Shown here: positions 1 to 64,000 of the stretch, one piece after another | Numbering within the stretch: the stretch's first letter is position 1 | Layout of the letters: each line of letters starts with the position of its first letter | Program-made: the position numbers and the translations under genes | NCBI RefSeq assembly: GCF_002795865.1 | Contig: NZ_CP024920.1 | Coordinates: 1,213,001 to 1,277,000, forward strand | Reading direction: 5' to 3' | DNA from: Qipengyuania seohaensis | GTDB lineage: Bacteria; Pseudomonadota; Alphaproteobacteria; Sphingomonadales; Sphingomonadaceae | DNA: 64,000 nt | The notes under the pieces: generated by a model | Database searches by the model: none | Told to the model about the DNA's origin: nothing | Seen by the model: only the letters and a program-made list of their open reading frames with translations

Positions 1-20
1 ATGGCTGCTAGCCACCCCTC

Positions 21-779
21 ATGAGTGATGCAACAACCGACACGCCAAGCAATACTTCAGGCGCCCAAACGATCCGGCCCGAAGAGGCCGCACATTTCGG
101 CAGACTGGCTCGGGACTGGTGGGACCCGAAGGGCTCGTCGGCCATGCTGCACAAGCTCAACCCTGTGCGCCTCCAATTCCTGCGCGATGCGATCGACGTC
201 CACTGGGCCGGCGATATCCGCAATGCGAGTCCGCTCGCCGGCAAGAGCGCCCTCGACGTCGGCTGCGGCGCAGGCCTGCTGTGCGAACCGCTGGCGCGCA
301 TGGGAGCGCAGGTTACGGGCGTAGATGCGGCGCCCGAGAACGTTGCTGCGGCCAGCGTTCATGCCGAGGGCGTGGGCCTCGACATACGGTATATGGCGGG
401 CGAGATCGGATCGCTCGATATTGGAAAATTCGACCTCGTCACCGCAATGGAAGTGATCGAGCATGTGGCCGACAAGGCCGCGTTCGTGCGCGAGCTGGCA
501 GCGCGCCTTTCCGACGACGGCCTCATGGTCCTCTCCACTCCCAACCGCACCTCCCAATCGCGCCTGTTGATGATCGGCGCGGCAGAGGGTCTGGGCATGA
601 TCCCCAGGGGCACCCACCACTGGGACGACTTCATCACGCCCGATGAGCTGCGCGACCTATTGTCCGAGGCGAGTCTTTCCATGGGCGAGCCGCGCGGGAT
701 CGGGTTTTCCCCGATGAAAGGCCTCCACCTCAGCGACGACACGGCGCTCAATTACATCGTCACCGCACGCAAGGCCTGA
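21..779 (+). CDS. ubiG: Ubiquinone O-methyltransferase UbiG
   Basis: This SAM-dependent methyltransferase carries out the two O-methylations of ubiquinone synthesis. At 252 aa it has the usual family length. SAM motif I, DVGCGAG, lies near residues 79-85, followed by the acidic residue of motif II in VTGVDAA near 102. The N-terminal HFGRLARDWWDPKG stretch and the later TPNRT and GTHHWDDF segments are typical of UbiG. The ATG at 21 gives the full-length protein, but only 20 bases precede it, so the ribosome site cannot be judged. ubiE and ubiB lie 6 kb downstream on the other strand. Identification is secure. Confidence 0.95.
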   Translation: MSDATTDTPSNTSGAQTIRPEEAAHFGRLARDWWDPKGSSAMLHKLNPVRLQFLRDAIDVHWAGDIRNASPLAGKSALDVGCGAGLLCEPLARMGAQVTGVDAAPENVAAASVHAEGVGLDIRYMAGEIGSLDIGKFDLVTAMEVIEHVADKAAFVRELAARLSDDGLMVLSTPNRTSQSRLLMIGAAEGLGMIPRGTHHWDDFITPDELRDLLSEASLSMGEPRGIGFSPMKGLHLSDDTALNYIVTARKA

Positions 780-780
780 G

Positions 781-815
781 ACCCGCCGTTAACCCGATCT
801 TTAGGATAGGCGGGT
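781..815 (+). terminator. Possible hairpin after ubiG
   Basis: ACCCGCC at 781-787 pairs with GGCGGGT at 809-815 around a 21-base loop, starting one base after the ubiG stop. There is no T-run, so this could be a weak terminator, an RNA-stabilising hairpin or chance. Confidence 0.25.
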
Positions 816-829
816 AGGCTCGCGTGATC

Positions 830-997
830 ATGATCAAGAAACTCCTCCTCGGCGGCGCGATCGTGCTTGGCCTGATTTACGGATCGGGTAGCAACCTCGG
901 CGCGGTCAAGCGCCAGATCACCGGCACGGCGAACGACAATGCACGCTCTGTGACGCAGGGCGACAATGGCGGCTGGAGCAATTCCAGCGGCTATTGA
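830..997 (+). CDS. Small hypothetical exported or membrane protein (55 aa)
   Basis: The ATG at 830 opens a 55-residue frame: a Lys-Lys pair, then a hydrophobic stretch (about residues 5-18), then a polar Gly/Asn/Ser-rich tail ending NSSGY. That looks like one membrane anchor or an uncleaved signal. An in-frame GTG at 824 is an alternative start. The frame overlaps the end of the convergent ArsC-like gene by 7 bases, as real neighbouring genes often do. I do not recognise a family. Coding status is supported by the start, the signal-like N-terminus and the tight fit between neighbours, but is unproven. Confidence 0.5.
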   Translation: MIKKLLLGGAIVLGLIYGSGSNLGAVKRQITGTANDNARSVTQGDNGGWSNSSGY

Positions 998-1338
998 AGC
1001 GCTGCCGCCCAGTCCTCTTCCTTGAATCCGACCAGTACCCCGCCCGCGTGTTCGACAACGGGCCGTTTGATCATGCTCGGGTGCTCCGCCATCAGCGCGA
1101 TCGCCTTTTCCCGGTCGATATCGGCCTTGGCTTCTTCGTCCAGCTTGCGAAAGGTGGTGCCGCGCTTGTTGAGCAGCACTTCCCAGCCCACCGCGTCCGA
1201 CCATGAGGCGAGCCTCGCCGGATCGGCTCCTTCCTTCTTGTAATCGTGGAAGTCGTAATCGATCGTCTGCGCGTCGAGCCACTTGCGGGCCTTCTTGACG
1301 GTGTCGCAATTGGGGATGCCGTAGAGCTGGATGGTCAC
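991..1338 (-). CDS. ArsC/Spx-family thioredoxin-fold protein (YffB-like)
   Basis: A 115-aa protein starting at GTG (complement of 1336-1338). The N-terminus IQLYGIPNCDTVKKA has the single conserved Cys of the ArsC/Spx fold (about residue 11) in the NCDT context of the YffB branch. Family members are arsenate-reductase-like, but the YffB branch is not shown to reduce arsenate, and no ars genes are nearby, so a thiol or glutathione-linked role is more plausible. It lies 119 bp downstream of ruvC on the same strand. No ATG fits the conserved N-terminus, so GTG is chosen. Confidence 0.8.
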   Translation of the reverse strand: MTIQLYGIPNCDTVKKARKWLDAQTIDYDFHDYKKEGADPARLASWSDAVGWEVLLNKRGTTFRKLDEEAKADIDREKAIALMAEHPSMIKRPVVEHAGGVLVGFKEEDWAAALQ

Positions 1339-1457
1339 GAGGCTTATCCTACAGAGTGGAACACATGGAACACGGTCCAGGCGGGAATTCCACCGGAGGC
1401 CGCAAAGCGCCGTGATCCGGCGGTTTGGTGGGGATTGGGCGCGCTCATCCCACAGGC

Positions 1458-1940
1458 CTAGCGCGAGGGCGGCGTGTAGGACAGGTGCGCATCGGCAATA
1501 GCGACTGCCAGCGCGTCGGCAGCATCGGCGCCGGCCAGTTTTGCGCCTGGGAGGAGCACTTTCAGCATGGCCTGAACCTGCGTCTTGTCGGCCCCGCCGG
1601 TCCCGACGACCGCCTTCTTGACCAGCCGCGCAGCGTGTTCGTTCACATCCAGCCCTGCGCCGCCGCAAGCCGCCAGCACAGCGCCGCGCGCTTGCGCGAG
1701 CTTGAGGGTCGACTGCGCGTTCTTGTTCGCGAAAACCTCTTCCGCCGCCGCCCGATCTGGGTCGTATTCGGCAATGACGGCTTGGATCGAGGTGTGCAGC
1801 AGCGACAGCCGCCGTACCATCGGCGCCTTGGCATCGGTCGGAATCTGGCCGTTCGCGATATGCATGATCCGGCTGCCTTCGACGCGGATCACGCCCCATC
1901 CCGTGCAGGACAGCGAGGGGTCGAGACCGAGAATCAGCAC
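1458..1940 (-). CDS. ruvC: Holliday junction endonuclease RuvC
   Basis: RuvC resolves four-way DNA junctions by paired nicks and normally works with the RuvAB motor. The 160-aa protein begins with LILGLDPSL, containing the first catalytic Asp, then AAEEVFANKN with a catalytic Glu, and ends with the acidic AADALAVAIADAH motif. The fold and length match the family. It sits downstream of yebC, the usual proteobacterial neighbour, but ruvA and ruvB do not follow; the next gene is the ArsC-like protein. A possible 30-codon frame lies between yebC and ruvC. Confidence 0.95.
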   Translation of the reverse strand: MLILGLDPSLSCTGWGVIRVEGSRIMHIANGQIPTDAKAPMVRRLSLLHTSIQAVIAEYDPDRAAAEEVFANKNAQSTLKLAQARGAVLAACGGAGLDVNEHAARLVKKAVVGTGGADKTQVQAMLKVLLPGAKLAGADAADALAVAIADAHLSYTPPSR

Positions 1941-1944
1941 GGCG

Positions 1945-2037
1945 TCACAACCCGATCATCCAGCCGAGCCGCCAGGCAATCGCCAGCAGGAATGCGCCGC
2001 CCAATACGATCCCGAGGATCCATTCGCGCAGCTTCAC
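1945..2037 (-). CDS. Candidate 30-aa membrane microprotein between yebC and ruvC
   Basis: A GTG at the complement of 2035-2037 opens a 30-residue frame that ends 4 bases before ruvC and begins 11 bases after the yebC stop. It encodes a short charged start (VKLREW) and then one hydrophobic span of about 20 residues. The frame fills the gap almost exactly, as co-translated small genes do. No strong Shine-Dalgarno sequence is visible, and reading could begin upstream at a CTG. Homologues are unknown to me; this is a candidate only. Confidence 0.4.
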   Translation of the reverse strand: MKLREWILGIVLGGAFLLAIAWRLGWMIGL

Positions 2038-2048
2038 CGGATAACCGA

Positions 2049-2795
2049 TCAGGCGTCCAGCTTGGCCATGACCTCGTCGGAGATTTCGTAATTGCCCCAG
2101 ACGGTCTGGACATCGTCGTCATCGTCGAGCGTGTCGATCAGCTTGAGCAGGGTCGATGCACCCTTCTCGTCCATTTCGACCGTGATATTGGGCTTCCACG
2201 CCAGCTTGACGTTTTCCGCCTCGCCCAGCGACTTTTCGAGGTCGCCTGCAACCTGATGGAGATCGTCGGCTGCAGTCCAGATTGTGTGACCTTCGGCAGT
2301 GCTTTCGATATCTTCCGCACCCGCTTCCATCGCGGCTTCGAGGACCTTGTCCTCGTCACCGACGCTGGCGGGATATTCGATCAGGCCAAGCCGTTCGAAG
2401 CCGTGCTGGACGCTGCCTTCGGTGCCGAGGTTGCCGCCGTTCTTGCTGAAAGCGGTGCGCACGGCGGTGGCGGTGCGGTTGCGGTTGTCGGTCAGCGCTT
2501 CGACGATGATCGCGCTGCCGCCTGGGCCATAGCCTTCGTAGCGCACTTCTTCGTAATTCTCGCCGTCGGTGGCCGATGCCTTGTCGATCGCGCGCTGGAT
2601 ATTGTCCTTCGGCATCGACTGGCTCTTGGCGGCGTTCACCGCCAGGCGCAGGCGCGGGTTCATGTCCGGATCGGGCATGCCCATCTTTGCCGCCACGGTG
2701 ATTTCGCGGCTCAGCTTGGAAAACAGGTTGGAGCGCTTCTTGTCCTGCGCGCCCTTGCGGTGCATGATGTTCTTGAATTTGGAATGGCCAGCCAT
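2049..2795 (-). CDS. yebC: YebC/PmpR family regulator (TACO1-like)
   Basis: The 248-aa protein opens with the diagnostic [15 protein letters not shown] and carries the RYEGYGPGG motif in the middle. Members are described as DNA-binding regulators and, in newer work, as translation factors that relieve ribosome stalling; the sequence does not distinguish these. A run of five Asp lies near the C-terminus. It is the first gene of a minus-strand set with ruvC, the common arrangement. The ATG at 2795 matches the conserved family start. Confidence 0.93.
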
Positions 2796-3034
2796 GGCTC
2801 GTCTCTGCCTTACGCAAAATGGGATTAATCGCGGCGACCCTTAGCCGCGTTGAGGGCACTGCGACAACCCTCCAGCGGGATGCAACATAAGTGAATCCGG
2901 CCATTCAAAGCCGGTTCATGGCCTTTGGTATAGAAGTTGCTCTATTCACTGGCAGATTGTCTTGGGGAAAGGCAGACTGCCCCATGTTTCCCGTTTGGTG
3001 TATATGATCTGCCAACGCGTGAAAGGACCAAGCT

Positions 3035-3745
3035 ATGACTACCCGTAAACAGGGAATGGGGCGTAAGCTGAAGCTGGCCTCCGTACCGATGATCCTCGCA
3101 GGCCTCGCAGCCTGCGCCACGCCTGCCTTCAAGGCCGACGTGACCCGTTTCGAAACCAAGATGCCCGCCCCGACCGGCGAAAGCTATTTCGTGGTCGCAG
3201 ACGATCCGGCACTCGCCGGCGGTCTGGAATTCTCGATGTACGCCGACCAGGTCGAAGCGCAGATGGAGCGCTTGGGCTATGCGCAGGCCGCATCGGCTGA
3301 AGACGCGAGTCTGCTGGTGCGGTTTGACTACGGCGTCGATAACGGGCGCGAGCGTGTCCGCACGACCGGCTTCCACGACCCGTTCTACTCGCCGTGGTAC
3401 GGCTATCGCGGGCACCTGGGCTATGTCCGTCCGCGCTACTACCGCACCCGCGACGGCCGCATTTTCCGCACGAGCTATTACGGCAGCAGCTGGGGCTACG
3501 GCTTCAACGATCCGTGGTTCGGTAGCCCGGAAGTGCGCAGCTACACGGTCTATACAAGCGGCATCGACATGAAGATCGACCGCGCGGCGACGGGTGAGCG
3601 CCTGTTCGAAGGCAAGGCGCAGGCCCTGTCCACCTCGAACCGCCTGCAGTACCTGGTGCCGAACCTGGTCGAAGCCATGTTCACGGACTTCCCAGGCAAT
3701 TCGGGTGAAACCGTACGCATCTCGGTCAAGCCGGAAGACCGGTAA
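3035..3745 (+). CDS. DUF4136 lipoprotein
   Basis: A 236-aa envelope lipoprotein. A Lys/Arg-rich start is followed by a hydrophobic segment and the lipobox LAGLAAC, with the lipidated Cys near residue 27. The body fits DUF4136: FEVTRF-like entry, the Tyr/Arg/Gly-rich centre (YRGHLGYVRPRYYRT), and a C-terminal region with VPNLVEAMFTDFPG. Function is unknown; members are outer-membrane or periplasmic lipoproteins. It is monocistronic, flanked by 239 bp upstream and by a clear terminator downstream. The ATG at 3035 has AAAGGA about 10 bases upstream. Confidence 0.8.
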   Translation: MTTRKQGMGRKLKLASVPMILAGLAACATPAFKADVTRFETKMPAPTGESYFVVADDPALAGGLEFSMYADQVEAQMERLGYAQAASAEDASLLVRFDYGVDNGRERVRTTGFHDPFYSPWYGYRGHLGYVRPRYYRTRDGRIFRTSYYGSSWGYGFNDPWFGSPEVRSYTVYTSGIDMKIDRAATGERLFEGKAQALSTSNRLQYLVPNLVEAMFTDFPGNSGETVRISVKPEDR

Positions 3746-3787
3746 GTGCCCGATCGCATTGAAGCGGTATATAGATGAACTGGAAAG

Positions 3788-3815
3788 GGCGGCTCGGCGA
3801 CGGGCCGCCTTTTTT
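3788..3815 (+). terminator. Rho-independent terminator after the DUF4136 gene
   Basis: GGCGGC (3788-3793) pairs with GCCGCC (3804-3809) around a 10-base loop and is followed at once by six T (3810-3815). It lies 42 bp after the stop codon, as expected for an intrinsic terminator. Confidence 0.85.
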
Positions 3816-3879
3816 CTTGCGCTTTCCGAGATGCACGTGATCGTGCTATAAAACGTCGCGATATGAGGGAGTTGAGACC

Positions 3880-4167
3880 ATGAGGGCACTTGCCGCACCG
3901 GCAGCGAGCCGTATTCGCGCGATCTACTGGACCCTGGCGGCTCTGGTCTTGGTACTTCCCGCCATCGCGATGAACGTCACCGCCGACGTTGCCTGGGGTC
4001 CGGGCGATTTCGCGCTCATGGGCGGATTGCTGGGCATGGTCGGGATCGGTATCGAAATGGCCTTGCGGGCAAGGCTGGACGCACGTGCACGGCTTCTGGC
4101 CATTGCCGCGATGATCACGCTCTTCCTCTTGGTCTGGGCCGAACTGGCCGTGGGGCTGTTCGACTAG
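3880..4167 (+). CDS. Small membrane protein (95 aa), function unknown
   Basis: The protein has three hydrophobic segments (about residues 15-32, 42-62 and 70-92) with Arg-rich loops, so it is probably an inner-membrane protein. I recognise no family. The start ATG at 3880 has GAGGGAGTTGAG upstream, and a TATAAA element at 3847-3852 could be a -10 box, giving this gene its own promoter behind the preceding terminator. Its stop shares the sequence CTAG with the stop of the convergent dut gene, a 4-base overlap. Confidence 0.7.
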
Positions 4168-4625
4168 GCGAGTTTCGCGTGGCCACCGGTCGAGCCGAAC
4201 CCGCCCTCGCCGCGTGTCGTTTCGTCGAGCTCGTCGACCTCTTGCCATGCAGCCTGCGTGACGGGCGCCAGCACGAGCTGGGCGATCCGGTCACCGCGTT
4301 CGATCGCAAAACTCTCTTCGCCGTGATTGATCAGCAGGACCTTCAACTCGCCGCGATAGTCGCTGTCGATCGTGCCCGGCGTGTTCGGCACCGTGATTCC
4401 GTGCTTGAAGGCAAGGCCCGAACGCGGGCGGACCTGTATTTCGTACCCGTCGGGAATGGCGACCGCAAAGCCGGTGGCGACCGCATGGCGCTGCCCGGGC
4501 TTGAGGCTCACGGCCTCGGCTGAAAGGACATCCATGCCCGCTGCGCCATCGGTGGCATAGCGGGGGAGATCGAGGCCGTGGCCATGGGGCAGGCGTTTCA
4601 GCCTCACACCGACCGGATCAGTCAT
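4164..4625 (-). CDS. dut: dUTP diphosphatase (dUTPase)
   Basis: Dut hydrolyses dUTP to dUMP, keeping uracil out of DNA and supplying dTMP synthesis. The 153-aa protein has the trimeric dUTPase motifs in order: [42 protein letters not shown], and the C-terminal P-loop-like [10 protein letters not shown] that closes over the substrate. The ATG at the complement of 4623-4625 overlaps the end of coaBC by 8 bases, so the two are translationally coupled. The coaBC-dut pairing is widespread in proteobacteria. Confidence 0.95.
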
Positions 4626-6405
4626 GTTCGTCGTCGTCCTGCGGTTCGACCAGCGCTTCGGCAGCGCGGCGGACCAATTCGCGCGCCACTTCTTCCTTGG
4701 GCATTTCCGGCAGGCTTTCGACACCCTTGGGGGTGACGATATGGACCTGGTTGATGTCGCCGCCCATCACGCTTTCGCCGACGGCACCGGCAACATCATT
4801 GGCGATGATCCAGTCTGCGCCCTTGCGCTTGCGCTTGGTCTTGGCGTTTTCGACCACGTTTTCCGTCTCGGCAGCGAAGCCGATGAGGAGGTGCGGTCGC
4901 TTGCGGCCGGCAGCCACTGCGGCAAGAATATCAGGGTTTTCGGCAAGAATGAGCGCGGGCGGCGCGCTGCCCCGCTTCTTCATCTTGTCGGCGGCGACGT
5001 GCTTGCTCTTCCAGTCGGACACCGCAGCAACCATAAACGCAGCATCGGCGGGCAGCGCATTGCGCACTTCCTCGGCCATGTCATCGGCGGTTTCGACGTC
5101 GATCCGGTCGACCCCATGCGGAGTCGGCAGGTGCACCGGCCCGGAAATCAGCGTCACGCGGGCACCGGCGGCAGCGGCCATTGCGGCGATCGCAAAGCCC
5201 TGCTTCCCGCTCGAACGGTTGGCGATATAGCGCACCGGATCGATCGGCTCGCGCGTCGGGCCGGCGGTGACCAGCACGTGCTTGCCGTAAAGCGGGCGGT
5301 GTTCGGGATCGGGATCGAATTCGGGCTGCCCGGCGAGCGGGGAATCCTCGAAAGCGACTTCCTGCGTCTGCACGTCTTCTTCGACCGGTTGCGGCTTGGC
5401 GCGTTCGTCCTTGCGGGCAACGGTATGGTTCAATGCTTCGGGATCGATCGGCGGTGCGGCTGCGGCCGCGCCCTTCTTCGCCAGCAGCGGCCCTGCGAGA
5501 TCGGGATCGATCTCGGTGTTCTCGACCAGCGCCTCGGCATCGAGCATTTCCGGCTCGGGCAGGTCCTCGAGCTCTTCGTACTCTTCCTCGATCTCTTCGT
5601 GCGAGCGCTTCGCAGTCGAGCGCGGGATGATCATCGACAGCAAGCCGCCAAGGCCGCCGCCGCTCTTTACAATCTCTTCCTCGTCTTCCGGTTCGAGCGC
5701 CTCGATTTCGGGCGCTTCGGCTTCGATGTCTTCGACGTCCGCCTCTTTAACCGGCGCTGCGAGCTGCGGGGTCGGCGCTGCCAGTTCGGGCAGATCGATA
5801 TCGATTTCGAGTTCTTCGGCGATCTTCGACAGGATCGCTACCGGCTCGGGAAGGCGCCCGGGGCCGAATTCGCCGCAGGCCATCGGGCCTTCGTCGGGAT
5901 CCATGACCTTAACGCCTGCCTGCCGCAGCCAGTCGGCATTGCGCTGGGTGGCGGAATGCTCCCACATCTTCACGTTCATTGCCGGAACCGTCAGCACCGG
6001 CTTGTCCGTGGCGAGGATCAGCGTGGTCGCCAGGTCGTCCGCGATACCGGCCGCCATCTTGGCGAGCAGGTCCGCCGTCGCCGGGCACACGACCACCAGA
6101 TCCGCATCGCGGCTCAGCTGGATATGCCCCATCTCGACCTCGTCCTTGAGGTCGAAGAGCGAGGTGTAGACTTTCTTGCCCGAGAGGGCCGCCAGCGCCA
6201 TGGGCGTGACGAACTGCTGTCCGCCTTCGGTGAGAACGCAGGTAACCTCGCCCCCGGCCCTGCGGATGAGGCGTACGAGTTCGCACGACTTGTAGGCAGC
6301 GATACCGCCGCCGATGACGAGCAGGATCCTGGGGCCGCTCACTTCGCGGTCCCGCTCGAATTCTTCACTGGCGCTGTCCGCGCCGATCGGCTGGTGCATT
6401 CCCAT
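4618..6405 (-). CDS. coaBC: Bifunctional CoaBC with a long acidic inter-domain insert
   Basis: CoaBC makes 4'-phosphopantetheine for coenzyme A: CoaB joins Cys to phosphopantothenate using CTP, and CoaC, an FMN enzyme, decarboxylates the product. The CoaC half (about residues 25-200) shows GGGIAAYKS, the active-site His in GHIQL (about 94), PAMNVKMW and the Cys of [10 protein letters not shown] (about 177). The CoaB half starts near 373 with [13 protein letters not shown] and contains RSSGKQG, AENPDIL and the ADKMKKR lysines. Between them are about 170 extra residues rich in Glu, Asp, Pro and Ala, so the protein is 595 aa against roughly 400 for the family. The frame is intact and dut overlaps its end. 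Confidence 0.95.
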
Positions 6406-6528
6406 TGCGTCATTGTTGCGCTTGCTAGCGCCCCCTGTCCGTCATTGCCAGCACGCAAAACGCGCGCGATTGCCCAAATACCCTTGCCACCCTATGGTTT
6501 AAAAAAAGGAAACGGAGGGGTTTCGCTT

Positions 6529-6912
6529 ATGAATTTCGTTCTTGCCGCGCTGATTGCGCTGGGTGCTCTGCTCGATCTGGTTCTCGGAGTGAGCTTTTTC
6601 GTCGACCCTGCGCTTGCAGGAGCAGACTTCGGCCTGACCGCCAGCGGAGCCATGGGACTTTCCGCCATGCGGGGCGATTTCACCGCCTTCTTCCTGGTTG
6701 CTGCCTTCTTCATGGCCTGGGGCGCGTGGAAGCGCCGCGGCGACGTGTTGCTGCCTGCACTGCTGCTGTTCGCGACTGCCTTTACCGGACGGCTGGTGAA
6801 CCTTTTCGCGGTCGGGACCTACGAAGGCTGGTGGATGCCGATGCTGGTGGAAGCGGCGCACGTCTTCGTGCTGACCTTCGCCATGCTGCGCTGGCGCGGG
6901 CGGACTGCGTGA
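6529..6912 (+). CDS. Small four-helix membrane protein (possibly DUF4345 type)
   Basis: The 127-aa protein has four hydrophobic segments (about residues 3-25, 50-66, 72-95 and 102-121). Length and layout resemble the DUF4345 group of small membrane proteins, a tentative match. The ATG at 6529 has GGAGGGG about 7 bases upstream. It lies on the plus strand between the minus-strand genes coaBC and ubiB, breaking an otherwise typical block, and stops one base before the ubiB stop. No role can be assigned. Confidence 0.65.
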   Translation: MNFVLAALIALGALLDLVLGVSFFVDPALAGADFGLTASGAMGLSAMRGDFTAFFLVAAFFMAWGAWKRRGDVLLPALLLFATAFTGRLVNLFAVGTYEGWWMPMLVEAAHVFVLTFAMLRWRGRTA

Positions 6913-6913
6913 C

Positions 6914-8491
6914 CTAGCCGATCCAGCCCTGGGTCGCTGCGGCCCAACCCGCGAGGCCCGCTCCTGCTGCAACGAGCAGGTAGCCGAGCACGCCGCGTCG
7001 CTCCTGCTTTCGCGCACGGCGTTCCCACACCAGTTCCACATCCGGTAGCGGTGGCGGTTCGGGTGCGCCGCCCTTGGGCGGGAAGCGATCTTCGATCCGG
7101 CGCACGAGATCGGGTATGCGAAGCAGCGTTTCGGTATCGGTCCGGATACGGTCCGCAATCGCGGCCTCCGGACCAAGTTCGTCGCGGATCCAGCTGCGCA
7201 CATAGGGCGCGGACGTGTCCCACATGTTGATCTGCGGGTTGAGCTGAGTGGCGATGCCTTCGACCATGACCATGGTCTTTTGCAGCAGCAGCAGGTGCGG
7301 CTGCGTTTGCATGTCGAAATCGCGGGTAATGGCGAAGAGCCCGTCGAGCATCTGGCCGACCGAAAGCTCGCTCACCGGTTTCCCGCGCATGGGCTCGCCC
7401 ACTGCCCTCAGCGCCGTCGCGAACTCGTCGACATTGTGATAGCTCGGCACGTATTGCGCCTCGAAATGGATTTCGGCGACGCGTTTGTAATTGCCCGTCG
7501 TCAGGCCGTAGAGGATTTCCGCCAGCCACATGCGTGCCTGCCGGTCGATCCGACCCATGATGCCGAAATCGATGGCGGCAATGGTCCCGTCCGCTTTCAC
7601 GAACAGGTTCCCCTGGTGCATGTCGGCATGGAAGAAACCGGCGGCAATCGCCTGCTTCAGGAAGGCGAGAACAAGGCGGTTCGCCAATTCTGCGGTATCG
7701 TGGCCCGCAGCCTTCAGGGCTTCGGTGTTGCTGATCTTGATGCCGTCGATCCAGTCGATGGTCATCACACGCCCATTCGTGCGGTCCCAGTCGATGCCCG
7801 GTATCTCGTACCCCGGCGTACCCACCATGTGTTCGGCCAGTTCCGATGCCGAGGCCGCTTCGCGTCGCAGGTCCAGCTCGCGAGCGGTCCAGCGCTTGAA
7901 GTTTGCGATGACGAGCCGCGGACGAAGCCGCGCGGCCTCTCCGCCCATCGCCTCGACATGGGCCGCTGCCCATTCGTAGGTGTCGATATCGCGAGCAAAC
8001 TGCTCTCGAACTCCGGGCCGAAGAACTTTTACCGCGACCTCACGGCCTTCGGTCGCAACCGCACGGTGGACCTGCGCGATCGAGGCTGCGCCGATCGGTT
8101 CCGGATCGAACTCGGAATAGAGCGCTTCCAGCGGCTGTTCGAAACTGGCCTCGATGCTCTGCCTGATATGCTCGAAACCGACTGGGGGCAGATCGTCCTG
8201 CAGCTTGAGAAGGTTGCGCGCTGCGTCTTCGCCTACGAGGTCGGGCCGTGTCGCCAGCGTCTGTCCCAGCTTGATAGCCGCCGGGCCGATATCGCGAAAG
8301 GCTCCGGCGTAATCTGGCTCACGCGACTTGATCGTGCCGATGCTGAAGAGGCCGATAAGCCGCTTGACGGGGGCCGGAGTGTTCGGGTCGTTCTGGATAC
8401 CGCGCAGGGCACCATGCCGCGCCAGGATGCGCGCCCAACGACCAAGTCGCCAGATATGCGTTGCGGGGCGTGTCACGCCTATACCTTCCAC
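6914..8491 (-). CDS. ubiB: UbiB, ABC1/ADCK-family atypical kinase for ubiquinone synthesis
   Basis: UbiB is a membrane-bound protein-kinase-like ATPase needed for ubiquinone synthesis; its exact step is unsettled. At 525 aa it has the full family length. The KLGQ motif that defines the group is near residues 74-77, followed by the nucleotide-binding Lys in VAVKVLRPG, FFHADMHQGN and the metal-binding AIDFGIMG. A hydrophobic C-terminal anchor (about 498-520) is present. Its start overlaps the end of ubiE by 13 bases, marking an operon. Confidence 0.94.
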   Translation of the reverse strand: MEGIGVTRPATHIWRLGRWARILARHGALRGIQNDPNTPAPVKRLIGLFSIGTIKSREPDYAGAFRDIGPAAIKLGQTLATRPDLVGEDAARNLLKLQDDLPPVGFEHIRQSIEASFEQPLEALYSEFDPEPIGAASIAQVHRAVATEGREVAVKVLRPGVREQFARDIDTYEWAAAHVEAMGGEAARLRPRLVIANFKRWTARELDLRREAASASELAEHMVGTPGYEIPGIDWDRTNGRVMTIDWIDGIKISNTEALKAAGHDTAELANRLVLAFLKQAIAAGFFHADMHQGNLFVKADGTIAAIDFGIMGRIDRQARMWLAEILYGLTTGNYKRVAEIHFEAQYVPSYHNVDEFATALRAVGEPMRGKPVSELSVGQMLDGLFAITRDFDMQTQPHLLLLQKTMVMVEGIATQLNPQINMWDTSAPYVRSWIRDELGPEAAIADRIRTDTETLLRIPDLVRRIEDRFPPKGGAPEPPPLPDVELVWERRARKQERRGVLGYLLVAAGAGLAGWAAATQGWIG

Positions 8492-9210
8492 CCCGAATGG
8501 ATGTTGACCGCGCCGCCGAGGATCTTTTCGACCCGCGTGTTCTCGAAGCCCGCATTGCGGATCATCGCCTCGAATTCGGGCGGCTTGGGGAAGCGGCGGA
8601 TCGATTCGGCGAGGTAGCGATAGCTGTCCTCGTCATTGGCGATAGCCTTGCCGATCTTGGGCATGAGCTGGTGCGAATAGAGGTCGTAGACTTCCTTGAA
8701 GCCCGGCCAGTCGGTCTGGCTGAACTCCATGCAATAGAAGCGCCCGCCGTACTTCAGCACGCGGTGCGCCTCGCGAAGGGCCTTGTCGATGAAGGTGACG
8801 TTCCGGATGCCGAACACGATCGTGTAAGCGTCGAAAGTGCGGCTCGAAAAAGCCAGCTCCTCGGCGTTCTGGCGGCTCCAGACAAGGCCGTCGATCCCGC
8901 GATCCATCGCACGTTCGATGCCGACGTCGAGCATGTCCTGATTGATGTCCGACACGGTGACGCTGGCACCCTTGGCGGCCATTCGGAAAGCGATGTCGCC
9001 CGTACCGCCGGCCATGTCGAGGATCTGTTCGCCCGGCTGCGGTTTGACCCGGCGCACGAAGCGGTCCTTCCACAGCCGGTGCATCCCGCCGCTCATCGCG
9101 TCGTTCATGATGTCGTACTTGGCGGCGACGTTGGAAAACACCTCGCCCACGCGGCCGGTTTTCTCGTTTGCGTCGATGTCTTCGTAGCCGAAGGAAACTG
9201 TGTCGTTCAT
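8479..9210 (-). CDS. ubiE: Demethylmenaquinone/ubiquinone C-methyltransferase UbiE
   Basis: UbiE performs the C-methylation of the benzoquinol ring in ubiquinone synthesis with SAM. The 243-aa protein has FSNVAAKYDIMND near its N-terminus, SAM motif I as ILDMAGGTGDIA, and VFGIRNVTF and GGRFYCMEFS further on, all diagnostic of UbiE. It is the first gene of the ubiE-ubiB operon and is divergent from mutM, with a 198-bp gap that contains a large inverted repeat. Confidence 0.95.
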   Translation of the reverse strand: MNDTVSFGYEDIDANEKTGRVGEVFSNVAAKYDIMNDAMSGGMHRLWKDRFVRRVKPQPGEQILDMAGGTGDIAFRMAAKGASVTVSDINQDMLDVGIERAMDRGIDGLVWSRQNAEELAFSSRTFDAYTIVFGIRNVTFIDKALREAHRVLKYGGRFYCMEFSQTDWPGFKEVYDLYSHQLMPKIGKAIANDEDSYRYLAESIRRFPKPPEFEAMIRNAGFENTRVEKILGGAVNIHSGWKV

Positions 9211-9279
9211 GGCGAGGTGCCTTAGGGGTTGTTTTTGATGGCGTCTATCCGCTCCCTGCGGTCGCTACGCCCAGCTCCG

Positions 9280-9344
9280 GCCCTCTCCCCCACCCGGCCA
9301 CCCACGGCACGATACTGTTTGGGTGGCCGGGTGGGGGAGAGGGC
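9280..9344. repeat. 24-bp perfect inverted repeat between ubiE and mutM
   Basis: The left arm 9280-9303 and the right arm 9321-9344 are exact reverse complements (24 bp) around a 17-base spacer. The arms are C-rich on one side and G-rich on the other and would make a very stable hairpin on either strand. There is no T-run. It sits upstream of both divergent genes, so it is not a simple terminator. It looks like a dispersed palindromic (REP-like) intergenic element; this is the only copy I saw in the window. Confidence 0.8.
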
Positions 9345-9408
9345 TGGCACCGCATCCGGCGATCTGCCATCTGCAAACATCGATACGTCTCCAATCGCCG
9401 GAAAGAAA

Positions 9409-10224
9409 ATGCCCGAACTTCCCGAAGTCGAAACAACGGTGCGCGGCCTTGCGCGGTTCCTCGAAGGCGAGACCATAACGCTTGTGCAGGTCAATCGCCC
9501 GGATATGCGCCGCCCCTTCCCGCCCGATCTGGTGCAGGCGCTCACGGGCGCGAGCGTGACGCATCTCTCGCGCCGGGCGAAGTACGGGCTGGTCCATACC
9601 AGCCGCGATCATGCAATGGTGTTCCACCTCGGCATGAGCGGGCGCTGGCGGATCGATCCGGAGGAAGACGACAAGCACGACCACCTCGTCATCGAGACGG
9701 CGAGCCACCGCTTCGCCCTCAACGATCCGCGCCGCTTCGGTTCGGTCGACCTGATGACGAGCGGCGAACTGGTAACGTGGAAACCCTTCGCCGCGCTGGG
9801 GCCGGAGCCGCTGGGCGACGATCTAACGCCCGAGCACCTGCGCGAGGCGACACGCGGGCGCAAACAGGCGATCAAGCTGTTGCTACTGGACCAGAGTATC
9901 GTGGCGGGCCTCGGCAATATCTATGTGTGCGAGGCGCTGTGGCATGCGGGGATCCATCCGCGAAAGGCCGGTGGCAAGGTGACCATGCCGCAGCTTCGCC
10001 GTCTCGTCCCCGCGATCAAGGACGTGCTGGAGCGTTCGATCCGCGACGGCGGCAGCACATTGCGCGATTTCGCCCAGCCCGACGGAAACCTCGGCTATTT
10101 CGCCACCCGCTTCCACGTCTACGGCCGCGAGGGCGAGCCCTGCCACCACGAGGACGGCGGCACCATCCGCCGCATCGTGCAGGGCGGTCGCAGCACGTGG
10201 TTCTGCCCGGTTTGTCAGAGGTGA
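9409..10224 (+). CDS. mutM: Formamidopyrimidine-DNA glycosylase MutM (Fpg) with altered zinc finger
   Basis: MutM removes 8-oxoguanine and other oxidised purines and nicks the abasic site. The ATG at 9409 places the catalytic Pro as residue 2 (MPELPEVETTVRG), so this start is certain although the frame stays open upstream. The protein is 271 aa, with AKYGL, FHLGMSGRW, DPRRFG and GLGNIY as expected. The C-terminal zinc finger is unusual: the last pair is a normal CPVC, but the first half reads PCHHEDGG instead of CxxC, so a His probably replaces the second Cys. The rest of the finger, IVQGGRSTWFC, is normal. Confidence 0.94.
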   Translation: MPELPEVETTVRGLARFLEGETITLVQVNRPDMRRPFPPDLVQALTGASVTHLSRRAKYGLVHTSRDHAMVFHLGMSGRWRIDPEEDDKHDHLVIETASHRFALNDPRRFGSVDLMTSGELVTWKPFAALGPEPLGDDLTPEHLREATRGRKQAIKLLLLDQSIVAGLGNIYVCEALWHAGIHPRKAGGKVTMPQLRRLVPAIKDVLERSIRDGGSTLRDFAQPDGNLGYFATRFHVYGREGEPCHHEDGGTIRRIVQGGRSTWFCPVCQR

Positions 10225-10229
10225 GTGGA

Positions 10230-10541
10230 ATGGACGACAAGAAGCGTCGTGAACGAGCCTTTCAATTCAAATTATCAATGGCGATCGGCGTTACCTTCGC
10301 AATTTTTCCGTTTCTGATCATTGTGATGGGCGACTGCTGGGCAAGCTACGATACGTCAGAGCTAATTCGCGAATGCGAGCAAGAAAAACGCTTCGAGGGT
10401 CGCTTCTATTTGGTGGCAGTCGCAGCAATCTGGATCGCCGCGATCGTCCGTCGCGCAAGGAACACTTCGATTTCAAAACTGCTCGCGATAGGGGCCGGCC
10501 CGCTCGCATTTGCATCAGTCCTGATGATGTCGCATTTGTAA
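10230..10541 (+). CDS. Small membrane protein of lower GC content
   Basis: The 103-aa protein begins with a basic stretch (DDKKRRER) and has three hydrophobic segments (about residues 17-34, 59-74 and 83-100). The loop between the first two is acidic and contains two Cys. The DNA is visibly less GC-rich than its neighbours and uses TTA and TCA codons that are rare here, suggesting a newer arrival. It starts 5 bases after the mutM stop with GAGTGGA just upstream. I recognise no family. Confidence 0.65.
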   Translation: MDDKKRRERAFQFKLSMAIGVTFAIFPFLIIVMGDCWASYDTSELIRECEQEKRFEGRFYLVAVAAIWIAAIVRRARNTSISKLLAIGAGPLAFASVLMMSHL

Positions 10542-10562
10542 CGAGGCTGATCGCCTCACAAA
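10535..10562. terminator. Hairpin spanning the stops of two convergent genes
   Basis: TTTGT (10535-10539) pairs with ACAAA (10558-10562), and GAGGC (10543-10547) pairs with GCCTC (10553-10557), with a 3-base bulge on one side. It covers both stop codons and could act on transcripts from either side. There is no long T-run, so its strength is uncertain. Confidence 0.4.
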
Positions 10563-11227
10563 TCCAGCGCAGCATATTCCCGCGGCGGGGGCAGGCCTTC
10601 CATCTTTTCGCTCAGCAGCGGGCGGAAGCTCGGGCGGCTTTTCATGACCATGTACCAGTCGCGCGCCTGGTCGTGGCCTTTCCATTCGATCCCGCCGAGG
10701 TAATCGACCACCGATAGCTGCGCCGCGCAGGCGAGGTCGGCGAGGCTGAGCGTGGGCCCGGCAAGCCAGCTGCGCGTGTCGACCAGCCAATCGATATAAT
10801 CGAGGTGGCCGTGGAGCAGCCGCCCCATCTCGCGCAGCACCCGCCCGTCGGGCGACTGGCGCAGGATCAGGCGCTTCTTCATCTTTTCGTGCAAGGCAGG
10901 CGCGGTGACATCGCCATAGAGGCTTTCGTCGAACAGGCGCGTCAGGCGGCGGATTTCGGCGCGCTGCATGGCATTGCCCGAAATCATCGGATTGCGGTCC
11001 ACCGTCTCTTCGAAGAACTCGCAGATCGCCTGGCTGTCGCACAGCGTGACCTTGCGCGCCGGGTCATGCAGGACCGGGGTGCGCCCGGCCGGATTGAGCT
11101 GCCACAGGCTGTCCCGCCCTTCCCACGGATTTTCGCGCACGAGTTCGTACGCAACCGACTTTTCGCCCATCAGCAGGCGCAGCTTGCGGCTGAAGGGGCA
11201 CAGGGGAAATTGGTGGAGCTGCCACAT
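10556..11227 (-). CDS. Glutathione S-transferase family protein, FzlA-like
   Basis: A 223-aa protein with an N-terminal thioredoxin-like GST domain (MWQLHQFPLCPFSRKLR, then NPAGRTPVL and DSQAICEFFE) and a helical C-terminal domain with LADLACAAQ. PLCPFSRKLRL and the C-terminal tail PPPREYAALDL resemble FzlA, the GST-like protein that binds FtsZ and helps constriction in Caulobacter and other alphaproteobacteria. That match is from memory of the family; an ordinary glutathione transferase is the alternative. It is the only minus-strand gene here before a pair of exported proteins. Confidence 0.75.
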   Translation of the reverse strand: MWQLHQFPLCPFSRKLRLLMGEKSVAYELVRENPWEGRDSLWQLNPAGRTPVLHDPARKVTLCDSQAICEFFEETVDRNPMISGNAMQRAEIRRLTRLFDESLYGDVTAPALHEKMKKRLILRQSPDGRVLREMGRLLHGHLDYIDWLVDTRSWLAGPTLSLADLACAAQLSVVDYLGGIEWKGHDQARDWYMVMKSRPSFRPLLSEKMEGLPPPREYAALDL

Positions 11228-11301
11228 GGCCCCTGCCTATGCGGCAGGCGCGCTCACGCGTCCACTGGCGGGCGCGATTTTGGCGAAAATTTCCTGTGAA
11301 G

Positions 11302-11748
11302 TCAGTCGCGCTGCGGCAGCGTGTCCGAAAAGCGTTCGGCCATGGCGCGCAGCTGCGGCAGCATGACTTCCATCGTTTCGGCAAGCGCGCCTGCGGCTTC
11401 CATGGCGCGCGGCAGGTTCTTCTCGATCTCTTCCGGCACGCGGCTCGCTTCGGGCGCGATGGAGCGCAACGTCGCATCCCGATCCACACGCGGCGCTTCC
11501 TCGCCCGCAATTTCGGCCACGGCGTCGGTCAGAGGCGCAATCGGGAGGTCGAGCAGGACCTCGCTCATCGCGCGCAGCATCATGGCAAGCTCGCGCTGGC
11601 GCTCGGGGTCGGACAAAGAGTCCGCCATTTCGGTCAGCCCGGCGCCGTCACGCTCGTCGAAGGCAGCCTCTTCGGCATCCTGCGCCAGTGCGGGCACGGG
11701 TGCTGCAAACGCGGCAAGGGTGGCTGCGGCAAGCAGGTGACGACGCAT
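11302..11748 (-). CDS. Exported protein of unknown function (148 aa)
   Basis: The N-terminus is a clear Sec signal peptide: RRH, a hydrophobic core, and PALAQ as the probable cleavage site near residue 22. The mature part is about 126 residues, helical in character, rich in Ala, Glu and Met, with several LRAM-type repeats (MMLRAMSEV, LPQLRAMAERF). It is therefore a periplasmic or envelope protein. I do not recognise a family. The next gene upstream on this strand also encodes an exported protein, 71 bp away. Confidence 0.7.
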   Translation of the reverse strand: MRRHLLAAATLAAFAAPVPALAQDAEEAAFDERDGAGLTEMADSLSDPERQRELAMMLRAMSEVLLDLPIAPLTDAVAEIAGEEAPRVDRDATLRSIAPEASRVPEEIEKNLPRAMEAAGALAETMEVMLPQLRAMAERFSDTLPQRD

Positions 11749-11819
11749 GGGACTTCCTTCGGTAGTTCCGTAGAAGCCCGTCTATGCCGGATCGGCGCTG
11801 AAAGCTTGCTGAACGGGCT

Positions 11820-12224
11820 TCAGAAGCCGGAAGCCTGCATCATCAGCAGGCAGGCGGGCATGACTGCATCGAGCTGGCCGTCCTGCGCCAGCTCTTCGGC
11901 CTCTTTCCTGCCGCGAAGGGCAATGCCTTCGCGCGCGATGCCGGTGTCGTCCATCAGCTTGGCCATGGTCCGCACGAAGAATTCGCGGCCGCGTTCGTTC
12001 TCCAGCAGGTCGGGCCAGTCCTTGCCATCGGCATTGCCCGCGCGCTGAGCCTCGGTCGCGATGGCTACGGCAACCCCGCAGCGCAGCGCCGACTGCTGTT
12101 CGATCGGCAGGTCCACCAGCTCCATGGTGATGACCGGAGCGGGCGTGTCCGCCGGCGCGCTGTCCTGTGCGATTACGGGTGCGGTGAGCATCGCAGCGGC
12201 GATGACGGGGAGAATGATCTTCAT
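11820..12224 (-). CDS. Exported hypothetical protein (134 aa)
   Basis: The start is the ATG at the complement of 12222-12224, with GGAGAG about 5 bases upstream; a much longer open frame upstream is not coding because frmA occupies it on the other strand. A signal peptide of about 19 residues ends in VIAQ. The mature protein has two Cys (RCGVAV and PACLLMM) that could form a disulphide in the periplasm. Function is unknown. It is divergent from the formaldehyde operon, with about 100 bp between starts. Confidence 0.7.
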
Positions 12225-12254
12225 GGCCGCTCTCCTATCGCGCCGCGCCTGAAC

Positions 12255-12274
12255 CGCAAGCAACTTGGCTTGCG
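12255..12274. promoter_or_regulatory. Inverted repeat in the divergent frmA upstream region
   Basis: CGCAAGC (12255-12261) and GCTTGCG (12268-12274) are perfect complements around a 6-base spacer, about 50 bp before the frmA start and 30 bp from the divergent exported-protein start. Position and symmetry fit an operator for a dimeric regulator. No frmR or other regulator gene is adjacent, so the protein that might bind is unknown. Confidence 0.35.
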
Positions 12275-12323
12275 AGGCCAGCGTTGCGCCCCTACCCGTC
12301 GCATCATAGAGGAGATTCGCATC

Positions 12324-13429
<1,106 letters not shown>

Positions 13430-13430
<1 letters not shown>

Positions 13431-13786
13431 TGCCGTCCAAGGTCAACCTGGACGAGAAGTTCGCCCAGTTTTCCGATCACTGGGCGCCGCGCATCGTCGG
13501 GCGGTACAACGAGAACGAGATCCGCCTCGTGAAGGTCGAGGGCGAGTTCATCTGGCATTGTCACGAGGACACGGACGAGCTTTTCCTTATCCTCGACGGC
13601 ACGCTCGACATGGAGTTCCGAGATCGCACCGAAGTGCTGGAAGCAGGCGAAATGATCATCGTCCCGCGCGGGGTCGAACACCGCCCCTGCGCGCGCCATG
13701 GCGAGGTCCGCCTCCTGCTGATCGACCCCAAGGACATGCCGAACACCGGCGACCAGAAGACCGCCACGCTTGCCATCGACATCTGA
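13430..13786 (+). CDS. Cupin-domain protein in the formaldehyde operon
   Basis: A 118-aa single-domain cupin. Motif 1 contains the metal-ligand pattern WHCHEDTDELFLILDG and motif 2 the PRGVEHRP pattern, so a metal site formed by two His, a Glu and a further His is likely. Small cupins of this type serve in many roles and the substrate is not evident. Its ATG overlaps the frmA stop (TGATG), so it is translationally coupled to the dehydrogenase and probably acts in or near C1 metabolism. That link is inference. Confidence 0.85.
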
Positions 13787-13848
13787 TCGCTTGCGCAGGC
13801 CGCAGGCGCGCTTAAGGTGGCGAATCGAAACCTAAAGGAGAGAGTCCA

Positions 13849-14229
13849 ATGTTTAGCCATGTGATGCTGGGGGCCGACGATATCGACGCCGCCAAGAAGT
13901 TCTACGACGCTTGCTTCAAGGCGCTCGGCGGACGCGAAGGGATGGTCGATCCCAAAGGCAGGCTTATCTACATGCACAATGGCGGCATCTTCCTCGTCTC
14001 CAAGCCGATCGACGGCCAGCCGGCCACCTGCGCCAATGGCGGCACTATCGGCTTTGCCGTCGAAAGCGAGGAACAGGGTAACGCCTGGCACGCAGCAGGC
14101 GTCGCCAATGGCGGCACCGCCATCGAAGATCCGCCCGGTATCCGCACCAGCGAGATCGGCTCGATGTATCTCGCCTACCTGCGCGATCCGGCCGGCAACA
14201 AGATCTGTGTCATGAAACGCATGGGCTGA
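13849..14229 (+). CDS. VOC-family (glyoxalase-like) protein
   Basis: A 126-aa protein of the vicinal-oxygen-chelate fold: it opens FSHVMLGADDIDAAKKFYDA and ends with YLRDPAGNKICVM, the two halves of the beta-alpha-beta-beta-beta unit. Members include glyoxalase I, dioxygenases and resistance proteins, often working on glutathione conjugates. Its place among glutathione-linked formaldehyde genes suggests a thiol-adduct substrate, but this is not shown. It has AGGAGAGAG about 8 bases upstream. Confidence 0.85.
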   Translation: MFSHVMLGADDIDAAKKFYDACFKALGGREGMVDPKGRLIYMHNGGIFLVSKPIDGQPATCANGGTIGFAVESEEQGNAWHAAGVANGGTAIEDPPGIRTSEIGSMYLAYLRDPAGNKICVMKRMG

Positions 14230-14233
14230 CGCC

Positions 14234-14743
14234 TTGACGCCAATCGATGAAAAGGGATTGCGAGCCGACATCGACGCGCTCGCGATCCCTTTTTCGCATC
14301 ACGAGCACGAGGCCGTCTTCACCGTCGAGGAAAGCCGCGACATCAAGGCCAGCCTTCCCGGCGAGCATACGAAGAACCTCTTCCTCAAGGATGCCAAGGG
14401 CGCCTTCTGGCTGGTCACCGTCCCGGCAGAAGCGCGGGTGAACCTGAAGGCCCTGCCCGAAGCCATCGGCTGCAAGCGGGTGAGCTTCGGCAAGCCGGAA
14501 GATATGCAGCGCCTTATCGGCATTGCGCCCGGGTCAGTGACGCCGCTAGCCATGATCCATGCATTGCCGGGCAGCGTGACCTGCGTCCTCGAAGCGGGCC
14601 TGGCGCGCGCGGAGCGGGTAAATGTCCACCCGCTTCGCAATACCGCGACAATCGGGCTTTCCGGCGCGCATATCTTGCAGCTGCTGGAACATTGGGGTCA
14701 TGCGCCCGTCGTCGCAGAAATCCCGGTTCAGGAGACCGCATGA
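14234..14743 (+). CDS. Prolyl-tRNA deacylase, ProX/YbaK family
   Basis: The 169-aa protein belongs to the YbaK/ProX trans-editing family, which hydrolyses mischarged tRNA (usually Ala-tRNA-Pro or Cys-tRNA-Pro). It shows the lysine-containing HTKNLFLKDAKG, the family GSVTPLAMI segment and a C-terminal VNVHPLRNTATIGL. No ATG suits the N-terminus; the TTG at 14234, 4 bases after the VOC gene stop, gives the full domain. Its stop overlaps the fghA start (ATGA). An editing enzyme inside a formaldehyde operon is odd and suggests a tRNA-quality role under aldehyde stress or simple hitch-hiking. Confidence 0.85.
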   Translation: MTPIDEKGLRADIDALAIPFSHHEHEAVFTVEESRDIKASLPGEHTKNLFLKDAKGAFWLVTVPAEARVNLKALPEAIGCKRVSFGKPEDMQRLIGIAPGSVTPLAMIHALPGSVTCVLEAGLARAERVNVHPLRNTATIGLSGAHILQLLEHWGHAPVVAEIPVQETA

Positions 14744-15579
14744 AGCTCGATTACCTTTCGCAGAACAAGGCCTACGGCGGGGACCAGTTCGTCTGTTCGC
14801 ACCAGTCGCAGGCGACCGGCACCGAAATGACGTTCTCGATCTATGTCCCGCCGCATGAAGCGGGCGCGAAGCTGCCGGTCCTGTGGTATCTGTCGGGCCT
14901 CACCTGCACGCATGCCAATGTCACCGAGAAGGGCGAATACCGCCGCGCCTGCGCAGAGCATGGCGTGATCTTCGTCGCCCCGGACACCAGCCCGCGTGGC
15001 GAGAACGTGCCCGACGCGGCGGACGAATACGACTTCGGCAAGGGTGCGGGTTTCTATGTCGATGCGACGCAGGATCCCTGGAGCGAGCATTTCCGCATGC
15101 GCAGCTATATCGAGATAGAGCTGCCCTCCGTCGTCGCGGGCGAATTTCCCGTCGACCTCTCGCGCCAGTCGATCACGGGCCACTCGATGGGGGGGCACGG
15201 CGCGCTGACCATCGGGCTGCGCGATCCGCAGCGCTTCCGTTCGATCAGCGCCTTTTCGCCGATCGTCGCGCCTTCGCGCGTGCCATGGGGTGAAAAAGCG
15301 CTGTCGCGCTATCTGGGCGAAGACCGCGAAGCATGGCGCGCCTATGACGCGGTGGCCCTGATCGAGGACGGCGCACGCCACGACCATATCCTCGTCGACC
15401 AGGGCACTGCCGACCAGTTCCTCGAAGAACAGCTGAAAACCGGCGCGCTTACCATGGCCTGCGCCAAGGCGGGCATGAGTCCGGAAATCCGCATGCAGGA
15501 GGGGTATGACCACTCCTACTACTTCATCTCGACCTTTATGGCCGCGCATGTGAAGTGGCATGCGGAACGGCTTGCCTAG
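14740..15579 (+). CDS. fghA: S-formylglutathione hydrolase
   Basis: This esterase-D-type serine hydrolase splits S-formylglutathione into formate and glutathione, completing formaldehyde detoxification begun by FrmA. The 279-aa protein has the oxyanion region YLSGLTCTHAN, the nucleophile in GHSMGGHGA, and the catalytic His in GYDHSYYF, all family signatures. The ATG at 14740 overlaps the upstream stop by 4 bases. Its own stop shares CTAG with the convergent STAS/SEC14 gene. Confidence 0.96.
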   Translation: MKLDYLSQNKAYGGDQFVCSHQSQATGTEMTFSIYVPPHEAGAKLPVLWYLSGLTCTHANVTEKGEYRRACAEHGVIFVAPDTSPRGENVPDAADEYDFGKGAGFYVDATQDPWSEHFRMRSYIEIELPSVVAGEFPVDLSRQSITGHSMGGHGALTIGLRDPQRFRSISAFSPIVAPSRVPWGEKALSRYLGEDREAWRAYDAVALIEDGARHDHILVDQGTADQFLEEQLKTGALTMACAKAGMSPEIRMQEGYDHSYYFISTFMAAHVKWHAERLA

Positions 15580-15941
15580 AGATCCAGCCACGCCTCCGCG
15601 ACGTCCACAGCGTCGTAGTCGAAGCTCTTGATATCCATGCCCGGGATCAGCGCGCCTTCCAGTTCCGCAGCTTTCTCCAGCCAGTCCGAATCCGTCAGCA
15701 CCGCGCATTTGGCGAACGCGCCGAGCATTCTGAAGAGCTTGGGCAGACGGCTGAACTCGACGCCGATCGCGCCCAGAGTAGGCAGTTCGAAATTGGTGAT
15801 CCGGTAGAACATCTTGCCCCGGGTCATGCCTTCGGACTTCTCGATCAGATCATCGAGCGCCTTGCGCATGATGTCCGCATCGACCTTGCCGTCCAGAACG
15901 ATATCGATCCGGTCGGCAGCAGTCTTGGTAATGGTCAGCAT
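15576..15941 (-). CDS. STAS/SEC14-domain protein (SpoIIAA-like)
   Basis: A 121-aa protein resembling the SpoIIAA-like STAS/SEC14 group of small cytoplasmic proteins: it opens LTITKTAADRIDIVLDGKVDA and contains the conserved Phe/Arg region GKMFYRITNFELP, then a C-terminal helix DAVDVAEAWLDL. Members are thought to bind lipid-like or nucleotide ligands; no activity is established. It is monocistronic and ends on the fghA stop codon in a shared CTAG. Confidence 0.75.
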   Translation of the reverse strand: MLTITKTAADRIDIVLDGKVDADIMRKALDDLIEKSEGMTRGKMFYRITNFELPTLGAIGVEFSRLPKLFRMLGAFAKCAVLTDSDWLEKAAELEGALIPGMDIKSFDYDAVDVAEAWLDL

Positions 15942-16023
15942 GGGTCATCCCCTCTTGCAGCCGCGACACTGGCACTCGCTTGGGGGCATCCTAGCACGAT
16001 TCGGAAAATCCCGGCAGTTGGGC

Positions 16024-16821
16024 TCAGGTGCCGGCGCCCACCAGCTTCAGGAAGAACGCGTTCGCCTCGTCCGCGAACTCTTCGCTTGCCGGCCGTGAAG
16101 CCACCTCCTCAACCCGGTCGAGTTCGTCAGCGATGAAAGCATCGATCGCCGGTCGGGGCTTCGCGCTTCCTGCCTCTCGCGTTTCAGCCTTGATTGCGAC
16201 CATCTCCTCGATTTCCTCCGACAAAGTGCGAGGCAGGCCTGTGACTGCCATCAGGTCCTGCAACCGCATCGGGGGGCGCGCCTGCGAGCACATGCGAAGC
16301 GCTCTCACCGACAATGCAGGGCGCAGCGCGTAGAAGTATTTCTTGACCGTGACGCCTTGCTCGGACTCCAGCCAGCGCTTCACGGTGCTCCGCCCCAAGC
16401 TGGCATAGTGGCGGGCATACCCCTGCGGGTCGAAATACCGGTCACCCAGCGCGGCGAGGTCCGCAATCATGGGATCCTGGGGTCGGTAACGAATTGAACT
16501 TTCGATCCATTCCGAGAGCACCGCATTTTGCTTGAGCATGAGGCCGAGAGCCTTGCGGATATCCCACCCGTTGAGGTCGATATCGTCGACGATAGGCTGT
16601 TCGATCACATCGCGCGGTTGCTTGAGTGACAGATAGTCATCGCGTTGACGCACATATACGAAGCGGACATCGAAATCGCTGTCAGGAGAAGGAAAGCCCC
16701 AAGCCCGCGATCCGGATTCGATCGCGAGTAGATAGCGGATGCCCTCCTTCGTCTCGATATCCGCTAGCCGCGTTTCAATTTCGTCCCGCACCGGCTGCGG
16801 GATGGCCTGATCGGCGCTCAT
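16024..16821 (-). CDS. Predicted nucleotidyltransferase (COG3541 type)
   Basis: A 265-aa protein of the DNA-polymerase-beta-like nucleotidyltransferase superfamily. The signature GSRAWGFPSPDSDFDVRF holds the GS motif and the paired catalytic Asp, and a third acidic residue is likely in DDIDLNGWDI. The YDDYLSL-like RQRDDYLSL segment is typical of COG3541. Substrate is unknown. The start chosen is the ATG at 16821, 7 bases after the stop of the upstream PHA depolymerase, with GAGGCGGGG just ahead. The ATG at 16836 is an alternative. Confidence 0.8.
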   Translation of the reverse strand: MSADQAIPQPVRDEIETRLADIETKEGIRYLLAIESGSRAWGFPSPDSDFDVRFVYVRQRDDYLSLKQPRDVIEQPIVDDIDLNGWDIRKALGLMLKQNAVLSEWIESSIRYRPQDPMIADLAALGDRYFDPQGYARHYASLGRSTVKRWLESEQGVTVKKYFYALRPALSVRALRMCSQARPPMRLQDLMAVTGLPRTLSEEIEEMVAIKAETREAGSAKPRPAIDAFIADELDRVEEVASRPASEEFADEANAFFLKLVGAGT

Positions 16822-16828
16822 CCCCGCC

Positions 16829-18061
16829 TCACCCATGCGCGGCGATGAATTCCTCGACCACTGGCGCGATCTTGCCGCGCCATTTGCTGCCGTTGAAGAT
16901 GCCGTAATGGCCCGCGCCTTCGGCCATGTAGTAGCGCTTTTTCGAGGCATCGAGATTGGGCGTCAGCTCCAGCGCGGCGCGGGTCTGGCCGAGGCCCGAG
17001 ATATCGTCGCGCTCGCCCTCGATGGCGAGGAGAGCGGTCCCGGTGATATCGCCGAGGTCGATACGCTTGCCGCGGTGCATGAAGGTGCCGTTCGGGATGG
17101 CGTGCGTCTGGAAGACCTCTTCCACCGTCTGGAGATAGAACTCGGCGGTCATGTCGCACACGCTGCGATATTCGTCGTAGAAATCCTTGGTCGCCTGCGC
17201 GCTGGCGTCATCGCCAACGGTGAGGTGTTTGAACATCTCGTAGTGGCTCATCATGTGATTGCCGAGGTTCATGCTCATGAAGCCGGCGAGCTGCATGAAG
17301 CCGGGATATACGCGCCGGCCGCCGCCGCGATACTGCATCGGGACGGTTGCGATGACATTGTGCTGGAACCACTCGATCGGGCGTTCCATCGCGAGGTCGT
17401 TTACGCTGGTCGGCGAACAGCGCGTGTCGATCGGACCGCCCATCATGGTTAGCGTTTTCGGAACGCATTCGTGTCCATCGCGATTCATGATCGCGGTGGC
17501 CGCAAAGACCGGCACGGACGGCTGGCACACGGCCATGGCATGGGCGCCGGGACCGATGTATTCGAGGAACTCGATCACGTAGTCCATGTAATCGTCGAGG
17601 TCGAAATGACCTTCGTGCAAGGGCACGTTGCGTGCATCGGCCCAGTCGGTGACGAAGACGGTATAGTTTTCGAGCATCCGCTCGACCGTTCCGCGCAGCA
17701 GCGTGGCGTAGTGCCCGCTCATCGGGGCGACGACCAGGAGGCGCGGCGCATCTTCGGCAAGGCCTTCACGGCGGAAGCGCTTGAGGTCCCCGAACGGCTT
17801 GTTGACCACGGTCGACTCGACGACCGGCCAGTGCCTGCCGCCCGCCTCGACGCTTTCGATACCCCAGGCAGGCTTGCCATAGGTCGCGGTGGCATGGGCG
17901 AAGACTTCCAGCGCGCTGGCGGCCATCGGGCCCAACCCCATGTAACCGCCCATGTAATTCTGCGGCAGGGCGGGATTGGACAGCATTTCCGCCCCGATGG
18001 AGGCCCATGCGCTGGCGCTGGATAACCAGCTGCGCTGGAGTTCATAGGCGTGATAAAGCAT
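16829..18061 (-). CDS. phaZ: Intracellular polyhydroxyalkanoate depolymerase
   Basis: The 410-aa protein matches PhaZ1-type depolymerases that mobilise stored PHB granules. Instead of a serine lipase box it has the cysteine version, AVCQPSVPV, with the nucleophilic Cys near residue 179, as is usual in this family. The C-terminal AEGAGHYGIFNG holds the likely catalytic His, and GERDDISG is near the Asp. No signal peptide is present, which fits a cytoplasmic role. A PHA synthase is not in the window. The nucleotidyltransferase follows closely downstream. Confidence 0.92.
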   Translation of the reverse strand: MLYHAYELQRSWLSSASAWASIGAEMLSNPALPQNYMGGYMGLGPMAASALEVFAHATATYGKPAWGIESVEAGGRHWPVVESTVVNKPFGDLKRFRREGLAEDAPRLLVVAPMSGHYATLLRGTVERMLENYTVFVTDWADARNVPLHEGHFDLDDYMDYVIEFLEYIGPGAHAMAVCQPSVPVFAATAIMNRDGHECVPKTLTMMGGPIDTRCSPTSVNDLAMERPIEWFQHNVIATVPMQYRGGGRRVYPGFMQLAGFMSMNLGNHMMSHYEMFKHLTVGDDASAQATKDFYDEYRSVCDMTAEFYLQTVEEVFQTHAIPNGTFMHRGKRIDLGDITGTALLAIEGERDDISGLGQTRAALELTPNLDASKKRYYMAEGAGHYGIFNGSKWRGKIAPVVEEFIAAHG

Positions 18062-18226
18062 TCGCGTCCCCTGCTGCCCGCGCTGTTATGGTCTCGCTGC
18101 GGGCCCTTGTTTCAAACCGGCAGTCTGACGAGTGATTCGTCGTTGTGCAATGCACAAATGGGGTAAAAGTGCCCGAAACGCGCCTCCCCTGTGGATTTTG
18201 CCGCGCGCGCTGCCTAGGTGGAGCGA

Positions 18227-20059
18227 ATGGACAAGACGGGCGAAATTGCAGAAGCTGAGGCCACGCCGAAACGCGGCATATTCAGGCGCCGCCGCAAGGA
18301 CGGGGAAACCCGCTCGCTGGGCGCGCTGGCCATGGTCTGGCAGTCCGCCAAGGCCTATCCGCTCCAGCTGACGCTGGCCTCGATCGCGCTGCTCGCGACG
18401 GCTCTCATCACCTCGCTTGCCCTGCCGAGCGCACTCAAGCTGATTATCGACCGCGGTTTCGGCGGCGACGGCACCGGCGATATCGGCCGCTGGTTCCGAT
18501 ACCTGCTTGCCCTCGTGGCGACACTGGGCATCTTTACGGCCCTGCGGTTCTATTTCGTCAGCTGGCTTGGCGAACGCGTGGTCGCCGACATCCGGCGCAA
18601 AGTACATGAAAACCTTCTGCGGCTGTCCCCCTCCTTCTTCGAAGAGAACAGCCCCAAGGAAATCTCCAGCCGGATGACCTCCGACACCGCGGTCATCGAA
18701 CAGGTGGTGGGCACCACCATTTCCATGGCACTGCGCAACGCCATCATGGCTGTGGCCGCGGCAGGCTATTTGTTCTGGCTGGCACCGCAGCTTGCCGTGT
18801 ACATCTTCATCGGCATCCCGGTGGTCATACTGCCGATCGCGATTTTCGGCGCACGCCTGCGCAATATCAGCCGGTCGAGCCAGGATCGCATTGCCGATGT
18901 CGGCGCAATGGTCACCGAAGTGCTGTCCGCGATGAAGGTCGTGCAGGCATTCGGCCAGCAGGATCGCGAAGGCGGCCGTTTCGCCGATGCGGTCGAGCGG
19001 ACGTTCGAGACGGCCCGCAAGCGCGTGTTGCTGCGCGCCCTGATGACCGCCACCGCCATCACCCTGATTTTCGGCTCCATCGTGCTGCTGCTGTGGCGCG
19101 GGGCCGTGCTGGTCGAGGCGGGGGAACTGACCGGCGGCACCATCATGGCCTTCGTCTTTGCCGGCATGATCGTGGGCGGAAGCGTCGGCGCGCTGGCCGA
19201 AGTGGTCGGCGACCTGCTGCGTGCAGCCGGTGCCGCCCAGCGCCTCAGCGAACTGCTGGCCGAAAAGCCGGGCATCGCAGCACCCGCGCGTCCGGAAGCG
19301 CTGCCCGAACCCGCGCGCGGCAGCCTGTCCTTCCGCAACGTCACCTTCCGCTATCCGACACGGCTCGAAGCGCCCGCCATCACCGACTTCAGCCTTGAGG
19401 TTGAGCCGGGCGAAACGGTCGCCATCGTCGGCCCATCGGGTGCCGGCAAGTCGACGATCTTCCAGCTGGCCGAGCGTTTCTACGACCCGCAGGCAGGCAC
19501 GGTCAGGCTAGACGGCATCCCGCTGACCAGCGCCGATCCCGCCGCAATCCGGAAGCGGATCGCGTTCGTCCCGCAGGAAGGTGTCCTGTTTTCCGCCAGC
19601 GCCCGCGACAATTTACGCTATGGCAATTGGGATGCGAGCGAAGAGGATATCTGGGCCGCTGCGCGAGCCGCGAATGCGACCGAATTCCTCGAAAAGCTCC
19701 CCGATGGTCTCGATACCTATCTGGGTGAGAACGGAACCCAGCTTTCGGGCGGCCAGCGGCAGCGTATCGCGATTGCCCGCGCCCTGCTGCGCGATGCACC
19801 AATCCTTTTGCTGGATGAGGCGACCAGTGCGCTCGATGCGGAAAGCGAGCGCCTGGTGCAGGATGCGCTCGAACGCCTGATGGAGAACCGCACCACGCTG
19901 GTAATCGCGCACCGTCTCGCCACCGTGCGCGCGGCAGACCGGATCGTCGTTATGGAGGACGGGCGCATTGCCGAACAAGGCACCCATGCGCAGCTGTCCG
20001 ATAACGGCGGGCTCTATGCACGGCTCGCCTCGCTCCAGTTCGGCCTCGAAAGCGCCTGA
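18227..20059 (+). CDS. ABC exporter half-transporter (MsbA/LipidA-type fusion of membrane and ATPase domains)
   Basis: A 610-aa half-transporter with about six transmembrane helices in the first 330 residues and one ATPase domain after residue 365. The ATPase shows Walker A GPSGAGKST, signature LSGGQRQR, Walker B ILLLDEATSALD and the H-loop VIAHRLATV. Two such chains make one exporter. The group includes MsbA-like lipid flippases and multidrug exporters; the substrate cannot be read from the sequence. The ATG at 18227 has GGTGGAG 5 bases upstream, preferred over the GTG at 18218. Confidence 0.9.
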   Translation: MDKTGEIAEAEATPKRGIFRRRRKDGETRSLGALAMVWQSAKAYPLQLTLASIALLATALITSLALPSALKLIIDRGFGGDGTGDIGRWFRYLLALVATLGIFTALRFYFVSWLGERVVADIRRKVHENLLRLSPSFFEENSPKEISSRMTSDTAVIEQVVGTTISMALRNAIMAVAAAGYLFWLAPQLAVYIFIGIPVVILPIAIFGARLRNISRSSQDRIADVGAMVTEVLSAMKVVQAFGQQDREGGRFADAVERTFETARKRVLLRALMTATAITLIFGSIVLLLWRGAVLVEAGELTGGTIMAFVFAGMIVGGSVGALAEVVGDLLRAAGAAQRLSELLAEKPGIAAPARPEALPEPARGSLSFRNVTFRYPTRLEAPAITDFSLEVEPGETVAIVGPSGAGKSTIFQLAERFYDPQAGTVRLDGIPLTSADPAAIRKRIAFVPQEGVLFSASARDNLRYGNWDASEEDIWAAARAANATEFLEKLPDGLDTYLGENGTQLSGGQRQRIAIARALLRDAPILLLDEATSALDAESERLVQDALERLMENRTTLVIAHRLATVRAADRIVVMEDGRIAEQGTHAQLSDNGGLYARLASLQFGLESA

Positions 20060-20195
20060 ACGGCGCGATTCTTCGACCAAACCGATGACTGAGCCGACGA
20101 GCGGCGACACCTTCTTGCCTGGTTTCGCTAGCTAGCCGACATCGAATCCTCGCGCGGGGGGCGCGCAAAAGAGATTTCCTTCGGAGACTTCGCAC

Positions 20196-22310
20196 ATGAC
20201 CAAGAACTTCCTTGCCGCAGGGGCATCTGCCATCGCCCTGATTCTCGGCGCGCCTGCAGCGGCTGAAGAAACGGCCAGCCCGACTATGGACTTCGGCACC
20301 TGGGGTGTCGGCACCGACCTGATCGACGACAGCGTCGATCCGGGCGACGATTTCAACGCCTACGTTAACGGCAAGTGGATTGCCGAGAACGAGATCCCTG
20401 CCGATCGCCAGCGTTTCGGCGCGTTCGACATGCTGCGTGAAGGCGCGATCCACGACGTGCAGACGCTGGTGAACGACCTCGTCGCGTCCAACCCGGAGCC
20501 CGGCACTGCGGCCCGCCGTATCGTCGATGCTTACAACGCCTATCTCGATGTCGAGGCCATCGACGCGAGCGGGCTGGCGCCTGCGCGTCCCTATCTCGAC
20601 ACCATCTTCGCGGCAGAGGACCTTGCCTCGCTGGTCTCGCTGTTCGGCGACCCGCGCTATCCCGGCCTTGTCACCGCCGGCGTCACGATCGACGCACGCA
20701 ATCCGACCGACCATGCCGTCGGCATCGGGTTCGACGGCATGGGCCTTCCCGACCGCGACTATTACCTCGTCGATTCCGAGAGCAACCTGAAGGTCCGCGA
20801 GGCCTATATGGACTATCTCGCGACCATGCTGGGCGCGGCCGGCTATGCCGATCCAGCATCGGCTGCCAAGGCAGTCTACGCGTTCGAGCGCAAGGTCGCC
20901 GAACTTGAATGGGCCCGCCAGGTACTGCGAATGCCCAAGCTCACCTATAACGAGCTGACGCCCGACGACCTCACGGCAATGGCCGGGGATTTCCCGATCG
21001 CAGCCCTGCTCGAAGCGTCGCAGCTCGGTGGTCAGGAACGCTATCTTGCACGCCAGCTTCCGCCGACTGCGGAGGAAATCGAGGAACTGGAACTGACGCA
21101 GGAACAGCTCGACATGATCGGCGGCGGCCTGCCTGCGATGATGAAGCTGTTGAGCGAAACGCCCCTCGCAACGCTCAAGGCCTATATGGCCACGCGCTTC
21201 CTAGAGCGTAACGCATCGGTGCTTTCGAGCGAGCTGGACGATGCGAACTTCGCTTTTTACGGCAAGACCATCAACGGTCAGGAGCAGCAGCAGGAACGTT
21301 GGAAGCGCGCCATCAACGCGGCCGAAGGCGCTTTGGGCGAGCAGCTCGGTGCCCTTTACGTCGCGCGGTACTTCCCGCCCGAGAGCAAGGCGCGCATGGA
21401 CGAGCTGGTCGCGAACCTGTCCCGCTCCATGAGCCTGGCGCTCGATGCGAACGAGTGGATGACGCCGGAAACGATCGCCGAAGCGCGCACCAAGCTGGAA
21501 GGCTTCGTGCCGATGATCGGCTACCCCGCCGAGTTCGAAACCTATGACGGTCTCGAGATCGACCCGACCGACCCGCTCGGCAATCTGATGAATGCGCGGG
21601 TATGGGAAACCGAGGACGCTCGCTCGCGGCTCGGCACCAAGGTCGATCCGACCGAATGGGGCATGTTCCCGCAGACGGTGAATGCCTATTACTCGCCGCT
21701 CACCAATCGCATCGTCTTCCCCGCCGCGATCCTTCAGCCGCCGTTCTTCAACGCACAGGCGGACGAGGCAGTGAACTATGGCGGGATCGGTGCCGTAATC
21801 GGTCACGAAATCGGCCACGGCTATGACGACCAGGGCAGCCAGTTCGATGCTACCGGAACCCTGCGCAACTGGTGGCAGGATTCCGACCGCGAAGGCTTCG
21901 AGGACTACACGAAGCGCATGGCCGGCTTCATCGAAGCCTACTGCCCGGTCGATAGCGCGGAAGGACCCGTCTGCCTGCGCGGCAACCAGTCCATGGGCGA
22001 AACGCTGGGCGACGTGGTCGGCCTGCAGATGGCCTACCGCGCCTACCGCCTTTCGCTCAATGGCGAGGAAGCACCGATGATCGACGGGCTGACCGGCGAC
22101 CAGCGCTTCTTCCTCGGCTTCGCGCAGATCTGGCGCGGCATGGAGCGCGAGGAAAGCCTGCGCAATCGCGTGATGACCGCCAACCACCCGCCGGGTGAAT
22201 TCCGCCTCAACAATGCGGTGCGCCATCTCGATGCGTGGTACGATGCATTCAATGTATCGCCGGAAGACGATCTCTACCTGCCGCCGGAAGAGCGCATCAA
22301 AATCTGGTAA
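20196..22310 (+). CDS. M13-family zinc metallopeptidase (neprilysin-like), exported
   Basis: A 704-aa periplasmic endopeptidase of the M13 (PepO/neprilysin) family. The signal peptide of about 23 residues ends AAAEE. The mature protein starts with the DPGDDFNAYVNGKWI pattern seen in M13 members. The zinc motif HEIGH is near residue 536, preceded by the substrate-binding NAYYSP and followed by the third ligand in GETLGDVVGLQ. The C-terminal NAVRHLDAWYDAF is also conserved. It stands alone, with a strong terminator 27 bp after the stop. Confidence 0.93.
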   Translation: MTKNFLAAGASAIALILGAPAAAEETASPTMDFGTWGVGTDLIDDSVDPGDDFNAYVNGKWIAENEIPADRQRFGAFDMLREGAIHDVQTLVNDLVASNPEPGTAARRIVDAYNAYLDVEAIDASGLAPARPYLDTIFAAEDLASLVSLFGDPRYPGLVTAGVTIDARNPTDHAVGIGFDGMGLPDRDYYLVDSESNLKVREAYMDYLATMLGAAGYADPASAAKAVYAFERKVAELEWARQVLRMPKLTYNELTPDDLTAMAGDFPIAALLEASQLGGQERYLARQLPPTAEEIEELELTQEQLDMIGGGLPAMMKLLSETPLATLKAYMATRFLERNASVLSSELDDANFAFYGKTINGQEQQQERWKRAINAAEGALGEQLGALYVARYFPPESKARMDELVANLSRSMSLALDANEWMTPETIAEARTKLEGFVPMIGYPAEFETYDGLEIDPTDPLGNLMNARVWETEDARSRLGTKVDPTEWGMFPQTVNAYYSPLTNRIVFPAAILQPPFFNAQADEAVNYGGIGAVIGHEIGHGYDDQGSQFDATGTLRNWWQDSDREGFEDYTKRMAGFIEAYCPVDSAEGPVCLRGNQSMGETLGDVVGLQMAYRAYRLSLNGEEAPMIDGLTGDQRFFLGFAQIWRGMEREESLRNRVMTANHPPGEFRLNNAVRHLDAWYDAFNVSPEDDLYLPPEERIKIW

Positions 22311-22336
22311 CCCGACTACCTCCGATACAGATCGAA

Positions 22337-22366
22337 CCCCGTCGGCCATGCGCCGGCGGGGTTTTT
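22337..22366 (+). terminator. Rho-independent terminator after the M13 peptidase
   Basis: A 10-bp stem (CCCCGTCGGC, 22337-22346, with GCCGGCGGGG, 22352-22361, one G-U pair) with a 5-base loop is followed by five T. It separates the peptidase gene from uppP. Confidence 0.9.
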
Positions 22367-22405
22367 GTTTGACTTGTCCAAACCTTGTGCCAATTCCACC
22401 GCCCC

Positions 22406-23200
22406 ATGACCTTCCTCCAAGAATTGCTGATCGCACTGGTCCAGGGAATCACCGAATTCCTGCCGATTTCCTCCTCGGGCCACCTGATCCTGATCCCCAA
22501 GCTCACGGATTTTCCCGATCAGGGGCCGCTGATCGACGTCGCCGTCCACGTGGGATCGCTGCTCGCGATCATCCTTTATTTCCGCAAGGACGTGATGGGC
22601 CTAGCGCGAGGTGGCTTTGCAAGCGTCGGTCTCGCCAAGGACGATGCCCAGCGCCGCCTGTTCTGGTTCGTCGTCATCGGAACCATCCCTGCCGTCGCGC
22701 TCGGCCTGTTCCTCAAGATGGGGGGATACCTGGAAGGCTTCCGGTCGACCCAGCTGGTCGCCACCAACCTTATCGTCTTCGGCATATTGCTGGGCCTTGC
22801 AGACCGCTTCGGCAAGGAAACCAAGGCCTATGAAGACATGACCCTGCGCGATGCCATCCTCGTCGGTCTGGCACAGGCGATGGCCCTGATTCCCGGTACG
22901 AGCCGATCGGGCGCCACCATGACCGCAGCACGCGCACTCGGTTACCAGCGCGTGGAATCGGCGCGCTTTTCCTTCCTGCTGGCCATTCCGGCCGTTGCAG
23001 GGGCAGGTTTGCTTGCCGCCTTTGATCTGGCCGACGCGACCGCGCAAATGCAGCAGGACGCGATCGTCGCCGGCATCCTGACCTTCTTCACAGCGCTGGC
23101 CACGATGGTTTTCCTGATGAATTTCCTCAAGAAAGCTTCGATGATGGTCTTCGTGATCTACCGGGTCGCGCTGGGCGCAGCCCTGCTTGCTTTCCTCTGA
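22406..23200 (+). CDS. uppP: Undecaprenyl-diphosphatase UppP (BacA)
   Basis: UppP dephosphorylates undecaprenyl diphosphate, recycling the lipid carrier for peptidoglycan and other wall polymers. The 264-aa integral membrane protein has the two conserved motifs: QGITEFLPISSSGHL near the N-terminus with the catalytic Glu and Ser residues, and PGTSRSGATM with the essential Arg. About eight hydrophobic segments are present. The ATG at 22406 matches the conserved family start. Loss of carrier recycling leads to bacitracin sensitivity in many species. Confidence 0.96.
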   Translation: MTFLQELLIALVQGITEFLPISSSGHLILIPKLTDFPDQGPLIDVAVHVGSLLAIILYFRKDVMGLARGGFASVGLAKDDAQRRLFWFVVIGTIPAVALGLFLKMGGYLEGFRSTQLVATNLIVFGILLGLADRFGKETKAYEDMTLRDAILVGLAQAMALIPGTSRSGATMTAARALGYQRVESARFSFLLAIPAVAGAGLLAAFDLADATAQMQQDAIVAGILTFFTALATMVFLMNFLKKASMMVFVIYRVALGAALLAFL

Positions 23201-23247
23201 TCGGCGCTCGGCAATCGCCACCATTCTGTCACATTTGTGGAACCAAT

Positions 23248-23265
23248 GGCCGCAAGCGGCTTTTT
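23248..23265 (+). terminator. Probable terminator after uppP
   Basis: GCCG (23249-23252) and CGGC (23257-23260) form a short stem with a CAAG loop, followed by five T. The stem is short, so termination may be partial. GGAAC at 23239-23243, 16 bases before a CTTT, weakly resembles the alphaproteobacterial EcfG stress promoter for the next gene. Confidence 0.5.
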
Positions 23266-23296
23266 ATTGGGCACGAGTAGACCGCAAGGACTGACA

Positions 23297-23551
23297 ATGG
23301 GTTTGATCATTCTGATCGTTACCGGCGCCCTCATGGGATGGCTTGGATCGATCGCACTCAAGATCGAAGATGGCCGCGCCATTCTTCGCAACGTGCTGGC
23401 CGGCATTGCCGGTTCGCTGGTTGTGGGAATTGCGACATCGGGCGGTGTCTTCCTCGGAGCGATCCGGGCGGGCACGCTGCTTTGGGCCACCCTCGGCGCC
23501 GTAGTGGTGGTCGGACTCTACAATGTCGTTCGAGAACGCGTCCTGCGCTGA
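23297..23551 (+). CDS. GlsB/YeaQ/YmgE-family stress membrane protein
   Basis: An 84-aa membrane protein with three hydrophobic segments and the glycine-rich pattern GALMGWLGSIAL and LAGIAGSLVVG of the transglycosylase-associated (GlsB/YeaQ/YmgE) family. Members are small stress-induced inner-membrane proteins with no proven enzymatic role. The start is the ATG at 23297, after GGACTGACA. A possible stress-sigma promoter lies just upstream. It is followed by a small acidic lipoprotein gene. Confidence 0.82.
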   Translation: MGLIILIVTGALMGWLGSIALKIEDGRAILRNVLAGIAGSLVVGIATSGGVFLGAIRAGTLLWATLGAVVVVGLYNVVRERVLR

Positions 23552-23633
23552 TTAGCGCATTCGGCAAAATCGTTTGACCAATATCGGATGGCTCAATCCT
23601 GATGCCACCCGCCAATAAAAGGGGAACACCACA

Positions 23634-23885
23634 ATGAAATTCACCAAAGCAACTCTCGTCGCTTCTGCCGCTGCCATGAGCCTCGGCCTTGCCGCTTGCG
23701 ACAGCGCCGCAGAAAACGAAGCTGAAGCCAACATCGAAGAGATGGAAGACGCTCGCGACGCGCAGGTCAATGAAATGGAAGCTGCCGGCGAAATCACCGA
23801 CGAGCAGGCCGATGCCATGGACGACCAGACCGATGCCATGGAAGAGTCGATGGAAGAACAGGCTGACGAAATCGACGAGATGTAA
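23634..23885 (+). CDS. Small acidic lipoprotein (83 aa)
   Basis: An 83-aa precursor with a signal of about 21 residues ending in the lipobox LGLAAC. The mature part is about 60 residues and extremely acidic, rich in Glu, Asp, Met and Ala with regular DEQADAMDDQTDAMEES-type spacing, suggesting a long amphipathic helix or coiled coil, as in Lpp-like envelope lipoproteins. It has AGGGGA about 7 bases upstream. Two further small acidic lipoproteins occur near 30.2 and 30.5 kb. Function is unknown. Confidence 0.75.
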   Translation: MKFTKATLVASAAAMSLGLAACDSAAENEAEANIEEMEDARDAQVNEMEAAGEITDEQADAMDDQTDAMEESMEEQADEIDEM

Positions 23886-23916
23886 TCTCGAAGCTTTCCA
23901 AGCTTAGGAAATGAAG

Positions 23917-23944
23917 CGGCCCCGGAGCGATCCGGGGCCGTTTT
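23917..23944. terminator. Rho-independent terminator between convergent genes
   Basis: A perfect 10-bp stem (CGGCCCCGGA, 23917-23926, with 23931-23940) and a GCGA tetraloop are followed by TTTT on the plus strand. It ends the lipoprotein gene and may also block transcription coming from phhA. Confidence 0.9.
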
Positions 23945-23954
23945 CGTTTGGCGA

Positions 23955-24896
23955 TCAGACCGGCTTCGCGCCCGATCCGCGCCCGCCGCGCAAAGTGTAT
24001 TCCAGCGTGCCGCGGTTCACCACGTAATCGACGTCGATCACGGCGGTGTTCGCATAGGTGAAGCCCGGGCCGAGGCTCTTGTAGAGCTTGTCGAAATCCC
24101 GCTCCACCGTCTGGCGGTAGAGATCCTCGAAGCTGGGAATGACAAAATAGGTCGGCTGCAGGTCGCTGATCACGTAATCCGTGCGCATGACCCGGTCGAC
24201 ATTGAGCATGATGCGGTTGGGGCTTTCCGCCTCCACCGAATAAACGACTTCCGTCGGGCCGGACAGGATGCCGGCACCATAGGCGCGGATGTCGCCAGGT
24301 TGCTCCTCGATCAGGCCGAATTCCACCGTGTACCAGTAGAGCGAACCGAGCGCTTTCAACCGGTTGTAGCGCATCGCCTTCCACCCGGCGCGGCCATATT
24401 CCTGCATGTAATCGGCATAGACCGGATCGGTCAGCATCGGCACGTGGCCGAACACGTCGTGAAAGACGTCGGGCTCCTGGATGTAGTCGAACGTCTCGCG
24501 CGTGCGGATGAAATTGCCTGCCGGGAAACGGCGATTGGCGAGGTGCCAGAAGAAGACGTGATCGGGGATCAGCATGGGCACGGGCACCACGCTCCACCCG
24601 GTCAGCTTGTCGAGTTCTTCCGATAGCTTGCCGAATTCCGGAACGCCGCCGCGCCCGAGGTCCAGCTTTTCGGTGCCTTCCATGAACGCAGTCGCCGCAC
24701 GGCCCGGAAGCACATCCATCTGGCGCTCAAAAAGGTCGTTCCAGATGGCATCGTCTTCGCTGTCGTATTCGGTCTGCTTCGGCTCCAGCCAGTCGTCGCC
24801 GACATGCTCCGGCTTTTTCAGCGGGGCCGTAAAGACGTCGTCCGGCAAGTCCGGGAGACGCGAAAAATCCTGTTCGGTTTTTGCAAGTGTAGCCAT
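23955..24896 (-). CDS. phhA: Phenylalanine 4-monooxygenase
   Basis: This non-haem iron, tetrahydropterin-dependent hydroxylase turns phenylalanine into tyrosine. The 313-aa bacterial form lacks the regulatory ACT domain of animal enzymes. The iron ligands are the two His in DVFHDVFGHVPML and the Glu in YWYTVEFGLI. The family LTGWSVVPVPMLIP segment is present. The start chosen is the ATG at 24896; an in-frame TTG at 24935 would add 13 residues. No pterin-recycling gene is adjacent. Confidence 0.95.
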   Translation of the reverse strand: MATLAKTEQDFSRLPDLPDDVFTAPLKKPEHVGDDWLEPKQTEYDSEDDAIWNDLFERQMDVLPGRAATAFMEGTEKLDLGRGGVPEFGKLSEELDKLTGWSVVPVPMLIPDHVFFWHLANRRFPAGNFIRTRETFDYIQEPDVFHDVFGHVPMLTDPVYADYMQEYGRAGWKAMRYNRLKALGSLYWYTVEFGLIEEQPGDIRAYGAGILSGPTEVVYSVEAESPNRIMLNVDRVMRTDYVISDLQPTYFVIPSFEDLYRQTVERDFDKLYKSLGPGFTYANTAVIDVDYVVNRGTLEYTLRGGRGSGAKPV

Positions 24897-24952
24897 ATCG
24901 TTGCCGTTGATACTAGCATACGCAGCAGGACACAAACCGATCGGAGCAGAGC

Positions 24953-25723
24953 GTGAAGAAGAGCGATTACGAAGACGCGATCGAACCCATGCAGGAAGAG
25001 CTTGTCGGCATGGCGCGCTGGGCGATGGCGACCGGTCAGCGGATCGTCGTGCTGTTCGAGGGGCGCGATACCGCCGGCAAGGGTGGTGCGATCAAGGCCG
25101 TGCGCGAACGGCTCAATCCGCGCCAGTGCCGCATCGTCGCCCTCTCGAAGCCCAGCGAGGAAGAGCGCAGCCAGTGGTATTTCCAGCGCTATGCCAAGCA
25201 CCTGCCCTCTGCAGGCGAAATCGTCCTGTTCGATCGCAGCTGGTATAACCGCGCGGGAGTGGAGCGGGTCATGGGCTTTGCCGATGAAGGCCAATTGCAG
25301 GATTTCCTGCGCCAGGCCCCGGCGTTCGAGAAGCTGCTGGTCGATGATGGGATAATGCTCTCCAAATACTGGCTCGGCACCGATCAGGAAAAACAGGAAG
25401 AGCGCCTGCGCGAACGGCTGGAAGACCCGCTGAAGCGCTGGAAACTCTCGCCGATCGATCTGGCAGCACGCGGGAAATACGACGACTACACGCGAGCCCG
25501 CGAGGACATGCTGGCAGCGACCCACACCGAATGGGCGCCGTGGACACTGGTCGATTTCAACGATCAGAAGCGGGGGCGATTGACGCTGGTACGCAACCTG
25601 CTGGATCGGCTGCCCGATACGCGGGTGGAAGCGCCTACCATCGATTTTCCGGAGCTGGGGCACGATCCGGTGGAAGAGACCTACGGTTTCCTCAAGCCGA
25701 TCGCGGATTATCCGGTCGATTAA
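24953..25723 (+). CDS. Polyphosphate kinase 2 family protein
   Basis: PPK2 enzymes move phosphate between polyphosphate and nucleotides. The 256-aa single-domain protein has Walker A as FEGRDTAGKGGAIK, the lid-region Arg residues, and Walker B as LFDRSWYNRAGVE. Whether it phosphorylates AMP, ADP or GDP cannot be decided by eye. The start is GTG at 24953 with CGGAG about 9 bases upstream. It is divergent from phhA with 56 bp between starts, so the promoters lie back to back. Confidence 0.92.
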   Translation: MKKSDYEDAIEPMQEELVGMARWAMATGQRIVVLFEGRDTAGKGGAIKAVRERLNPRQCRIVALSKPSEEERSQWYFQRYAKHLPSAGEIVLFDRSWYNRAGVERVMGFADEGQLQDFLRQAPAFEKLLVDDGIMLSKYWLGTDQEKQEERLRERLEDPLKRWKLSPIDLAARGKYDDYTRAREDMLAATHTEWAPWTLVDFNDQKRGRLTLVRNLLDRLPDTRVEAPTIDFPELGHDPVEETYGFLKPIADYPVD

Positions 25724-26574
25724 GCGAGAGTCGCGCTCGCCTTAACCACCTGGCGCCCGTCGTCGGCGAAGGCCCCCAATTCGGTTCCTTCCTCGCCCTC
25801 GCGCAGCGCGAGGTGCAGCGGCTCGCCCGCTAGTGCCGGGCTCGTCCCGCGGAAGGTGAAGCTGGCAAGTCGGTTCTCGCCGTATTTTTCGGCGGCGAGT
25901 TGCAGCAGCAGGCTGGCGCTGAGGGGACCGTGGACGACCAACCCGCGATAGCGCTCCGTGTCGCGCGCATAAGGCGCGTCGTAGTGGATGCGGTGGGTGT
26001 TGAAGGTCAGCGCCGAGAACCGGAACAGCAGGCGCTCGTCGGGGACAAGTTCCCGGTGCGTGTCCCATTGCGAGGGGTCGAAACTGCCCTCGCCAGCAGG
26101 CGGCGGGGACAGGGGAGCGTCCTTGGCGAGTGCTTCAAGGTAGACGACGCTTTGCCGCTCTATGACGGCCAGCTTGCCATTGGCGCTGGTCTCGTGATCG
26201 ATCTCGACGAAAACCATTTCGCCCCTGCTGCCAGACTTGGGTGTGACCGAAGCAATGCGGCTGGCGCGCTCTACCGTGGCGCCAACGGAAATGGGGGCGT
26301 GGAACTGCATCGCGCTCGAGGCCCACATGCGGCGCGGGAGCGGAATGGGCGGTAGGAAGCTGGCGTCGCTCTGATCGCGCGTCGGATGGCCGTCTTCACC
26401 CAGTTGCGCAGTTCGCGCCTCGGGCGTGCATAGGCACAGGTGAATGCCCTGCGGCATCTGCGCATTCGTCGGCGCATCCCGATCGAAAGTCGCGCACCAG
26501 CGCGCGGCAAGCCCCGGATCGAGCCGGTCCGCGCTACGCTGTTCGCGCCCGACCCATGCCTGCCATTCGCTCAT
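25720..26574 (-). CDS. FAS1-like dehydratase (HTD2/MaoC-type hydratase)
   Basis: The 284-aa protein resembles the HTD2/FAS1-like dehydratase family, which includes mesaconyl-C4-CoA hydratase; these hot-dog-fold enzymes add or remove water at enoyl-CoA double bonds. The C-terminal half carries FNTHRIHYDAPYA and GLVVHGPL, the hydratase-2-like motif with the likely catalytic Asp/His pair. Its ATG overlaps the thiolase stop (TGATG), so it is the last gene of a coupled four-gene acyl-CoA operon. The exact substrate is unknown. Confidence 0.82.
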   Translation of the reverse strand: MSEWQAWVGREQRSADRLDPGLAARWCATFDRDAPTNAQMPQGIHLCLCTPEARTAQLGEDGHPTRDQSDASFLPPIPLPRRMWASSAMQFHAPISVGATVERASRIASVTPKSGSRGEMVFVEIDHETSANGKLAVIERQSVVYLEALAKDAPLSPPPAGEGSFDPSQWDTHRELVPDERLLFRFSALTFNTHRIHYDAPYARDTERYRGLVVHGPLSASLLLQLAAEKYGENRLASFTFRGTSPALAGEPLHLALREGEEGTELGAFADDGRQVVKASATLA

Positions 26575-27806
26575 CACACGGCGCGCTCGAATACGGCGGC
26601 CATGCCCTGCCCGCCGCCGATGCACATGGTTTCCAGCCCGTACTTCACCTCGCGGCGCTGCATCTCATGCGCCATGTCGGCAAGGATACGGATGCCGGTC
26701 GCGCCGATGGGGTGGCCGAGCGAGATACCCGAACCGTTGACGTTGACGATATCCCGGCGGCTGTCGTCCTCGGCAAAGCCCCAGCCCTTGAGCACGGCGA
26801 GAGCCTGCGGAGCGAAGGCTTCATTGAGTTCGATGAGGCCGATGTCGTCCCAGCCGAGGCCGTTGCGCGCAAACAGCCGCTCGACCGCAGGGACCGGGCC
26901 GATGCCCATGCGGCTGGGATCGCAGCCCGCCGCGCTCCACGAATGGAACCACAGGATCGGCTCGAGGCCGAGTTCCTCGACCTTGTCTTCGGCGACGACG
27001 AGGCACGCCGCCGCCGCATCGTTCTGCTGGCTGGCATTGCCTGCCGTCACGATGGCATCCGGATCACGCTTCCCGTCGATCGGGCGCAGCTTCGATAGGC
27101 TCTCCATGTCGGCATCTGCGCGGAAACCCTCGTCCTTGGCGAAAACAACGGGATCGCCGCGGCGCTGAGGAATTTCGACGGGCACGAGCTGATCATCGAA
27201 CTTGCCTTCTTCCCACGCCTTTGCCGCGTTCTGGTGGCTGCGGACGGCGAATTCGTCCGATGCCTCGCGGCTGATGTCGTAATCCTTGGCGAGATTTTCC
27301 GCCGTCTCGATCATGCCGGTGATGACACCGAACCGCTCGATCGGCTGGCTCATCAGGCGCCCGCGCGTAAGGCGGTCCCAAAGCACCATGTCACCCAGCC
27401 GCGCGCCGTGGCGGGCCTTGGTCGTATAGTGTTCGACATTGGACATGCTCTCGACCCCGCCGGCCAGCACGCAATCGGCCATGCCCGTCTGCACCATCAT
27501 GGCGGCCGTCGCGACCGCCTGCAGGCCCGAACCGCAGCGCCGGTCGAGCTGCATGCCAGGCACTTCTATGGGATAGCCCGCCGCCAGCCAGCTCCAGCGC
27601 CCGATGGCGGGAGCCTCGCCGCTGCCGTAACCCTGGCTGAATACCACGTCGTCGACACGCATCGGGTCGAGCCCCGAACGTTCGACCAGCGCCTTGATGA
27701 TGACCGCACCCAGAGCACCCGCTTCGAGCGGGGCGAGGCTGCCGAGGAATTTGCCGACAGGGGTACGCAAGGGTTTGCAAATGGCGACGCGGCGGAGCTG
27801 GGTCAT
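26574..27806 (-). CDS. Acetyl-CoA C-acyltransferase (thiolase)
   Basis: A 410-aa thiolase II-type enzyme that cleaves 3-ketoacyl-CoA with CoA or runs the reverse condensation. The nucleophilic Cys lies in DRRCGSGLQAV, the His in NVNGSGISLGHPIG, and the second catalytic Cys in ETMCIGGGQG. Length fits the family. It sits 3 bp after the CoA-transferase gene and overlaps the dehydratase gene. With no hydroxyacyl-CoA dehydrogenase in the operon, the pathway must borrow that enzyme from elsewhere or run a different step order. Confidence 0.93.
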   Translation of the reverse strand: MTQLRRVAICKPLRTPVGKFLGSLAPLEAGALGAVIIKALVERSGLDPMRVDDVVFSQGYGSGEAPAIGRWSWLAAGYPIEVPGMQLDRRCGSGLQAVATAAMMVQTGMADCVLAGGVESMSNVEHYTTKARHGARLGDMVLWDRLTRGRLMSQPIERFGVITGMIETAENLAKDYDISREASDEFAVRSHQNAAKAWEEGKFDDQLVPVEIPQRRGDPVVFAKDEGFRADADMESLSKLRPIDGKRDPDAIVTAGNASQQNDAAAACLVVAEDKVEELGLEPILWFHSWSAAGCDPSRMGIGPVPAVERLFARNGLGWDDIGLIELNEAFAPQALAVLKGWGFAEDDSRRDIVNVNGSGISLGHPIGATGIRILADMAHEMQRREVKYGLETMCIGGGQGMAAVFERAV

Positions 27807-27809
27807 GGG

Positions 27810-29036
27810 TTAGTCCTTATCGGAAAGACGGGCGATATCGCGGTCGACGAGTGCGCCGATCGCGCCCGAAGACAGGCCGAGGCGTTCCGCGAGCACTTCC
27901 TCGGTATGCTGGCCCAGGTACGGGGCTGGTGCAGGCGGACCGGGATCGCGTCCGGGGATGTTCGCAAAGCTGCGAGTGGCGGGATATTCGAAGCCGGAGG
28001 GGTTCGCACCGGTCCGCGTGAAGAGCGGATTGTCGTCGACCAGCACCGGATCGTTCGCCGCTTCGTGCATGGTGCGATATCGCTCGAAGGTGCAGCCCTC
28101 TGCCGCCATCCTCCGCTCCAGCTCCGGCCAGTCCATCGTTCCGGCCCGCGACTGGAAGAGGTCGAACAGGGCGTGGCGGTGCTTGAAACGCGGGTCGTCG
28201 CCATCGGCGAAGCGAACGCCGCATTCCTTCTCCAGCGCGGCGATTTCGTCTTCCACGCCGAATGCCTTCACCAGCCCCGCCCACTGCTTGGCGGTGAGCG
28301 CAGCGACCATGAAACGCGTGTTGTCGAGACTGCGGAAATCGCGCCCGAATGCGCCCCAGATCGCGTTGCCAAGCCGTTCGCGATCGGCCCCGCGATAGAG
28401 CATCTCTGCCATCGCACCGCTGTTGGCGACCGTGCCGATGGCGACATCGCCCAATGGCACGCGCAACTGGCTTCCCTCGCAGGTGTGGTCGCGGTGGCGG
28501 ATCGCGGCGATGAGCGCAAAGGCGCAATAGGCGCCGGTGATGAAATCCCACGCGGGCAAAACCTGGTTGACCGGCGGCGCGGTTGCATCGTCCCAATCCT
28601 CCGGACCGCACATCAGCGGATAGCCGCTGGCCGCATTGACGGTGAAGTCCATCGCCTGGCGCCCGTCATGCCAGCCCATGATGCGCACGCTGACAAGGTC
28701 GGGGCGATTCGCCGCTACAGCATCGTGCGACAGGAAGCTTTTCTCGGGCAGGTTGGTGATCAGATTGCCGGTTTTCGCCGACAGTTCAACCAGCAACTCC
28801 CGCCCCTCGCCGCTGCGCAGGTCGAGCGCGACAGATTTCTTCGCCCGGTTGAGGTTTTCCCAGCTTAGGGAGCGGCCCTCTTTCGTGAGCATATAGCGGT
28901 CGTAGTCGAGCCCGCCCTCCTTGTGATCGACGCGGATCACCTCCGCTCCCATCTGCGCGCAATAGAGCCCTGCAGTGGGAGAAGCGACGAAGCTCGACGC
29001 CTCGATTATGCTCAGGTCATTGAGGAGGCCGTACAC
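27810..29036 (-). CDS. CaiB/BaiF-family CoA-transferase (class III)
   Basis: A 408-aa class III CoA-transferase, which moves CoA between acids through an aspartyl intermediate. The N-terminus has the family IEASSFVASPTAGLYCAQMGAE-like entry and VDHKEGG, and the likely catalytic Asp is in PAWDFITGAYCA. The C-terminal PAPYLGQHTEEVL segment is also typical. It would activate the acid that the neighbouring acyl-CoA dehydrogenase then oxidises. Gaps of 3 bp on both sides mark it as part of a tight operon. Confidence 0.92.
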   Translation of the reverse strand: MYGLLNDLSIIEASSFVASPTAGLYCAQMGAEVIRVDHKEGGLDYDRYMLTKEGRSLSWENLNRAKKSVALDLRSGEGRELLVELSAKTGNLITNLPEKSFLSHDAVAANRPDLVSVRIMGWHDGRQAMDFTVNAASGYPLMCGPEDWDDATAPPVNQVLPAWDFITGAYCAFALIAAIRHRDHTCEGSQLRVPLGDVAIGTVANSGAMAEMLYRGADRERLGNAIWGAFGRDFRSLDNTRFMVAALTAKQWAGLVKAFGVEDEIAALEKECGVRFADGDDPRFKHRHALFDLFQSRAGTMDWPELERRMAAEGCTFERYRTMHEAANDPVLVDDNPLFTRTGANPSGFEYPATRSFANIPGRDPGPPAPAPYLGQHTEEVLAERLGLSSGAIGALVDRDIARLSDKD

Positions 29037-29039
29037 GCC

Positions 29040-30221
29040 TCAGACGCTCGCCGCATATTCGCGCAGCATCCGCTTCGCGATCTGCAGCTGGAGGATCTGC
29101 GTGGTGCCTTCGTAGATGCGGTAGATGCGCGCATCGCGGAAGAAACGTTCTGCATCATATTCGGCGAGGTAGCCCGCGCCGCCGTAGATCTGCACCACGC
29201 GGTCGACCACACGGCCGCACATTTCGGATGCGAAGACCTTAAAGGCGGCGGCGTGTTTCACCGTGTCCTCGCCGCGGTCCACACGCGCGGTGACATCCGC
29301 CATCATCGCTTCGGCGGCGTATATCTCGGTCCAGCTTTCGGCCAGCATCTGCTGGATCAGCTGGAAGTTGGCGATCGGTTCGCCGAACGCCTGCCGCTCG
29401 TTCGCATATTTGATCGCGCTGTCGAGCGCACGGCGGGCATAGCCGGCGCTCGCCGCACCGACCGAGATCCGGCCGTTGTCGAGGCTCATCATGGCAAAGC
29501 GGAAGCCCTGTCCGGTCTCCCCGCCGAGCAGGGCATCGCCCGGCACATGCACATCGTCGAGCATGACGTCGGAGATATGGCTGCCTGCCTGGCCCATCTT
29601 CTTGTCGGGGCTGGAGGTGGACATGCCCGGCGTGTCCATCGGCACGATGAAGGCAGAGACATGGGCATTCTTGGGCAACGCGTCCTTTTCGGTGCGCGCC
29701 ATGATCAGGGCGACGTCGGCGTGCGGCGCATTGGTGATGTAGCGTTTGGTCCCGTTGAGGATCCAGCCGTTGCCGTCGGGATCGGGCTTCGCCATCGTCT
29801 GCATTGCGGCGCTGTCGCTGCCGCTTCCCGGCTCGGTCAGGCCGAAGCAGGCGATCTCGCCGGCGGCGATGCGCGGCCACCATTCCGCCTGCTGTTCCGC
29901 AGTGCCGCCGTTCTTGATCGCGGAATTGAACATGCCCACGTTGATCGAGAAGATCGAGCGATAGGCCGGCGCGGCATAGGCCATGGTCTGCACGACCTTG
30001 GCATATTGCGTTATGTTGAGACCCGCGCCGCCGAAGTCTTCCGGCACGGTCAATCCGAACAGGCCCATGTCCTTCATCTCGGCCAGGATATCGTCGGGTA
30101 CCTTGTCCTGTTCGATGACGTCCTTTTCCGCCGGGATCAGCCGTTCGCGGACATAGCGTTCAAGCTGATCCAGGAACTGGTCGAAAGTCTCGGCATCCAT
30201 TCCGGGATTGGGGGTCGACAT
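29040..30221 (-). CDS. Acyl-CoA dehydrogenase
   Basis: A 393-aa FAD-dependent dehydrogenase introducing a 2,3 double bond into an acyl-CoA. The three domains are visible: helical N-terminus, the middle domain with CFGLTEPGSGSDSA and TNAPHADVALIMART, and the C-terminal bundle with GGAGYLAEY and the catalytic Glu in RIYEGTTQIL (about residue 376). Which chain or branched acyl-CoA it prefers is not evident. It is the first enzyme gene of the operon and begins 3 bp after a small lipoprotein gene. Confidence 0.93.
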   Translation of the reverse strand: MSTPNPGMDAETFDQFLDQLERYVRERLIPAEKDVIEQDKVPDDILAEMKDMGLFGLTVPEDFGGAGLNITQYAKVVQTMAYAAPAYRSIFSINVGMFNSAIKNGGTAEQQAEWWPRIAAGEIACFGLTEPGSGSDSAAMQTMAKPDPDGNGWILNGTKRYITNAPHADVALIMARTEKDALPKNAHVSAFIVPMDTPGMSTSSPDKKMGQAGSHISDVMLDDVHVPGDALLGGETGQGFRFAMMSLDNGRISVGAASAGYARRALDSAIKYANERQAFGEPIANFQLIQQMLAESWTEIYAAEAMMADVTARVDRGEDTVKHAAAFKVFASEMCGRVVDRVVQIYGGAGYLAEYDAERFFRDARIYRIYEGTTQILQLQIAKRMLREYAASV

Positions 30222-30224
30222 GTC

Positions 30225-30425
30225 CTATTCCTCTCCTGCCTCGGTATCTGCTTGCGTGACCGCTTCGGGTCCGGTTTCGAGCCGCGCCTCGTCCAGCATG
30301 CTGGCCGCATCTTCGAGCGCCTCCGCCTCGTCCGCACTTACTTCGGCAGGCGCGGCGGGGGGCTCTTCGCTGCATCCGGCGAGCGCGAGCGGGGCGAGTA
30401 CCGCGAGGGTTACGAGTCGTCTCAT
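30225..30425 (-). CDS. Small acidic lipoprotein (66 aa)
   Basis: A 66-aa precursor: MRRL, a hydrophobic segment and the lipobox LALAGC, with the Cys near residue 18. The mature part is about 48 residues, dominated by Glu, Ala and Asp. The start ATG at 30425 excludes a longer upstream frame. It lies 3 bp before the acyl-CoA dehydrogenase gene on the same strand, so it may be co-transcribed, although a link with fatty-acid metabolism is not obvious. It resembles the lipoprotein encoded at 30529 in style, not clearly in sequence. Confidence 0.65.
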   Translation of the reverse strand: MRRLVTLAVLAPLALAGCSEEPPAAPAEVSADEAEALEDAASMLDEARLETGPEAVTQADTEAGEE

Positions 30426-30473
30426 CGGTGACAGACTAAGCCCGCGCATCGGCGGGGCAAAATCCGCTACGGC

Positions 30474-30509
30474 AAGCAAAGGGACAGACGCGCCATCCGC
30501 GCCTGTCCC
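30474..30509 (-). terminator. Terminator of the 96-aa lipoprotein gene
   Basis: GGGACAG (30481-30487) pairs with CTGTCCC (30502-30508), and CGCG with CGCG inside after one mismatch. On the minus strand the hairpin is followed by TTTGCTT, 20 bp after the lipoprotein stop codon. Confidence 0.65.
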
Positions 30510-30528
30510 CTGCCGACGTAGTTTACCG

Positions 30529-30819
30529 TTACTGGCTTTCTTCGGCCATCGCGTCGAGCGCGGCTTCCGCAGTAGCGGCGGCATTATCGCCCGCTGCTTC
30601 GATCGAAGCACTTTCGGCAGCTTCGGCAGCCGAATTGTCGACTTCGACCGGTTCGCTTGCGGCGGTATCTTCGACCGGCTCTTCGGTCACCGGTTCGAGT
30701 GCTTCGTCGGCAGCAACTTCGACGGTGTCGGCTTCGGCTTCGGTCGAGGCGTCGTCGGCACTGCCGCAGGCGGCCAGCGCCAGCGAAGCGGTTGCAGCGG
30801 CAAGAATACGGAACTTCAT
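30529..30819 (-). CDS. Acidic Ala/Glu-rich lipoprotein (96 aa)
   Basis: A 96-aa precursor with a signal peptide ending in the lipobox LALAAC (Cys near 18). The mature 79 residues consist almost entirely of Ala, Glu, Asp, Val, Ser and Thr with no aromatic residues, indicating an unfolded or extended acidic chain on the envelope. AGGAGAG lies about 6 bases upstream of the ATG. It is divergent from recQ by 128 bp and has its own terminator. I know no function. Confidence 0.75.
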   Translation of the reverse strand: MKFRILAAATASLALAACGSADDASTEAEADTVEVAADEALEPVTEEPVEDTAASEPVEVDNSAAEAAESASIEAAGDNAAATAEAALDAMAEESQ

Positions 30820-30947
30820 CTGTCTCTCCTGATCATCGCGCCGGTCGGCGCGGTCGAGGGGTGGTTAATATGCCCTGCCCCCAAGGTCCAAGGGGAAAAT
30901 GCACTCGCGCCGCTTGCGCCGCCAGCCTGCTGCGTCGACAGGGAGGT

Positions 30948-32732
30948 ATGCCCCCTCTCGATGGAGACAATCTGGACCGCGCCCGCGAAACCTTGCGTTC
31001 GACCTTCGGGTTCGGCGGGTTCCGCGGCCGACAGGAAGATGTCGTCGAGCGTGTGCTCAATAGGCGATCCACCCTCGCGGTCATGCCCACCGGGGCAGGC
31101 AAGTCGCTCACCTACCAGCTCCCGGCGGTAATGATGCCCGGCACATGCATCGTCATCAGCCCGCTTATCGCGCTGATGCACGACCAGCTGCGCAGCGCCC
31201 GGGCGAACGGGATTCGCGCAGCCACCCTGACCAGCGCCGATGCGGACTGGCGCGAAACGCAGGATGCCTTTCGTGCGGGCGAGCTGGACCTGCTCTACGT
31301 CGCGCCCGAACGTGCCAGCCAGCAAGGATTCCGCGATATGCTGGGCGCAACGCCGCTTGCGCTGTTCGCGGTCGACGAAGCGCATTGCGTTTCGGAATGG
31401 GGCCACGATTTCCGCCCCGATTATCGCCAGCTGCGCCCGCTGATGGATGCCTTTCCGGATGTGCCGCGCCTGGCGCTGACAGCAACAGCAGACCGGCAGA
31501 CCCGCGCCGACGTGATGACGCAATTGGGCATTCCGGACGACGGGCTGGTGCTGGCGGGGTTCGACCGGCCCAATATCCGCTATGCGATCACCACGCGCGA
31601 CAATCCCGTGCGGCAGATCACCGACCTCATGACCCTCCAGCCGGGCCCGGGCATCGTCTACGCCCAGACCCGCCGCAAGGTGGAGGAAATTGCCGACAAG
31701 CTCGCCGCAACAACCGGCCGCGCAGTGCGTCCCTATCACGCCGGCCTCCCGGCCGAGACACGCGCCGCAAACCAGGCCGCTTTCGTCGAAAGCGAAGACA
31801 TGGTCATCGTGGCCACGATCGCTTTCGGCATGGGGATCGACAAGCCGGACGTGCGCTTCGTCGCCCATGTCGGCGTGCCCAAATCGATCGAAGGCTATTA
31901 CCAGGAAACGGGCCGTGCCGGGCGCGACGGCGACCCGAGCCTTGCGACGATGCTCTGGGGTGCGGCCGATTTCGCCACTGCCCGACAGCGCCTGATGGAA
32001 TTGCCCGAATCGCGCCGCAGCGCAGAGCGCGCGCGCCTCGATGCGCTGGCCGGACTGGTCGAAACGCCGCATTGCCGCCGCGCGGTCCTACTGCGCCACT
32101 TCGGGGAAAACCCGAACGAGAGCTGCGGCAATTGCGACAATTGCCTCGATCCGCCCGAGGTGACCGACACGACCGAACTCGCACGCAAGCTGCTGTCCGC
32201 CGTCTATCGCACCGGCCAGAGTTTCGGCATGGGCCATCTTCAGAAGGTGCTGGTCGGCGCAGAGGACGAGCGCGTCCGCCAGCGCGGTCACGACCGTCTC
32301 AGCGTATTCGGCATCGTCGAGGGCGAAGACGCCCGCCTGCTGCAGCCGCTTGGCCGTGCACTCCAGGCGCGGGGCGATCTGGTCCCGACCGAGCATGGCG
32401 GACTGTCGCTCGGCGGTGCGGCGCGCGAGATTATCAAGGGTGAGCGCAAGGTAGAGATCATCGTCCCGCCCAAACGTACCCGCAGGCGGCGCGGAGAATC
32501 GACCGCCAATCCGGTCGGCGATCCACTGTTCGAGGCATTGCGCGATTTGCGCCGGAATTTGGCCAAGGAGGCGGGTGTCCCGCCCTATGTCGTGTTCCAC
32601 GATTCCACCCTGCGCGAAATGGCTTCGATCCGGCCCTCGACCCTGTCGGATCTGGGCAAGCTTGGCGGAGTGGGAACCCGCAAGCTCGACGCCTATGGCG
32701 AGCGGTTCCTTGCGGAGATCGCCCGACACTGA
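30948..32732 (+). CDS. recQ: ATP-dependent DNA helicase RecQ
   Basis: RecQ unwinds DNA 3'-5' in recombinational repair. The 594-aa protein has Walker A MPTGAGKSL, the DEAH box in FAVDEAHCVSEWGHDFRPDY, TATAD, and QETGRAGRDGD; then the zinc-binding cluster CGNCDNC, a winged-helix RQC region and a C-terminal HRDC domain (about 515-590). The ATG at 30948 follows GGGAGG almost directly; a GTG or ATG further upstream would only add residues unlike the family, so this start is preferred but not certain. Confidence 0.93.
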   Translation: MPPLDGDNLDRARETLRSTFGFGGFRGRQEDVVERVLNRRSTLAVMPTGAGKSLTYQLPAVMMPGTCIVISPLIALMHDQLRSARANGIRAATLTSADADWRETQDAFRAGELDLLYVAPERASQQGFRDMLGATPLALFAVDEAHCVSEWGHDFRPDYRQLRPLMDAFPDVPRLALTATADRQTRADVMTQLGIPDDGLVLAGFDRPNIRYAITTRDNPVRQITDLMTLQPGPGIVYAQTRRKVEEIADKLAATTGRAVRPYHAGLPAETRAANQAAFVESEDMVIVATIAFGMGIDKPDVRFVAHVGVPKSIEGYYQETGRAGRDGDPSLATMLWGAADFATARQRLMELPESRRSAERARLDALAGLVETPHCRRAVLLRHFGENPNESCGNCDNCLDPPEVTDTTELARKLLSAVYRTGQSFGMGHLQKVLVGAEDERVRQRGHDRLSVFGIVEGEDARLLQPLGRALQARGDLVPTEHGGLSLGGAAREIIKGERKVEIIVPPKRTRRRRGESTANPVGDPLFEALRDLRRNLAKEAGVPPYVVFHDSTLREMASIRPSTLSDLGKLGGVGTRKLDAYGERFLAEIARH

Positions 32733-32742
32733 CCGGATTTTC

Positions 32743-32790
32743 TTGACCGATCACCCCTCCTGATATATTTATGATATCATATTTATATAA
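32743..32790 (+). promoter_or_regulatory. AT-rich promoter/operator leader of the SPFH-RHH operon
   Basis: TTGACC at 32743-32748 is a fair -35 element. TATATT (15-base spacing, 32764-32769) and TATTTA (17-base spacing, 32766-32771) are possible -10 elements. They run into a perfect palindrome ATGATATCAT (32771-32780) and repeated TGATAT/ATATTTATAT units, an island of A+T in GC-rich DNA. Because the operon encodes a ribbon-helix-helix protein, this is a natural candidate for an autoregulatory operator. Confidence 0.5.
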
Positions 32791-32803
32791 CAGGAGGCAG
32801 GAT

Positions 32804-33715
32804 ATGTCGGTGGAAATGTCCGGAATGAATGTCAGCCGCGAACACGCGGCGACGAGCTACAATGGTTACATCATGTTGCTGGTGCTGCTGGGTCTTGCTG
32901 CGACACTGGCCTTTATCCTGCCGGGGATGGCGCCCGATGGAGGAGCGGCGAAAGGCACGAAGCTGCTCTTTGTCGGCACCTTGGTTCTGTCGGTACTTTC
33001 AGTAATCATCGTCGCCGCGGGCTTCTTCATGATCCAGCCCAACCAGGCGGCCGTCATCACCCTTTTCGGCGAATACAAGGGCAGCGAGCGTACCGAGGGG
33101 CTGCGCTGGGTCTGGCCGTGGATGGGAAAGGCCAAGATCTCCGCCCGCGCCCACAACATCCATTCGGAACGGGTGAAAATCAACGACCTGCGCGGCAACC
33201 CGATCGAGATTGCCTGCAACGTGGTCTGGCGCGTACGCGATACCGCGCAGGCAAGCTTCGATGTCGACGATTACAAGGAGTTCGTGAACATCCAGATCGA
33301 GGCGGGGCTGCGCACAGTCGGTTCGCGCCATCCCTATGACGATTTCGAAGGCGAGGAAGTCACGCTTCGCGGCGGCGGTGACGTGGTCAACCGCGAACTG
33401 CTGGAAGAGCTGAACGATCGCCTCAAGGTCGCGGGCATCGTCGTGGACGAGGCGGGGCTGACGCACCTCGCCTATGCCAGCGAAATTGCCAGCGCCATGC
33501 TCAAGCGCCAGCAAGCCGACGCCATCATCGCGGCGCGGACCAAGATCGTTCTTGGTGCCGTGGGCATGGTCGAGGACGCGCTGACCAAGCTGAGCGAGGA
33601 CAATATCGTCGAACTCGACGACGAGCGGCGTGCGGCCATGGTGTCGAACCTGATGGTTGTGCTGTGCGGCGAGAAGGATGTGCATCCGGTCGTCAACGCC
33701 GGCTCGCTGTACTGA
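32804..33715 (+). CDS. SPFH/band-7 domain membrane protein
   Basis: A 303-aa protein with two hydrophobic segments (about residues 24-43 and 55-79) followed by an SPFH/band-7 domain: the conserved IQPNQAAVITLFGEYKG entry, then WRVRD and the long helical region with AYASEIASAMLKRQQADAIIAA. Family members form large ring or raft-associated assemblies in membranes. The ATG at 32804 has AGGAGG 6-9 bases upstream. It leads a three-gene operon with an RHH protein and a small membrane protein; gene sets of this kind recur in proteobacteria, but their purpose is unknown. Confidence 0.88.
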   Translation: MSVEMSGMNVSREHAATSYNGYIMLLVLLGLAATLAFILPGMAPDGGAAKGTKLLFVGTLVLSVLSVIIVAAGFFMIQPNQAAVITLFGEYKGSERTEGLRWVWPWMGKAKISARAHNIHSERVKINDLRGNPIEIACNVVWRVRDTAQASFDVDDYKEFVNIQIEAGLRTVGSRHPYDDFEGEEVTLRGGGDVVNRELLEELNDRLKVAGIVVDEAGLTHLAYASEIASAMLKRQQADAIIAARTKIVLGAVGMVEDALTKLSEDNIVELDDERRAAMVSNLMVVLCGEKDVHPVVNAGSLY

Positions 33716-33741
33716 TCCCGCAGGATTAGTGGAGAGGCCTC

Positions 33742-33945
33742 ATGGCCAAACCCCCAGCCAAGAAAGCCTTCGCCCTGCGCCTCGACCCGGCAGTCCACGC
33801 CGCGGTCGAGCGTCTGGCGGCAGACGAACTGCGCAGCGCCAATGCGCAGATCGAAATGTTGTTGCGCGAAGCGTTGAAAAAGCGCGGTATCGACGTCGCG
33901 ATTACCAGACAGCCCAAGCGCGGACGACCGAGGAAGGATGATTGA
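33742..33945 (+). CDS. Arc/HicB-like ribbon-helix-helix DNA-binding protein
   Basis: A 67-aa protein. The predicted ribbon strand KAFALRLDPAVHAAVERLA is followed by two helices ending in NAQIEMLLREALKKRG, the Arc/MetJ layout, and the C-terminus has a basic AT-hook-like QPKRGRPRKDD. It should dimerise and bind short direct or inverted repeats. Annotation pipelines often call such proteins HicB-type antitoxins, but no toxin gene is adjacent, so a repressor of its own operon is the better guess. GGAGAGG lies about 8 bases upstream of the ATG. Confidence 0.85.
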   Translation: MAKPPAKKAFALRLDPAVHAAVERLAADELRSANAQIEMLLREALKKRGIDVAITRQPKRGRPRKDD

Positions 33946-33946
33946 G

Positions 33947-34204
33947 ATGAAGGACGACAATCCGTGGTTCGCTCCGAAGCGCTATGGCTATGGCGCAGGC
34001 CTGCCGATCGCCTGGCAGGGGTGGGCCCTGCTGGTAGTATATACCCTGGTCATGTTGGCTCCGGCCCCCTTGCTGGAGTGGGATCCCGTCATCGGGCTTG
34101 GATTTGCCATCGTCGTCTGGCTCTTTGCCACGCTCGCCGTAGTGTTCATTGCCAAGCACAAGACCCGCGGGGGCTGGCGGTGGAGGCATGGCGAAGAGGA
34201 TTGA
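33947..34204 (+). CDS. Small two-helix membrane protein after the RHH gene
   Basis: An 85-aa protein with two hydrophobic segments (about residues 22-40 and 47-67) and a positively charged C-terminus (KHKTRGGWRWRHG). GAGGAAGG lies about 9 bases upstream of the ATG at 33947; an ATG at 33938 overlapping the RHH gene would add three residues. It ends the SPFH operon and may be a partner of the SPFH protein in the membrane. No family is recognised. Confidence 0.7.
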   Translation: MKDDNPWFAPKRYGYGAGLPIAWQGWALLVVYTLVMLAPAPLLEWDPVIGLGFAIVVWLFATLAVVFIAKHKTRGGWRWRHGEED

Positions 34205-34237
34205 CATCCGCATCCCTGCGATCATCCTGTTTGCGCG

Positions 34238-35251
34238 ATGTTAACCATTAAATCCTACGCAATTGCGATGGTTTCGCCCCTAGCCTTTGCTGCCGGACGC
34301 CTGCCGCGCTGGATCGTGGCCGGTGTGGCGACGCTGGCGGTCGGGGCCATTCCGCTCGCCGCGCTGATGGCCCAGCCGGTCCGCGGCAACTTTACCGTGG
34401 CGGAAACGGGCCGCGGGTTTGCGCTTCTGCAGGATGCGGTCGACGCGATCGGGAGCGGCGCGGGCACGATCTTGGTTGCTCCCGGCGTCTACGACCAGTG
34501 CGCTGTCCAGAAAGCGGGCCGCATAGAATATCGCGCGGCCGAGCCTGGGCGGTCTATCTTCGACAGCGGAATTTGCGAGGGCAAGGCGGCGCTCGTCCTG
34601 CGCGGCGATGCTACTGCGGTGCGAGGCCTGACCTTCGCCAACATGCACGTGCGCGAGCACAATGGCGCCGGTATTCGCCTCGAGAATGGGGAACTTTCGA
34701 TCATCCAGAGCTGGTTCCGCGACAGCGACCAGGGCTTGCTGACCGTCAATGGCAAATCGAACCGGATCACGATCGACAAGTCCACTTTCACCCGTCTCGG
34801 CACCTGTGAAGGAAGCGGCGGGTGTGCCCATTCCATCTATGTCGGCGACTACGGCGAACTGGAAGTGACCCGCAGTCGTTTCGAACAGGGCCGCGGCGGG
34901 CACTATGTAAAATCGCGCGCCAGCCGCAATCGCATCGCCAACAACAGTTTCGACGATACCGGCGGGCGCGGCACCAATTACATGATCGACCTGCCCGAGG
35001 GTGGCTCGGGCATGATCAGCGGGAATTGGTTCGTCCAGGGCACGGACAAGGAAAACTGGTCCGCCCTGATCGCAATCGGGGCGGCAGGCGGGAAATACTC
35101 TTCCGACGGGCTGGTCATTCGCGACAACGACGCGCGCCTCGCGCCTGGCATCACACGGAAGCCCGCCTTCATCGCCGACTGGACCGGCGATGCCCTGGCC
35201 ATCGGCGAGAACTCCCTCGGGACCAATATCAAGCCATTCGAAAGCCGCTGA
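34238..35251 (+). CDS. Right-handed parallel beta-helix (pectate-lyase-like) exported protein
   Basis: The 337-aa protein has a hydrophobic export segment near residues 25-45 and then repeated beta-helix coils with Asn-ladder patterns (GIRLENGELSIIQSWF, RITIDKSTF, RNRIANNSFDD, GLVIRDNDA). Such folds are typical of polysaccharide lyases and of carbohydrate-binding surface proteins; no catalytic residues of a known lyase are evident. The ATG at 34238 is used, with one at 34268 as an alternative. No sugar-transport genes are nearby. Confidence 0.75.
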   Translation: MLTIKSYAIAMVSPLAFAAGRLPRWIVAGVATLAVGAIPLAALMAQPVRGNFTVAETGRGFALLQDAVDAIGSGAGTILVAPGVYDQCAVQKAGRIEYRAAEPGRSIFDSGICEGKAALVLRGDATAVRGLTFANMHVREHNGAGIRLENGELSIIQSWFRDSDQGLLTVNGKSNRITIDKSTFTRLGTCEGSGGCAHSIYVGDYGELEVTRSRFEQGRGGHYVKSRASRNRIANNSFDDTGGRGTNYMIDLPEGGSGMISGNWFVQGTDKENWSALIAIGAAGGKYSSDGLVIRDNDARLAPGITRKPAFIADWTGDALAIGENSLGTNIKPFESR

Positions 35252-35297
35252 GGAACACCCTCCCCTCCCGCATCGTTGATGGGGAAAGGAGCGAGAA

Positions 35298-35561
35298 ATG
35301 GCAGGCGGATGGGCGCGAGATGGCGCCGTTCAGGACCAGATAGACGATACGGTGAACGATGCGGTCAGCGCCGCACGCGCCCGTATGCCGCGTGGCGAGA
35401 GCGCCGAATATTGCGACGAATGCGGCGAACGGATCCCGCAGAAGCGGCGCGACGCCCTTCCCGGCGTGCGCACCTGCGTGGCCTGCCAGTCCGCCCGCGA
35501 TGCCACCACCCGCCAGTCCGGCATCAATCGTCGAGGCAGCAAGGACAGCCAGTTGCGCTAG
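35298..35561 (+). CDS. DksA/TraR-type C4 zinc finger protein (87 aa)
   Basis: The 87-aa protein has the zinc-binding pattern YCDECGERIPQKRRDALPGV then TCVACQ, with four Cys in CxxC-x17-CxxC spacing, the hallmark of short DksA/TraR proteins. These bind the secondary channel of RNA polymerase and alter initiation. The long DksA coiled coil is missing, so this is a TraR-like short form. AAAGGAG lies about 9 bases upstream of the ATG. It sits just upstream of psd on the same strand. Confidence 0.85.
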   Translation: MAGGWARDGAVQDQIDDTVNDAVSAARARMPRGESAEYCDECGERIPQKRRDALPGVRTCVACQSARDATTRQSGINRRGSKDSQLR

Positions 35562-35587
35562 GGCGCAATTCGGTTCACGGCCCGGGC

Positions 35588-36448
35588 ATGACATCACCCT
35601 TCATCTGGCTTCAGCACATGCTGCCGCATCATGCCGTTTCGCGCGCGGCGGGCACCCTCGCATCGAGCGAGACAGGCGCAGTCAAGAACCTGCTGATCCG
35701 CCGCTTCATCGACGCCTACGATGTCGACATGAGCGAGGCGGCACGCGGTATCGACGAGTACCGCAGCTTCAACGACTTCTTCACCCGCGAACTGAAGCCC
35801 GGTGCCAGGCCCCTGGCCGATGCCGGCGAGCATATCCTTTCGCCAGCCGACGGCGCCATCAGCCAGATCGGCCGCATCGAGGAAGGCCGCATCTTCCAGG
35901 CAAAGGGACGACATTTTACCGCAAGCCAATTGCTGGGCGGCGACGAGGACGCGGCGCGCCTGTTCGAAGGCGGCAGCTTCGCCACGATCTACCTCAGCCC
36001 CCGCGATTACCATCGTGTGCATATGCCCGCCGCAGGTAGGCTCACGAGCGCGACCTACGTCCCGGGAGACCTGTTCTCGGTGAACCAGGTCACGGCCGAG
36101 AACGTCGATGGACTGTTCGCGCGCAACGAACGCCTCGCCTGCCTGTTTGACGGTCCCGACGGATGCTTTGCCAGCGTCATGGTCGGCGCGATGATCGTGG
36201 CGGGGATCGAAACGGTGTGGTCGGGGCTGGAAGAAACCCATTCGCCCAAGCTCAAGCGGACCGATTTTTCCGGTGGCGCGCACCGGTTTGCGGCAGGCGA
36301 TGAAATGGGTCGCTTTATCCTGGGATCGACCGTCGTACTGCTGTTCGAGCGCGGTCGTGGCGAATGGCTCGACCGGTTCAAGGCAGGCGACAGCGTCCGG
36401 ATGGGCGAGGCGCTAGGCCGGCGACTTCAGCCGAACGCCGAGGCGTAA
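35588..36448 (+). CDS. psd: Phosphatidylserine decarboxylase proenzyme
   Basis: Psd makes phosphatidylethanolamine. The 286-aa proenzyme is self-cleaved before the Ser of an LGST motif, here FILGSTVVLLF near residue 250, creating the pyruvoyl group on the alpha chain. Other family features are FNDFFTRELK, LSPADGAI and SPRDYHRVHMP, whose His helps catalysis. It is the longer E. coli-like form rather than the short form. The ATG at 35588 opens with MTSPFIWLQHMLPHHAVSR, matching that group. Its end overlaps the convergent GNAT gene by 22 bases. Confidence 0.93.
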   Translation: MTSPFIWLQHMLPHHAVSRAAGTLASSETGAVKNLLIRRFIDAYDVDMSEAARGIDEYRSFNDFFTRELKPGARPLADAGEHILSPADGAISQIGRIEEGRIFQAKGRHFTASQLLGGDEDAARLFEGGSFATIYLSPRDYHRVHMPAAGRLTSATYVPGDLFSVNQVTAENVDGLFARNERLACLFDGPDGCFASVMVGAMIVAGIETVWSGLEETHSPKLKRTDFSGGAHRFAAGDEMGRFILGSTVVLLFERGRGEWLDRFKAGDSVRMGEALGRRLQPNAEA

Positions 36449-36927
36449 CTCACGATACCCGTCGGCGCGCTGCCGGTGATGACCAGCCGCTGGAAATACT
36501 CGGGCGGCGGTCCGGGGTATTCCAGTTGCGGATCATGTTCGAAACCGAAGCGCGAATAATAGGCCGGATCGCCCAGAAGGACGATACCCGCAGCGCCCAT
36601 TTGCCGCATATCCGCTATCGTGCGCTGCATCAGGCGCGAACCGATCCCGCCGCGTTGCAGGGACGGCAGTACGGAAATCGGCCCGAGGCCGTACCAATCG
36701 CCCGGCTTCCCATCGATCGTGACCGGTGAAACGGCCACATGGCCGACAATCCGTTCTGCATCCTCCGCCACCAGCGAAAGGGTCAGATCACCATCACCGC
36801 GCAAGCGGTCGACCAGCTCGTGTTCGTCGCCATCCGCGAAAGCCATGTCGCGAAACGCCGCCTCGGTCAGTGTCCGGATTGCGGCGACATCGCGGGGGTT
36901 TTCGCCCCGGATCATGATGGCGCTCAT
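36427..36927 (-). CDS. GNAT-family N-acetyltransferase (YhbS-like)
   Basis: A 166-aa acetyltransferase. The acetyl-CoA-binding region is visible as ISVLPSLQRGGIGSRLM, with the Q/RxxGxG/A signature, and VLLGDPAYYSRFGFEH is typical of the YhbS subgroup. The acceptor substrate is unknown. Its ATG overlaps the ribA stop by 4 bases (ATGA), so it is the last gene of the xth-ribA-GNAT operon. Its 3' end overlaps psd on the other strand. Confidence 0.87.
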   Translation of the reverse strand: MSAIMIRGENPRDVAAIRTLTEAAFRDMAFADGDEHELVDRLRGDGDLTLSLVAEDAERIVGHVAVSPVTIDGKPGDWYGLGPISVLPSLQRGGIGSRLMQRTIADMRQMGAAGIVLLGDPAYYSRFGFEHDPQLEYPGPPPEYFQRLVITGSAPTGIVSYASAFG

Positions 36928-37985
36928 GGAAGCAGGTGCCCCGCACGATCCCGCTTCGTGGCAAGATAACGGGCGTTGTGGGGATTGTCCGGCAGGGCGT
37001 GCGGGACACGCTCGTCGATTTGTACGCCGTGCGCGGCCAGTGCGTCGACCTTGGCCGGATTGTTCGTCATCAGGCGGATACTGCGCACACCGAGGAGGTC
37101 GAGCATCCTTGCCGCAGTGGGAAAGTCACGTGCTTCGTCCGGCAGGCCCAGCCGCGTGTTCGCATCGACCGTGTCGAAACCCTGGTCCTGCAAGCGATAG
37201 GCACGCAGCTTGTTGATGAGGCCGATGCCGCGTCCCTCCTGCCGCATGTAGAGCAGCACACCCCAACCGCCCTCTTCGGCCTCATTCGCCATCGCATGGA
37301 GGGCCGCGTCGAGCTGTGGGCCACAATCGCATTTGAGGCTGCCGAGAACGTCGCCGGTAAGGCATTCGGAATGGAGGCGCACCAGCGGCGGCTTGTCCGA
37401 GCGTTCCTTGCCGATCACCAGCGCCACATGCTCGCGCGTATCGTCGGGGTGGCGGAAAGCCACGATCCGCGCATCGGGCGCTGCATCCACCGGCAGGGAG
37501 GCCCGCGATGCTATGCGCAAGGTGTCGGCTTGCGAAAAAGCATCCAAGTCCGACGCTTCGAGGTGCACAGCCTCCCCCGCACCTTCCGGAGCGACGAGAA
37601 ACGCGGGCAATATCCCGGCGATGCGCGCCAGTTCCAGGGCAGCTGCCGCCTGCCCTTCCCACTCCAGCGTCAGCGCCTTGAACGGACCCTTCATCGGCTT
37701 GGTCAAATCCAGCGCCGGATCGGCAATCGCCAAGGCGGCAGGCAGGTCGAATGTCTCCGCCCCGCGAAGCAGGACCGGCTGGCGCGGTGCCGCCGCTTCG
37801 CGCTGGTTGGCCAGTTTCAATGTGACCGCGCGGGTTGCCGAAATCAGCATTTCGCCTGCCGTCACTTCGGCGAACGCCGTCTCGACCGGTTGCAACAGCG
37901 GCGCACCGGCAATCGCCAGCGGCCAGCCGTGCCTCAGCGCATCGACGGCCTGCGCCGCCCGGCGTGAAGGCGATGCCTCGTTCAG
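36924..37985 (-). CDS. ribA: GTP cyclohydrolase II, apparently starting at CTG
   Basis: RibA opens the GTP ring in the first step of riboflavin synthesis. The catalytic part holds the zinc ligands in SECLTGDVLGSLKCDCGPQ and the YMRQEGRGIGL motif. About 180 residues precede it, a degenerate RibB-like extension known in some alphaproteobacterial RibA proteins. The conserved N-terminus (RAAQAVDALRHGWPLAI) lies upstream of the first ATG, GTG or TTG in frame (TTG at 37895). The best start is CTG at the complement of 37983-37985, overlapping the xth stop as CTGA, with CGGAG 8 bases upstream. This gives 353 aa. Confidence 0.88.
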   Translation of the reverse strand: MNEASPSRRAAQAVDALRHGWPLAIAGAPLLQPVETAFAEVTAGEMLISATRAVTLKLANQREAAAPRQPVLLRGAETFDLPAALAIADPALDLTKPMKGPFKALTLEWEGQAAAALELARIAGILPAFLVAPEGAGEAVHLEASDLDAFSQADTLRIASRASLPVDAAPDARIVAFRHPDDTREHVALVIGKERSDKPPLVRLHSECLTGDVLGSLKCDCGPQLDAALHAMANEAEEGGWGVLLYMRQEGRGIGLINKLRAYRLQDQGFDTVDANTRLGLPDEARDFPTAARMLDLLGVRSIRLMTNNPAKVDALAAHGVQIDERVPHALPDNPHNARYLATKRDRAGHLLP

Positions 37986-38779
37986 AGAGAAAACTCCGTC
38001 ACCAGCGGCACGTGGTCTGAAGGCTTTTCCCAGTCGCGGGCGTATTCATGGACCGAGTGGCCGGTCGCCTGTTCCGCGAGTTCGGGGCTTGCCCACATGT
38101 GATCGAGCCGGCGGCCTCGGTCGTTGGCCTTCCAGTCTTTCGCCCGGTAGCTCCACCAGCTGTAATAGCGTTCGGGCGAAGGGATGTGTTCGCGCCCGAT
38201 ATCGGCCCAGCCGTGCGCATCCATGAAGCGCTGCAGCGCGTCGACCTCGACCGGCGTGTGGCTGACGACCTTCAGCAATTGCTTGTGGTTCCACACGTCG
38301 CTTTCGAGCGGCGCGATATTGAAATCGCCCACGATAAGCGTGGGGCGATCGACCTTGTCCGCCCAGCGCGTCATCCGCTCGAGAAAATCGAGCTTCTGGC
38401 CGAATTTCACATTCTTCTCGCGGTCGGGCTCGTCGCCGCCAGCGGGGACATAGACGTTTTCTACGATCATGCCCTGGTGTGCCGGATCGGTCAGTTCCAC
38501 CCCGACGTGGCGCGCCTCGCCATTGTCCTGCCAGTCATGCTTCGAAAAATCACGGAAGGGAATTTTCCCGACCGTCGCCACGCCATGGTAGCCCTTCTGC
38601 CCATGGATGGCGAAATGCTCGTACCCGAGTTCGCGGAAGGCTTCGAAGGGGAACTGGTGTTCCTGGCACTTGATCTCCTGCAAGCACAGGATGTCGGGCC
38701 CCTGCTCCTCCAGGAAGCGGGCGACAATCGGCATACGCAGGCGGACGGAATTGATATTCCAGGATGCAACAGAAACCAT
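37982..38779 (-). CDS. xth: Exodeoxyribonuclease III (AP endonuclease)
   Basis: Xth cuts DNA at abasic sites and trims 3' ends in base-excision repair. The 265-aa protein has the motifs in order: ASWNINSVR, CLQEIKC with the catalytic Glu, YVPAGGDEPDR, VGDFNIAPLE with catalytic Asp/Asn, RLDHMWAS and SDHVPLV with the catalytic His. The ATG at 38779 matches the family start (MVSVASWNINS). It leads an operon with ribA and a GNAT gene; its stop overlaps the inferred CTG start of ribA. A small RNA gene ends 52 bp upstream. Confidence 0.95.
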   Translation of the reverse strand: MVSVASWNINSVRLRMPIVARFLEEQGPDILCLQEIKCQEHQFPFEAFRELGYEHFAIHGQKGYHGVATVGKIPFRDFSKHDWQDNGEARHVGVELTDPAHQGMIVENVYVPAGGDEPDREKNVKFGQKLDFLERMTRWADKVDRPTLIVGDFNIAPLESDVWNHKQLLKVVSHTPVEVDALQRFMDAHGWADIGREHIPSPERYYSWWSYRAKDWKANDRGRRLDHMWASPELAEQATGHSVHEYARDWEKPSDHVPLVTEFSL

Positions 38780-38830
38780 GGCCGCCGAGATAGGGCGGCG
38801 AAGCGCGGCGGTCCACCCTGCCGCACACAA

Positions 38831-38869
38831 CAAAAAACCCTCGAGCCGGGGGCAAATGGCTCGAGGGTT
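38831..38869 (-). terminator. Strong terminator closing the candidate small RNA
   Basis: A perfect 12-bp stem (38836-38847 with 38858-38869) and a 10-base loop. On the minus strand it is followed by a run of six T. It lies downstream of the predicted small RNA and upstream of xth. Confidence 0.9.
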
Positions 38870-38954
38870 CCTTGTGAGCGTTCGTCACGCTTGGAACGAA
38901 GCGGTTTGAGGGGTGGCAATCAACAGGGGGGAAATTGCCGTCCGCCGCTTCGTA
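38831..38954 (-). ncRNA. Candidate structured small RNA between lolA and xth
   Basis: On the minus strand a promoter-like pair (38961-38989) predicts a start near 38954. From there the RNA can fold: ACGAAGCGG (38953-38945) pairs with CCGCTTCGT (38904-38896); inside it GGCAAT (38939-38934) pairs with ATTGCC (38920-38915) with a C-rich loop; then AGCGT/ACGCT forms a second hairpin (38891-38877); a strong terminator closes it. No start codon or convincing frame is present. The unpaired UUUCCCCCC and ACCCCUC stretches resemble anti-Shine-Dalgarno loops of alphaproteobacterial trans-acting small RNAs. Length is about 124 nt. Confidence 0.6.
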
Positions 38955-38960
38955 GACTTA

Positions 38961-38989
38961 TAAATAGGACCGATCGTCTTGCTGCTCAA
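38961..38989 (-). promoter_or_regulatory. Putative promoter of the candidate small RNA
   Basis: On the minus strand TTGAGC (38989-38984) is separated by 17 bases from TATTTA (38966-38961), which runs into TAAG. The -35 matches TTGACA at 4 of 6 positions; the -10 is weaker. The predicted start falls directly at the first base-paired position of the RNA. Confidence 0.5.
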
Positions 38990-39043
38990 TGAACATCGAA
39001 CCGCCGGAGGTCGTATAAGGCGAACGGTTCGTCGCCGGTCCGT

Positions 39044-39706
39044 TTATCCCGGACGACGGGACGTTTTGCGCGGGTCCTTGAAGGTGAACGCGCTGTCGGC
39101 AACCGACACGCCGTAGCGGTGGTTGCGCAGGCGAACAGTGGTGCGGTGATTCTGTGCATCGAGCGCGACCCAATGGGTGAGGCGCAGGCCGCCAGGGGCG
39201 CTGGCATCACGCGCGAAGATGAGGGTGATCGCGCCGAATTCGGGTCGCTTGGGATCGCGCACTTCGATGCTGACGACATCGCTGTGTCCGGTCGGAACCA
39301 GCTTGCCGTACCGCTTCACGTCACGGCTCGGGTCGAGCAGCGCGCCGAGAGGCGAATTCTTGATCGGCCAACGCTGGACCTGGCTCACCTCGTAATCGAC
39401 CATGTACATCGACTTGCCGTTCGAGACGACGAGCAGGGGAACGCCCTTTTCGTATTCGAAACGGATCTTGCCGGGTCGCTTCAGCGTCATGACGCCGGAG
39501 ACGGACTGGCCGTTGCGGTCGGTCTGGACGAAGTCGGCCTTCATGGTAGCGATACCGCGAAGGGCATCGACCGCACGGTCGAGATCGCCTGCGGCAGCCT
39601 CCACCGGGGCGGGGGCTGCCAGAAAGCTTGCCGGAATCGCAGTGGCCACCGCAAACGCGATGGCCGAGGCGAAGGGTCGATTCTTGAAAAGGGTCAAGGT
39701 GTTCAT
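39044..39706 (-). CDS. lolA: Outer-membrane lipoprotein carrier protein LolA
   Basis: LolA ferries lipoproteins through the periplasm from the LolCDE transporter to the outer membrane. The 220-aa precursor has a signal peptide (about residues 1-33) and then the LolA beta-barrel pattern: ATMKADFVQTDRNGQSVSG, LKRPGKIRFEYEKG, and GKSMYMVDYEVSQVQRWP. The start is the ATG at the complement of 39704-39706; a longer frame would spoil the signal peptide. The RNA gene follows on the same strand. Confidence 0.9.
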   Translation of the reverse strand: MNTLTLFKNRPFASAIAFAVATAIPASFLAAPAPVEAAAGDLDRAVDALRGIATMKADFVQTDRNGQSVSGVMTLKRPGKIRFEYEKGVPLLVVSNGKSMYMVDYEVSQVQRWPIKNSPLGALLDPSRDVKRYGKLVPTGHSDVVSIEVRDPKRPEFGAITLIFARDASAPGGLRLTHWVALDAQNHRTTVRLRNHRYGVSVADSAFTFKDPRKTSRRPG

Positions 39707-39783
39707 GCTCCACGATTTAGCGTCGGAGCATTGAACTGTCACTGAACTGCGTGCGTTCCCGCCGTTCAGCTTGCCGGATCGAA

Positions 39784-39951
39784 TTACTTGATCTTGGCTT
39801 CCTTGAACTCGACGTGCTTGCGCACGACCGGATCGTACTTCTTGAAGGTGAACTTCTCGGTGTGATTCCGGGGGTTCTTCTTGGTCACGTAGTAGAAGCC
39901 CGTGTCGGCGGTCGAGACGAGCTTGATCTTGACGGTTGCGGGCTTCGCCAT
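39784..39951 (-). CDS. rpmG: 50S ribosomal protein L33
   Basis: A 55-aa protein too short for many gene finders. It starts [20 protein letters not shown] and continues through [10 protein letters not shown] and [19 protein letters not shown], a clear L33 of the large ribosomal subunit. No CxxC pairs are present, so it is the zinc-free form. It stands alone between lolA and the arfB terminator. Two G-rich bases precede the ATG, but the real ribosome site is not strong. Confidence 0.95.
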
Positions 39952-40005
39952 GGCGTGTTCCTAAAGATCTCGTTGCAAGGGCCGTCCCGAGAGGGAAACC
40001 GGCCG

Positions 40006-40036
40006 AAAAAATAAGGGCGGCGCAGGTCGCACCGCC
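40006..40036 (-). terminator. Terminator of the pabBC-rluA-arfB operon
   Basis: GGCGGCGC (40016-40023) pairs with GCACCGCC (40029-40036), 8 bp with one G-U pair and a 5-base loop. Reading on the minus strand it is followed by CTTATTTTTT. It lies 58 bp after the arfB stop. Confidence 0.85.
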
Positions 40037-40094
40037 GTCCGGCGCGCCCTTTGTGTGATTCCCGGTGAAAAGTCAAGCATTGGCGCGCACTGCA

Positions 40095-40499
40095 TCAGAG
40101 CTGGACCTTCCCCCGATTGGCCTTCACCTCGCCCCGCACCTTCTTGGCCTTGAGGCGCTTGACCTTGCCGACCCGATTCACGCGGCTCTTCTTGCGCTTT
40201 TTCGGCGGGGTTAGCGCTTCGGTCAGGATTGCCGCCAGCCGGACCCGGGCGGCTTCGCGATTGCGTTCCTGCGTACGGTGTTCGTTCGCGGTGAGGACGA
40301 TCTCGCCGTCCTGCGTCAGCTTGCTGCCCGCGATATCCTTCAGCCGGTTGAACGCATCAGGCGGCAGGCCAAGCTGGAAAACATCGACCCGCAACTGCAC
40401 GGCGGTCGCGACCTTGTTGACGTTCTGCCCGCCGGGTCCGGAGGAGGCGATAAATTTCTCCTCCGCAATCGCATTCGCCTTGTCGACGATGCGGCCCAT
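40095..40499 (-). CDS. arfB: Alternative ribosome-rescue factor ArfB (YaeJ)
   Basis: ArfB frees ribosomes stalled at mRNA ends by hydrolysing peptidyl-tRNA with its GGQ loop. The 134-aa protein has SSGPGGQNVNKVATAVQL near its N-terminus and the typical basic C-terminal tail (KKRKKSRVNRVGKVKRLKAKK) that enters the empty mRNA channel. The ATG at the complement of 40497-40499 overlaps the upstream pseudouridine synthase stop (TAATG). Length and both halves fit ArfB rather than a truncated release factor. Confidence 0.94.
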   Translation of the reverse strand: MGRIVDKANAIAEEKFIASSGPGGQNVNKVATAVQLRVDVFQLGLPPDAFNRLKDIAGSKLTQDGEIVLTANEHRTQERNREAARVRLAAILTEALTPPKKRKKSRVNRVGKVKRLKAKKVRGEVKANRGKVQL

Positions 40500-41161
40500 T
40501 AGTCCGCTTCGTCGGCGAAACCGAGGGCTGCGAAATCGCGCGGCATCGGCGCCCTCGCCTCGATCATCGATTTCTTTTCGCGTGGCACGACCAGCCCGGC
40601 CGCATGCAGCATGGTGCGCGGCGCGCCCTTGCCGGACCCGTAAACCGGGTCGCCGAGCAGCGGCATACCGAGCCCCGCTTCGCAATGGATGCGAATCTGG
40701 TGCGTGCGTCCGGTTTCCGGCCGGAACTCGACCAGCGCATGGCCACCGCTTTGGCCTATGACCTTCCAGTGCGTGACGGACGGCTTGCCCTTCTTCGCCG
40801 CGATCATCCGCCAGCCCTTTTCGGCGCTGCTGATCTTCGAGAGCGACAGCTCGATCGTGCCCTCGGTTTCCGACGGAATGCCCGTGAGAATGCCAAGATA
40901 GCGCTTCTCGACCACGCGGTCTTCGAAGGCCTTGGAGAAGCGCTTCAGCGATTTCGGGTTGCGGGCCAAGAGCAGGCATCCGCTGGTATCGGTGTCGAGC
41001 CGGTGTACGGGTGAGGGATCGCGCTGGAAGCCCAGACGCAGCTGCTCGAAATGATCCTCCAGGCACCGCCCGCCCTTCTTCGGCCGGTCGACCGGAAGGC
41101 CGGCAGGCTTGTTGATGACGAGCGCTTCGCCGTCTTCGAACAGGATCGGGATATCGGTCAT
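40499..41161 (-). CDS. RluA-family rRNA/tRNA pseudouridine synthase
   Basis: A 220-aa synthase that converts uridine to pseudouridine in structured RNA. The catalytic Asp is in PVHRLDTDTSG; the conserved KRYLGILTG and GRTHQIRIHCEAGLGMPLLGDPVYG motifs follow. No S4 domain is present, so it is one of the single-domain RluA relatives; the target base cannot be named. It directly abuts pabBC (stop and start adjacent) and overlaps arfB. Confidence 0.9.
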   Translation of the reverse strand: MTDIPILFEDGEALVINKPAGLPVDRPKKGGRCLEDHFEQLRLGFQRDPSPVHRLDTDTSGCLLLARNPKSLKRFSKAFEDRVVEKRYLGILTGIPSETEGTIELSLSKISSAEKGWRMIAAKKGKPSVTHWKVIGQSGGHALVEFRPETGRTHQIRIHCEAGLGMPLLGDPVYGSGKGAPRTMLHAAGLVVPREKKSMIEARAPMPRDFAALGFADEAD

Positions 41162-42970
41162 TCAGTCCTTCAGTTCCGCTCGCACCATCTGGCGCAGCGC
41201 ATTGCCGAGGAAGAAACCGTCCTCGAGATCGGAAATCGCAAGCTCCGCTTCCTTCGCCCTGCCCTCTGCAAGCAGGCTCTGGCGTAGCACGCCGGGAAGG
41301 AGGCCAAGTGTGGCAGGCGGCGTCAGCAGGACACCGTCACGCTCAACGAAGATATTGGTGACGCAGCCTTCGGTGACAAGTCCGTCCTCGCGCACCAGCA
41401 GGCATTCCTGCGCGCCATGGTGCCGGGCGACTGCTTGTGCGTCCTCGTAGAAACTGCGGTCGGTGGTCTTGTGACGAAGCCGCCAATCGCCCGGATCGAC
41501 CGGCATCGGCATGACTATGCACTTCGCCGGTTCCGGCCATGGTGCTGGCATATCATGCACTTCAAGGGCGAGTGCCCCCGAACGCGACGCCAAGAGGCGG
41601 ATCCGGCTGGGCTTTTCGACCACGAAGCATAGCGCGTGCAATTGGTTGCGCGCCTCGTGCCGGTCGAAGGAGAAGCCGAGCACGCCAGCGCTTTCCTTCA
41701 TGCGCACTAGGTGTTCTTCGAGATGCGCAATCCCCTCGTCGGGCGAAAAACGCATCGTCTCGATGAGGTCGAATTGCGCCGCACGGTGATCGGGCGACGA
41801 AGAGCGGGCGAATGCACCCTTGAGGATAGCCTCGCGCCACTCTGTGCGGGCTTCGCTGTCGGCAACGATTGCACCGCCGACACCCAGCACGGCCTTGCCG
41901 CGCCCGTTCTCGATCTCTGTCAGGCGCAGCGTGCGGATGGCTACGTTGAAGGCCGCGTCGCCATCGGCACCGATCCGACCGATGGCCCCGCAATAGGGAC
42001 CGCGGGGGTCGCGTTCGACCTCGTCGATCAACTCCATCGCGCGGATTTTCGGGACGCCGGTGATCGACCCGCACGGGAAAAGCGCCTTCACGAGGTCGAT
42101 TGCGCCCGCATCCGGCTTGAGCCGCGCGCGAACGACGCTCACCATCTGGTGGACGGTGGGATAGCTTTCGATGGCGAAGGGTTCGTCCACCCGCACGCTA
42201 CCGGCTTCGGCAACCCGGCTGAGATCGTTGCGCATCAGGTCGACGATCATCAGGTTTTCGGCCTTGTCCTTGACCGATTGCGCCAGTTCCTCTGCCAGCG
42301 CCGCATCCTGCTGTGGGTCCGCTGCACGCGGGCGCGTGCCTTTCATCGGTTTGGCCTTGGCTTCGCGGTCCTTGAGCGAGACGAAAAGCTCGGGGCTGAG
42401 GCTGAGCAGCCAGTGCGAACCGTCGAAGATCACCCCGCCGTAACCCGCCTGTGCGGCAGGCCTCAGCGCAGCATAAAGCCCCAGCGGATCGCCGGTGAAA
42501 TTTCCAGCCAGCTGGAAGGTGAGGTTCGCCTGGTAGATGTCGCCTGCGCTGATCGTTTCCTGTAGGCGATCGAACGCCTCGGCGTATCCGCCCGGCGAAA
42601 CTTGCGGCTCAAGCGGTCCGACGCTTCCGTTTCCGGCAGAACGTTCGTGGAGCCATGCTGGTACGGCCTCGGCCGCAATCCGCGACGGCGCATCGAACAG
42701 CCCCAGCCAGACCAGTGGGCCTGAGGCGCCCGTCCTCGAAGCTGCGCGATGTTCAAGCCTGCTCTCAAGCGCCAGCCCCGCCTCGTAAGCGATGAAGCCG
42801 GCCAGTTCCCCGCCTTCGCGCCGCGCCTGCTCCGCAGCCTCCAGCGTCGCTGCCACATCTTCGGGCCGCGAGGCGACAAAGACCGCGCGCGGCCGTTCGA
42901 ACAGCAACGCGTCCGCCGCACCATCGCTGCGTGCATCGTCGAGTAGAACGAAAGGGTCGCGCCGCGCCAT
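41162..42970 (-). CDS. pabBC: PabB-PabC fusion: aminodeoxychorismate synthase/lyase
   Basis: This single 602-aa chain joins the two enzymes that make p-aminobenzoate for folate. The PabB part (about 1-380) has GDIYQANLTFQL, PMKGTRPR, NLMIVDLMRNDLSRV, LFPCGSITGVPK and GPYCGAIG, all chorismate-binding motifs. The C-terminal part (about 395-602) is a PLP-dependent lyase like PabC, with ECLLVREDGLVTEGCVTNIF and GLLPGVLR. A separate pabC is unnecessary. No glutaminase subunit (PabA) is in the window. It is the first gene of the pabBC-rluA-arfB operon. Confidence 0.93.
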   Translation of the reverse strand: MARRDPFVLLDDARSDGAADALLFERPRAVFVASRPEDVAATLEAAEQARREGGELAGFIAYEAGLALESRLEHRAASRTGASGPLVWLGLFDAPSRIAAEAVPAWLHERSAGNGSVGPLEPQVSPGGYAEAFDRLQETISAGDIYQANLTFQLAGNFTGDPLGLYAALRPAAQAGYGGVIFDGSHWLLSLSPELFVSLKDREAKAKPMKGTRPRAADPQQDAALAEELAQSVKDKAENLMIVDLMRNDLSRVAEAGSVRVDEPFAIESYPTVHQMVSVVRARLKPDAGAIDLVKALFPCGSITGVPKIRAMELIDEVERDPRGPYCGAIGRIGADGDAAFNVAIRTLRLTEIENGRGKAVLGVGGAIVADSEARTEWREAILKGAFARSSSPDHRAAQFDLIETMRFSPDEGIAHLEEHLVRMKESAGVLGFSFDRHEARNQLHALCFVVEKPSRIRLLASRSGALALEVHDMPAPWPEPAKCIVMPMPVDPGDWRLRHKTTDRSFYEDAQAVARHHGAQECLLVREDGLVTEGCVTNIFVERDGVLLTPPATLGLLPGVLRQSLLAEGRAKEAELAISDLEDGFFLGNALRQMVRAELKD

Positions 42971-43078
42971 ATGCCCAGCCTTTACCGCAGCGGCAGGCTA
43001 TGTCGAGGGATAGCTTGACCCTGCCGCCTCGACTGCGCCAAACCGCTGGCAACACATGACAAGAGGACACGGGGCCAG

Positions 43079-44605
43079 ATGAGCGATATTTTCCTAGGAT
43101 TGGGCGGCAATGGAGAGAACCAGTATCTCAGGCTGGCGCAGGCCAATCGCCACGGATTGATCGCCGGAGCCACCGGCACGGGCAAGACCGTCACTCTGCA
43201 GGGCCTTGCAGAAAGCTTCTCCGCTCGCGGCGTCCCCGTATTCGTGGCCGATGTCAAAGGCGACCTGTCCGGCATCTCCATGGCCGGTTCCCCCCAGTTC
43301 AAGCATGCGGTCAAGCTGGAAGGCCGCGCGAAGGAACTGGGCATGGACGACTATGCCTATGCCGACAATGCGGCGGTGTTCTGGGACCTCTATGGGGAAA
43401 AGGGTTTCCCGATCCGCACGACGATTTCGGAAATGGGTCCGCTGCTCCTGGCACGGCTGCTGGACCTCAACGACACCCAGGAAGGCGTGCTCAACATCGT
43501 CTTCCGCTATGCCGACGAGAACAATTTGCTGCTGCTCGACCTTGGCGACCTGCAGGCCATGCTGACCTTCGCCTATGAAAACGCCAAGGACCTGTCCGGC
43601 AAATACGGCAATGTCTCCAAGGCCAGCGTGGGGGCGATCCAGCGCCAGCTGCTCAGCTTCGAGAGCCAGGGAGCGGACGAATTCTTCGGCGAGCCTGCGC
43701 TGGAGATCGACGATTTCCTCGCCACCGACGAAAAGGGTCGTGGCGTGATCAACGTGCTAGCTGCCGACAAGCTGATGCGCAGTCCCAAACTCTACGCGAC
43801 CTTCCTGCTCTGGCTGCTGGCCGAACTGTTCGAAACGCTCCCCGAGGTCGGCGACCCGGACAAGCCGAAGCTGGTGTTCTTCTTCGACGAGGCACACCTC
43901 CTCTTCGACGATGCGCCCGAAGCACTGGAAGAAAAGGTCGAGCAGGTCGTACGCCTTATTCGGTCAAAGGGCGTGGGCGTCTATTTCGTCACCCAGAACC
44001 CGATCGACATTCCGGAGAAGATCGCGGGCCAGCTAGGCAACCGAGTCCAGCACGCGCTGCGCGCCTTCACTCCGCGCGACCAGCGCGCCATCAAGGCCGC
44101 CGCCGAGACATTCCGCATCAATCCCGATCTCGATGTCGAGGAAGCGATCACCGAACTGAAAGTGGGCGAGGCGCTGGTCTCCACGCTCGACGAGGACGGT
44201 GCGCCATCGGTCGTGCAGCGCACGCTGATCAAGCCGCCCCACTCGCGCCTCGGCCCGGTGACGGAAAAAGAGCGCAAGATCGTGAACTCTGTCAGCGATC
44301 TCGACGGGAAATACGATGAAGCGATCGACCGCGAAAGCGCGGAAGAAGTGCTAGCGGCAAAGACGCTCGACGCCGCCGAAACCGCCAAGGAGGTCGAGGA
44401 AAAGGGCGAGGAGGAAGTGCGCAAGCGCGAACGCAAGAGCCCATCCATGTGGAGCAAGGCTGGCAAGGCTGCCGCGACCGCTGCGGCAGGCTCGCTCTCG
44501 TCGGTGGCCGTTGCCGCAGTACTCGGCAAGAAATCGCGCGCCGATCCGGTACGCACGGGCCTCAATGCCTTCGTGCGCAATATCGTCGGCGGGTTGATGC
44601 GTTAG
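43079..44605 (+). CDS. HerA-like ATPase (DUF853 family)
   Basis: A 508-aa HerA/FtsK-type ATPase of the DUF853 group (E. coli YjgR type). Walker A is GATGTGKTV, Walker [15 protein letters not shown], and the arginine-finger-like region [20 protein letters not shown] follows. The C-terminal 120 residues are helical and highly charged and end in a glycine- and alanine-rich segment. A role in DNA handling is likely from the fold but is not shown for this family. It is monocistronic; its end shares a TTAG with the kinase gene. Confidence 0.87.
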
Positions 44606-46002
44606 ATCGGAAGGCGCAATTCGGCGCGCAGGCCGCCCTTCTGCCGGTTCTCCAGTACCAGCGAACCACCATGCTGCTCCGCAACGGCGCGCGTGATGGT
44701 CAGGCCGAGACCGGCGCCGCCCGTGGCGCGATTGCGGCTTGCCTCGCCGCGGGTGAAAGGTTCGAGCATTTCGGCGATGCGATCTTCGGGAATGCCGGGC
44801 CCGTCGTCTTCGACGCGGATCACCGCCTCGTCGCCTTCCCGAACCAACGCGACTTCTGCGGTTCCGCCATAACGTAGCGCATTGGAGATGAGGTTGCGCA
44901 CGCCTCGTTTCAGCCAGGTGAGGTGCACCGGCGCGGGCACCCGCTGGCCGTCGAGCAGCGCGACCGGCTGGCTCATGTCCTCGAATTCCTCGACCACCGA
45001 AACCAGCAGGGCGTAGAGGTCCGTCCGTTCGGCAGGGCGTTCGGCGCGGCCGATGCGCGCGAGCAGCAGGATCTCGTCGAGCGTGCGCGTGATCTCTTCG
45101 ATCGAATCCGCCATCTTGGCCCTCAGACCCTCATTCCCGATCGCTTCGATCCTTACTCGCAGCGCGGCCAGCGGCGTTTTCAGGTCGTGGCCGATGGCGC
45201 CCAGCATGACGTCCTTTTCATCCAGCATGGCAGCGATGCGCGCTTCCATCGCATTATGCGCCGCGATCAGGCTGCGAATATCGTCGGGGCCGCTCGCCTC
45301 GATCGGAGTGATGCTGCCCGGATTGGACGAAAACCGTTCCGTCTGATGCGTCAGTCTCGCCAAGGGCCGGGTGATCCGGCGCAGCAGGACGAACAGGACC
45401 GTCATGACCAGTATGAAGATCACCAGCGTTTGGGCCGCAGTAACCAGGAAAACCCTCCGGTCGTCGCGTGGAAACGGTACCCGGGCGACGTGCCATGCGC
45501 CGCCTTCCTCCCATTGGACGGCGGCGACGAAGACTTTCCTGAACCCTCGGACCATTCTGCGCGATGCCGGGTTCCAGTCGCGAACCCGCTGCATCACCAC
45601 GGGATCGTCGTCGGTGGAGCGAATGGTCGCAAGGACGGCATGCGGTTCGCGAACGAACCCGGTAAGACGCGCCGCAATGGCTGTCGCAAGCGCATCGTCC
45701 GACGTCTCGCCCGGCAAGAGGGGATAGGCTTCGGTCACCTCGCCCCGCATCCAGCGGCCACCCAGTTCACGCCGGTCTGCCCGGAAACGTCGGCGATCCC
45801 CTTCGAGCACCGCTTCGCCGCGAGCCTGGCGAAACACCGGCGCGCCCCACAAGGAAAGCTGGGCGGCGCTGATCAAAGCCTCCTCGCGCCGCTCTTCGGC
45901 AATACGATAGAGCAGTCCGGTCGTCACCAATTGCGCCAGCAGGAGCGCTCCGGCGACTGCCAGCAATGTCTGGCCCAGCAGGCTCTTGGGAAGGAACCGC
46001 AT
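44602..46002 (-). CDS. Sensor histidine kinase (EnvZ/RstB-like)
   Basis: A 466-aa kinase with two transmembrane helices (about residues 9-31 and 185-206) enclosing a periplasmic sensor region of about 150 residues, then a HAMP domain ([17 protein letters not shown]), the phosphorylated His in [14 protein letters not shown], the N box [12 protein letters not shown], and the ATP-binding DDGPGIPED and GGAGLGLTI. It senses a periplasmic or membrane signal of unknown kind. Its ATG overlaps the response-regulator stop (TGATG). The 3' end meets the HerA-like gene in a 4-base overlap. Confidence 0.92.
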
Positions 46003-46736
46003 CAGGACTTGTCCGCCGCCTTGCGTGTGACATCCGCGCCGAACCGGTAGCCACCGCCGCGGACCGTCTGGATGAAATGCGGATTGCGGCTGTCTGCCTC
46101 GATCTTGCGGCGCAGGCGGCTGACCTGGTTGTCCACCGCGCGGTCGAACAATTGCGCCTCGCGCCCCTGGACCATGTCCAGCAGCCGGTCACGGTCGAGC
46201 ACCTGTCGCGGGTGGTCGCAGAATGCGCGCAGCATGCGGAATTCCGCCGTCGAGATCGGTACAAGCGTACCTTCAGGATCGGTCAGCCGGCGCTTCAGCG
46301 GGTCGAGCGTCCAGCCGTCGAAAACATAAGCTAGATCGTCCGCAGGCTCCGCGCCGGTGCGGTCTGCCCGGCGAAGGACGGAGCGTATGCGCGCAACGAG
46401 TTCGCGCGGTTCGAAGGGCTTGGTGACATAATCGTCAGCCCCGATTTCGAGGCCGATAATCCGGTCCATCGCCTCGCCCCTGGCCGTCAGCAGGATGACG
46501 GGAAGCTGGCGGCTTTCGACAAGGTGGCGACAGAGGGAAAGCCCATCTTCGCCCGGCATCATGATATCGAGCAGGACGAGGTCGGGCCGATCGGTCTCGA
46601 GCCGCGAACGCGCCTGCGCCGCGCTCTCGGCCTCGGTAACGACGAACCCCTGGCCGGAAAGATATTCCGCCAGGGGTTCGCGTAGGCTGGCTTCATCGTC
46701 GACCAGCAGCAGGGTGATGGGCGCAGCATCGTTCAT
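46002..46736 (-). CDS. OmpR/PhoB-family response regulator
   Basis: A 244-aa regulator. The receiver domain has the acidic pocket LLLVDDE, the phosphorylated Asp in LVLLDIMMPGEDG (about residue 50), and the switch Thr and Lys in LLTARG and DDYVTKPF. The C-terminal winged helix shows ISTAEFRMLRAF, VDNQVSRLRRKIE and IQTVRGGGYRF. It pairs with the kinase encoded downstream, with which it overlaps, and follows an EF-hand gene by 46 bp. A direct repeat like the E. coli RstA box upstream of the EF-hand gene suggests it regulates its own operon. Confidence 0.93.
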   Translation of the reverse strand: MNDAAPITLLLVDDEASLREPLAEYLSGQGFVVTEAESAAQARSRLETDRPDLVLLDIMMPGEDGLSLCRHLVESRQLPVILLTARGEAMDRIIGLEIGADDYVTKPFEPRELVARIRSVLRRADRTGAEPADDLAYVFDGWTLDPLKRRLTDPEGTLVPISTAEFRMLRAFCDHPRQVLDRDRLLDMVQGREAQLFDRAVDNQVSRLRRKIEADSRNPHFIQTVRGGGYRFGADVTRKAADKS

Positions 46737-46782
46737 GCGTGACCTATGCACTCGCTTGGCGGTGAACGAAACAGAAAGCCGG

Positions 46783-47463
46783 TTACTGGCTGCGACGCTG
46801 GGCGCGGCGTTCCTGCCGTGCCTGCTTCATGGCTTCGCGCTCTGCAGCCGAAATCTCGCCATTGCCGTCGGTATCGGCCCGGGCGAAGCGTGCATCGACT
46901 GCCGCCTGGAATTCAGCGCGCGAGATCGACTTGTCGCCATCGGTGTCGGCGCGCTTCAGCATGGCCATGGGGCCACCGCGCTTGCCACCGCGACGCGCCT
47001 TGCGACCTTCGCCGCCGCGTTCGCCGCGCATTTCCTTCATGACCTGCATTTCGGTCTGCGAAAGACCGCCCGAATTGTCGGTGTCGAGCTGGGCGAAACG
47101 CTCTTCCATCCGCGCCCCACGACGTTCGCCACGCTCGCCGCGGCGTGCTTCGCGCTTCTCCTTGCGCGCTTCGTGCATTGCCTTCATTTCGGCCTGCGAC
47201 AATTCGCCGTCGCCATTGGCGTCGGCCTTGGCGAACATCGCCTGGCGCCGTTCAATACGGTCTTCGGCATTGATCACGCCGTCGCCATTGGCGTCCATTC
47301 GGGCAAACATCTCGTTTGAGTGTGCGGTGTGTTCGGCGCTGGTCACGACGCCGTTGCCATCCGCATCGGGGTTGGTCTTGCCCATGTGCTGGTGCGCGAT
47401 CGCAGCAGTTCCAGTCAGCGCGAGCGCTGCGGCGGACAGTGTCAAAGTGATCTTTTTCATCAT
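46783..47463 (-). CDS. Exported EF-hand protein with six calcium loops
   Basis: A 226-aa protein with a signal peptide (about residues 1-27, ending AAIAHQ), so it acts in the periplasm or outside. Six EF-hand loops follow, in the order DADGNGVVTSAE, DANGDGVINAED, DANGDGELSQAE, DTDNSGGLSQTE, DTDGDKSISRAE and DTDGNGEISAAE, with Arg/Lys/Glu-rich linkers between loops three to five. All have plausible Ca ligands. Two adjacent ATGs (47463 and 47460) are possible starts. It is first in an operon with a response regulator and a kinase, so calcium may be the operon's signal; that is inference. Confidence 0.88.
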   Translation of the reverse strand: MMKKITLTLSAAALALTGTAAIAHQHMGKTNPDADGNGVVTSAEHTAHSNEMFARMDANGDGVINAEDRIERRQAMFAKADANGDGELSQAEMKAMHEARKEKREARRGERGERRGARMEERFAQLDTDNSGGLSQTEMQVMKEMRGERGGEGRKARRGGKRGGPMAMLKRADTDGDKSISRAEFQAAVDARFARADTDGNGEISAAEREAMKQARQERRAQRRSQ

Positions 47464-47544
47464 GTGTTCTCCTGAACTTGGAGAACTGCGGCGCGCCTGG
47501 GTCGGGGGGAGGGATTGAGGGACAGCGCCGCAGTTCGTCTCACC

Positions 47545-47608
47545 GTTATAGGCCCGCCTTGTCGCAGCAATGTGCCGGATCGCAGGAGAATTGTAACGGA
47601 ATGTAACG
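47545..47608 (-). promoter_or_regulatory. Direct-repeat response-regulator site and -10 box upstream of the EF-hand/two-component operon
   Basis: TGTAACG occurs at 47592-47598 and again at 47602-47608, a perfect tandem with a 10-base period. On the minus strand this contains TACATTCCGTTACA, which differs at one fixed position from the published E. coli RstA box TACATNTNGTTACA. A -10-like TATAAC lies at 47550-47545 with no good -35, putting the repeat about 60 bases before the start, where an activator would bind. Confidence 0.6.
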
Positions 47609-47642
47609 CGACCGGCGTCCTGTTCACCCACCTGTCAGGAAG

Positions 47643-48047
47643 TCACCGTGGTCGATGTTGCGTGCCCTCGCCGGCAGTGATGAAGATCGCAGTCGCATGG
47701 GATTCCACGTCGGCGATGTGCCACACGCCTGCCGGGTTGATCGCATATTCGCCCACTTCCAGAGTTAGGGTCTCGCGGCGACCGTCGGGAAATTCCTGCG
47801 TCAGCACCATGCTCCCTTTCGTGCAGATAACGACTTCCTCGCCATGCGGATGCATTTCCCAGCTATCCCAGTCTTCGGAAAAGCTGTGCTGGCTGACCAG
47901 CCTGCCTTCGCGCCCGTCACTGCCGTGACGCTGCCCATAGCCTTCGTACCAGTCCATCCCGCCCTCGAAGGGAGGCTGGGGGACGGCTGTCGCCCCCAGC
48001 CCGAGGTGCAGGAAACTGTCCGAAAGGCGGCGCTTGCCCGTGGTCAC
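47643..48047 (-). CDS. Cupin-domain protein (134 aa)
   Basis: A 134-aa single cupin. Motif 1 is seen as WEMHPHGEEVVICTKG, with the usual His-x-His and Glu metal ligands, and motif 2 as NPAGVWHIAD. The protein could be a metal-dependent isomerase, dioxygenase or binding protein; the sequence gives no substrate. Its GTG start overlaps the VOC gene stop (GTGA), so both are made from one transcript. It ends just before the direct-repeat site of the EF-hand operon. Confidence 0.85.
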   Translation of the reverse strand: MTTGKRRLSDSFLHLGLGATAVPQPPFEGGMDWYEGYGQRHGSDGREGRLVSQHSFSEDWDSWEMHPHGEEVVICTKGSMVLTQEFPDGRRETLTLEVGEYAINPAGVWHIADVESHATAIFITAGEGTQHRPR

Positions 48048-48439
48048 TCGACCTTGTCCATGAGGTAGGCGTTGAGCTTGTTACCGTCGGGATCGCGGAA
48101 ATAGGCGGCGTAGAAGAGCATGCCGTTCTCGTCCGGCTCGCCCCTCGGTCCGGGCTCACCCTCGTCGCTGCCGCCATTGGCGAGCGCGATGTCATACAGC
48201 CTTTTCACCTGCTCGCGGTCCTTCGCCTCCAGCGCGACCATCGTGCCATTGCCGACCGTCGCCTTTTCGCCATCGAACGGCATGGTCGCCGCGATGCCCG
48301 CGCCGCCATCCCATTTGCCCCACGCGATGAAGGTTTCGAATTCCATCATTCGCCCCACGCCCATTTCGGCCGCGATGGCATCATAGAATTTGGCCGCCCT
48401 CGTAAGGTCGTTGGTGCCAAGCGTAACGTAACCGATCAT
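48044..48439 (-). CDS. VOC-family (glyoxalase-like) protein
   Basis: A 131-aa protein of the vicinal-oxygen-chelate fold: it opens IGYVTLGTNDLTRAAKFYDAI and ends with YFRDPDGNKLNAYLMD, the two characteristic strands and helix. Possible roles are lactoylglutathione lyase-like or small-molecule binding; no substrate is evident. It is coupled to a cupin gene through a GTGA overlap. Its composition is similar to the VOC gene near 13.9 kb, but the sequences differ throughout. Confidence 0.85.
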   Translation of the reverse strand: MIGYVTLGTNDLTRAAKFYDAIAAEMGVGRMMEFETFIAWGKWDGGAGIAATMPFDGEKATVGNGTMVALEAKDREQVKRLYDIALANGGSDEGEPGPRGEPDENGMLFYAAYFRDPDGNKLNAYLMDKVE

Positions 48440-48501
48440 GCAAACTCTCCTATTTGGAAACGACTCGCGACCGGTGGAACATTACGTGAACATAACTTTT
48501 C

Positions 48502-50307
48502 CTACAAGGGTGCGCATTCGCGTTCGAGCCAGGCGAGGTCCTCGCCCTCCAGCTGCGGCGCGAGGATGGCGCGGGTCTTGGCGTGGTAGTCATTCCACCA
48601 TGCGACCTCACGTTCGCTGAGCAGGCTCTTGTCGACCAGCTTGCGGTCGAGCGGCACGTGGGTCAGCGTCTCGAAGCCGAGGTACTTGCCTTCCGATCCA
48701 TCGATGCCGGCGTCCACCACGAGAACGAGGTTCTCGATCCGGATCCCGTACTCGCCCGGCTTGTAATAGCCCGGTTCGTTGGAAAGGATCATGCCTTCGC
48801 GAAGCGGGGTTTCGGTCCCGCGGAAGGCGCCGCCGGGCTTCGAAATGCGCTGCGGGCCCTCATGGACCGACAGATAGCTGCCGACGCCGTGGCCGGTCCC
48901 GTGGCCGTAATCCACGCCCGCCTGCCACAGGTGCATACGCGCCAACGCATCGAGAGCGCCGCCGCTGGTCGCATCGGGAAACTTGGCAAGGTCCAGTTCG
49001 ATATGGCCCTTCAGCACGCGCGTGTTGCGGTCGATCATTTCCGCCGTTGGTTCGCCCGGGCCGACCCAGACCGTCCGAGTGATGTCGGTGGTGCCGTCGG
49101 GATACTGGCCGCCCGAATCGCACAGGTAGATGCTGGACGGCGGGATCGGGATATTGCTGTCCTCGTTGACCTTGTAATGCGGCAGGGCAGCATGGCCCGC
49201 AGCCGCGCTGATCGTGTCGAAGCTGGTATCCTTGAGGTCCGGGCTAAGGCCGCGGAATTCGCGCAGCTTGGCCGCTGCCGTCAATTCGTCGATCTCGCCC
49301 GAGGGAGCGTTTTCCTCGATCCAGCGCAGATATTTCACGACGGCAGCCCCGTCGCGCGCTTGGGCATCGCGGTGGCCTTGCCTTTCAGCCTCGTTCTTGA
49401 TTGCCTTGGGCAGCACGGCCGGGTCGTCGTCGCGAACGACCTTCGCCCCGCCCGCTTCGAGCGCGTGGAAGATGCCTGCGACCGCATGGCGCGGATCGAC
49501 AGCCACGGTTTTGCCTTGCAACTTCGCGAGCGCAGGCTCGAAAGCGGCGCGATCTTTGATGCGCACCGCATTGCCGAGGTGCTGGGTCAGTTCGGGCGTG
49601 ACCTTCTCGGGTGCGATGAAGAGATCGGCGGTCCCGTCCGCATGGGCGACGACATACGATAGGGCCACGGGCGTATTGTCGACGTCCTTGCCGCGCATAT
49701 TGAGGACCCACGCTACGGAATCGAGCGCGGTGACGACGGTGGCGTCGTACCCTTCCTGCTTCAGCCAGTCTGCGATTTCGGCGCGCTTGTCCGCGCTCGA
49801 CCGGCCGGCGAGGCGGTCTTCATGCGGCACGGCGGCAGCCTTGCTCGGCTCTGGCCGGTCGGCCCAGACCGCGTCGATCGGATTACCGTCGACAGGGACG
49901 AGCTCGATTCCCTTCTTGGCGAAGAGTTTTTCCGCCTCTTCCGCCCAGCCGATGCCGTGCAGCCAGGCGTCGTATCCGATCCGCGCGCCTTCGGGCGCAT
50001 TGGCCGCGATCCATTTGGCAGGCGAGGTCGCAGGCACGTCCTCGTAGTCGTAGAGCTTGCCGTCGACCTGCTCGCGCACCTGCACGGTATAGCGGCCGTC
50101 GGTGAACATGGCCGCCTTGTCCTTCAGCACCACCGCGCTGCCCGCGCTGCCGCCGAAGCCGGTCAGCCAATGTAGGCGCTGGGCATAGGAGCCGACATAT
50201 TCGCTCATGTGCTCGTCCGAAATGGGGACGACGAAGCCGTGAAGGCCCCGCTTTGCGAGTTCGGTGCGCAGCGCATCGAGGCGCGCTTCGTGGGTCTGCA
50301 TCAACAT
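48502..50307 (-). CDS. Xaa-Pro aminopeptidase (aminopeptidase P family, M24)
   Basis: A 601-aa cytoplasmic aminopeptidase that removes N-terminal residues ahead of proline. The three-domain large form has two creatinase-like N-terminal domains and a C-terminal pita-bread domain with the metal ligands: the Asp residues in LCDSGGQYPDGTTDITRT, the His in GHGTGHGVG, and the Glu residues in ILSNEPGYY and RIENLV. The ATG at 50307 is followed by a second at 50301. It is divergent from the S9 peptidase gene with 144 bp between starts. Confidence 0.93.
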   Translation of the reverse strand: MLMQTHEARLDALRTELAKRGLHGFVVPISDEHMSEYVGSYAQRLHWLTGFGGSAGSAVVLKDKAAMFTDGRYTVQVREQVDGKLYDYEDVPATSPAKWIAANAPEGARIGYDAWLHGIGWAEEAEKLFAKKGIELVPVDGNPIDAVWADRPEPSKAAAVPHEDRLAGRSSADKRAEIADWLKQEGYDATVVTALDSVAWVLNMRGKDVDNTPVALSYVVAHADGTADLFIAPEKVTPELTQHLGNAVRIKDRAAFEPALAKLQGKTVAVDPRHAVAGIFHALEAGGAKVVRDDDPAVLPKAIKNEAERQGHRDAQARDGAAVVKYLRWIEENAPSGEIDELTAAAKLREFRGLSPDLKDTSFDTISAAAGHAALPHYKVNEDSNIPIPPSSIYLCDSGGQYPDGTTDITRTVWVGPGEPTAEMIDRNTRVLKGHIELDLAKFPDATSGGALDALARMHLWQAGVDYGHGTGHGVGSYLSVHEGPQRISKPGGAFRGTETPLREGMILSNEPGYYKPGEYGIRIENLVLVVDAGIDGSEGKYLGFETLTHVPLDRKLVDKSLLSEREVAWWNDYHAKTRAILAPQLEGEDLAWLERECAPL

Positions 50308-50451
50308 GCGAATAAATCCTTTCGTCGGCTGCCGTCCCGCATCGGTGGAGACGGCGCTTGCGGCTTTGCATCTTGCCGCATAGTCACACCTGCAACTTAG
50401 ACACTTGCGGCACCGCTTTCCAGCTTTGTGCCGCCATCGGGGAGATCATTC

Positions 50452-52620
50452 ATGGCTTACATGCGACTGGCCGCGTGCCTATCTGCCGTATCGCTCGTTC
50501 TGGCTGCGCCTGGCGCGGCCCAAGATACCGAAGGGACTTCAGTGACTGCACCTACCTCTCCGCCCAAAGCCGAGAAGCGCGACCATTCCTATACCCATCA
50601 CGGAATCACGATCTCCGATCCGTATCACTGGCTCAAGGACCAGAGCTATCCGACGATCGATGACGAAGACATCCTCGACTACGTGAAGGCGGAAAACGCC
50701 TGGTACGAAGCGCGCATGGCGCCGCAGAAGGAACTCGTCGACACGCTGTTCGAAGAGATGAAGGCGCGGATCAAGGAAGACGATTCAACCGTTCCGCAAA
50801 AGGATGGCGACTGGCTTTACTGGTCCGAATTCGAAGAGGGCGCGCAATATCGCAAGCATTACCGCAAGCCGGTATCGGGCGGCGATGCGGTGCTGATCCT
50901 TGACGAGAACGAACTGGCACAAGGCCTGGAATATTTCCGGCTCGGTGCAGCGTCGGTCAGCAAGAACGGGCGCTATCTCGCCTATTCGACCGACAGCAAC
51001 GGGTCCGAACGCTATACCGCGCGGATCAAGGACCTGCAGACCGGAGAATTGCTGCCGGACGAACTGACGAACCTGCGCGGAGGGCTCACCTGGGTCGCTA
51101 ACGATACGGCGCTGGTCTACGGCCCCTCGACCGAGGAATGGCGCTCGCTCGAAGCGAAGCTGCACGTGCTGGGCACGCCGGTCGAAAGCGACGTCACTCT
51201 CTATGAAGAGGAAGACCAGAGCTTCGGCGTGGGCGCAGGCTTGTCGGCACAAGACGACTGGCTGATCATCGCCACGGGCGACAACGAAACCAGCGAAGTG
51301 CGCCTCGTGCGCGCAGACGATCCGACCGGCGAACAGATCCTCGTCAGGCCGCGCCAGAAGGGTGTCGAATATTCGGTCGATGTCCGCACAGACGAGACAG
51401 GCACGAACCTGTTCGTGTGGACCAATGACGATCACATCAACTTCCGCCTCGCCAAGGCTTCGATCGAAGCACCCGGCGAATGGGAAACCGTGATCGCCGG
51501 ATCGGACGAATTCTACCTCACCGGTTTCGACCTGTTCCAGGATTTCTTCGTGACGGAAGGTCGCCTCGACGGGCTCGACCAGATCCAGCTGCGCACTTAC
51601 GACGCGCCGCTTCAGGCACGGGCGATCAGCTTCCCCGAAGCGAGCTACAATGCGGGCCTTTCGAACAATCCCGAATATGCCGTCACCAAGCTGCGCCTCG
51701 ACTATGAAAGCATGGTCACGCCGGATTCTGTCTATGATTACGACGTCGCCAGCGGCGGGCTCGAACTGCTCAAGCAGCAGGAAATCCCGAGCGGCTACGA
51801 CGCGTCGCTCTACACCACCGAACGTCTGAGCGTGCAATCGCGCGACGGCACGATGATCCCGGTCAGCGTGGTCTATCGCAAGGATCGCAAGGACGGCGCC
51901 ATGCCGCTCCATCTCTATGCTTACGGCGCCTATGGCTATGCCATGCCGCCCGGCTTCTCAACCACGCGCCTCAGCCTGATCGACCGCGGCTTCGCCTATG
52001 CCATCGCGCATATCCGCGGCGGCGACGACCTCGGCCGGCGCTGGTATTTGCAGGGCAAGATGTTCGAGCGGGCCAACACCTTCAACGATTTCGTCGATGT
52101 CGGACGCGGCCTGATCGAGAAGGGCTACACCGCAGAAGGCAAGATCACCGCCAGCGGCGGGTCCGCAGGCGGCGAGCTGATGGGCGCGATCGTCAACCAG
52201 GATCCGGAGCAGTACGGCGCTGTCGTGGCCCACGTCCCCTTCGTCGACGTGCTCAACACCATGCTTGACGAGAGCCTCCCACTGACGCCCGGCGAATGGC
52301 AGGAATGGGGGAATCCCATCACCGACAAAGCCGCGTTTGCCTATATCCTCAGCTACTCGCCCTATGACCAGGTGAAGGCTCAGGATTACCCGCCGATGCT
52401 GGTGACCGCCGGTCTCAACGATCCGCGCGTCACCTATTGGGAACCTGCCAAGTGGGTTGCCAAGCTGCGCGAGGTGAAGACCGACGACAACGAACTGCTG
52501 CTCAAGACCAATATGGGCGCAGGGCACGGCGGCAAGTCAGGCCGCTGGAATTCGGTCTACGAAGTGGCTGAAGAATACGCCTTCATCCTGTGGCAGATGG
52601 GAATGACCGGGCAGGAATGA
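50452..52620 (+). CDS. S9-family prolyl oligopeptidase (oligopeptidase-B-like), exported
   Basis: A 722-aa serine peptidase with a signal peptide (about residues 1-26, ending GAAQ). The N-terminal beta-propeller opens with the SDPYHWLKD pattern of the family. The catalytic Ser is in ASGGSAGGEL and the His in MGAGHGGKSGR, with an Asp in the MLVTAGLNDPRV segment. The seven-bladed propeller limits substrates to small peptides. The ATG at 50452 follows GGGGAG. A small membrane protein gene and a thioesterase gene follow closely. Confidence 0.93.
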   Translation: MAYMRLAACLSAVSLVLAAPGAAQDTEGTSVTAPTSPPKAEKRDHSYTHHGITISDPYHWLKDQSYPTIDDEDILDYVKAENAWYEARMAPQKELVDTLFEEMKARIKEDDSTVPQKDGDWLYWSEFEEGAQYRKHYRKPVSGGDAVLILDENELAQGLEYFRLGAASVSKNGRYLAYSTDSNGSERYTARIKDLQTGELLPDELTNLRGGLTWVANDTALVYGPSTEEWRSLEAKLHVLGTPVESDVTLYEEEDQSFGVGAGLSAQDDWLIIATGDNETSEVRLVRADDPTGEQILVRPRQKGVEYSVDVRTDETGTNLFVWTNDDHINFRLAKASIEAPGEWETVIAGSDEFYLTGFDLFQDFFVTEGRLDGLDQIQLRTYDAPLQARAISFPEASYNAGLSNNPEYAVTKLRLDYESMVTPDSVYDYDVASGGLELLKQQEIPSGYDASLYTTERLSVQSRDGTMIPVSVVYRKDRKDGAMPLHLYAYGAYGYAMPPGFSTTRLSLIDRGFAYAIAHIRGGDDLGRRWYLQGKMFERANTFNDFVDVGRGLIEKGYTAEGKITASGGSAGGELMGAIVNQDPEQYGAVVAHVPFVDVLNTMLDESLPLTPGEWQEWGNPITDKAAFAYILSYSPYDQVKAQDYPPMLVTAGLNDPRVTYWEPAKWVAKLREVKTDDNELLLKTNMGAGHGGKSGRWNSVYEVAEEYAFILWQMGMTGQE

Positions 52621-52624
52621 CGGC

Positions 52625-52747
52625 TTGAAAGAGAGGAACTACCTGCGGGAAATCGCGCTGCTCCTCGGGGCGTGCGTCCTGCTGGCGGTTCTTCTCTTCA
52701 TCCTCGTTTTCAGTCCCTGCCTCTTCGGTTTCGGAGCCTGCCCGTGA
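52625..52747 (+). CDS. Candidate 40-aa membrane protein (TTG start)
   Basis: A frame from TTG at 52625, four bases after the S9 peptidase stop, encodes a short charged start (KERNYLREI), one hydrophobic span of about 25 residues, and a short Cys-containing tail. It ends in TGA overlapping the GTG start of the thioesterase (GTGA). This exact fit between two genes and the single-helix design support a real microprotein, although the ribosome site is weak. No family is recognised. Confidence 0.5.
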   Translation: MKERNYLREIALLLGACVLLAVLLFILVFSPCLFGFGACP

Positions 52748-53148
52748 GCCAACGCTTCACCCGCACCTTTACGGCGCTACCCGAGCACATCGACGAGCTC
52801 GGCCACGTCAACAATGCCATCTGGGTCCAGTGGATCCAGGACATGTCGACCAGCCATTGGGAAGCCGCCGCGCGGCCGGAAGACAGGGCGACCTATTTCT
52901 GGGTCGTGACCCGGCACGAGATCGATTATCGCGGCAATGTCGCCGAAGGCGAAAGCGTAACCGGCACGACCTGGATCGAAGGCAGCGCGCGCGGGGCGAC
53001 ATCGGTTCGCCGCGTCGAGTTCCGCGACGCGAACGACAAGGTCATCGTGTCCGCAGCAACGACCTGGGCCATGCTGGAACGCGCATCGAACAGGCTGGCG
53101 AGGGTTCGGCCCGAAATGCTCGAAGCCCTCACTAAAGAGCAGGATTAA
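52744..53148 (+). CDS. Acyl-CoA thioesterase (4HBT family)
   Basis: A 134-aa hot-dog-fold thioesterase of the 4-hydroxybenzoyl-CoA thioesterase group. The family entry DELGHVNNAIWVQWI holds the usual catalytic Asp/Asn region, and RHEIDYRGNVAEGE is typical. It starts at GTG 52744, overlapping the small membrane-protein gene, and ends in a TTAA shared with ald. The acyl substrate is unknown. Confidence 0.85.
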   Translation: MSQRFTRTFTALPEHIDELGHVNNAIWVQWIQDMSTSHWEAAARPEDRATYFWVVTRHEIDYRGNVAEGESVTGTTWIEGSARGATSVRRVEFRDANDKVIVSAATTWAMLERASNRLARVRPEMLEALTKEQD

Positions 53149-54260
53149 CCGAGCAGGTCGGCAACCGGTCGATAGTTGTAGCCAAGCTCGCTTGCCACCG
53201 CTTCATAAGTGACTTCGCCCGCGTGCACGTTGAGCCCTTCGGCGAGATGCGGGTCGTTGCGCATCGCGTCCTTCCAGCCCATCCGCGCAATACGCAGGGC
53301 GTGGGGTAGCGTCACATTGTTCAGCGCATAGGTGCTGGTGCGCGCGACGGCGCCCGGCATATTCGCAACGCAGTAATGCACGATGTCGTCGACGACATAG
53401 GTCGGGTCGGCATGGGTGGTGGGCTTCGAAGTCTCGAAGCAGCCGCCCTGGTCGATGGCGACGTCGACAAGGACCGCGCCCTTCTGCATGTCGCCCAGCA
53501 TTTCGCGGGTGACGAGCTTCGGGGCTGCCGCGCCGGGGATCAGCACCGCGCCGATAACGAGGTCCGCGCCGCACACGGCGTCATAGAGGTTGGCCTTGTT
53601 CGAGAAGCGCGTGCTGGCGCGGCTTTCGAAATGGGTGCCGACCTTCTCGAGCACTTCGGGGTCGCGATCGAGGATAGTGACGTCCGCACCAAGGCCCGCC
53701 GCCATCTGCGCCGCGTTGAAACCGACCACGCCGCCGCCGATGACCACGACCTTGCCCGGCATCACGCCCGGTACGCCGCCGAGCAGCACACCGCGTCCGC
53801 CATGCGCCTTTTCGAGCGCGGTCGCACCTGCCTGCACGCTCATGCGGCCGGCCACCTGGCTCATCGGCTTCAAGAGCGGCAACTGGCCGCGCGGGCCGGT
53901 CACGGTTTCATAGGCGATTGCGGTTACACCGCTATCGACGAGGTCTTTCGTCTGGTCCGGATCGGGCGCGAGGTGGAGATAGGTGTAGAGGATCTGGTCC
54001 GCGCGCAATTTCTTGCGTTCGACCGCCTGCGGTTCCTTCACCTTCACGACCATTTCGCATTCGGCGAAGATCGGATCGGGTCCGTCGACGATCTTGGCGC
54101 CCGCCGCAACATATTGTTCGTCCGTCGCATCGATGCCGCAACCGGCCTGCGTCTCGATCCACACTTCGTGACCCTGCGCGACGAGTTCGTTCGCACTCTC
54201 CGGCGTCAGGCCGACGCGGTATTCATGGTTCTTGATTTCTTTCGGACAGCCGATGCGCAT
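53145..54260 (-). CDS. ald: Alanine dehydrogenase
   Basis: Ald interconverts L-alanine and pyruvate plus ammonia with NAD. The 371-aa protein has the pyruvate-binding N-terminal domain ([27 protein letters not shown] with the key Lys, YLHLAPD with the catalytic His) and the dinucleotide domain ([13 protein letters not shown]). [12 protein letters not shown] is also diagnostic. It is monocistronic. No leucine-responsive regulator gene is beside it, unlike in some relatives. Confidence 0.95.
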
Positions 54261-54338
54261 GGGTGCGGACTCCTTCTCTGGGAAGCGCCGCTACTCGTGA
54301 AAACCCTTCGCTGCAAGCGCGCTTGCCGTAGCGTATTT

Positions 54339-55892
54339 TTATTCCGGCAAAGCCTGCCAGCGCGCTTCGAAACGATCGGGAGAGCCGCCATTCGTTTGCG
54401 TTAATGTCACGCCGCGTTCGCGCAATTGGCCAGCGACCGCATCGAACGCTTCACCCTCGCGTCCAGCCAGGGCGATGCCGAGTCCCTGCCGCCGGGCAGC
54501 CCAGGCAATGACATCGAGCGCCTGCTGTCCCGCAGCGTCCGGTTCGCCCTCGGCCAGGGTGATCGAAGGCAGGGTGAGGAGCGGCGGACGCAGTTCGACC
54601 GACCAGCCGGGCATGCCCGCATCGACACGGCCTTCCAGCACGCGCCAGCCCTCCACCGTCAGACCGGGGAGGTGGCTTGCCTGCACGATCGCGCGGCGAT
54701 TGTCGCGGTCGACCGTCACTTCGGATTTTTCGACCCCGGCGACCAGCGCGAGTTCACCGACCATTTCCGCAATCTGGCGTTCCGTCGCCTGCGCGCGCTG
54801 TTCATCCTTGGCGCGGGCGAGTTCGGCGGCTTCTGCATCGCCAGGGTTTGTACCCACGCGATATTGTTCGACTGCCACCACAACCTCACGCTCGAAGCGT
54901 TTCTCGAAGCGGCGCTTGATCTCGGCATTGGCCTTGCTGTTGAACTGCGGCGTATCGACCGTCCCGCTTACGACGACAGGATCGGCGTCCCAGTCGATGC
55001 CGGTGACATTGACACGGGCCTTGTCCGGGAAGCTTTCGGCGATGACATCCTGCACTACGCGCTGCGCATTGGCCTCGAAGGCGATGTCCCGGAGCGAAAA
55101 GCCGAGCGGGATGGCCAGGCCCACGAAGACCACAAAGATGCCGAAGTTCTGGAACCAGCCCTGCCTTGCCGACAGGTCCGTGCGGAAACCATAGAGGCGC
55201 GCCATGATCGTTGCCGAGAGGGCAATGGTCAGGAAGTTGGTGATGTAGAGTGCCAGCGCGCCGCCGAAGACCGTCCAGTTCAATGTCGCGAGTCCGTATC
55301 CCACGGCGGCCAGCGGCGGCATGAGGGCGGTTGCGATAGCGACGCCGACGATCGTGCCCTCGCGTCCGCGGATAAGCGCGTAGGAGCCTGCAAGTGAGGA
55401 AAACAGCGCGACCAAGAGGTCGAACAGGTTCGGCTGGGTACGCGCGGCGATTTCCGAAGTAACCGTCTGCAAGGGAGAGACCAGCACGATGAGCGCGGTA
55501 AACAGGACCGCGGCAATAGTCCCGATCGCCAACGCCCTGATGCTGATGCGCAGCCATTTCAGCTTGCCCGAGGCGAGGGCAAAGCCCGCCCCGATGATCG
55601 GGCTCATCAGCGGGGACAAAAGCATGGCCCCGATGACCACGGCCGGCGAGGACAGCAGCATGCCCAGGATCGCAATGCCAGCCGACATCATCGTCATGAA
55701 AATATAGCGCGGACTGGCATCGCTCTCGCCCGCGATCTTGGCGATCACAGCGGTGTGATCGACATCGGCCACCACATGGTCCAGCCACCAGCGCCGGATC
55801 GGCACCAATGCGCGCCCGATCGGGCTATGCACCCAACCGGGGGTCGGGGGCCTGCGCTCGGAAGCGTCATTGGGCGTCACAACTCGTGCCAT
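54339..55892 (-). CDS. DUF389-domain membrane protein
   Basis: A 517-aa protein. The N-terminal half (about residues 60-270) holds roughly six transmembrane helices with the DUF389 signature SSPAVVIGAMLLSPLMSPIIG, often described as a hydrophobic protein of unknown role. The C-terminal 240 residues are soluble, with repeated VVVSGTVDTPQFNS-type strands and a helical AELARAKDEQRAQ stretch, possibly a ligand or wall-binding domain. It ends well short of ald and begins 12 bp after the ftsK stop on the same strand. Confidence 0.85.
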   Translation of the reverse strand: MARVVTPNDASERRPPTPGWVHSPIGRALVPIRRWWLDHVVADVDHTAVIAKIAGESDASPRYIFMTMMSAGIAILGMLLSSPAVVIGAMLLSPLMSPIIGAGFALASGKLKWLRISIRALAIGTIAAVLFTALIVLVSPLQTVTSEIAARTQPNLFDLLVALFSSLAGSYALIRGREGTIVGVAIATALMPPLAAVGYGLATLNWTVFGGALALYITNFLTIALSATIMARLYGFRTDLSARQGWFQNFGIFVVFVGLAIPLGFSLRDIAFEANAQRVVQDVIAESFPDKARVNVTGIDWDADPVVVSGTVDTPQFNSKANAEIKRRFEKRFEREVVVAVEQYRVGTNPGDAEAAELARAKDEQRAQATERQIAEMVGELALVAGVEKSEVTVDRDNRRAIVQASHLPGLTVEGWRVLEGRVDAGMPGWSVELRPPLLTLPSITLAEGEPDAAGQQALDVIAWAARRQGLGIALAGREGEAFDAVAGQLRERGVTLTQTNGGSPDRFEARWQALPE

Positions 55893-55904
55893 CGCAAACT
55901 GCTC

Positions 55905-58244
55905 TTAGAGAGGATTGCCGTCCTGGTCGCGGTAAATTTCGCGGCGTCCGACGTGGTTGGCAGGGCCTACCAGACCTTCGCTTTCCATGCGCTCGATCCA
56001 TTTAGCGGCAGTATTGTACCCCACACCCATCTGCCGCTGGAGCCAGCTTCCGCTCGCTTTCTGGTTCTCGATCACGATCTGGCAGGCCTGGCGATACTTG
56101 CGCTCATCCGGATTGTCGGAGGCGGTAAATTCGTCCTCGAAATTGAAGCCGCCGTCTTCGGGCTCTTCGGTGACGGCATCGACATAGTCGGGCTTGCCCT
56201 GCGTGCGCCAGTGATCGGCGACCTTTTCGACCTCCTCGTCGGACACGAAGGGACCGTGCACGCGGATCATCGCGCCGGTGTTGGGCTTGTAGAGCATGTC
56301 GCCCTTGCCCAGCAGCTGTTCCGCACCCTGTTCGCCAAGGATGGTGCGGCTGTCGATGCGGCTTGTCACCTTGAAGCTGATACGGGTCGGCAAGTTCGCC
56401 TTGATAACGCCGGTGATGACGTCGACCGAAGGACGCTGCGTCGCCATGATGAGGTGAATGCCTGCTGCACGCGATTTCTGACTGAGGCGCTGGATCAGCA
56501 CTTCGATTTCCTTGCCAACGGTGACCATAAGGTCGGCCAGCTCGTCGACAATCAGGACGATCAGCGGCAGCGGTTCGTAGTCGAGCTGCTCTTCTTCATA
56601 CAGCTCTTCGCCCGTCTCCGCATCGAAGCCCGTCTGCACGCGGCGGCCCAGCGGCTTGCCCTTGGCGGCTGCGGCTTTCACCTTTTCGTTGAAGCCGGCG
56701 ATATTGCGCGAGTTCACGCTGGACATCATGCGATAGCGCCTCTCCATTTCCTCGACCGCCCATTTCAATGCACGGACGGACTTGGCAGGCTCGGTCACGA
56801 CCGGGCTGAGGAGATGCGGGATATCGTCATAGGTCTTCAGCTCGAGGACCTTGGGATCGATCAGGATCAGGCGACACTCGTCCGGCGTGAAACGATAGAG
56901 CAGCGACAGCAGGATGGCGTTGAGGCCGACCGACTTACCCGAACCCGTGGTACCTGCGACCAGCAGGTGCGGCATGGCGGCAAGGTCGGCAATGATCGGC
57001 TCGCCGCCGATGTCCTTGCCCAGGATCATCGGCAGATTGCCCTTGGAATCGACGAAGGCAGCCGAAGTGGACAGCTCCTTGTAGCTGACCATCTGGCGGT
57101 CGGCATTGGGCAGTTCGATACCGATGACGGTCTTGCCCGGAATAGGCGAAACGCGCGCGCTGATCGCGCTCATATTGCGGGCGATGTCTTCGGCAAGGCC
57201 GACGACACGGCTGGCCTTGATGCCCGGTGCAGGCTCAAGCTCGTACATGGTCACGACGGGACCCGCGCGAACGGCGGTAATTTCACCCTTCACGTTGAAA
57301 TCGTCGAGCACGTTCTCGAGCAGGCGGGCGTTGCGTTCCAGCGCGATCTTGTCGAGCTTCTGCACCGCATGTTCGGGCGGATCGTCGAGCAAATCGTGGC
57401 TCGGAAGCTGGTAATTCGCGAACATGTCGCGCTGCTTTGCCTTGGCCGGCTGCGAGCGGACAGGCGCAGGCTTGGGGTCCGCGATTTCCGGCGAGCGGCG
57501 CGGCGCACGCGGTGCGTCCTCGTCTTCCTCGTCGTCCAGCTCATCCGCCTTGCGGCGCGCGCGCTTCGTTTTCTTCGGCGCCAGCGGCAGGTCGATATCG
57601 CTTTCGACCTCCTTGCGTTCGAAGAATTTCGGGAGCGTGAAGAACTGGCCCCAGTCGAGTGCAAACACCTTCGTTACCAGGGCGAGACCGCCGCCCAGCG
57701 CAACAAGGCCGAGCGCCCCGGTGATCCAGCCGGAGAAACCCCCGCCGAACCGCGTCGCCACCGCATCGATGCCGCCTGCACCAAGAAGCCCGGCGAGGCC
57801 GCCTCCGCCTGCCGGGAAGGGCCCCGGACTGCTTTCGAACAGCAGGCTGACGACAGTGCCGAGAAGAAGCATTGCGACCAACAGCAAGCCGAATGGCCCC
57901 CACCACCGGCCGGGCGTTTCTTCCTCGTCCGCATCCTCGACCCCGGTCCACAACCGGCGTGCGGAAATCCAGATAAGCGGGAGCAATAGCAGCGCCGGCA
58001 GGCCGAAAAAGAAGTATGCCCGCTCAGCCGCCCAGGCGCCGCTCGCCCCCATCCAGTTGGAAATGGAGCTACCCGCCGCGGCAGTCGACGCGCTCGGATC
58101 GGTCTGCGTGTAGCTGGCGAGCGCCAGCGTCAGGAAGACCAGCAGGACCAGCAGCAGTCCCGCGCCCGCCATATGCGTCGCACGGCGCAGGGAACGGCGA
58201 AACGCCGCCCGCCAGTCGGGTTTTGCGCCAGCGCGCGTGGCCAT
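55905..58244 (-). CDS. ftsK: DNA translocase FtsK
   Basis: FtsK pumps DNA through the closing division septum and activates dif recombination. The 779-aa protein has an N-terminal membrane domain of about four helices (1-210), an Arg/Glu/Pro-rich linker, and the motor with Walker A GTTGSGKSVGLNA and Walker B LIVLIVDELADLM, followed by a C-terminal gamma winged helix (SWLQRQMGVGYNTAAKW) that reads KOPS sites. The linker is short compared with E. coli. The start is the ATG at 58244, with GGAAGGA 6 bases upstream, preferred over the ATG at 58250. Confidence 0.95.
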   Translation of the reverse strand: MATRAGAKPDWRAAFRRSLRRATHMAGAGLLLVLLVFLTLALASYTQTDPSASTAAAGSSISNWMGASGAWAAERAYFFFGLPALLLLPLIWISARRLWTGVEDADEEETPGRWWGPFGLLLVAMLLLGTVVSLLFESSPGPFPAGGGGLAGLLGAGGIDAVATRFGGGFSGWITGALGLVALGGGLALVTKVFALDWGQFFTLPKFFERKEVESDIDLPLAPKKTKRARRKADELDDEEDEDAPRAPRRSPEIADPKPAPVRSQPAKAKQRDMFANYQLPSHDLLDDPPEHAVQKLDKIALERNARLLENVLDDFNVKGEITAVRAGPVVTMYELEPAPGIKASRVVGLAEDIARNMSAISARVSPIPGKTVIGIELPNADRQMVSYKELSTSAAFVDSKGNLPMILGKDIGGEPIIADLAAMPHLLVAGTTGSGKSVGLNAILLSLLYRFTPDECRLILIDPKVLELKTYDDIPHLLSPVVTEPAKSVRALKWAVEEMERRYRMMSSVNSRNIAGFNEKVKAAAAKGKPLGRRVQTGFDAETGEELYEEEQLDYEPLPLIVLIVDELADLMVTVGKEIEVLIQRLSQKSRAAGIHLIMATQRPSVDVITGVIKANLPTRISFKVTSRIDSRTILGEQGAEQLLGKGDMLYKPNTGAMIRVHGPFVSDEEVEKVADHWRTQGKPDYVDAVTEEPEDGGFNFEDEFTASDNPDERKYRQACQIVIENQKASGSWLQRQMGVGYNTAAKWIERMESEGLVGPANHVGRREIYRDQDGNPL

Positions 58245-58301
58245 TCTCATTCCTTCCGTCCGTCGTGTGGGAAACACTATGAATCCTCGGCGAGTCCGAG
58301 G

Positions 58302-58829
58302 TCAAGCGCTCTTCGTCGAGGCGAGTCCGTCGATTGCGCCCCAACGCGGCCAGTCGAGCTCGCGTGCCCGCGCCGCATTCATGCCGCCCAGCGCGATAAC
58401 CGGCACCGGCGATTGCTGCGCCAGCACGCGAAAGCCGAATACGCCGAGCGTTTTCGCGCCGGGATGGGAGTTGGTCGGGAAAACCGGCGAAAGGAAAATA
58501 CCGTCCGCCTCCTTGGCGATAGCCTCCTGCAATTCATCGCCATCATGGGCTGTCGCAAGGCGCAGGCCACTGCCGAGCGCGGCAGCCGCTCCGTAATGCC
58601 CGTCCGCGCCCCATTCTTCCTCGCCCGACAGGATGACGAGATGGCCTTGCGACCGGGCCAGCGCCGCCAAGGCGTCGAAACGCGCGCGCCGTTCTTCGGA
58701 CGGCAAGTGATAATGCCTGAATACGAAGCCCGAGCCCTTGGGCAACACCTGCAAGGCCTGCTCCAGCCCGGCATCGTTGCGAGCATCTGAAAGCAGCCAA
58801 AGCAGGGGCAGGGACTGGCGCGTATTCAT
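58302..58829 (-). CDS. Thiamine-phosphate-synthase-like (ThiE/TenI) protein
   Basis: A 175-aa protein with the TIM-barrel features of ThiE: LWLLSDARND at the start, then HYHLPSEERRARF, the phosphate-binding GIFLSPVFPTNSHPG and VIALGGMNAARA. The first loop lacks the usual ThiE pyrophosphate motif, so it may be a TenI-like or degenerate relative. It is divergent from yggS with only 22 bases between the two ATGs; the -10-like TATAAC 6 bases before its ATG implies a leaderless message. Confidence 0.75.
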   Translation of the reverse strand: MNTRQSLPLLWLLSDARNDAGLEQALQVLPKGSGFVFRHYHLPSEERRARFDALAALARSQGHLVILSGEEEWGADGHYGAAAALGSGLRLATAHDGDELQEAIAKEADGIFLSPVFPTNSHPGAKTLGVFGFRVLAQQSPVPVIALGGMNAARARELDWPRWGAIDGLASTKSA

Positions 58830-58835
58830 AGGGGC

Positions 58836-58843
58836 GTTATAGC
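58836..58843. promoter_or_regulatory. Symmetrical -10 element between thiE-like and yggS genes
   Basis: GTTATAGC reads TATAGC on the plus strand (58838-58843, 8 bases before the yggS ATG) and TATAAC on the minus strand (58841-58836, 6 bases before the thiE-like ATG). Transcription from these boxes would start at or next to both start codons, giving leaderless messages. No good -35 is seen on either side. Confidence 0.45.
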
Positions 58844-58851
58844 GCGCCCTC

Positions 58852-59514
58852 ATGGAAAAGGCAGACACTCCTCTTCAGACCGTCCGATCGCAAATCGCGG
58901 CAACTTGCAAGCGCGCGCGGCGCGAGCCAGGCGAGGTTACCCTGATCGCGATCAGCAAGACGCATCCGGCCGACCGGATCGAGCCGCTGCTCGAACAGGG
59001 CCAGCGCCATTTCGGCGAGAACCGGGTGCAGGAGGCGCAGGACAAATGGCCTGCCCTGAAAGAGGCCTATCCCGACACGGTGCTGCACCTTGTCGGACAG
59101 CTCCAGTCGAACAAGGCGGAAGATGCCGCAGAACTCTTCGACGTCATCCATTCGCTCGACCGGCCGAGCCTGGTCAAGGCGCTCGCCAAGGCGAAGGAAA
59201 AGACCGGTCGTTGTCCCGATTGCTTCATCCAGGTCGATGTCGGCGAGGAAGAGCAGAAGGGCGGCTGCGCGATCGCGGACCTGCCCAGCCTGATCGCCCA
59301 GGCGCGCGAGGCGGGTATCCCGCTCGCCGGCCTGATGTGCATCCCACCTGCCGATATCGAACCGACGCCGTTCTTCGCCCTGCTCGACAAGCTCGCGCGC
59401 GATAACGGGCTGGAAGGCCGTTCGATGGGCATGAGCGGCGACTACGAAATCGCGATCATGCTGGGGGCAACGCATATCCGCGTCGGTACGGCGCTGTTCG
59501 GCGCGCGCGGTTAG
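58852..59514 (+). CDS. yggS: YggS-family PLP-binding protein
   Basis: YggS proteins hold pyridoxal phosphate and help keep its homeostasis; they have no settled enzyme activity. The 220-aa protein has the PLP Lys in LIAISKTHPA, then FGENRVQEAQ, LQSNKAED and the phosphate-binding SMGMSGDYEIAIMLG and GTHIRVGTALFG-like end. It is divergent from the thiE-like gene across a 22-base gap and ends before a GC-rich hairpin shared with the TonB receptor. Confidence 0.94.
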   Translation: MEKADTPLQTVRSQIAATCKRARREPGEVTLIAISKTHPADRIEPLLEQGQRHFGENRVQEAQDKWPALKEAYPDTVLHLVGQLQSNKAEDAAELFDVIHSLDRPSLVKALAKAKEKTGRCPDCFIQVDVGEEEQKGGCAIADLPSLIAQAREAGIPLAGLMCIPPADIEPTPFFALLDKLARDNGLEGRSMGMSGDYEIAIMLGATHIRVGTALFGARG

Positions 59515-59520
59515 GAAAGA

Positions 59521-59544
59521 GCGGGGAGAGTTACCCCTCCCCGC
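59521..59544. terminator. GC-rich hairpin between convergent yggS and TonB-receptor genes
   Basis: GCGGGGAG (59521-59528) pairs with CTCCCCGC (59537-59544) around an 8-base loop, 6 bases after the yggS stop and 9 bases before the receptor stop. There is no T-run, so it could be a weak two-way terminator. Confidence 0.45.
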
Positions 59545-59553
59545 CCCAAATGC

Positions 59554-61908
59554 TCAGAATTCGAAGCTGATTTCGGCGCCGAGCTGGCGGCCCTTCATCA
59601 GCGGCGAGAACGTTCCCACCGCCGGACGCGGGTCGAACGGACGATTGACGCCGTCTGAGAACGCACCTGCACCGAACGGCAACTGCGTATCGCCGCCCGC
59701 CTGGACTTCATCGAGCAGGTTCTTGCCGTAGACCGACAGGCTGAGGCCATCGATGGGCGTGTTCCAGGTGACGTTCGCATCGAGCATTCCGGCATCCTGG
59801 ATGTAGCCGAAATTATTGTCGGTATAGGCAAACTCGTCACGGTACTGGAAATTGACGCGGCTCACGATCTCGCTCGTGCCGAGGTCGAGTTCGTGGATCG
59901 CGCCGACGCCCCAGGTCACCTCGGGCACGCGCGGCAGGCGTAGCGCAAGGTCGGCATCGTCGATCACGCCATCGCCCGAGATATCGAACAGGATCGCATC
60001 GTATTCATCGTCCATCACGCCGATGTTCGCCGTGAACAGCAGGTCGCGCGATACGCGCATGCGCGCTTCAGCCTCGAAACCGGTGATCGAGGCATCGGCC
60101 GTGTTGAAGATCGACTGGGCGACGCCGGCACTTTCCGACGACTGATTCACCTCGCGCTGCATATTCGCAATGTCGGTGTAATAGGCGGCCAGGTTCAGCG
60201 TGAAATCGCCGCTATCGGTCTGGAACTTGCCGCCGATCTCGTAGCTGTCGACCTGCTCTTCGTCGAAATAGAACGAGCCGGTGTCCGCCGCGATCGCTTC
60301 GAAGGCGTTGGCGGCAGTGATGCGGAAATTGTAGCCGCCGCTGCGATAGCCGCGGGTCCAGTGGGCATAGACCTGCCCGCGCCCCATTTCGTACTGGAGG
60401 CCGAGCTTGGGCGACCAGTTCGACCAGCTGTTGGCGTCGGTAAATCCGTTGTTTTCCGCGCCGCCCGGATAAACCGCGGCAAAGGCCGGATCGACGCTCC
60501 ACGGATTGATGCCGCCTACCGGGCACGTGCCCTCGATGACCGAACAGGCTTCGCGCGGACGGACATAGGTGATCGCCACGTCCTTTTCCTCACGGCTCCA
60601 GCGGATACCGGCGATGATCGACAGGGCGTCGGTGAGATGCAGTTCACCGGCTGCGAAGGCGCCGAGCACTCCGTGGTCCTGCGTCCCGCCGCCATAGAAA
60701 GCGAGCGGCGCGATGGAGACGATGTTGCGTTCTTCGGTATAGGCGATGGACTGCTCGAACCAGAAACCGCCCAGCGTCAGGTCGAACGCGTCGGTCGAGA
60801 CCGCATAGCGCAACTCGTTGGAGAACTGCTCCTGCGCGGTGTCGGTGGGCGAATGGAAGATGAAGACCGGCAGGGAATCGATGTCGCCAAAGGTGTATGC
60901 ATCGTACTTGCGCCAGCCGAAGATGTTGGTCAGCGTGCCTGGGCCGATGTCGGCATCGGCGGTCAGCGAAGCGGTCCAGATCTCGTTGTCGTAAGCGCCC
61001 GGATTATCGATCGCGAAGTCGAAGCTTTCCCGGTCGAACTGGCCGCGGTTCTGAGCCGATGGGCCATCGCCTTCGCTGGCGAAATAGTCGAGCTTGCCGG
61101 TCAGGGTCAGCGCGCCGAGCCGTCCTTCGAGCGCTCCGCGCAGGATCGTGGTTTCCGCAGCGCCATGGTTCGAACCATCGGCGAGGTTGCGGAAATAGCC
61201 TTCGTCCTTGTTGTAATAGCCGCCCAGCTTGAACAGCAGCGCGTCTTCGACCAGCGGGCCGGAGACCACGCCCGATACGGTGTAGTTCGCTCCGCCGCGG
61301 CCGCCATCCAGGGCCGGACCGTCGACCGAGGCACGCACCTTGCCGGTGAAATAATCGGTAGGGTTGCCGGTGTTCACCAGCACCGCGCCGCCGGTGACAT
61401 TGCGGCCGAACAGGATCCCCTGCGGTCCGCGCAGGATTTCGACCGATTCAAGGTCGAACAGGTCGAAGACCACGCCCGCATTGATGCCGAGGTAAACGCC
61501 GTCGACGAACACGCCGACAGTCGGGTCGATCGACGGGATCGAGCTGTTGATGCCAAGCCCGCGGATCGAGAAATTCGCCTGGCCGCGGCTGGTGCCGACC
61601 TGGTCGAGATTGACGTTGGGTGCCGAGTGGCTGAGCGACTGGAGATCGCGCACGTTCAGCGCATCGAGGCTTTCGGCATTGAACGCGGTGACTGCCAGCG
61701 CAACGTCCTGCACGTTCTCCGCGTTCTGGGTCTTGGTGCCGGTCACGACGATCATGTTGAAGGCATCGGCCGCGCTGTCGTCTGCAGAAGGAGAGGCGGC
61801 CGCTTCCGGCGCTTCGTCACTTGTCTGGGCGACTGCAGTTTGCGGAGTCAGAACGAAACCGGCGCCGAGCACGCAAAGCGCGCGCAGCGAAACAGAACTG
61901 TATTTCAT
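59554..61908 (-). CDS. TonB-dependent outer-membrane receptor
   Basis: A 784-aa receptor that imports an unknown ligand across the outer membrane with energy from TonB. The signal peptide ends near residue 28 (AVAQ). The TonB-box-like MIVVTGTKTQN is followed by the plug domain (SIRGLGINSS, VFVDGVYLGIN, VEILRGPQGILFGRNVTGGAV), then a 22-strand barrel, ending in the terminal Phe of GAEISFEF. The plug lacks an obvious N-terminal signalling extension. Sphingomonads carry many such receptors, for siderophores, cobalamin or plant-derived compounds; no partner genes reveal which. Confidence 0.93.
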   Translation of the reverse strand: MKYSSVSLRALCVLGAGFVLTPQTAVAQTSDEAPEAAASPSADDSAADAFNMIVVTGTKTQNAENVQDVALAVTAFNAESLDALNVRDLQSLSHSAPNVNLDQVGTSRGQANFSIRGLGINSSIPSIDPTVGVFVDGVYLGINAGVVFDLFDLESVEILRGPQGILFGRNVTGGAVLVNTGNPTDYFTGKVRASVDGPALDGGRGGANYTVSGVVSGPLVEDALLFKLGGYYNKDEGYFRNLADGSNHGAAETTILRGALEGRLGALTLTGKLDYFASEGDGPSAQNRGQFDRESFDFAIDNPGAYDNEIWTASLTADADIGPGTLTNIFGWRKYDAYTFGDIDSLPVFIFHSPTDTAQEQFSNELRYAVSTDAFDLTLGGFWFEQSIAYTEERNIVSIAPLAFYGGGTQDHGVLGAFAAGELHLTDALSIIAGIRWSREEKDVAITYVRPREACSVIEGTCPVGGINPWSVDPAFAAVYPGGAENNGFTDANSWSNWSPKLGLQYEMGRGQVYAHWTRGYRSGGYNFRITAANAFEAIAADTGSFYFDEEQVDSYEIGGKFQTDSGDFTLNLAAYYTDIANMQREVNQSSESAGVAQSIFNTADASITGFEAEARMRVSRDLLFTANIGVMDDEYDAILFDISGDGVIDDADLALRLPRVPEVTWGVGAIHELDLGTSEIVSRVNFQYRDEFAYTDNNFGYIQDAGMLDANVTWNTPIDGLSLSVYGKNLLDEVQAGGDTQLPFGAGAFSDGVNRPFDPRPAVGTFSPLMKGRQLGAEISFEF

Positions 61909-61998
61909 TTTTAGGGGGTTACTCTCTCTCGGGGGAAATTCGCGGCCCCGATGGCGAATTGGGAATCGCGACGCAACCGCAAGTTTTCCCCGATTTGT

Positions 61999-64000
61999 TC
62001 AGGCGTCCTCGAGCCGGGCCTGCATGGCATCACCCGCCGCTTCGACCAGCCGCGCTTCGACACGGTTCTGCCGCTCTCCCTCGACCAGCTTCCCGCCGGT
62101 GAGGTCGGTCACGTAAAATGTGTCGACGGCACGCTCCCCGTAATGGGTGATGTGCGCGGAGTAGACGACGAGCCGGCTTTCGAACAGCACGCGGGCCAGC
62201 CGGTTGAGCAATGCGGGCCGGTCGCGCGCATTGACCTCGATCACCGTGAACCGGTTCGACGCCTTGTTGTCGAACAGCACGCGCGGGCTGACATCGAATG
62301 CCTTGGAACGGCTGTGCGGCAACGGGCGCTGCGCCAGTTTCGGTGCAAGGTCGACCCGGTTTGCCAGCGCGTCAGCGATGGAGGTCTTGAGGCGCTCGAG
62401 CTGCCCCTCCTCACGGAACGGGGCACCGTGCGGATCCTGCACCAGGAAGTTGTCCAGCGCCCAGCCGGTGCGCGTGGTGTGGATGCGCGCGTCGATAATG
62501 TTGCCGCCCGCAAGGTGGATGCCGCCCGCAATCCGGTAGAACAGGCCGGGGTGGTCGGCCGCGATGACCGTGACCAGCGTGGCCCCGCGCGCCTCGTAGA
62601 ATTCGCAATGCACCGACAATGCGTGGTCCAGATCGCGCGCTGCCGCATAGTGGACGAGGTTGAGCGCCACGATATCGAGCGGTTCGGCGATCCAGTAGGA
62701 ATCGTCGAACGTTTCGCCCAGCTCGGCGACTAGGTGACCCTTCTCGCCCAGCATTTCGGCCGCGTCGGCCTTCTTGGCAGCGACCTTTTCCTTGCGTCCG
62801 TGCCGCATGTGACCGAGCCGCAAACGCTCGGATGCGGCATCGTACAATTCGCCGAGCAGCTGGCCTTTCCAGCTGTTCCAGGTCCCCGGACCGACCGCAC
62901 GGATATCGACTGCGGTCAGGATCGCGAGGTGGCGGAGGCGCTCGATGCTCTGCACCTCGCCGACGTAATCTTCGATCGTCTTGGGATCGGTCAGGTCGCG
63001 CTTCTGCGCCGTGTGGCTCATCAGCAAGTGGTGCAGGACCAGCCAGGCCACCAGCTCGGTCTCGCTCTCGCTGAGGCCGAAGCGGGGGCACAATTCATGG
63101 GCCACCTCCGCACCGAGAACCGAATGGTCGCCTCCGCGTCCCTTGGCGATATCGTGGAGAAGCGCGGCGACATAGGCGACCCTGCGCGAAGCGACCTTGT
63201 GGATCAGGCGGGTGGCGCGCGGATGGTCCTGTTTCAGTTCGCCCTTCTCGATCTGGCTGAGCAAGCCGATCGCGCGGATCGTGTGCTCGTCGACAGTATA
63301 GTGATGATACATGTCGAACTGCATCTGGGCGTTGACCTTGCCGAAATCGGGCACGAAGCGGCCGAAGACGCCGGCCTCGTTCATCCAGCGCAGCACCGTC
63401 TCGGGATCGTTGCGTCCGGACAAAAGGTCCAGGAACAGCGCGTTGGCGCGTTTGTCCTCGCGCACAACATGATCGATCAGCTTAGCGTCGCGCGCGGCCT
63501 GGCGCATGGTTTCCGGGTGGATTTCCAGCTCTTCGGCTTCGGCCAGCTGGAAAATCTCGATCAGGCGGACCGGGTCCTTGCGGAAATAGTCGTCCGAAGG
63601 CGCGGCGATGCGCCCGCCGAATACGCGATAGCCCTTCAGTTCGCGCGGCTTCTGCCGGAAGGTGGCGAAGAATCCGCTGCGCGCTGCGCGGGTGGCCAGG
63701 TCGTCCTCGATATGGGCCAAAAACACGCCGGTCAGGCTGCCGACGTGTTTCGCCTGGAGAAAATAGAACTGCATGAAACGCTCGACCGCGGACTTGCCCG
63801 GACGGTCGGCGAAATTCATCCGCTCCGCAACGCGCCGCTGCAGGTCGAAGGTCAGGCGATCTTCCGCCCGGCCCGTGATCGCGTGCATGTGGCAGCGCAC
63901 GGCAAGAAGGAAGCGCTCGGCGCGGCGGAAGGTGCGGTATTCGTTGCGGGTCAGCAGCCCGCTGTCCACCAGTTCCGACGCGCTGCGCACGCGGTGGATG
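61999..64000 (-). CDS. glnD: GlnD, PII uridylyltransferase/uridylyl-removing enzyme (5' end outside window)
   Basis: GlnD senses glutamine and attaches or removes UMP on PII proteins to control nitrogen use. Only the C-terminal 667 residues are visible; the frame runs off the right edge and the N-terminal nucleotidyltransferase domain is missing from the window. Seen here are the central GlnD-specific part, the HD hydrolase motif LLHDIAKGRGGDH with VLHHLLMSHTAQ, and two C-terminal ACT domains (ADHPGLFYRIAGGIHL and NARDRPALLNRLARVL). The ACT domains bind glutamine. Next on the same strand, 90 bp away, is the TonB receptor. Confidence 0.94.
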   Translation of the reverse strand, partial: IHRVRSASELVDSGLLTRNEYRTFRRAERFLLAVRCHMHAITGRAEDRLTFDLQRRVAERMNFADRPGKSAVERFMQFYFLQAKHVGSLTGVFLAHIEDDLATRAARSGFFATFRQKPRELKGYRVFGGRIAAPSDDYFRKDPVRLIEIFQLAEAEELEIHPETMRQAARDAKLIDHVVREDKRANALFLDLLSGRNDPETVLRWMNEAGVFGRFVPDFGKVNAQMQFDMYHHYTVDEHTIRAIGLLSQIEKGELKQDHPRATRLIHKVASRRVAYVAALLHDIAKGRGGDHSVLGAEVAHELCPRFGLSESETELVAWLVLHHLLMSHTAQKRDLTDPKTIEDYVGEVQSIERLRHLAILTAVDIRAVGPGTWNSWKGQLLGELYDAASERLRLGHMRHGRKEKVAAKKADAAEMLGEKGHLVAELGETFDDSYWIAEPLDIVALNLVHYAAARDLDHALSVHCEFYEARGATLVTVIAADHPGLFYRIAGGIHLAGGNIIDARIHTTRTGWALDNFLVQDPHGAPFREEGQLERLKTSIADALANRVDLAPKLAQRPLPHSRSKAFDVSPRVLFDNKASNRFTVIEVNARDRPALLNRLARVLFESRLVVYSAHITHYGERAVDTFYVTDLTGGKLVEGERQNRVEARLVEAAGDAMQARLEDA

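Follow-up and report, generated by a model that had tools for sequence, protein, structure and literature searches.

The gap between lolA and xth very probably harbours a stand-alone small RNA gene, as judged from the 64-kb window (the whole stretch of DNA analysed here, to which positions refer unless stated otherwise) and from its counterparts in related genomes. We propose that this element has a promoter of its own and likely gives rise to a trans-acting small RNA of ~124 nt. The C-rich loop of this RNA would base-pair to ribosome-binding sites rich in G, foremost that of the PHB depolymerase gene phaZ, and so block translation. At phaZ, the loop CCCCUGUUG would cover CAGCAGGGG and slow the use of stored polyhydroxybutyrate, and a second C-run, in the terminator loop, may act as a further seed. 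A CenR-type response regulator from the OmpR family would bind a box upstream of the RNA, the level of which would then rise when the envelope needs attention. Taken jointly, transcription from an own promoter as a ~124-nt trans-acting RNA and the blocking of G-rich ribosome sites by its C-rich loop, phaZ first, make up a reading that we consider somewhat better than an even chance, a rating given because its core can stand without the regulator.

A wider and distinctly more tentative suggestion is that the RNA ties envelope homeostasis to carbon storage throughout the family, with an OmpR/CenR regulon acting through it to lock the PHB store at phaZ. If this link were true, envelope stress would halt the use of stored polymer. 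Given its presence in 161/163 family genomes (by the misses listed) and a promoter-like box that, within one genus, also precedes genes for lipoprotein export and periplasmic folding and genes of Tol-Pal type, the RNA would be a core regulator of the group. Sphingomonads are used for converting lignin and pollutants, and a phaZ link, if right, would provide a direct handle on bioplastic storage.

Structure and conservation of the element

The predicted RNA (38954-38831, minus strand, as are all window features described below), supported by its fold and by conservation in genus and family, begins with a 9-bp outer stem (P1, 38953-38945/38904-38896), which is followed by an inner hairpin (P2, 38915..38939) with the loop UCCCCCCUGUU, a small hairpin (P3, 38877..38891, AGCGUGACGAACGCU, i.e. 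GCGU-GACGA-ACGC) and a terminator (P4, 38836..38869) with a 12-bp stem and the loop AUUUGCCCCC, closed by six T that can be read in the sequence (38832..38837). The preliminary description, made from the letters of the window, had proposed the same succession of parts, and each of them was recovered: the 9-bp stem, with compensatory (both-sided) changes at 6/8 aligned pairs; the inner hairpin, with six Watson-Crick pairs and one U-G around the C-rich loop and both-sided changes in 3/4 aligned pairs; the second hairpin, as GCGU/ACGC; and the perfect 12-bp terminator stem with its six T. A consensus scan for promoters and terminators, which requires the -10 element to end in T and the terminator loop to be <=8, lists neither the promoter nor the terminator of the RNA. 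The minimum free energy of the RNA is -58.0 kcal/mol, as against -31.5 (sd 2.96) in 200 dinucleotide shuffles (z -8.95), none of which folded as well.

The alignment of 19 sequences from the genus displays a clear division between loops and stems. The motif UUCCCCCCUGUUG in the loop of P2 (38921..38933), which is the predicted seed, is invariant across the 19 genus members, as are GCGUGACGAACGC, the GCGTGACGAACGC of P3 and the run of C in the terminator loop; the stems, that of the terminator included, change in step. Of the two C-rich segments singled out earlier as unpaired, UUUCCCCCC is near-invariant and extends to UUCCCCCCUGUUG, but ACCCCUC is not conserved; the conserved third C-run, in the terminator loop, was absent from that account. 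The tetranucleotide CCCC lies in a hairpin loop of the minimum free energy structure in 150/158 unique members, and by a stricter count, which asks that all seven bases of CCCCTGT be unpaired, in 71/158. Over a wider set, CCCCTGT occurs in 89/89 and GCGTGACGA in 79/89 of those members that were retrieved through DNA similarity or the covariance model R1 (89 of 163 loci), rather than by motif, although R1 was itself built from motif-bearing members. For loci L090-L169 (at least 80), which were fetched by a pattern containing both loop motifs, such counts would be circular.

Both-sided changes were found in 13/31 pairs of the RNAalifold structure of the genus alignment (58 cells), a level reached by 0/500 shuffles, in a test for which, as in the second one below, the structure was derived from the same alignment as was counted and the rows are related. 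Similarly, the covariation score was 0.316 as against 0.174 in shuffled alignments (0/500 as high), and sliding of the pairing partners lowered the paired share from 98% to 36-58%. Further pair types did not exceed the shuffles in the genus alignment (300/500). The second alignment, of 34 Sphingomonas-type sequences, gave both-sided changes in 12/21 pairs (50 cells), with 0/500 shuffles as high in every measure. Since the P3 hairpin hardly varies, covariation says nothing about it.

A lack of any reading frame, also claimed earlier, holds in effect but not to the letter: mechanical open reading frames do cross the stretch, and a closed frame of >=15 codons is present in 60/158 unique members. 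The distance from one invariant block to the other, however, falls in all three frames (57, 56 and 38 of 151), and the element is therefore not coding. By sequence evidence, then, the element is conserved, covarying and noncoding, with stems that covary and loops that do not change. The earlier view of an independent noncoding element, with its C-rich loop, is upheld, with conservation across the family, and what sequence evidence alone describes, a stand-alone noncoding gene with a promoter and an intrinsic terminator, is the make-up expected of a trans-acting small RNA.

Predicted targets

The best predicted target is phaZ (16829..18061; PF06850, E 2.7e-89), which the preliminary description had suggested. 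Just upstream of its start, over the likely ribosome-binding site, the sequence CAGCAGGGG (18068..18076) is predicted to form nine pairs, one of them G-U, with the loop 5'-CCCCUGUUG-3'. The suggestion came through a comparative test: CAGGGG precedes phaZ in 14/16 syntenic relatives from the genus, i.e. in 15/17 members including the window, and is found at 0/303 other sites in the same genomes (26 conserved window genes with 320 sites in the window and its relatives). Among these 26 genes phaZ has the strongest mean duplex, at -18.7, whereas the 26 together average -9.8 (sd 2.7). The best gene for the P3 segment reaches 0.64, and that for the terminator-loop segment 0.40, of orthologues, as against 0.94 for phaZ. 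The hexamer also stands before phaZ in a Novosphingobium bin, Q. citrea and Sphingomonas parapaucimobilis. When the letters of the seed were shuffled, 3.7% of 3000 shuffles gave some gene with as high a conserved match (p ~0.04), and because composition-matched seeds reach the level of phaZ this often, the evidence for this target is moderate.

The RNA likely acts in trans, through its C-rich loop, at ribosome-binding sites; that phaZ is among its direct targets we would put at an even chance. Two of the 17 genus members are without CAGGGG, and the hexamer could be kept before phaZ merely as a ribosome-binding site. The latter would allow for a trans-acting RNA with a C-rich loop whose true targets lie elsewhere, an alternative that we judge rather improbable. 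It draws on the seed shuffles just mentioned and on the genome from which the window comes, where CAGGGG occurs at 5/342 genes, phaZ included, and phaZ ranks 5th of the 342 by duplex energy (genes and starts called by a codon-usage script), or 2nd of 51 window reading frames by another gene caller. In addition, the same genome has a complement of greater length, AACAGGGGGG, before a gene without a name, and in Niveispirillum, which lies beyond the known range of the RNA, AAGGGGA is found at the corresponding position. Against this alternative stands the absence of CAGGGG from the 303 other ribosome sites of the same genomes, and from all six phaZ read outside Sphingomonadales (rhizobial and azospirillar, picked from 105 plasmid records).

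With phaZ as the preferred target, further ones are expected. The best duplex among the 342 genes belongs to a small gene without Pfam match (L441 4983-5519, minus strand, at ~1.505 Mb of the window's own genome), which is preceded by GTAACAGGGGGG, a perfect complement to ten bases of the loop. TonB-dependent receptors were considered as a target class and dismissed, their 26 starts being indistinct from 51 window reading frames in duplex with the loop (p 0.28) or the terminator loop (p 0.73). One such receptor (L278, 813490-813504 of the same genome) carries CAGGGGGGA directly before its start codon; this site, the sole strong case, is not kept in the closest orthologue (L301, G001). A search of 13 genomes for CAGGGGGGA-N2-9-ATG gave 14 matches, compared with 3 for controls, and no gene recurred. 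Likewise, the ten-base complement CAACAGGGGG has 4 matches in the window's own genome and 4 for its reversed control; one of the former is the opposite strand of the RNA itself and three lie inside open reading frames, none at a listed start.

Promoter box, flanking genes and a putative envelope regulon

A promoter TTGAGC-N17-TATTTA had been proposed for the RNA (38989-38984 and 38966-38961). Both hexamers are present, and the TA of the -10 element TATTTA (38961..38966) is conserved, but TTGAGC is not; this -35 hexamer overlaps a box that, in a looser form, is conserved, TTCAT-N6-GMMAG, which reads TTCAT-N6-GCAAG in the window (38978..38993, about -39 to -24). With a regular expression composed after inspection of the alignment, TTCA-N5-8-G(A/C)(A/C)A(G/A/T) was found upstream of the RNA in 137/155 unique regions as against 1/155 shuffled ones. 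Where the fuller pattern is matched, six bases separate TTCAT from GMMA in 134/134 cases, and the -10 element follows after ten more bases in 126/134. The full box pattern occurs once in the 64-kb window, where 0.02 occurrences are expected.

The fixed arrangement of box and -10 element bears on the origin of the predicted RNA. In the window, lolA (39044..39742; PF03548) lies upstream and xth, for exodeoxyribonuclease III (37982..38779; TIGR00195 and TIGR00633, both above cut-off), downstream, on the same strand as the RNA. Same-strand lolA is found within 400 nt upstream in 146/155 loci with >=700 nt to inspect, as would be anticipated if the RNA were a processed 3' untranslated region released from lolA mRNA. 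This origin is nevertheless highly improbable, for a conserved promoter-like box and -10 element with fixed spacing precede the RNA, and the RNA remains in L051, L054 and L070, where the nearest lolA match is 841, 410 and 875 nt away. Equally so is a role in cis for the element, as leader or attenuator of xth, in which the terminator would switch read-through into this DNA-repair gene: xth follows within 400 nt in many relatives as in the window, yet only in 109/161 loci (median 81 nt), so that 52 keep the RNA without xth within that distance, and the invariant parts of the RNA are loops. In Qipengyuania citrea, moreover, the order is rpmG, lolA, a gap with a match to the 3' part of the RNA, an opposite-strand alkaline phosphatase gene and xth; the gene table for this species holds no RNA genes, and the empty gap in it is uninformative. 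A role as xth leader is thus unlikely, and the RNA, which we continue to read as a probable independent transcription unit, is tied more closely to lolA than to xth.

The box is not confined to the RNA. Its strict form has 4 matches in the window's own genome (1 for the reversed control) and 48 in 13 genomes of the genus (4 for the reversed pattern). Among 32 of these genus loci that were read, 8 precede a signal-peptide cyclophilin gene, 7 a cpoB/ybgF-like gene and 6 a lolC/E gene, and 6 are the RNA itself; the others comprise one PagL-family gene, one BlaI-type regulator and three without family, one of which (L238) has a cyclophilin-type box. Families were assigned by HMM for one member each, to which the rest were joined by BLAST clustering; lolC/E scored above the NCBIfam cut-off, the cpoB-like protein below it, and cyclophilin and PagL above their Pfam cut-offs. 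When ten genomes from other genera were scanned, the box had 18 matches compared with 3 for controls, 7 of them being the RNA, 5 a shared box type and the others unassigned; the open reading frames behind the box in these genomes were without BLAST match to the cpoB-like, cyclophilin and lolC/E proteins, with xth, the neighbour of the RNA, alone matched, and the regulon beyond the RNA is therefore seen in one genus only. The shared type is a near-identical box, TTCATGG...GCCAGCCATG, in five other genera (L345, L346, L356, L359 and L360); the gene behind it was read in all but L356, and in these four it encodes a secreted protein that bears a SxxYxFLxAVR-like motif.

Since its two half-sites, 11 bp apart, lie directly upstream of the -10 element, the box can be likened to the sites of OmpR-family activators. 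Its recurrence before cpoB-like, cyclophilin and lolC/E genes likely reflects an envelope regulon of the OmpR family, and whether a regulator of OmpR/CenR type drives the RNA appears evenly balanced from the sequences. In Rhodobacter sphaeroides, the CenKR regulon is similar in its OmpR-family direct repeat with an 11-bp period and in its Tol-Pal and other envelope genes, but as described there CenR recognises TGA-N8-TGA, whereas the box, read on the reverse strand, is TGN or TTN-N8-TGA, with a degenerate second half-site that is not TGA (a putative site), and CenR acts at tolQRAB rather than at pal-cpoB (PMC9275681).

A two-component pair resembling OmpR/EnvZ (44602-46751 of the window, best NCBIfam models below cut-off) is located ~6 kb from the RNA. 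This pair may be the regulator that acts on the TTCAT-N6-GMMAG box. Two other regulators were discarded. The motif of sigma-EcfG is GGAAC-N15-18-GTT, and in this form it was found in 0/161 upstream regions. The motifs published for ChvI, TTGC-N3-GCAA and GCC-N8-GCC (PMC9731502), misfit the box by eye.

Distribution and relation to known small RNAs

A DNA search of 31 genomes found the RNA in 18/18 other members of the genus and in 0/12 genomes from the order's other families. With the covariance model R1, built from members with the loop motif, it was recovered from 142/149 family genomes and 94/96 genera, with one match in 141 genomes and two in one, and from 160/246 genomes of the order. A second model, R2, built from the Sphingomonas group, matched 166/246 order genomes, namely five in the sister families f2 and f3, counted by score with their sequences unread, and hence 161/163 in the family (166 minus these five), the misses listed being G098 and G283. 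Carriers among the matches listed include Erythrobacter, Novosphingobium, Sphingomonas, Sphingopyxis, Blastomonas, Tsuneonella and Polymorphobacter. In a sample of 385 genomes from the class, the five good scores all fell within the family. A wider distribution was rejected: nine weak matches in other families (22-32 bits) were terminator-like in the seven that were readable (L370 and L371 being unread), and 0/7 of these contained CCCCTGT or GCGTGACG. Matches to R1 on the reverse strand score 22-30 bits, and because terminators by themselves reach such values, an R1 match below ~35 bits was accepted only with other evidence. This applied to the two weakest, L050 and L051 (32.1 and 32.7 bits), which were retained for the loop that both carry. 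Of the 80 listed loci fetched by pattern, 74 match the model, and the remaining six come from Streptomyces, a Clostridia bin, Gallimonas, Afipia and two Sphingomonas. The 163 loci hold a few genomes twice and yield 158 unique RNA sequences.

In Rfam (release 15) no family reaches its gathering score on the RNA. A kinship with the alpha-r8/alpha-r14 RNAs, which had been guessed earlier, found no backing: the models of these two families match neither the window (E up to 10) nor the loci of 18 members, the window's own included (E up to 0.5). The four weak matches in the window at E up to 10 belong to other families and lie mostly on the terminator (best RybB, E 0.062), and the 18 loci, at E up to 0.5, were matched by microRNA models alone, on a hairpin of L006 that is unrelated to the RNA. 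This long hairpin (L006 1362-1463), near the RNA, was matched below gathering and apparently by virtue of its stem alone.

According to the account of alphaR8 in PMC12559287, its members (MmgR, SisA-D) share with the RNA a C-rich core of ten bases and an intrinsic terminator; the core, demonstrated for SisA to pair upstream of start codons, and the seed of the RNA (UUUCCUCCCU and UUUCCCCCCU, respectively) are identical at 9/10 positions, and the member MmgR affects PHB accumulation. The exact core UUUCCUCCCU is absent from the 64-kb window. As described in the same source, the alphaR8 core is single-stranded and follows a weak hairpin, whereas here it forms a hairpin loop inside a longer stem; the usual locus is beside a gene for N-formylglutamate amidohydrolase, here it is beside lolA; and the invariant P3 and the C-run of the terminator loop are additions in the RNA with respect to alphaR8 (PMC12559287).

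GsrN of Caulobacter, a stress-linked alphaproteobacterial RNA, likewise has a 5' C-rich loop, which pairs with G-tracts such as that in the katG leader; it is described as activated by sigma-T/EcfG and as raising katG, whereas the EcfG motif, in the form given above, occurs in 0/161 regions here, and Erythrobacter litoralis is reported to have no apparent gsrN-like gene (PMC5869019). PmaR of Agrobacterium shares the accessible C-rich loop and has targets in peptidoglycan synthesis and cell division, several of them reported as positively regulated, but differs in its spoon-like single structure and in its reported restriction to Agrobacterium and one Rhizobium strain (PMC6234868). Compared by description only, SuhB of Sphingopyxis granuli is a trans-acting RNA of a sphingomonad that represses translation and is tied to PHB status, with 61 nt as against ~124 nt here; Sphingopyxis also carries the present element (PMC6563040). 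By analogy, the RNA would work like alphaR8, GsrN and PmaR, through C-rich seeds, while failing those defining features of alphaR8 and GsrN that were tested; no Rfam family (release 15) corresponds to it, but its kind, the small RNAs with C-rich seeds, is a known one.

In the open-access literature (subscription papers and supplementary tables being outside the scope) we found no paper on this RNA, and few characterised RNAs from sphingomonads. The Zymomonas small RNA Zms16 measures 125 nt by its listed ends (PMC6970203), and start-site datasets exist for Novosphingobium (PMC7471390, GSE150944) and Zymomonas (PMC7566282). Finally, in L051 (G139), a locus of 43.5% GC, the RNA stands out as a GC-rich island amid a very AT-rich intergenic stretch, and TTCAT-N6-GACAG is still found upstream of it.
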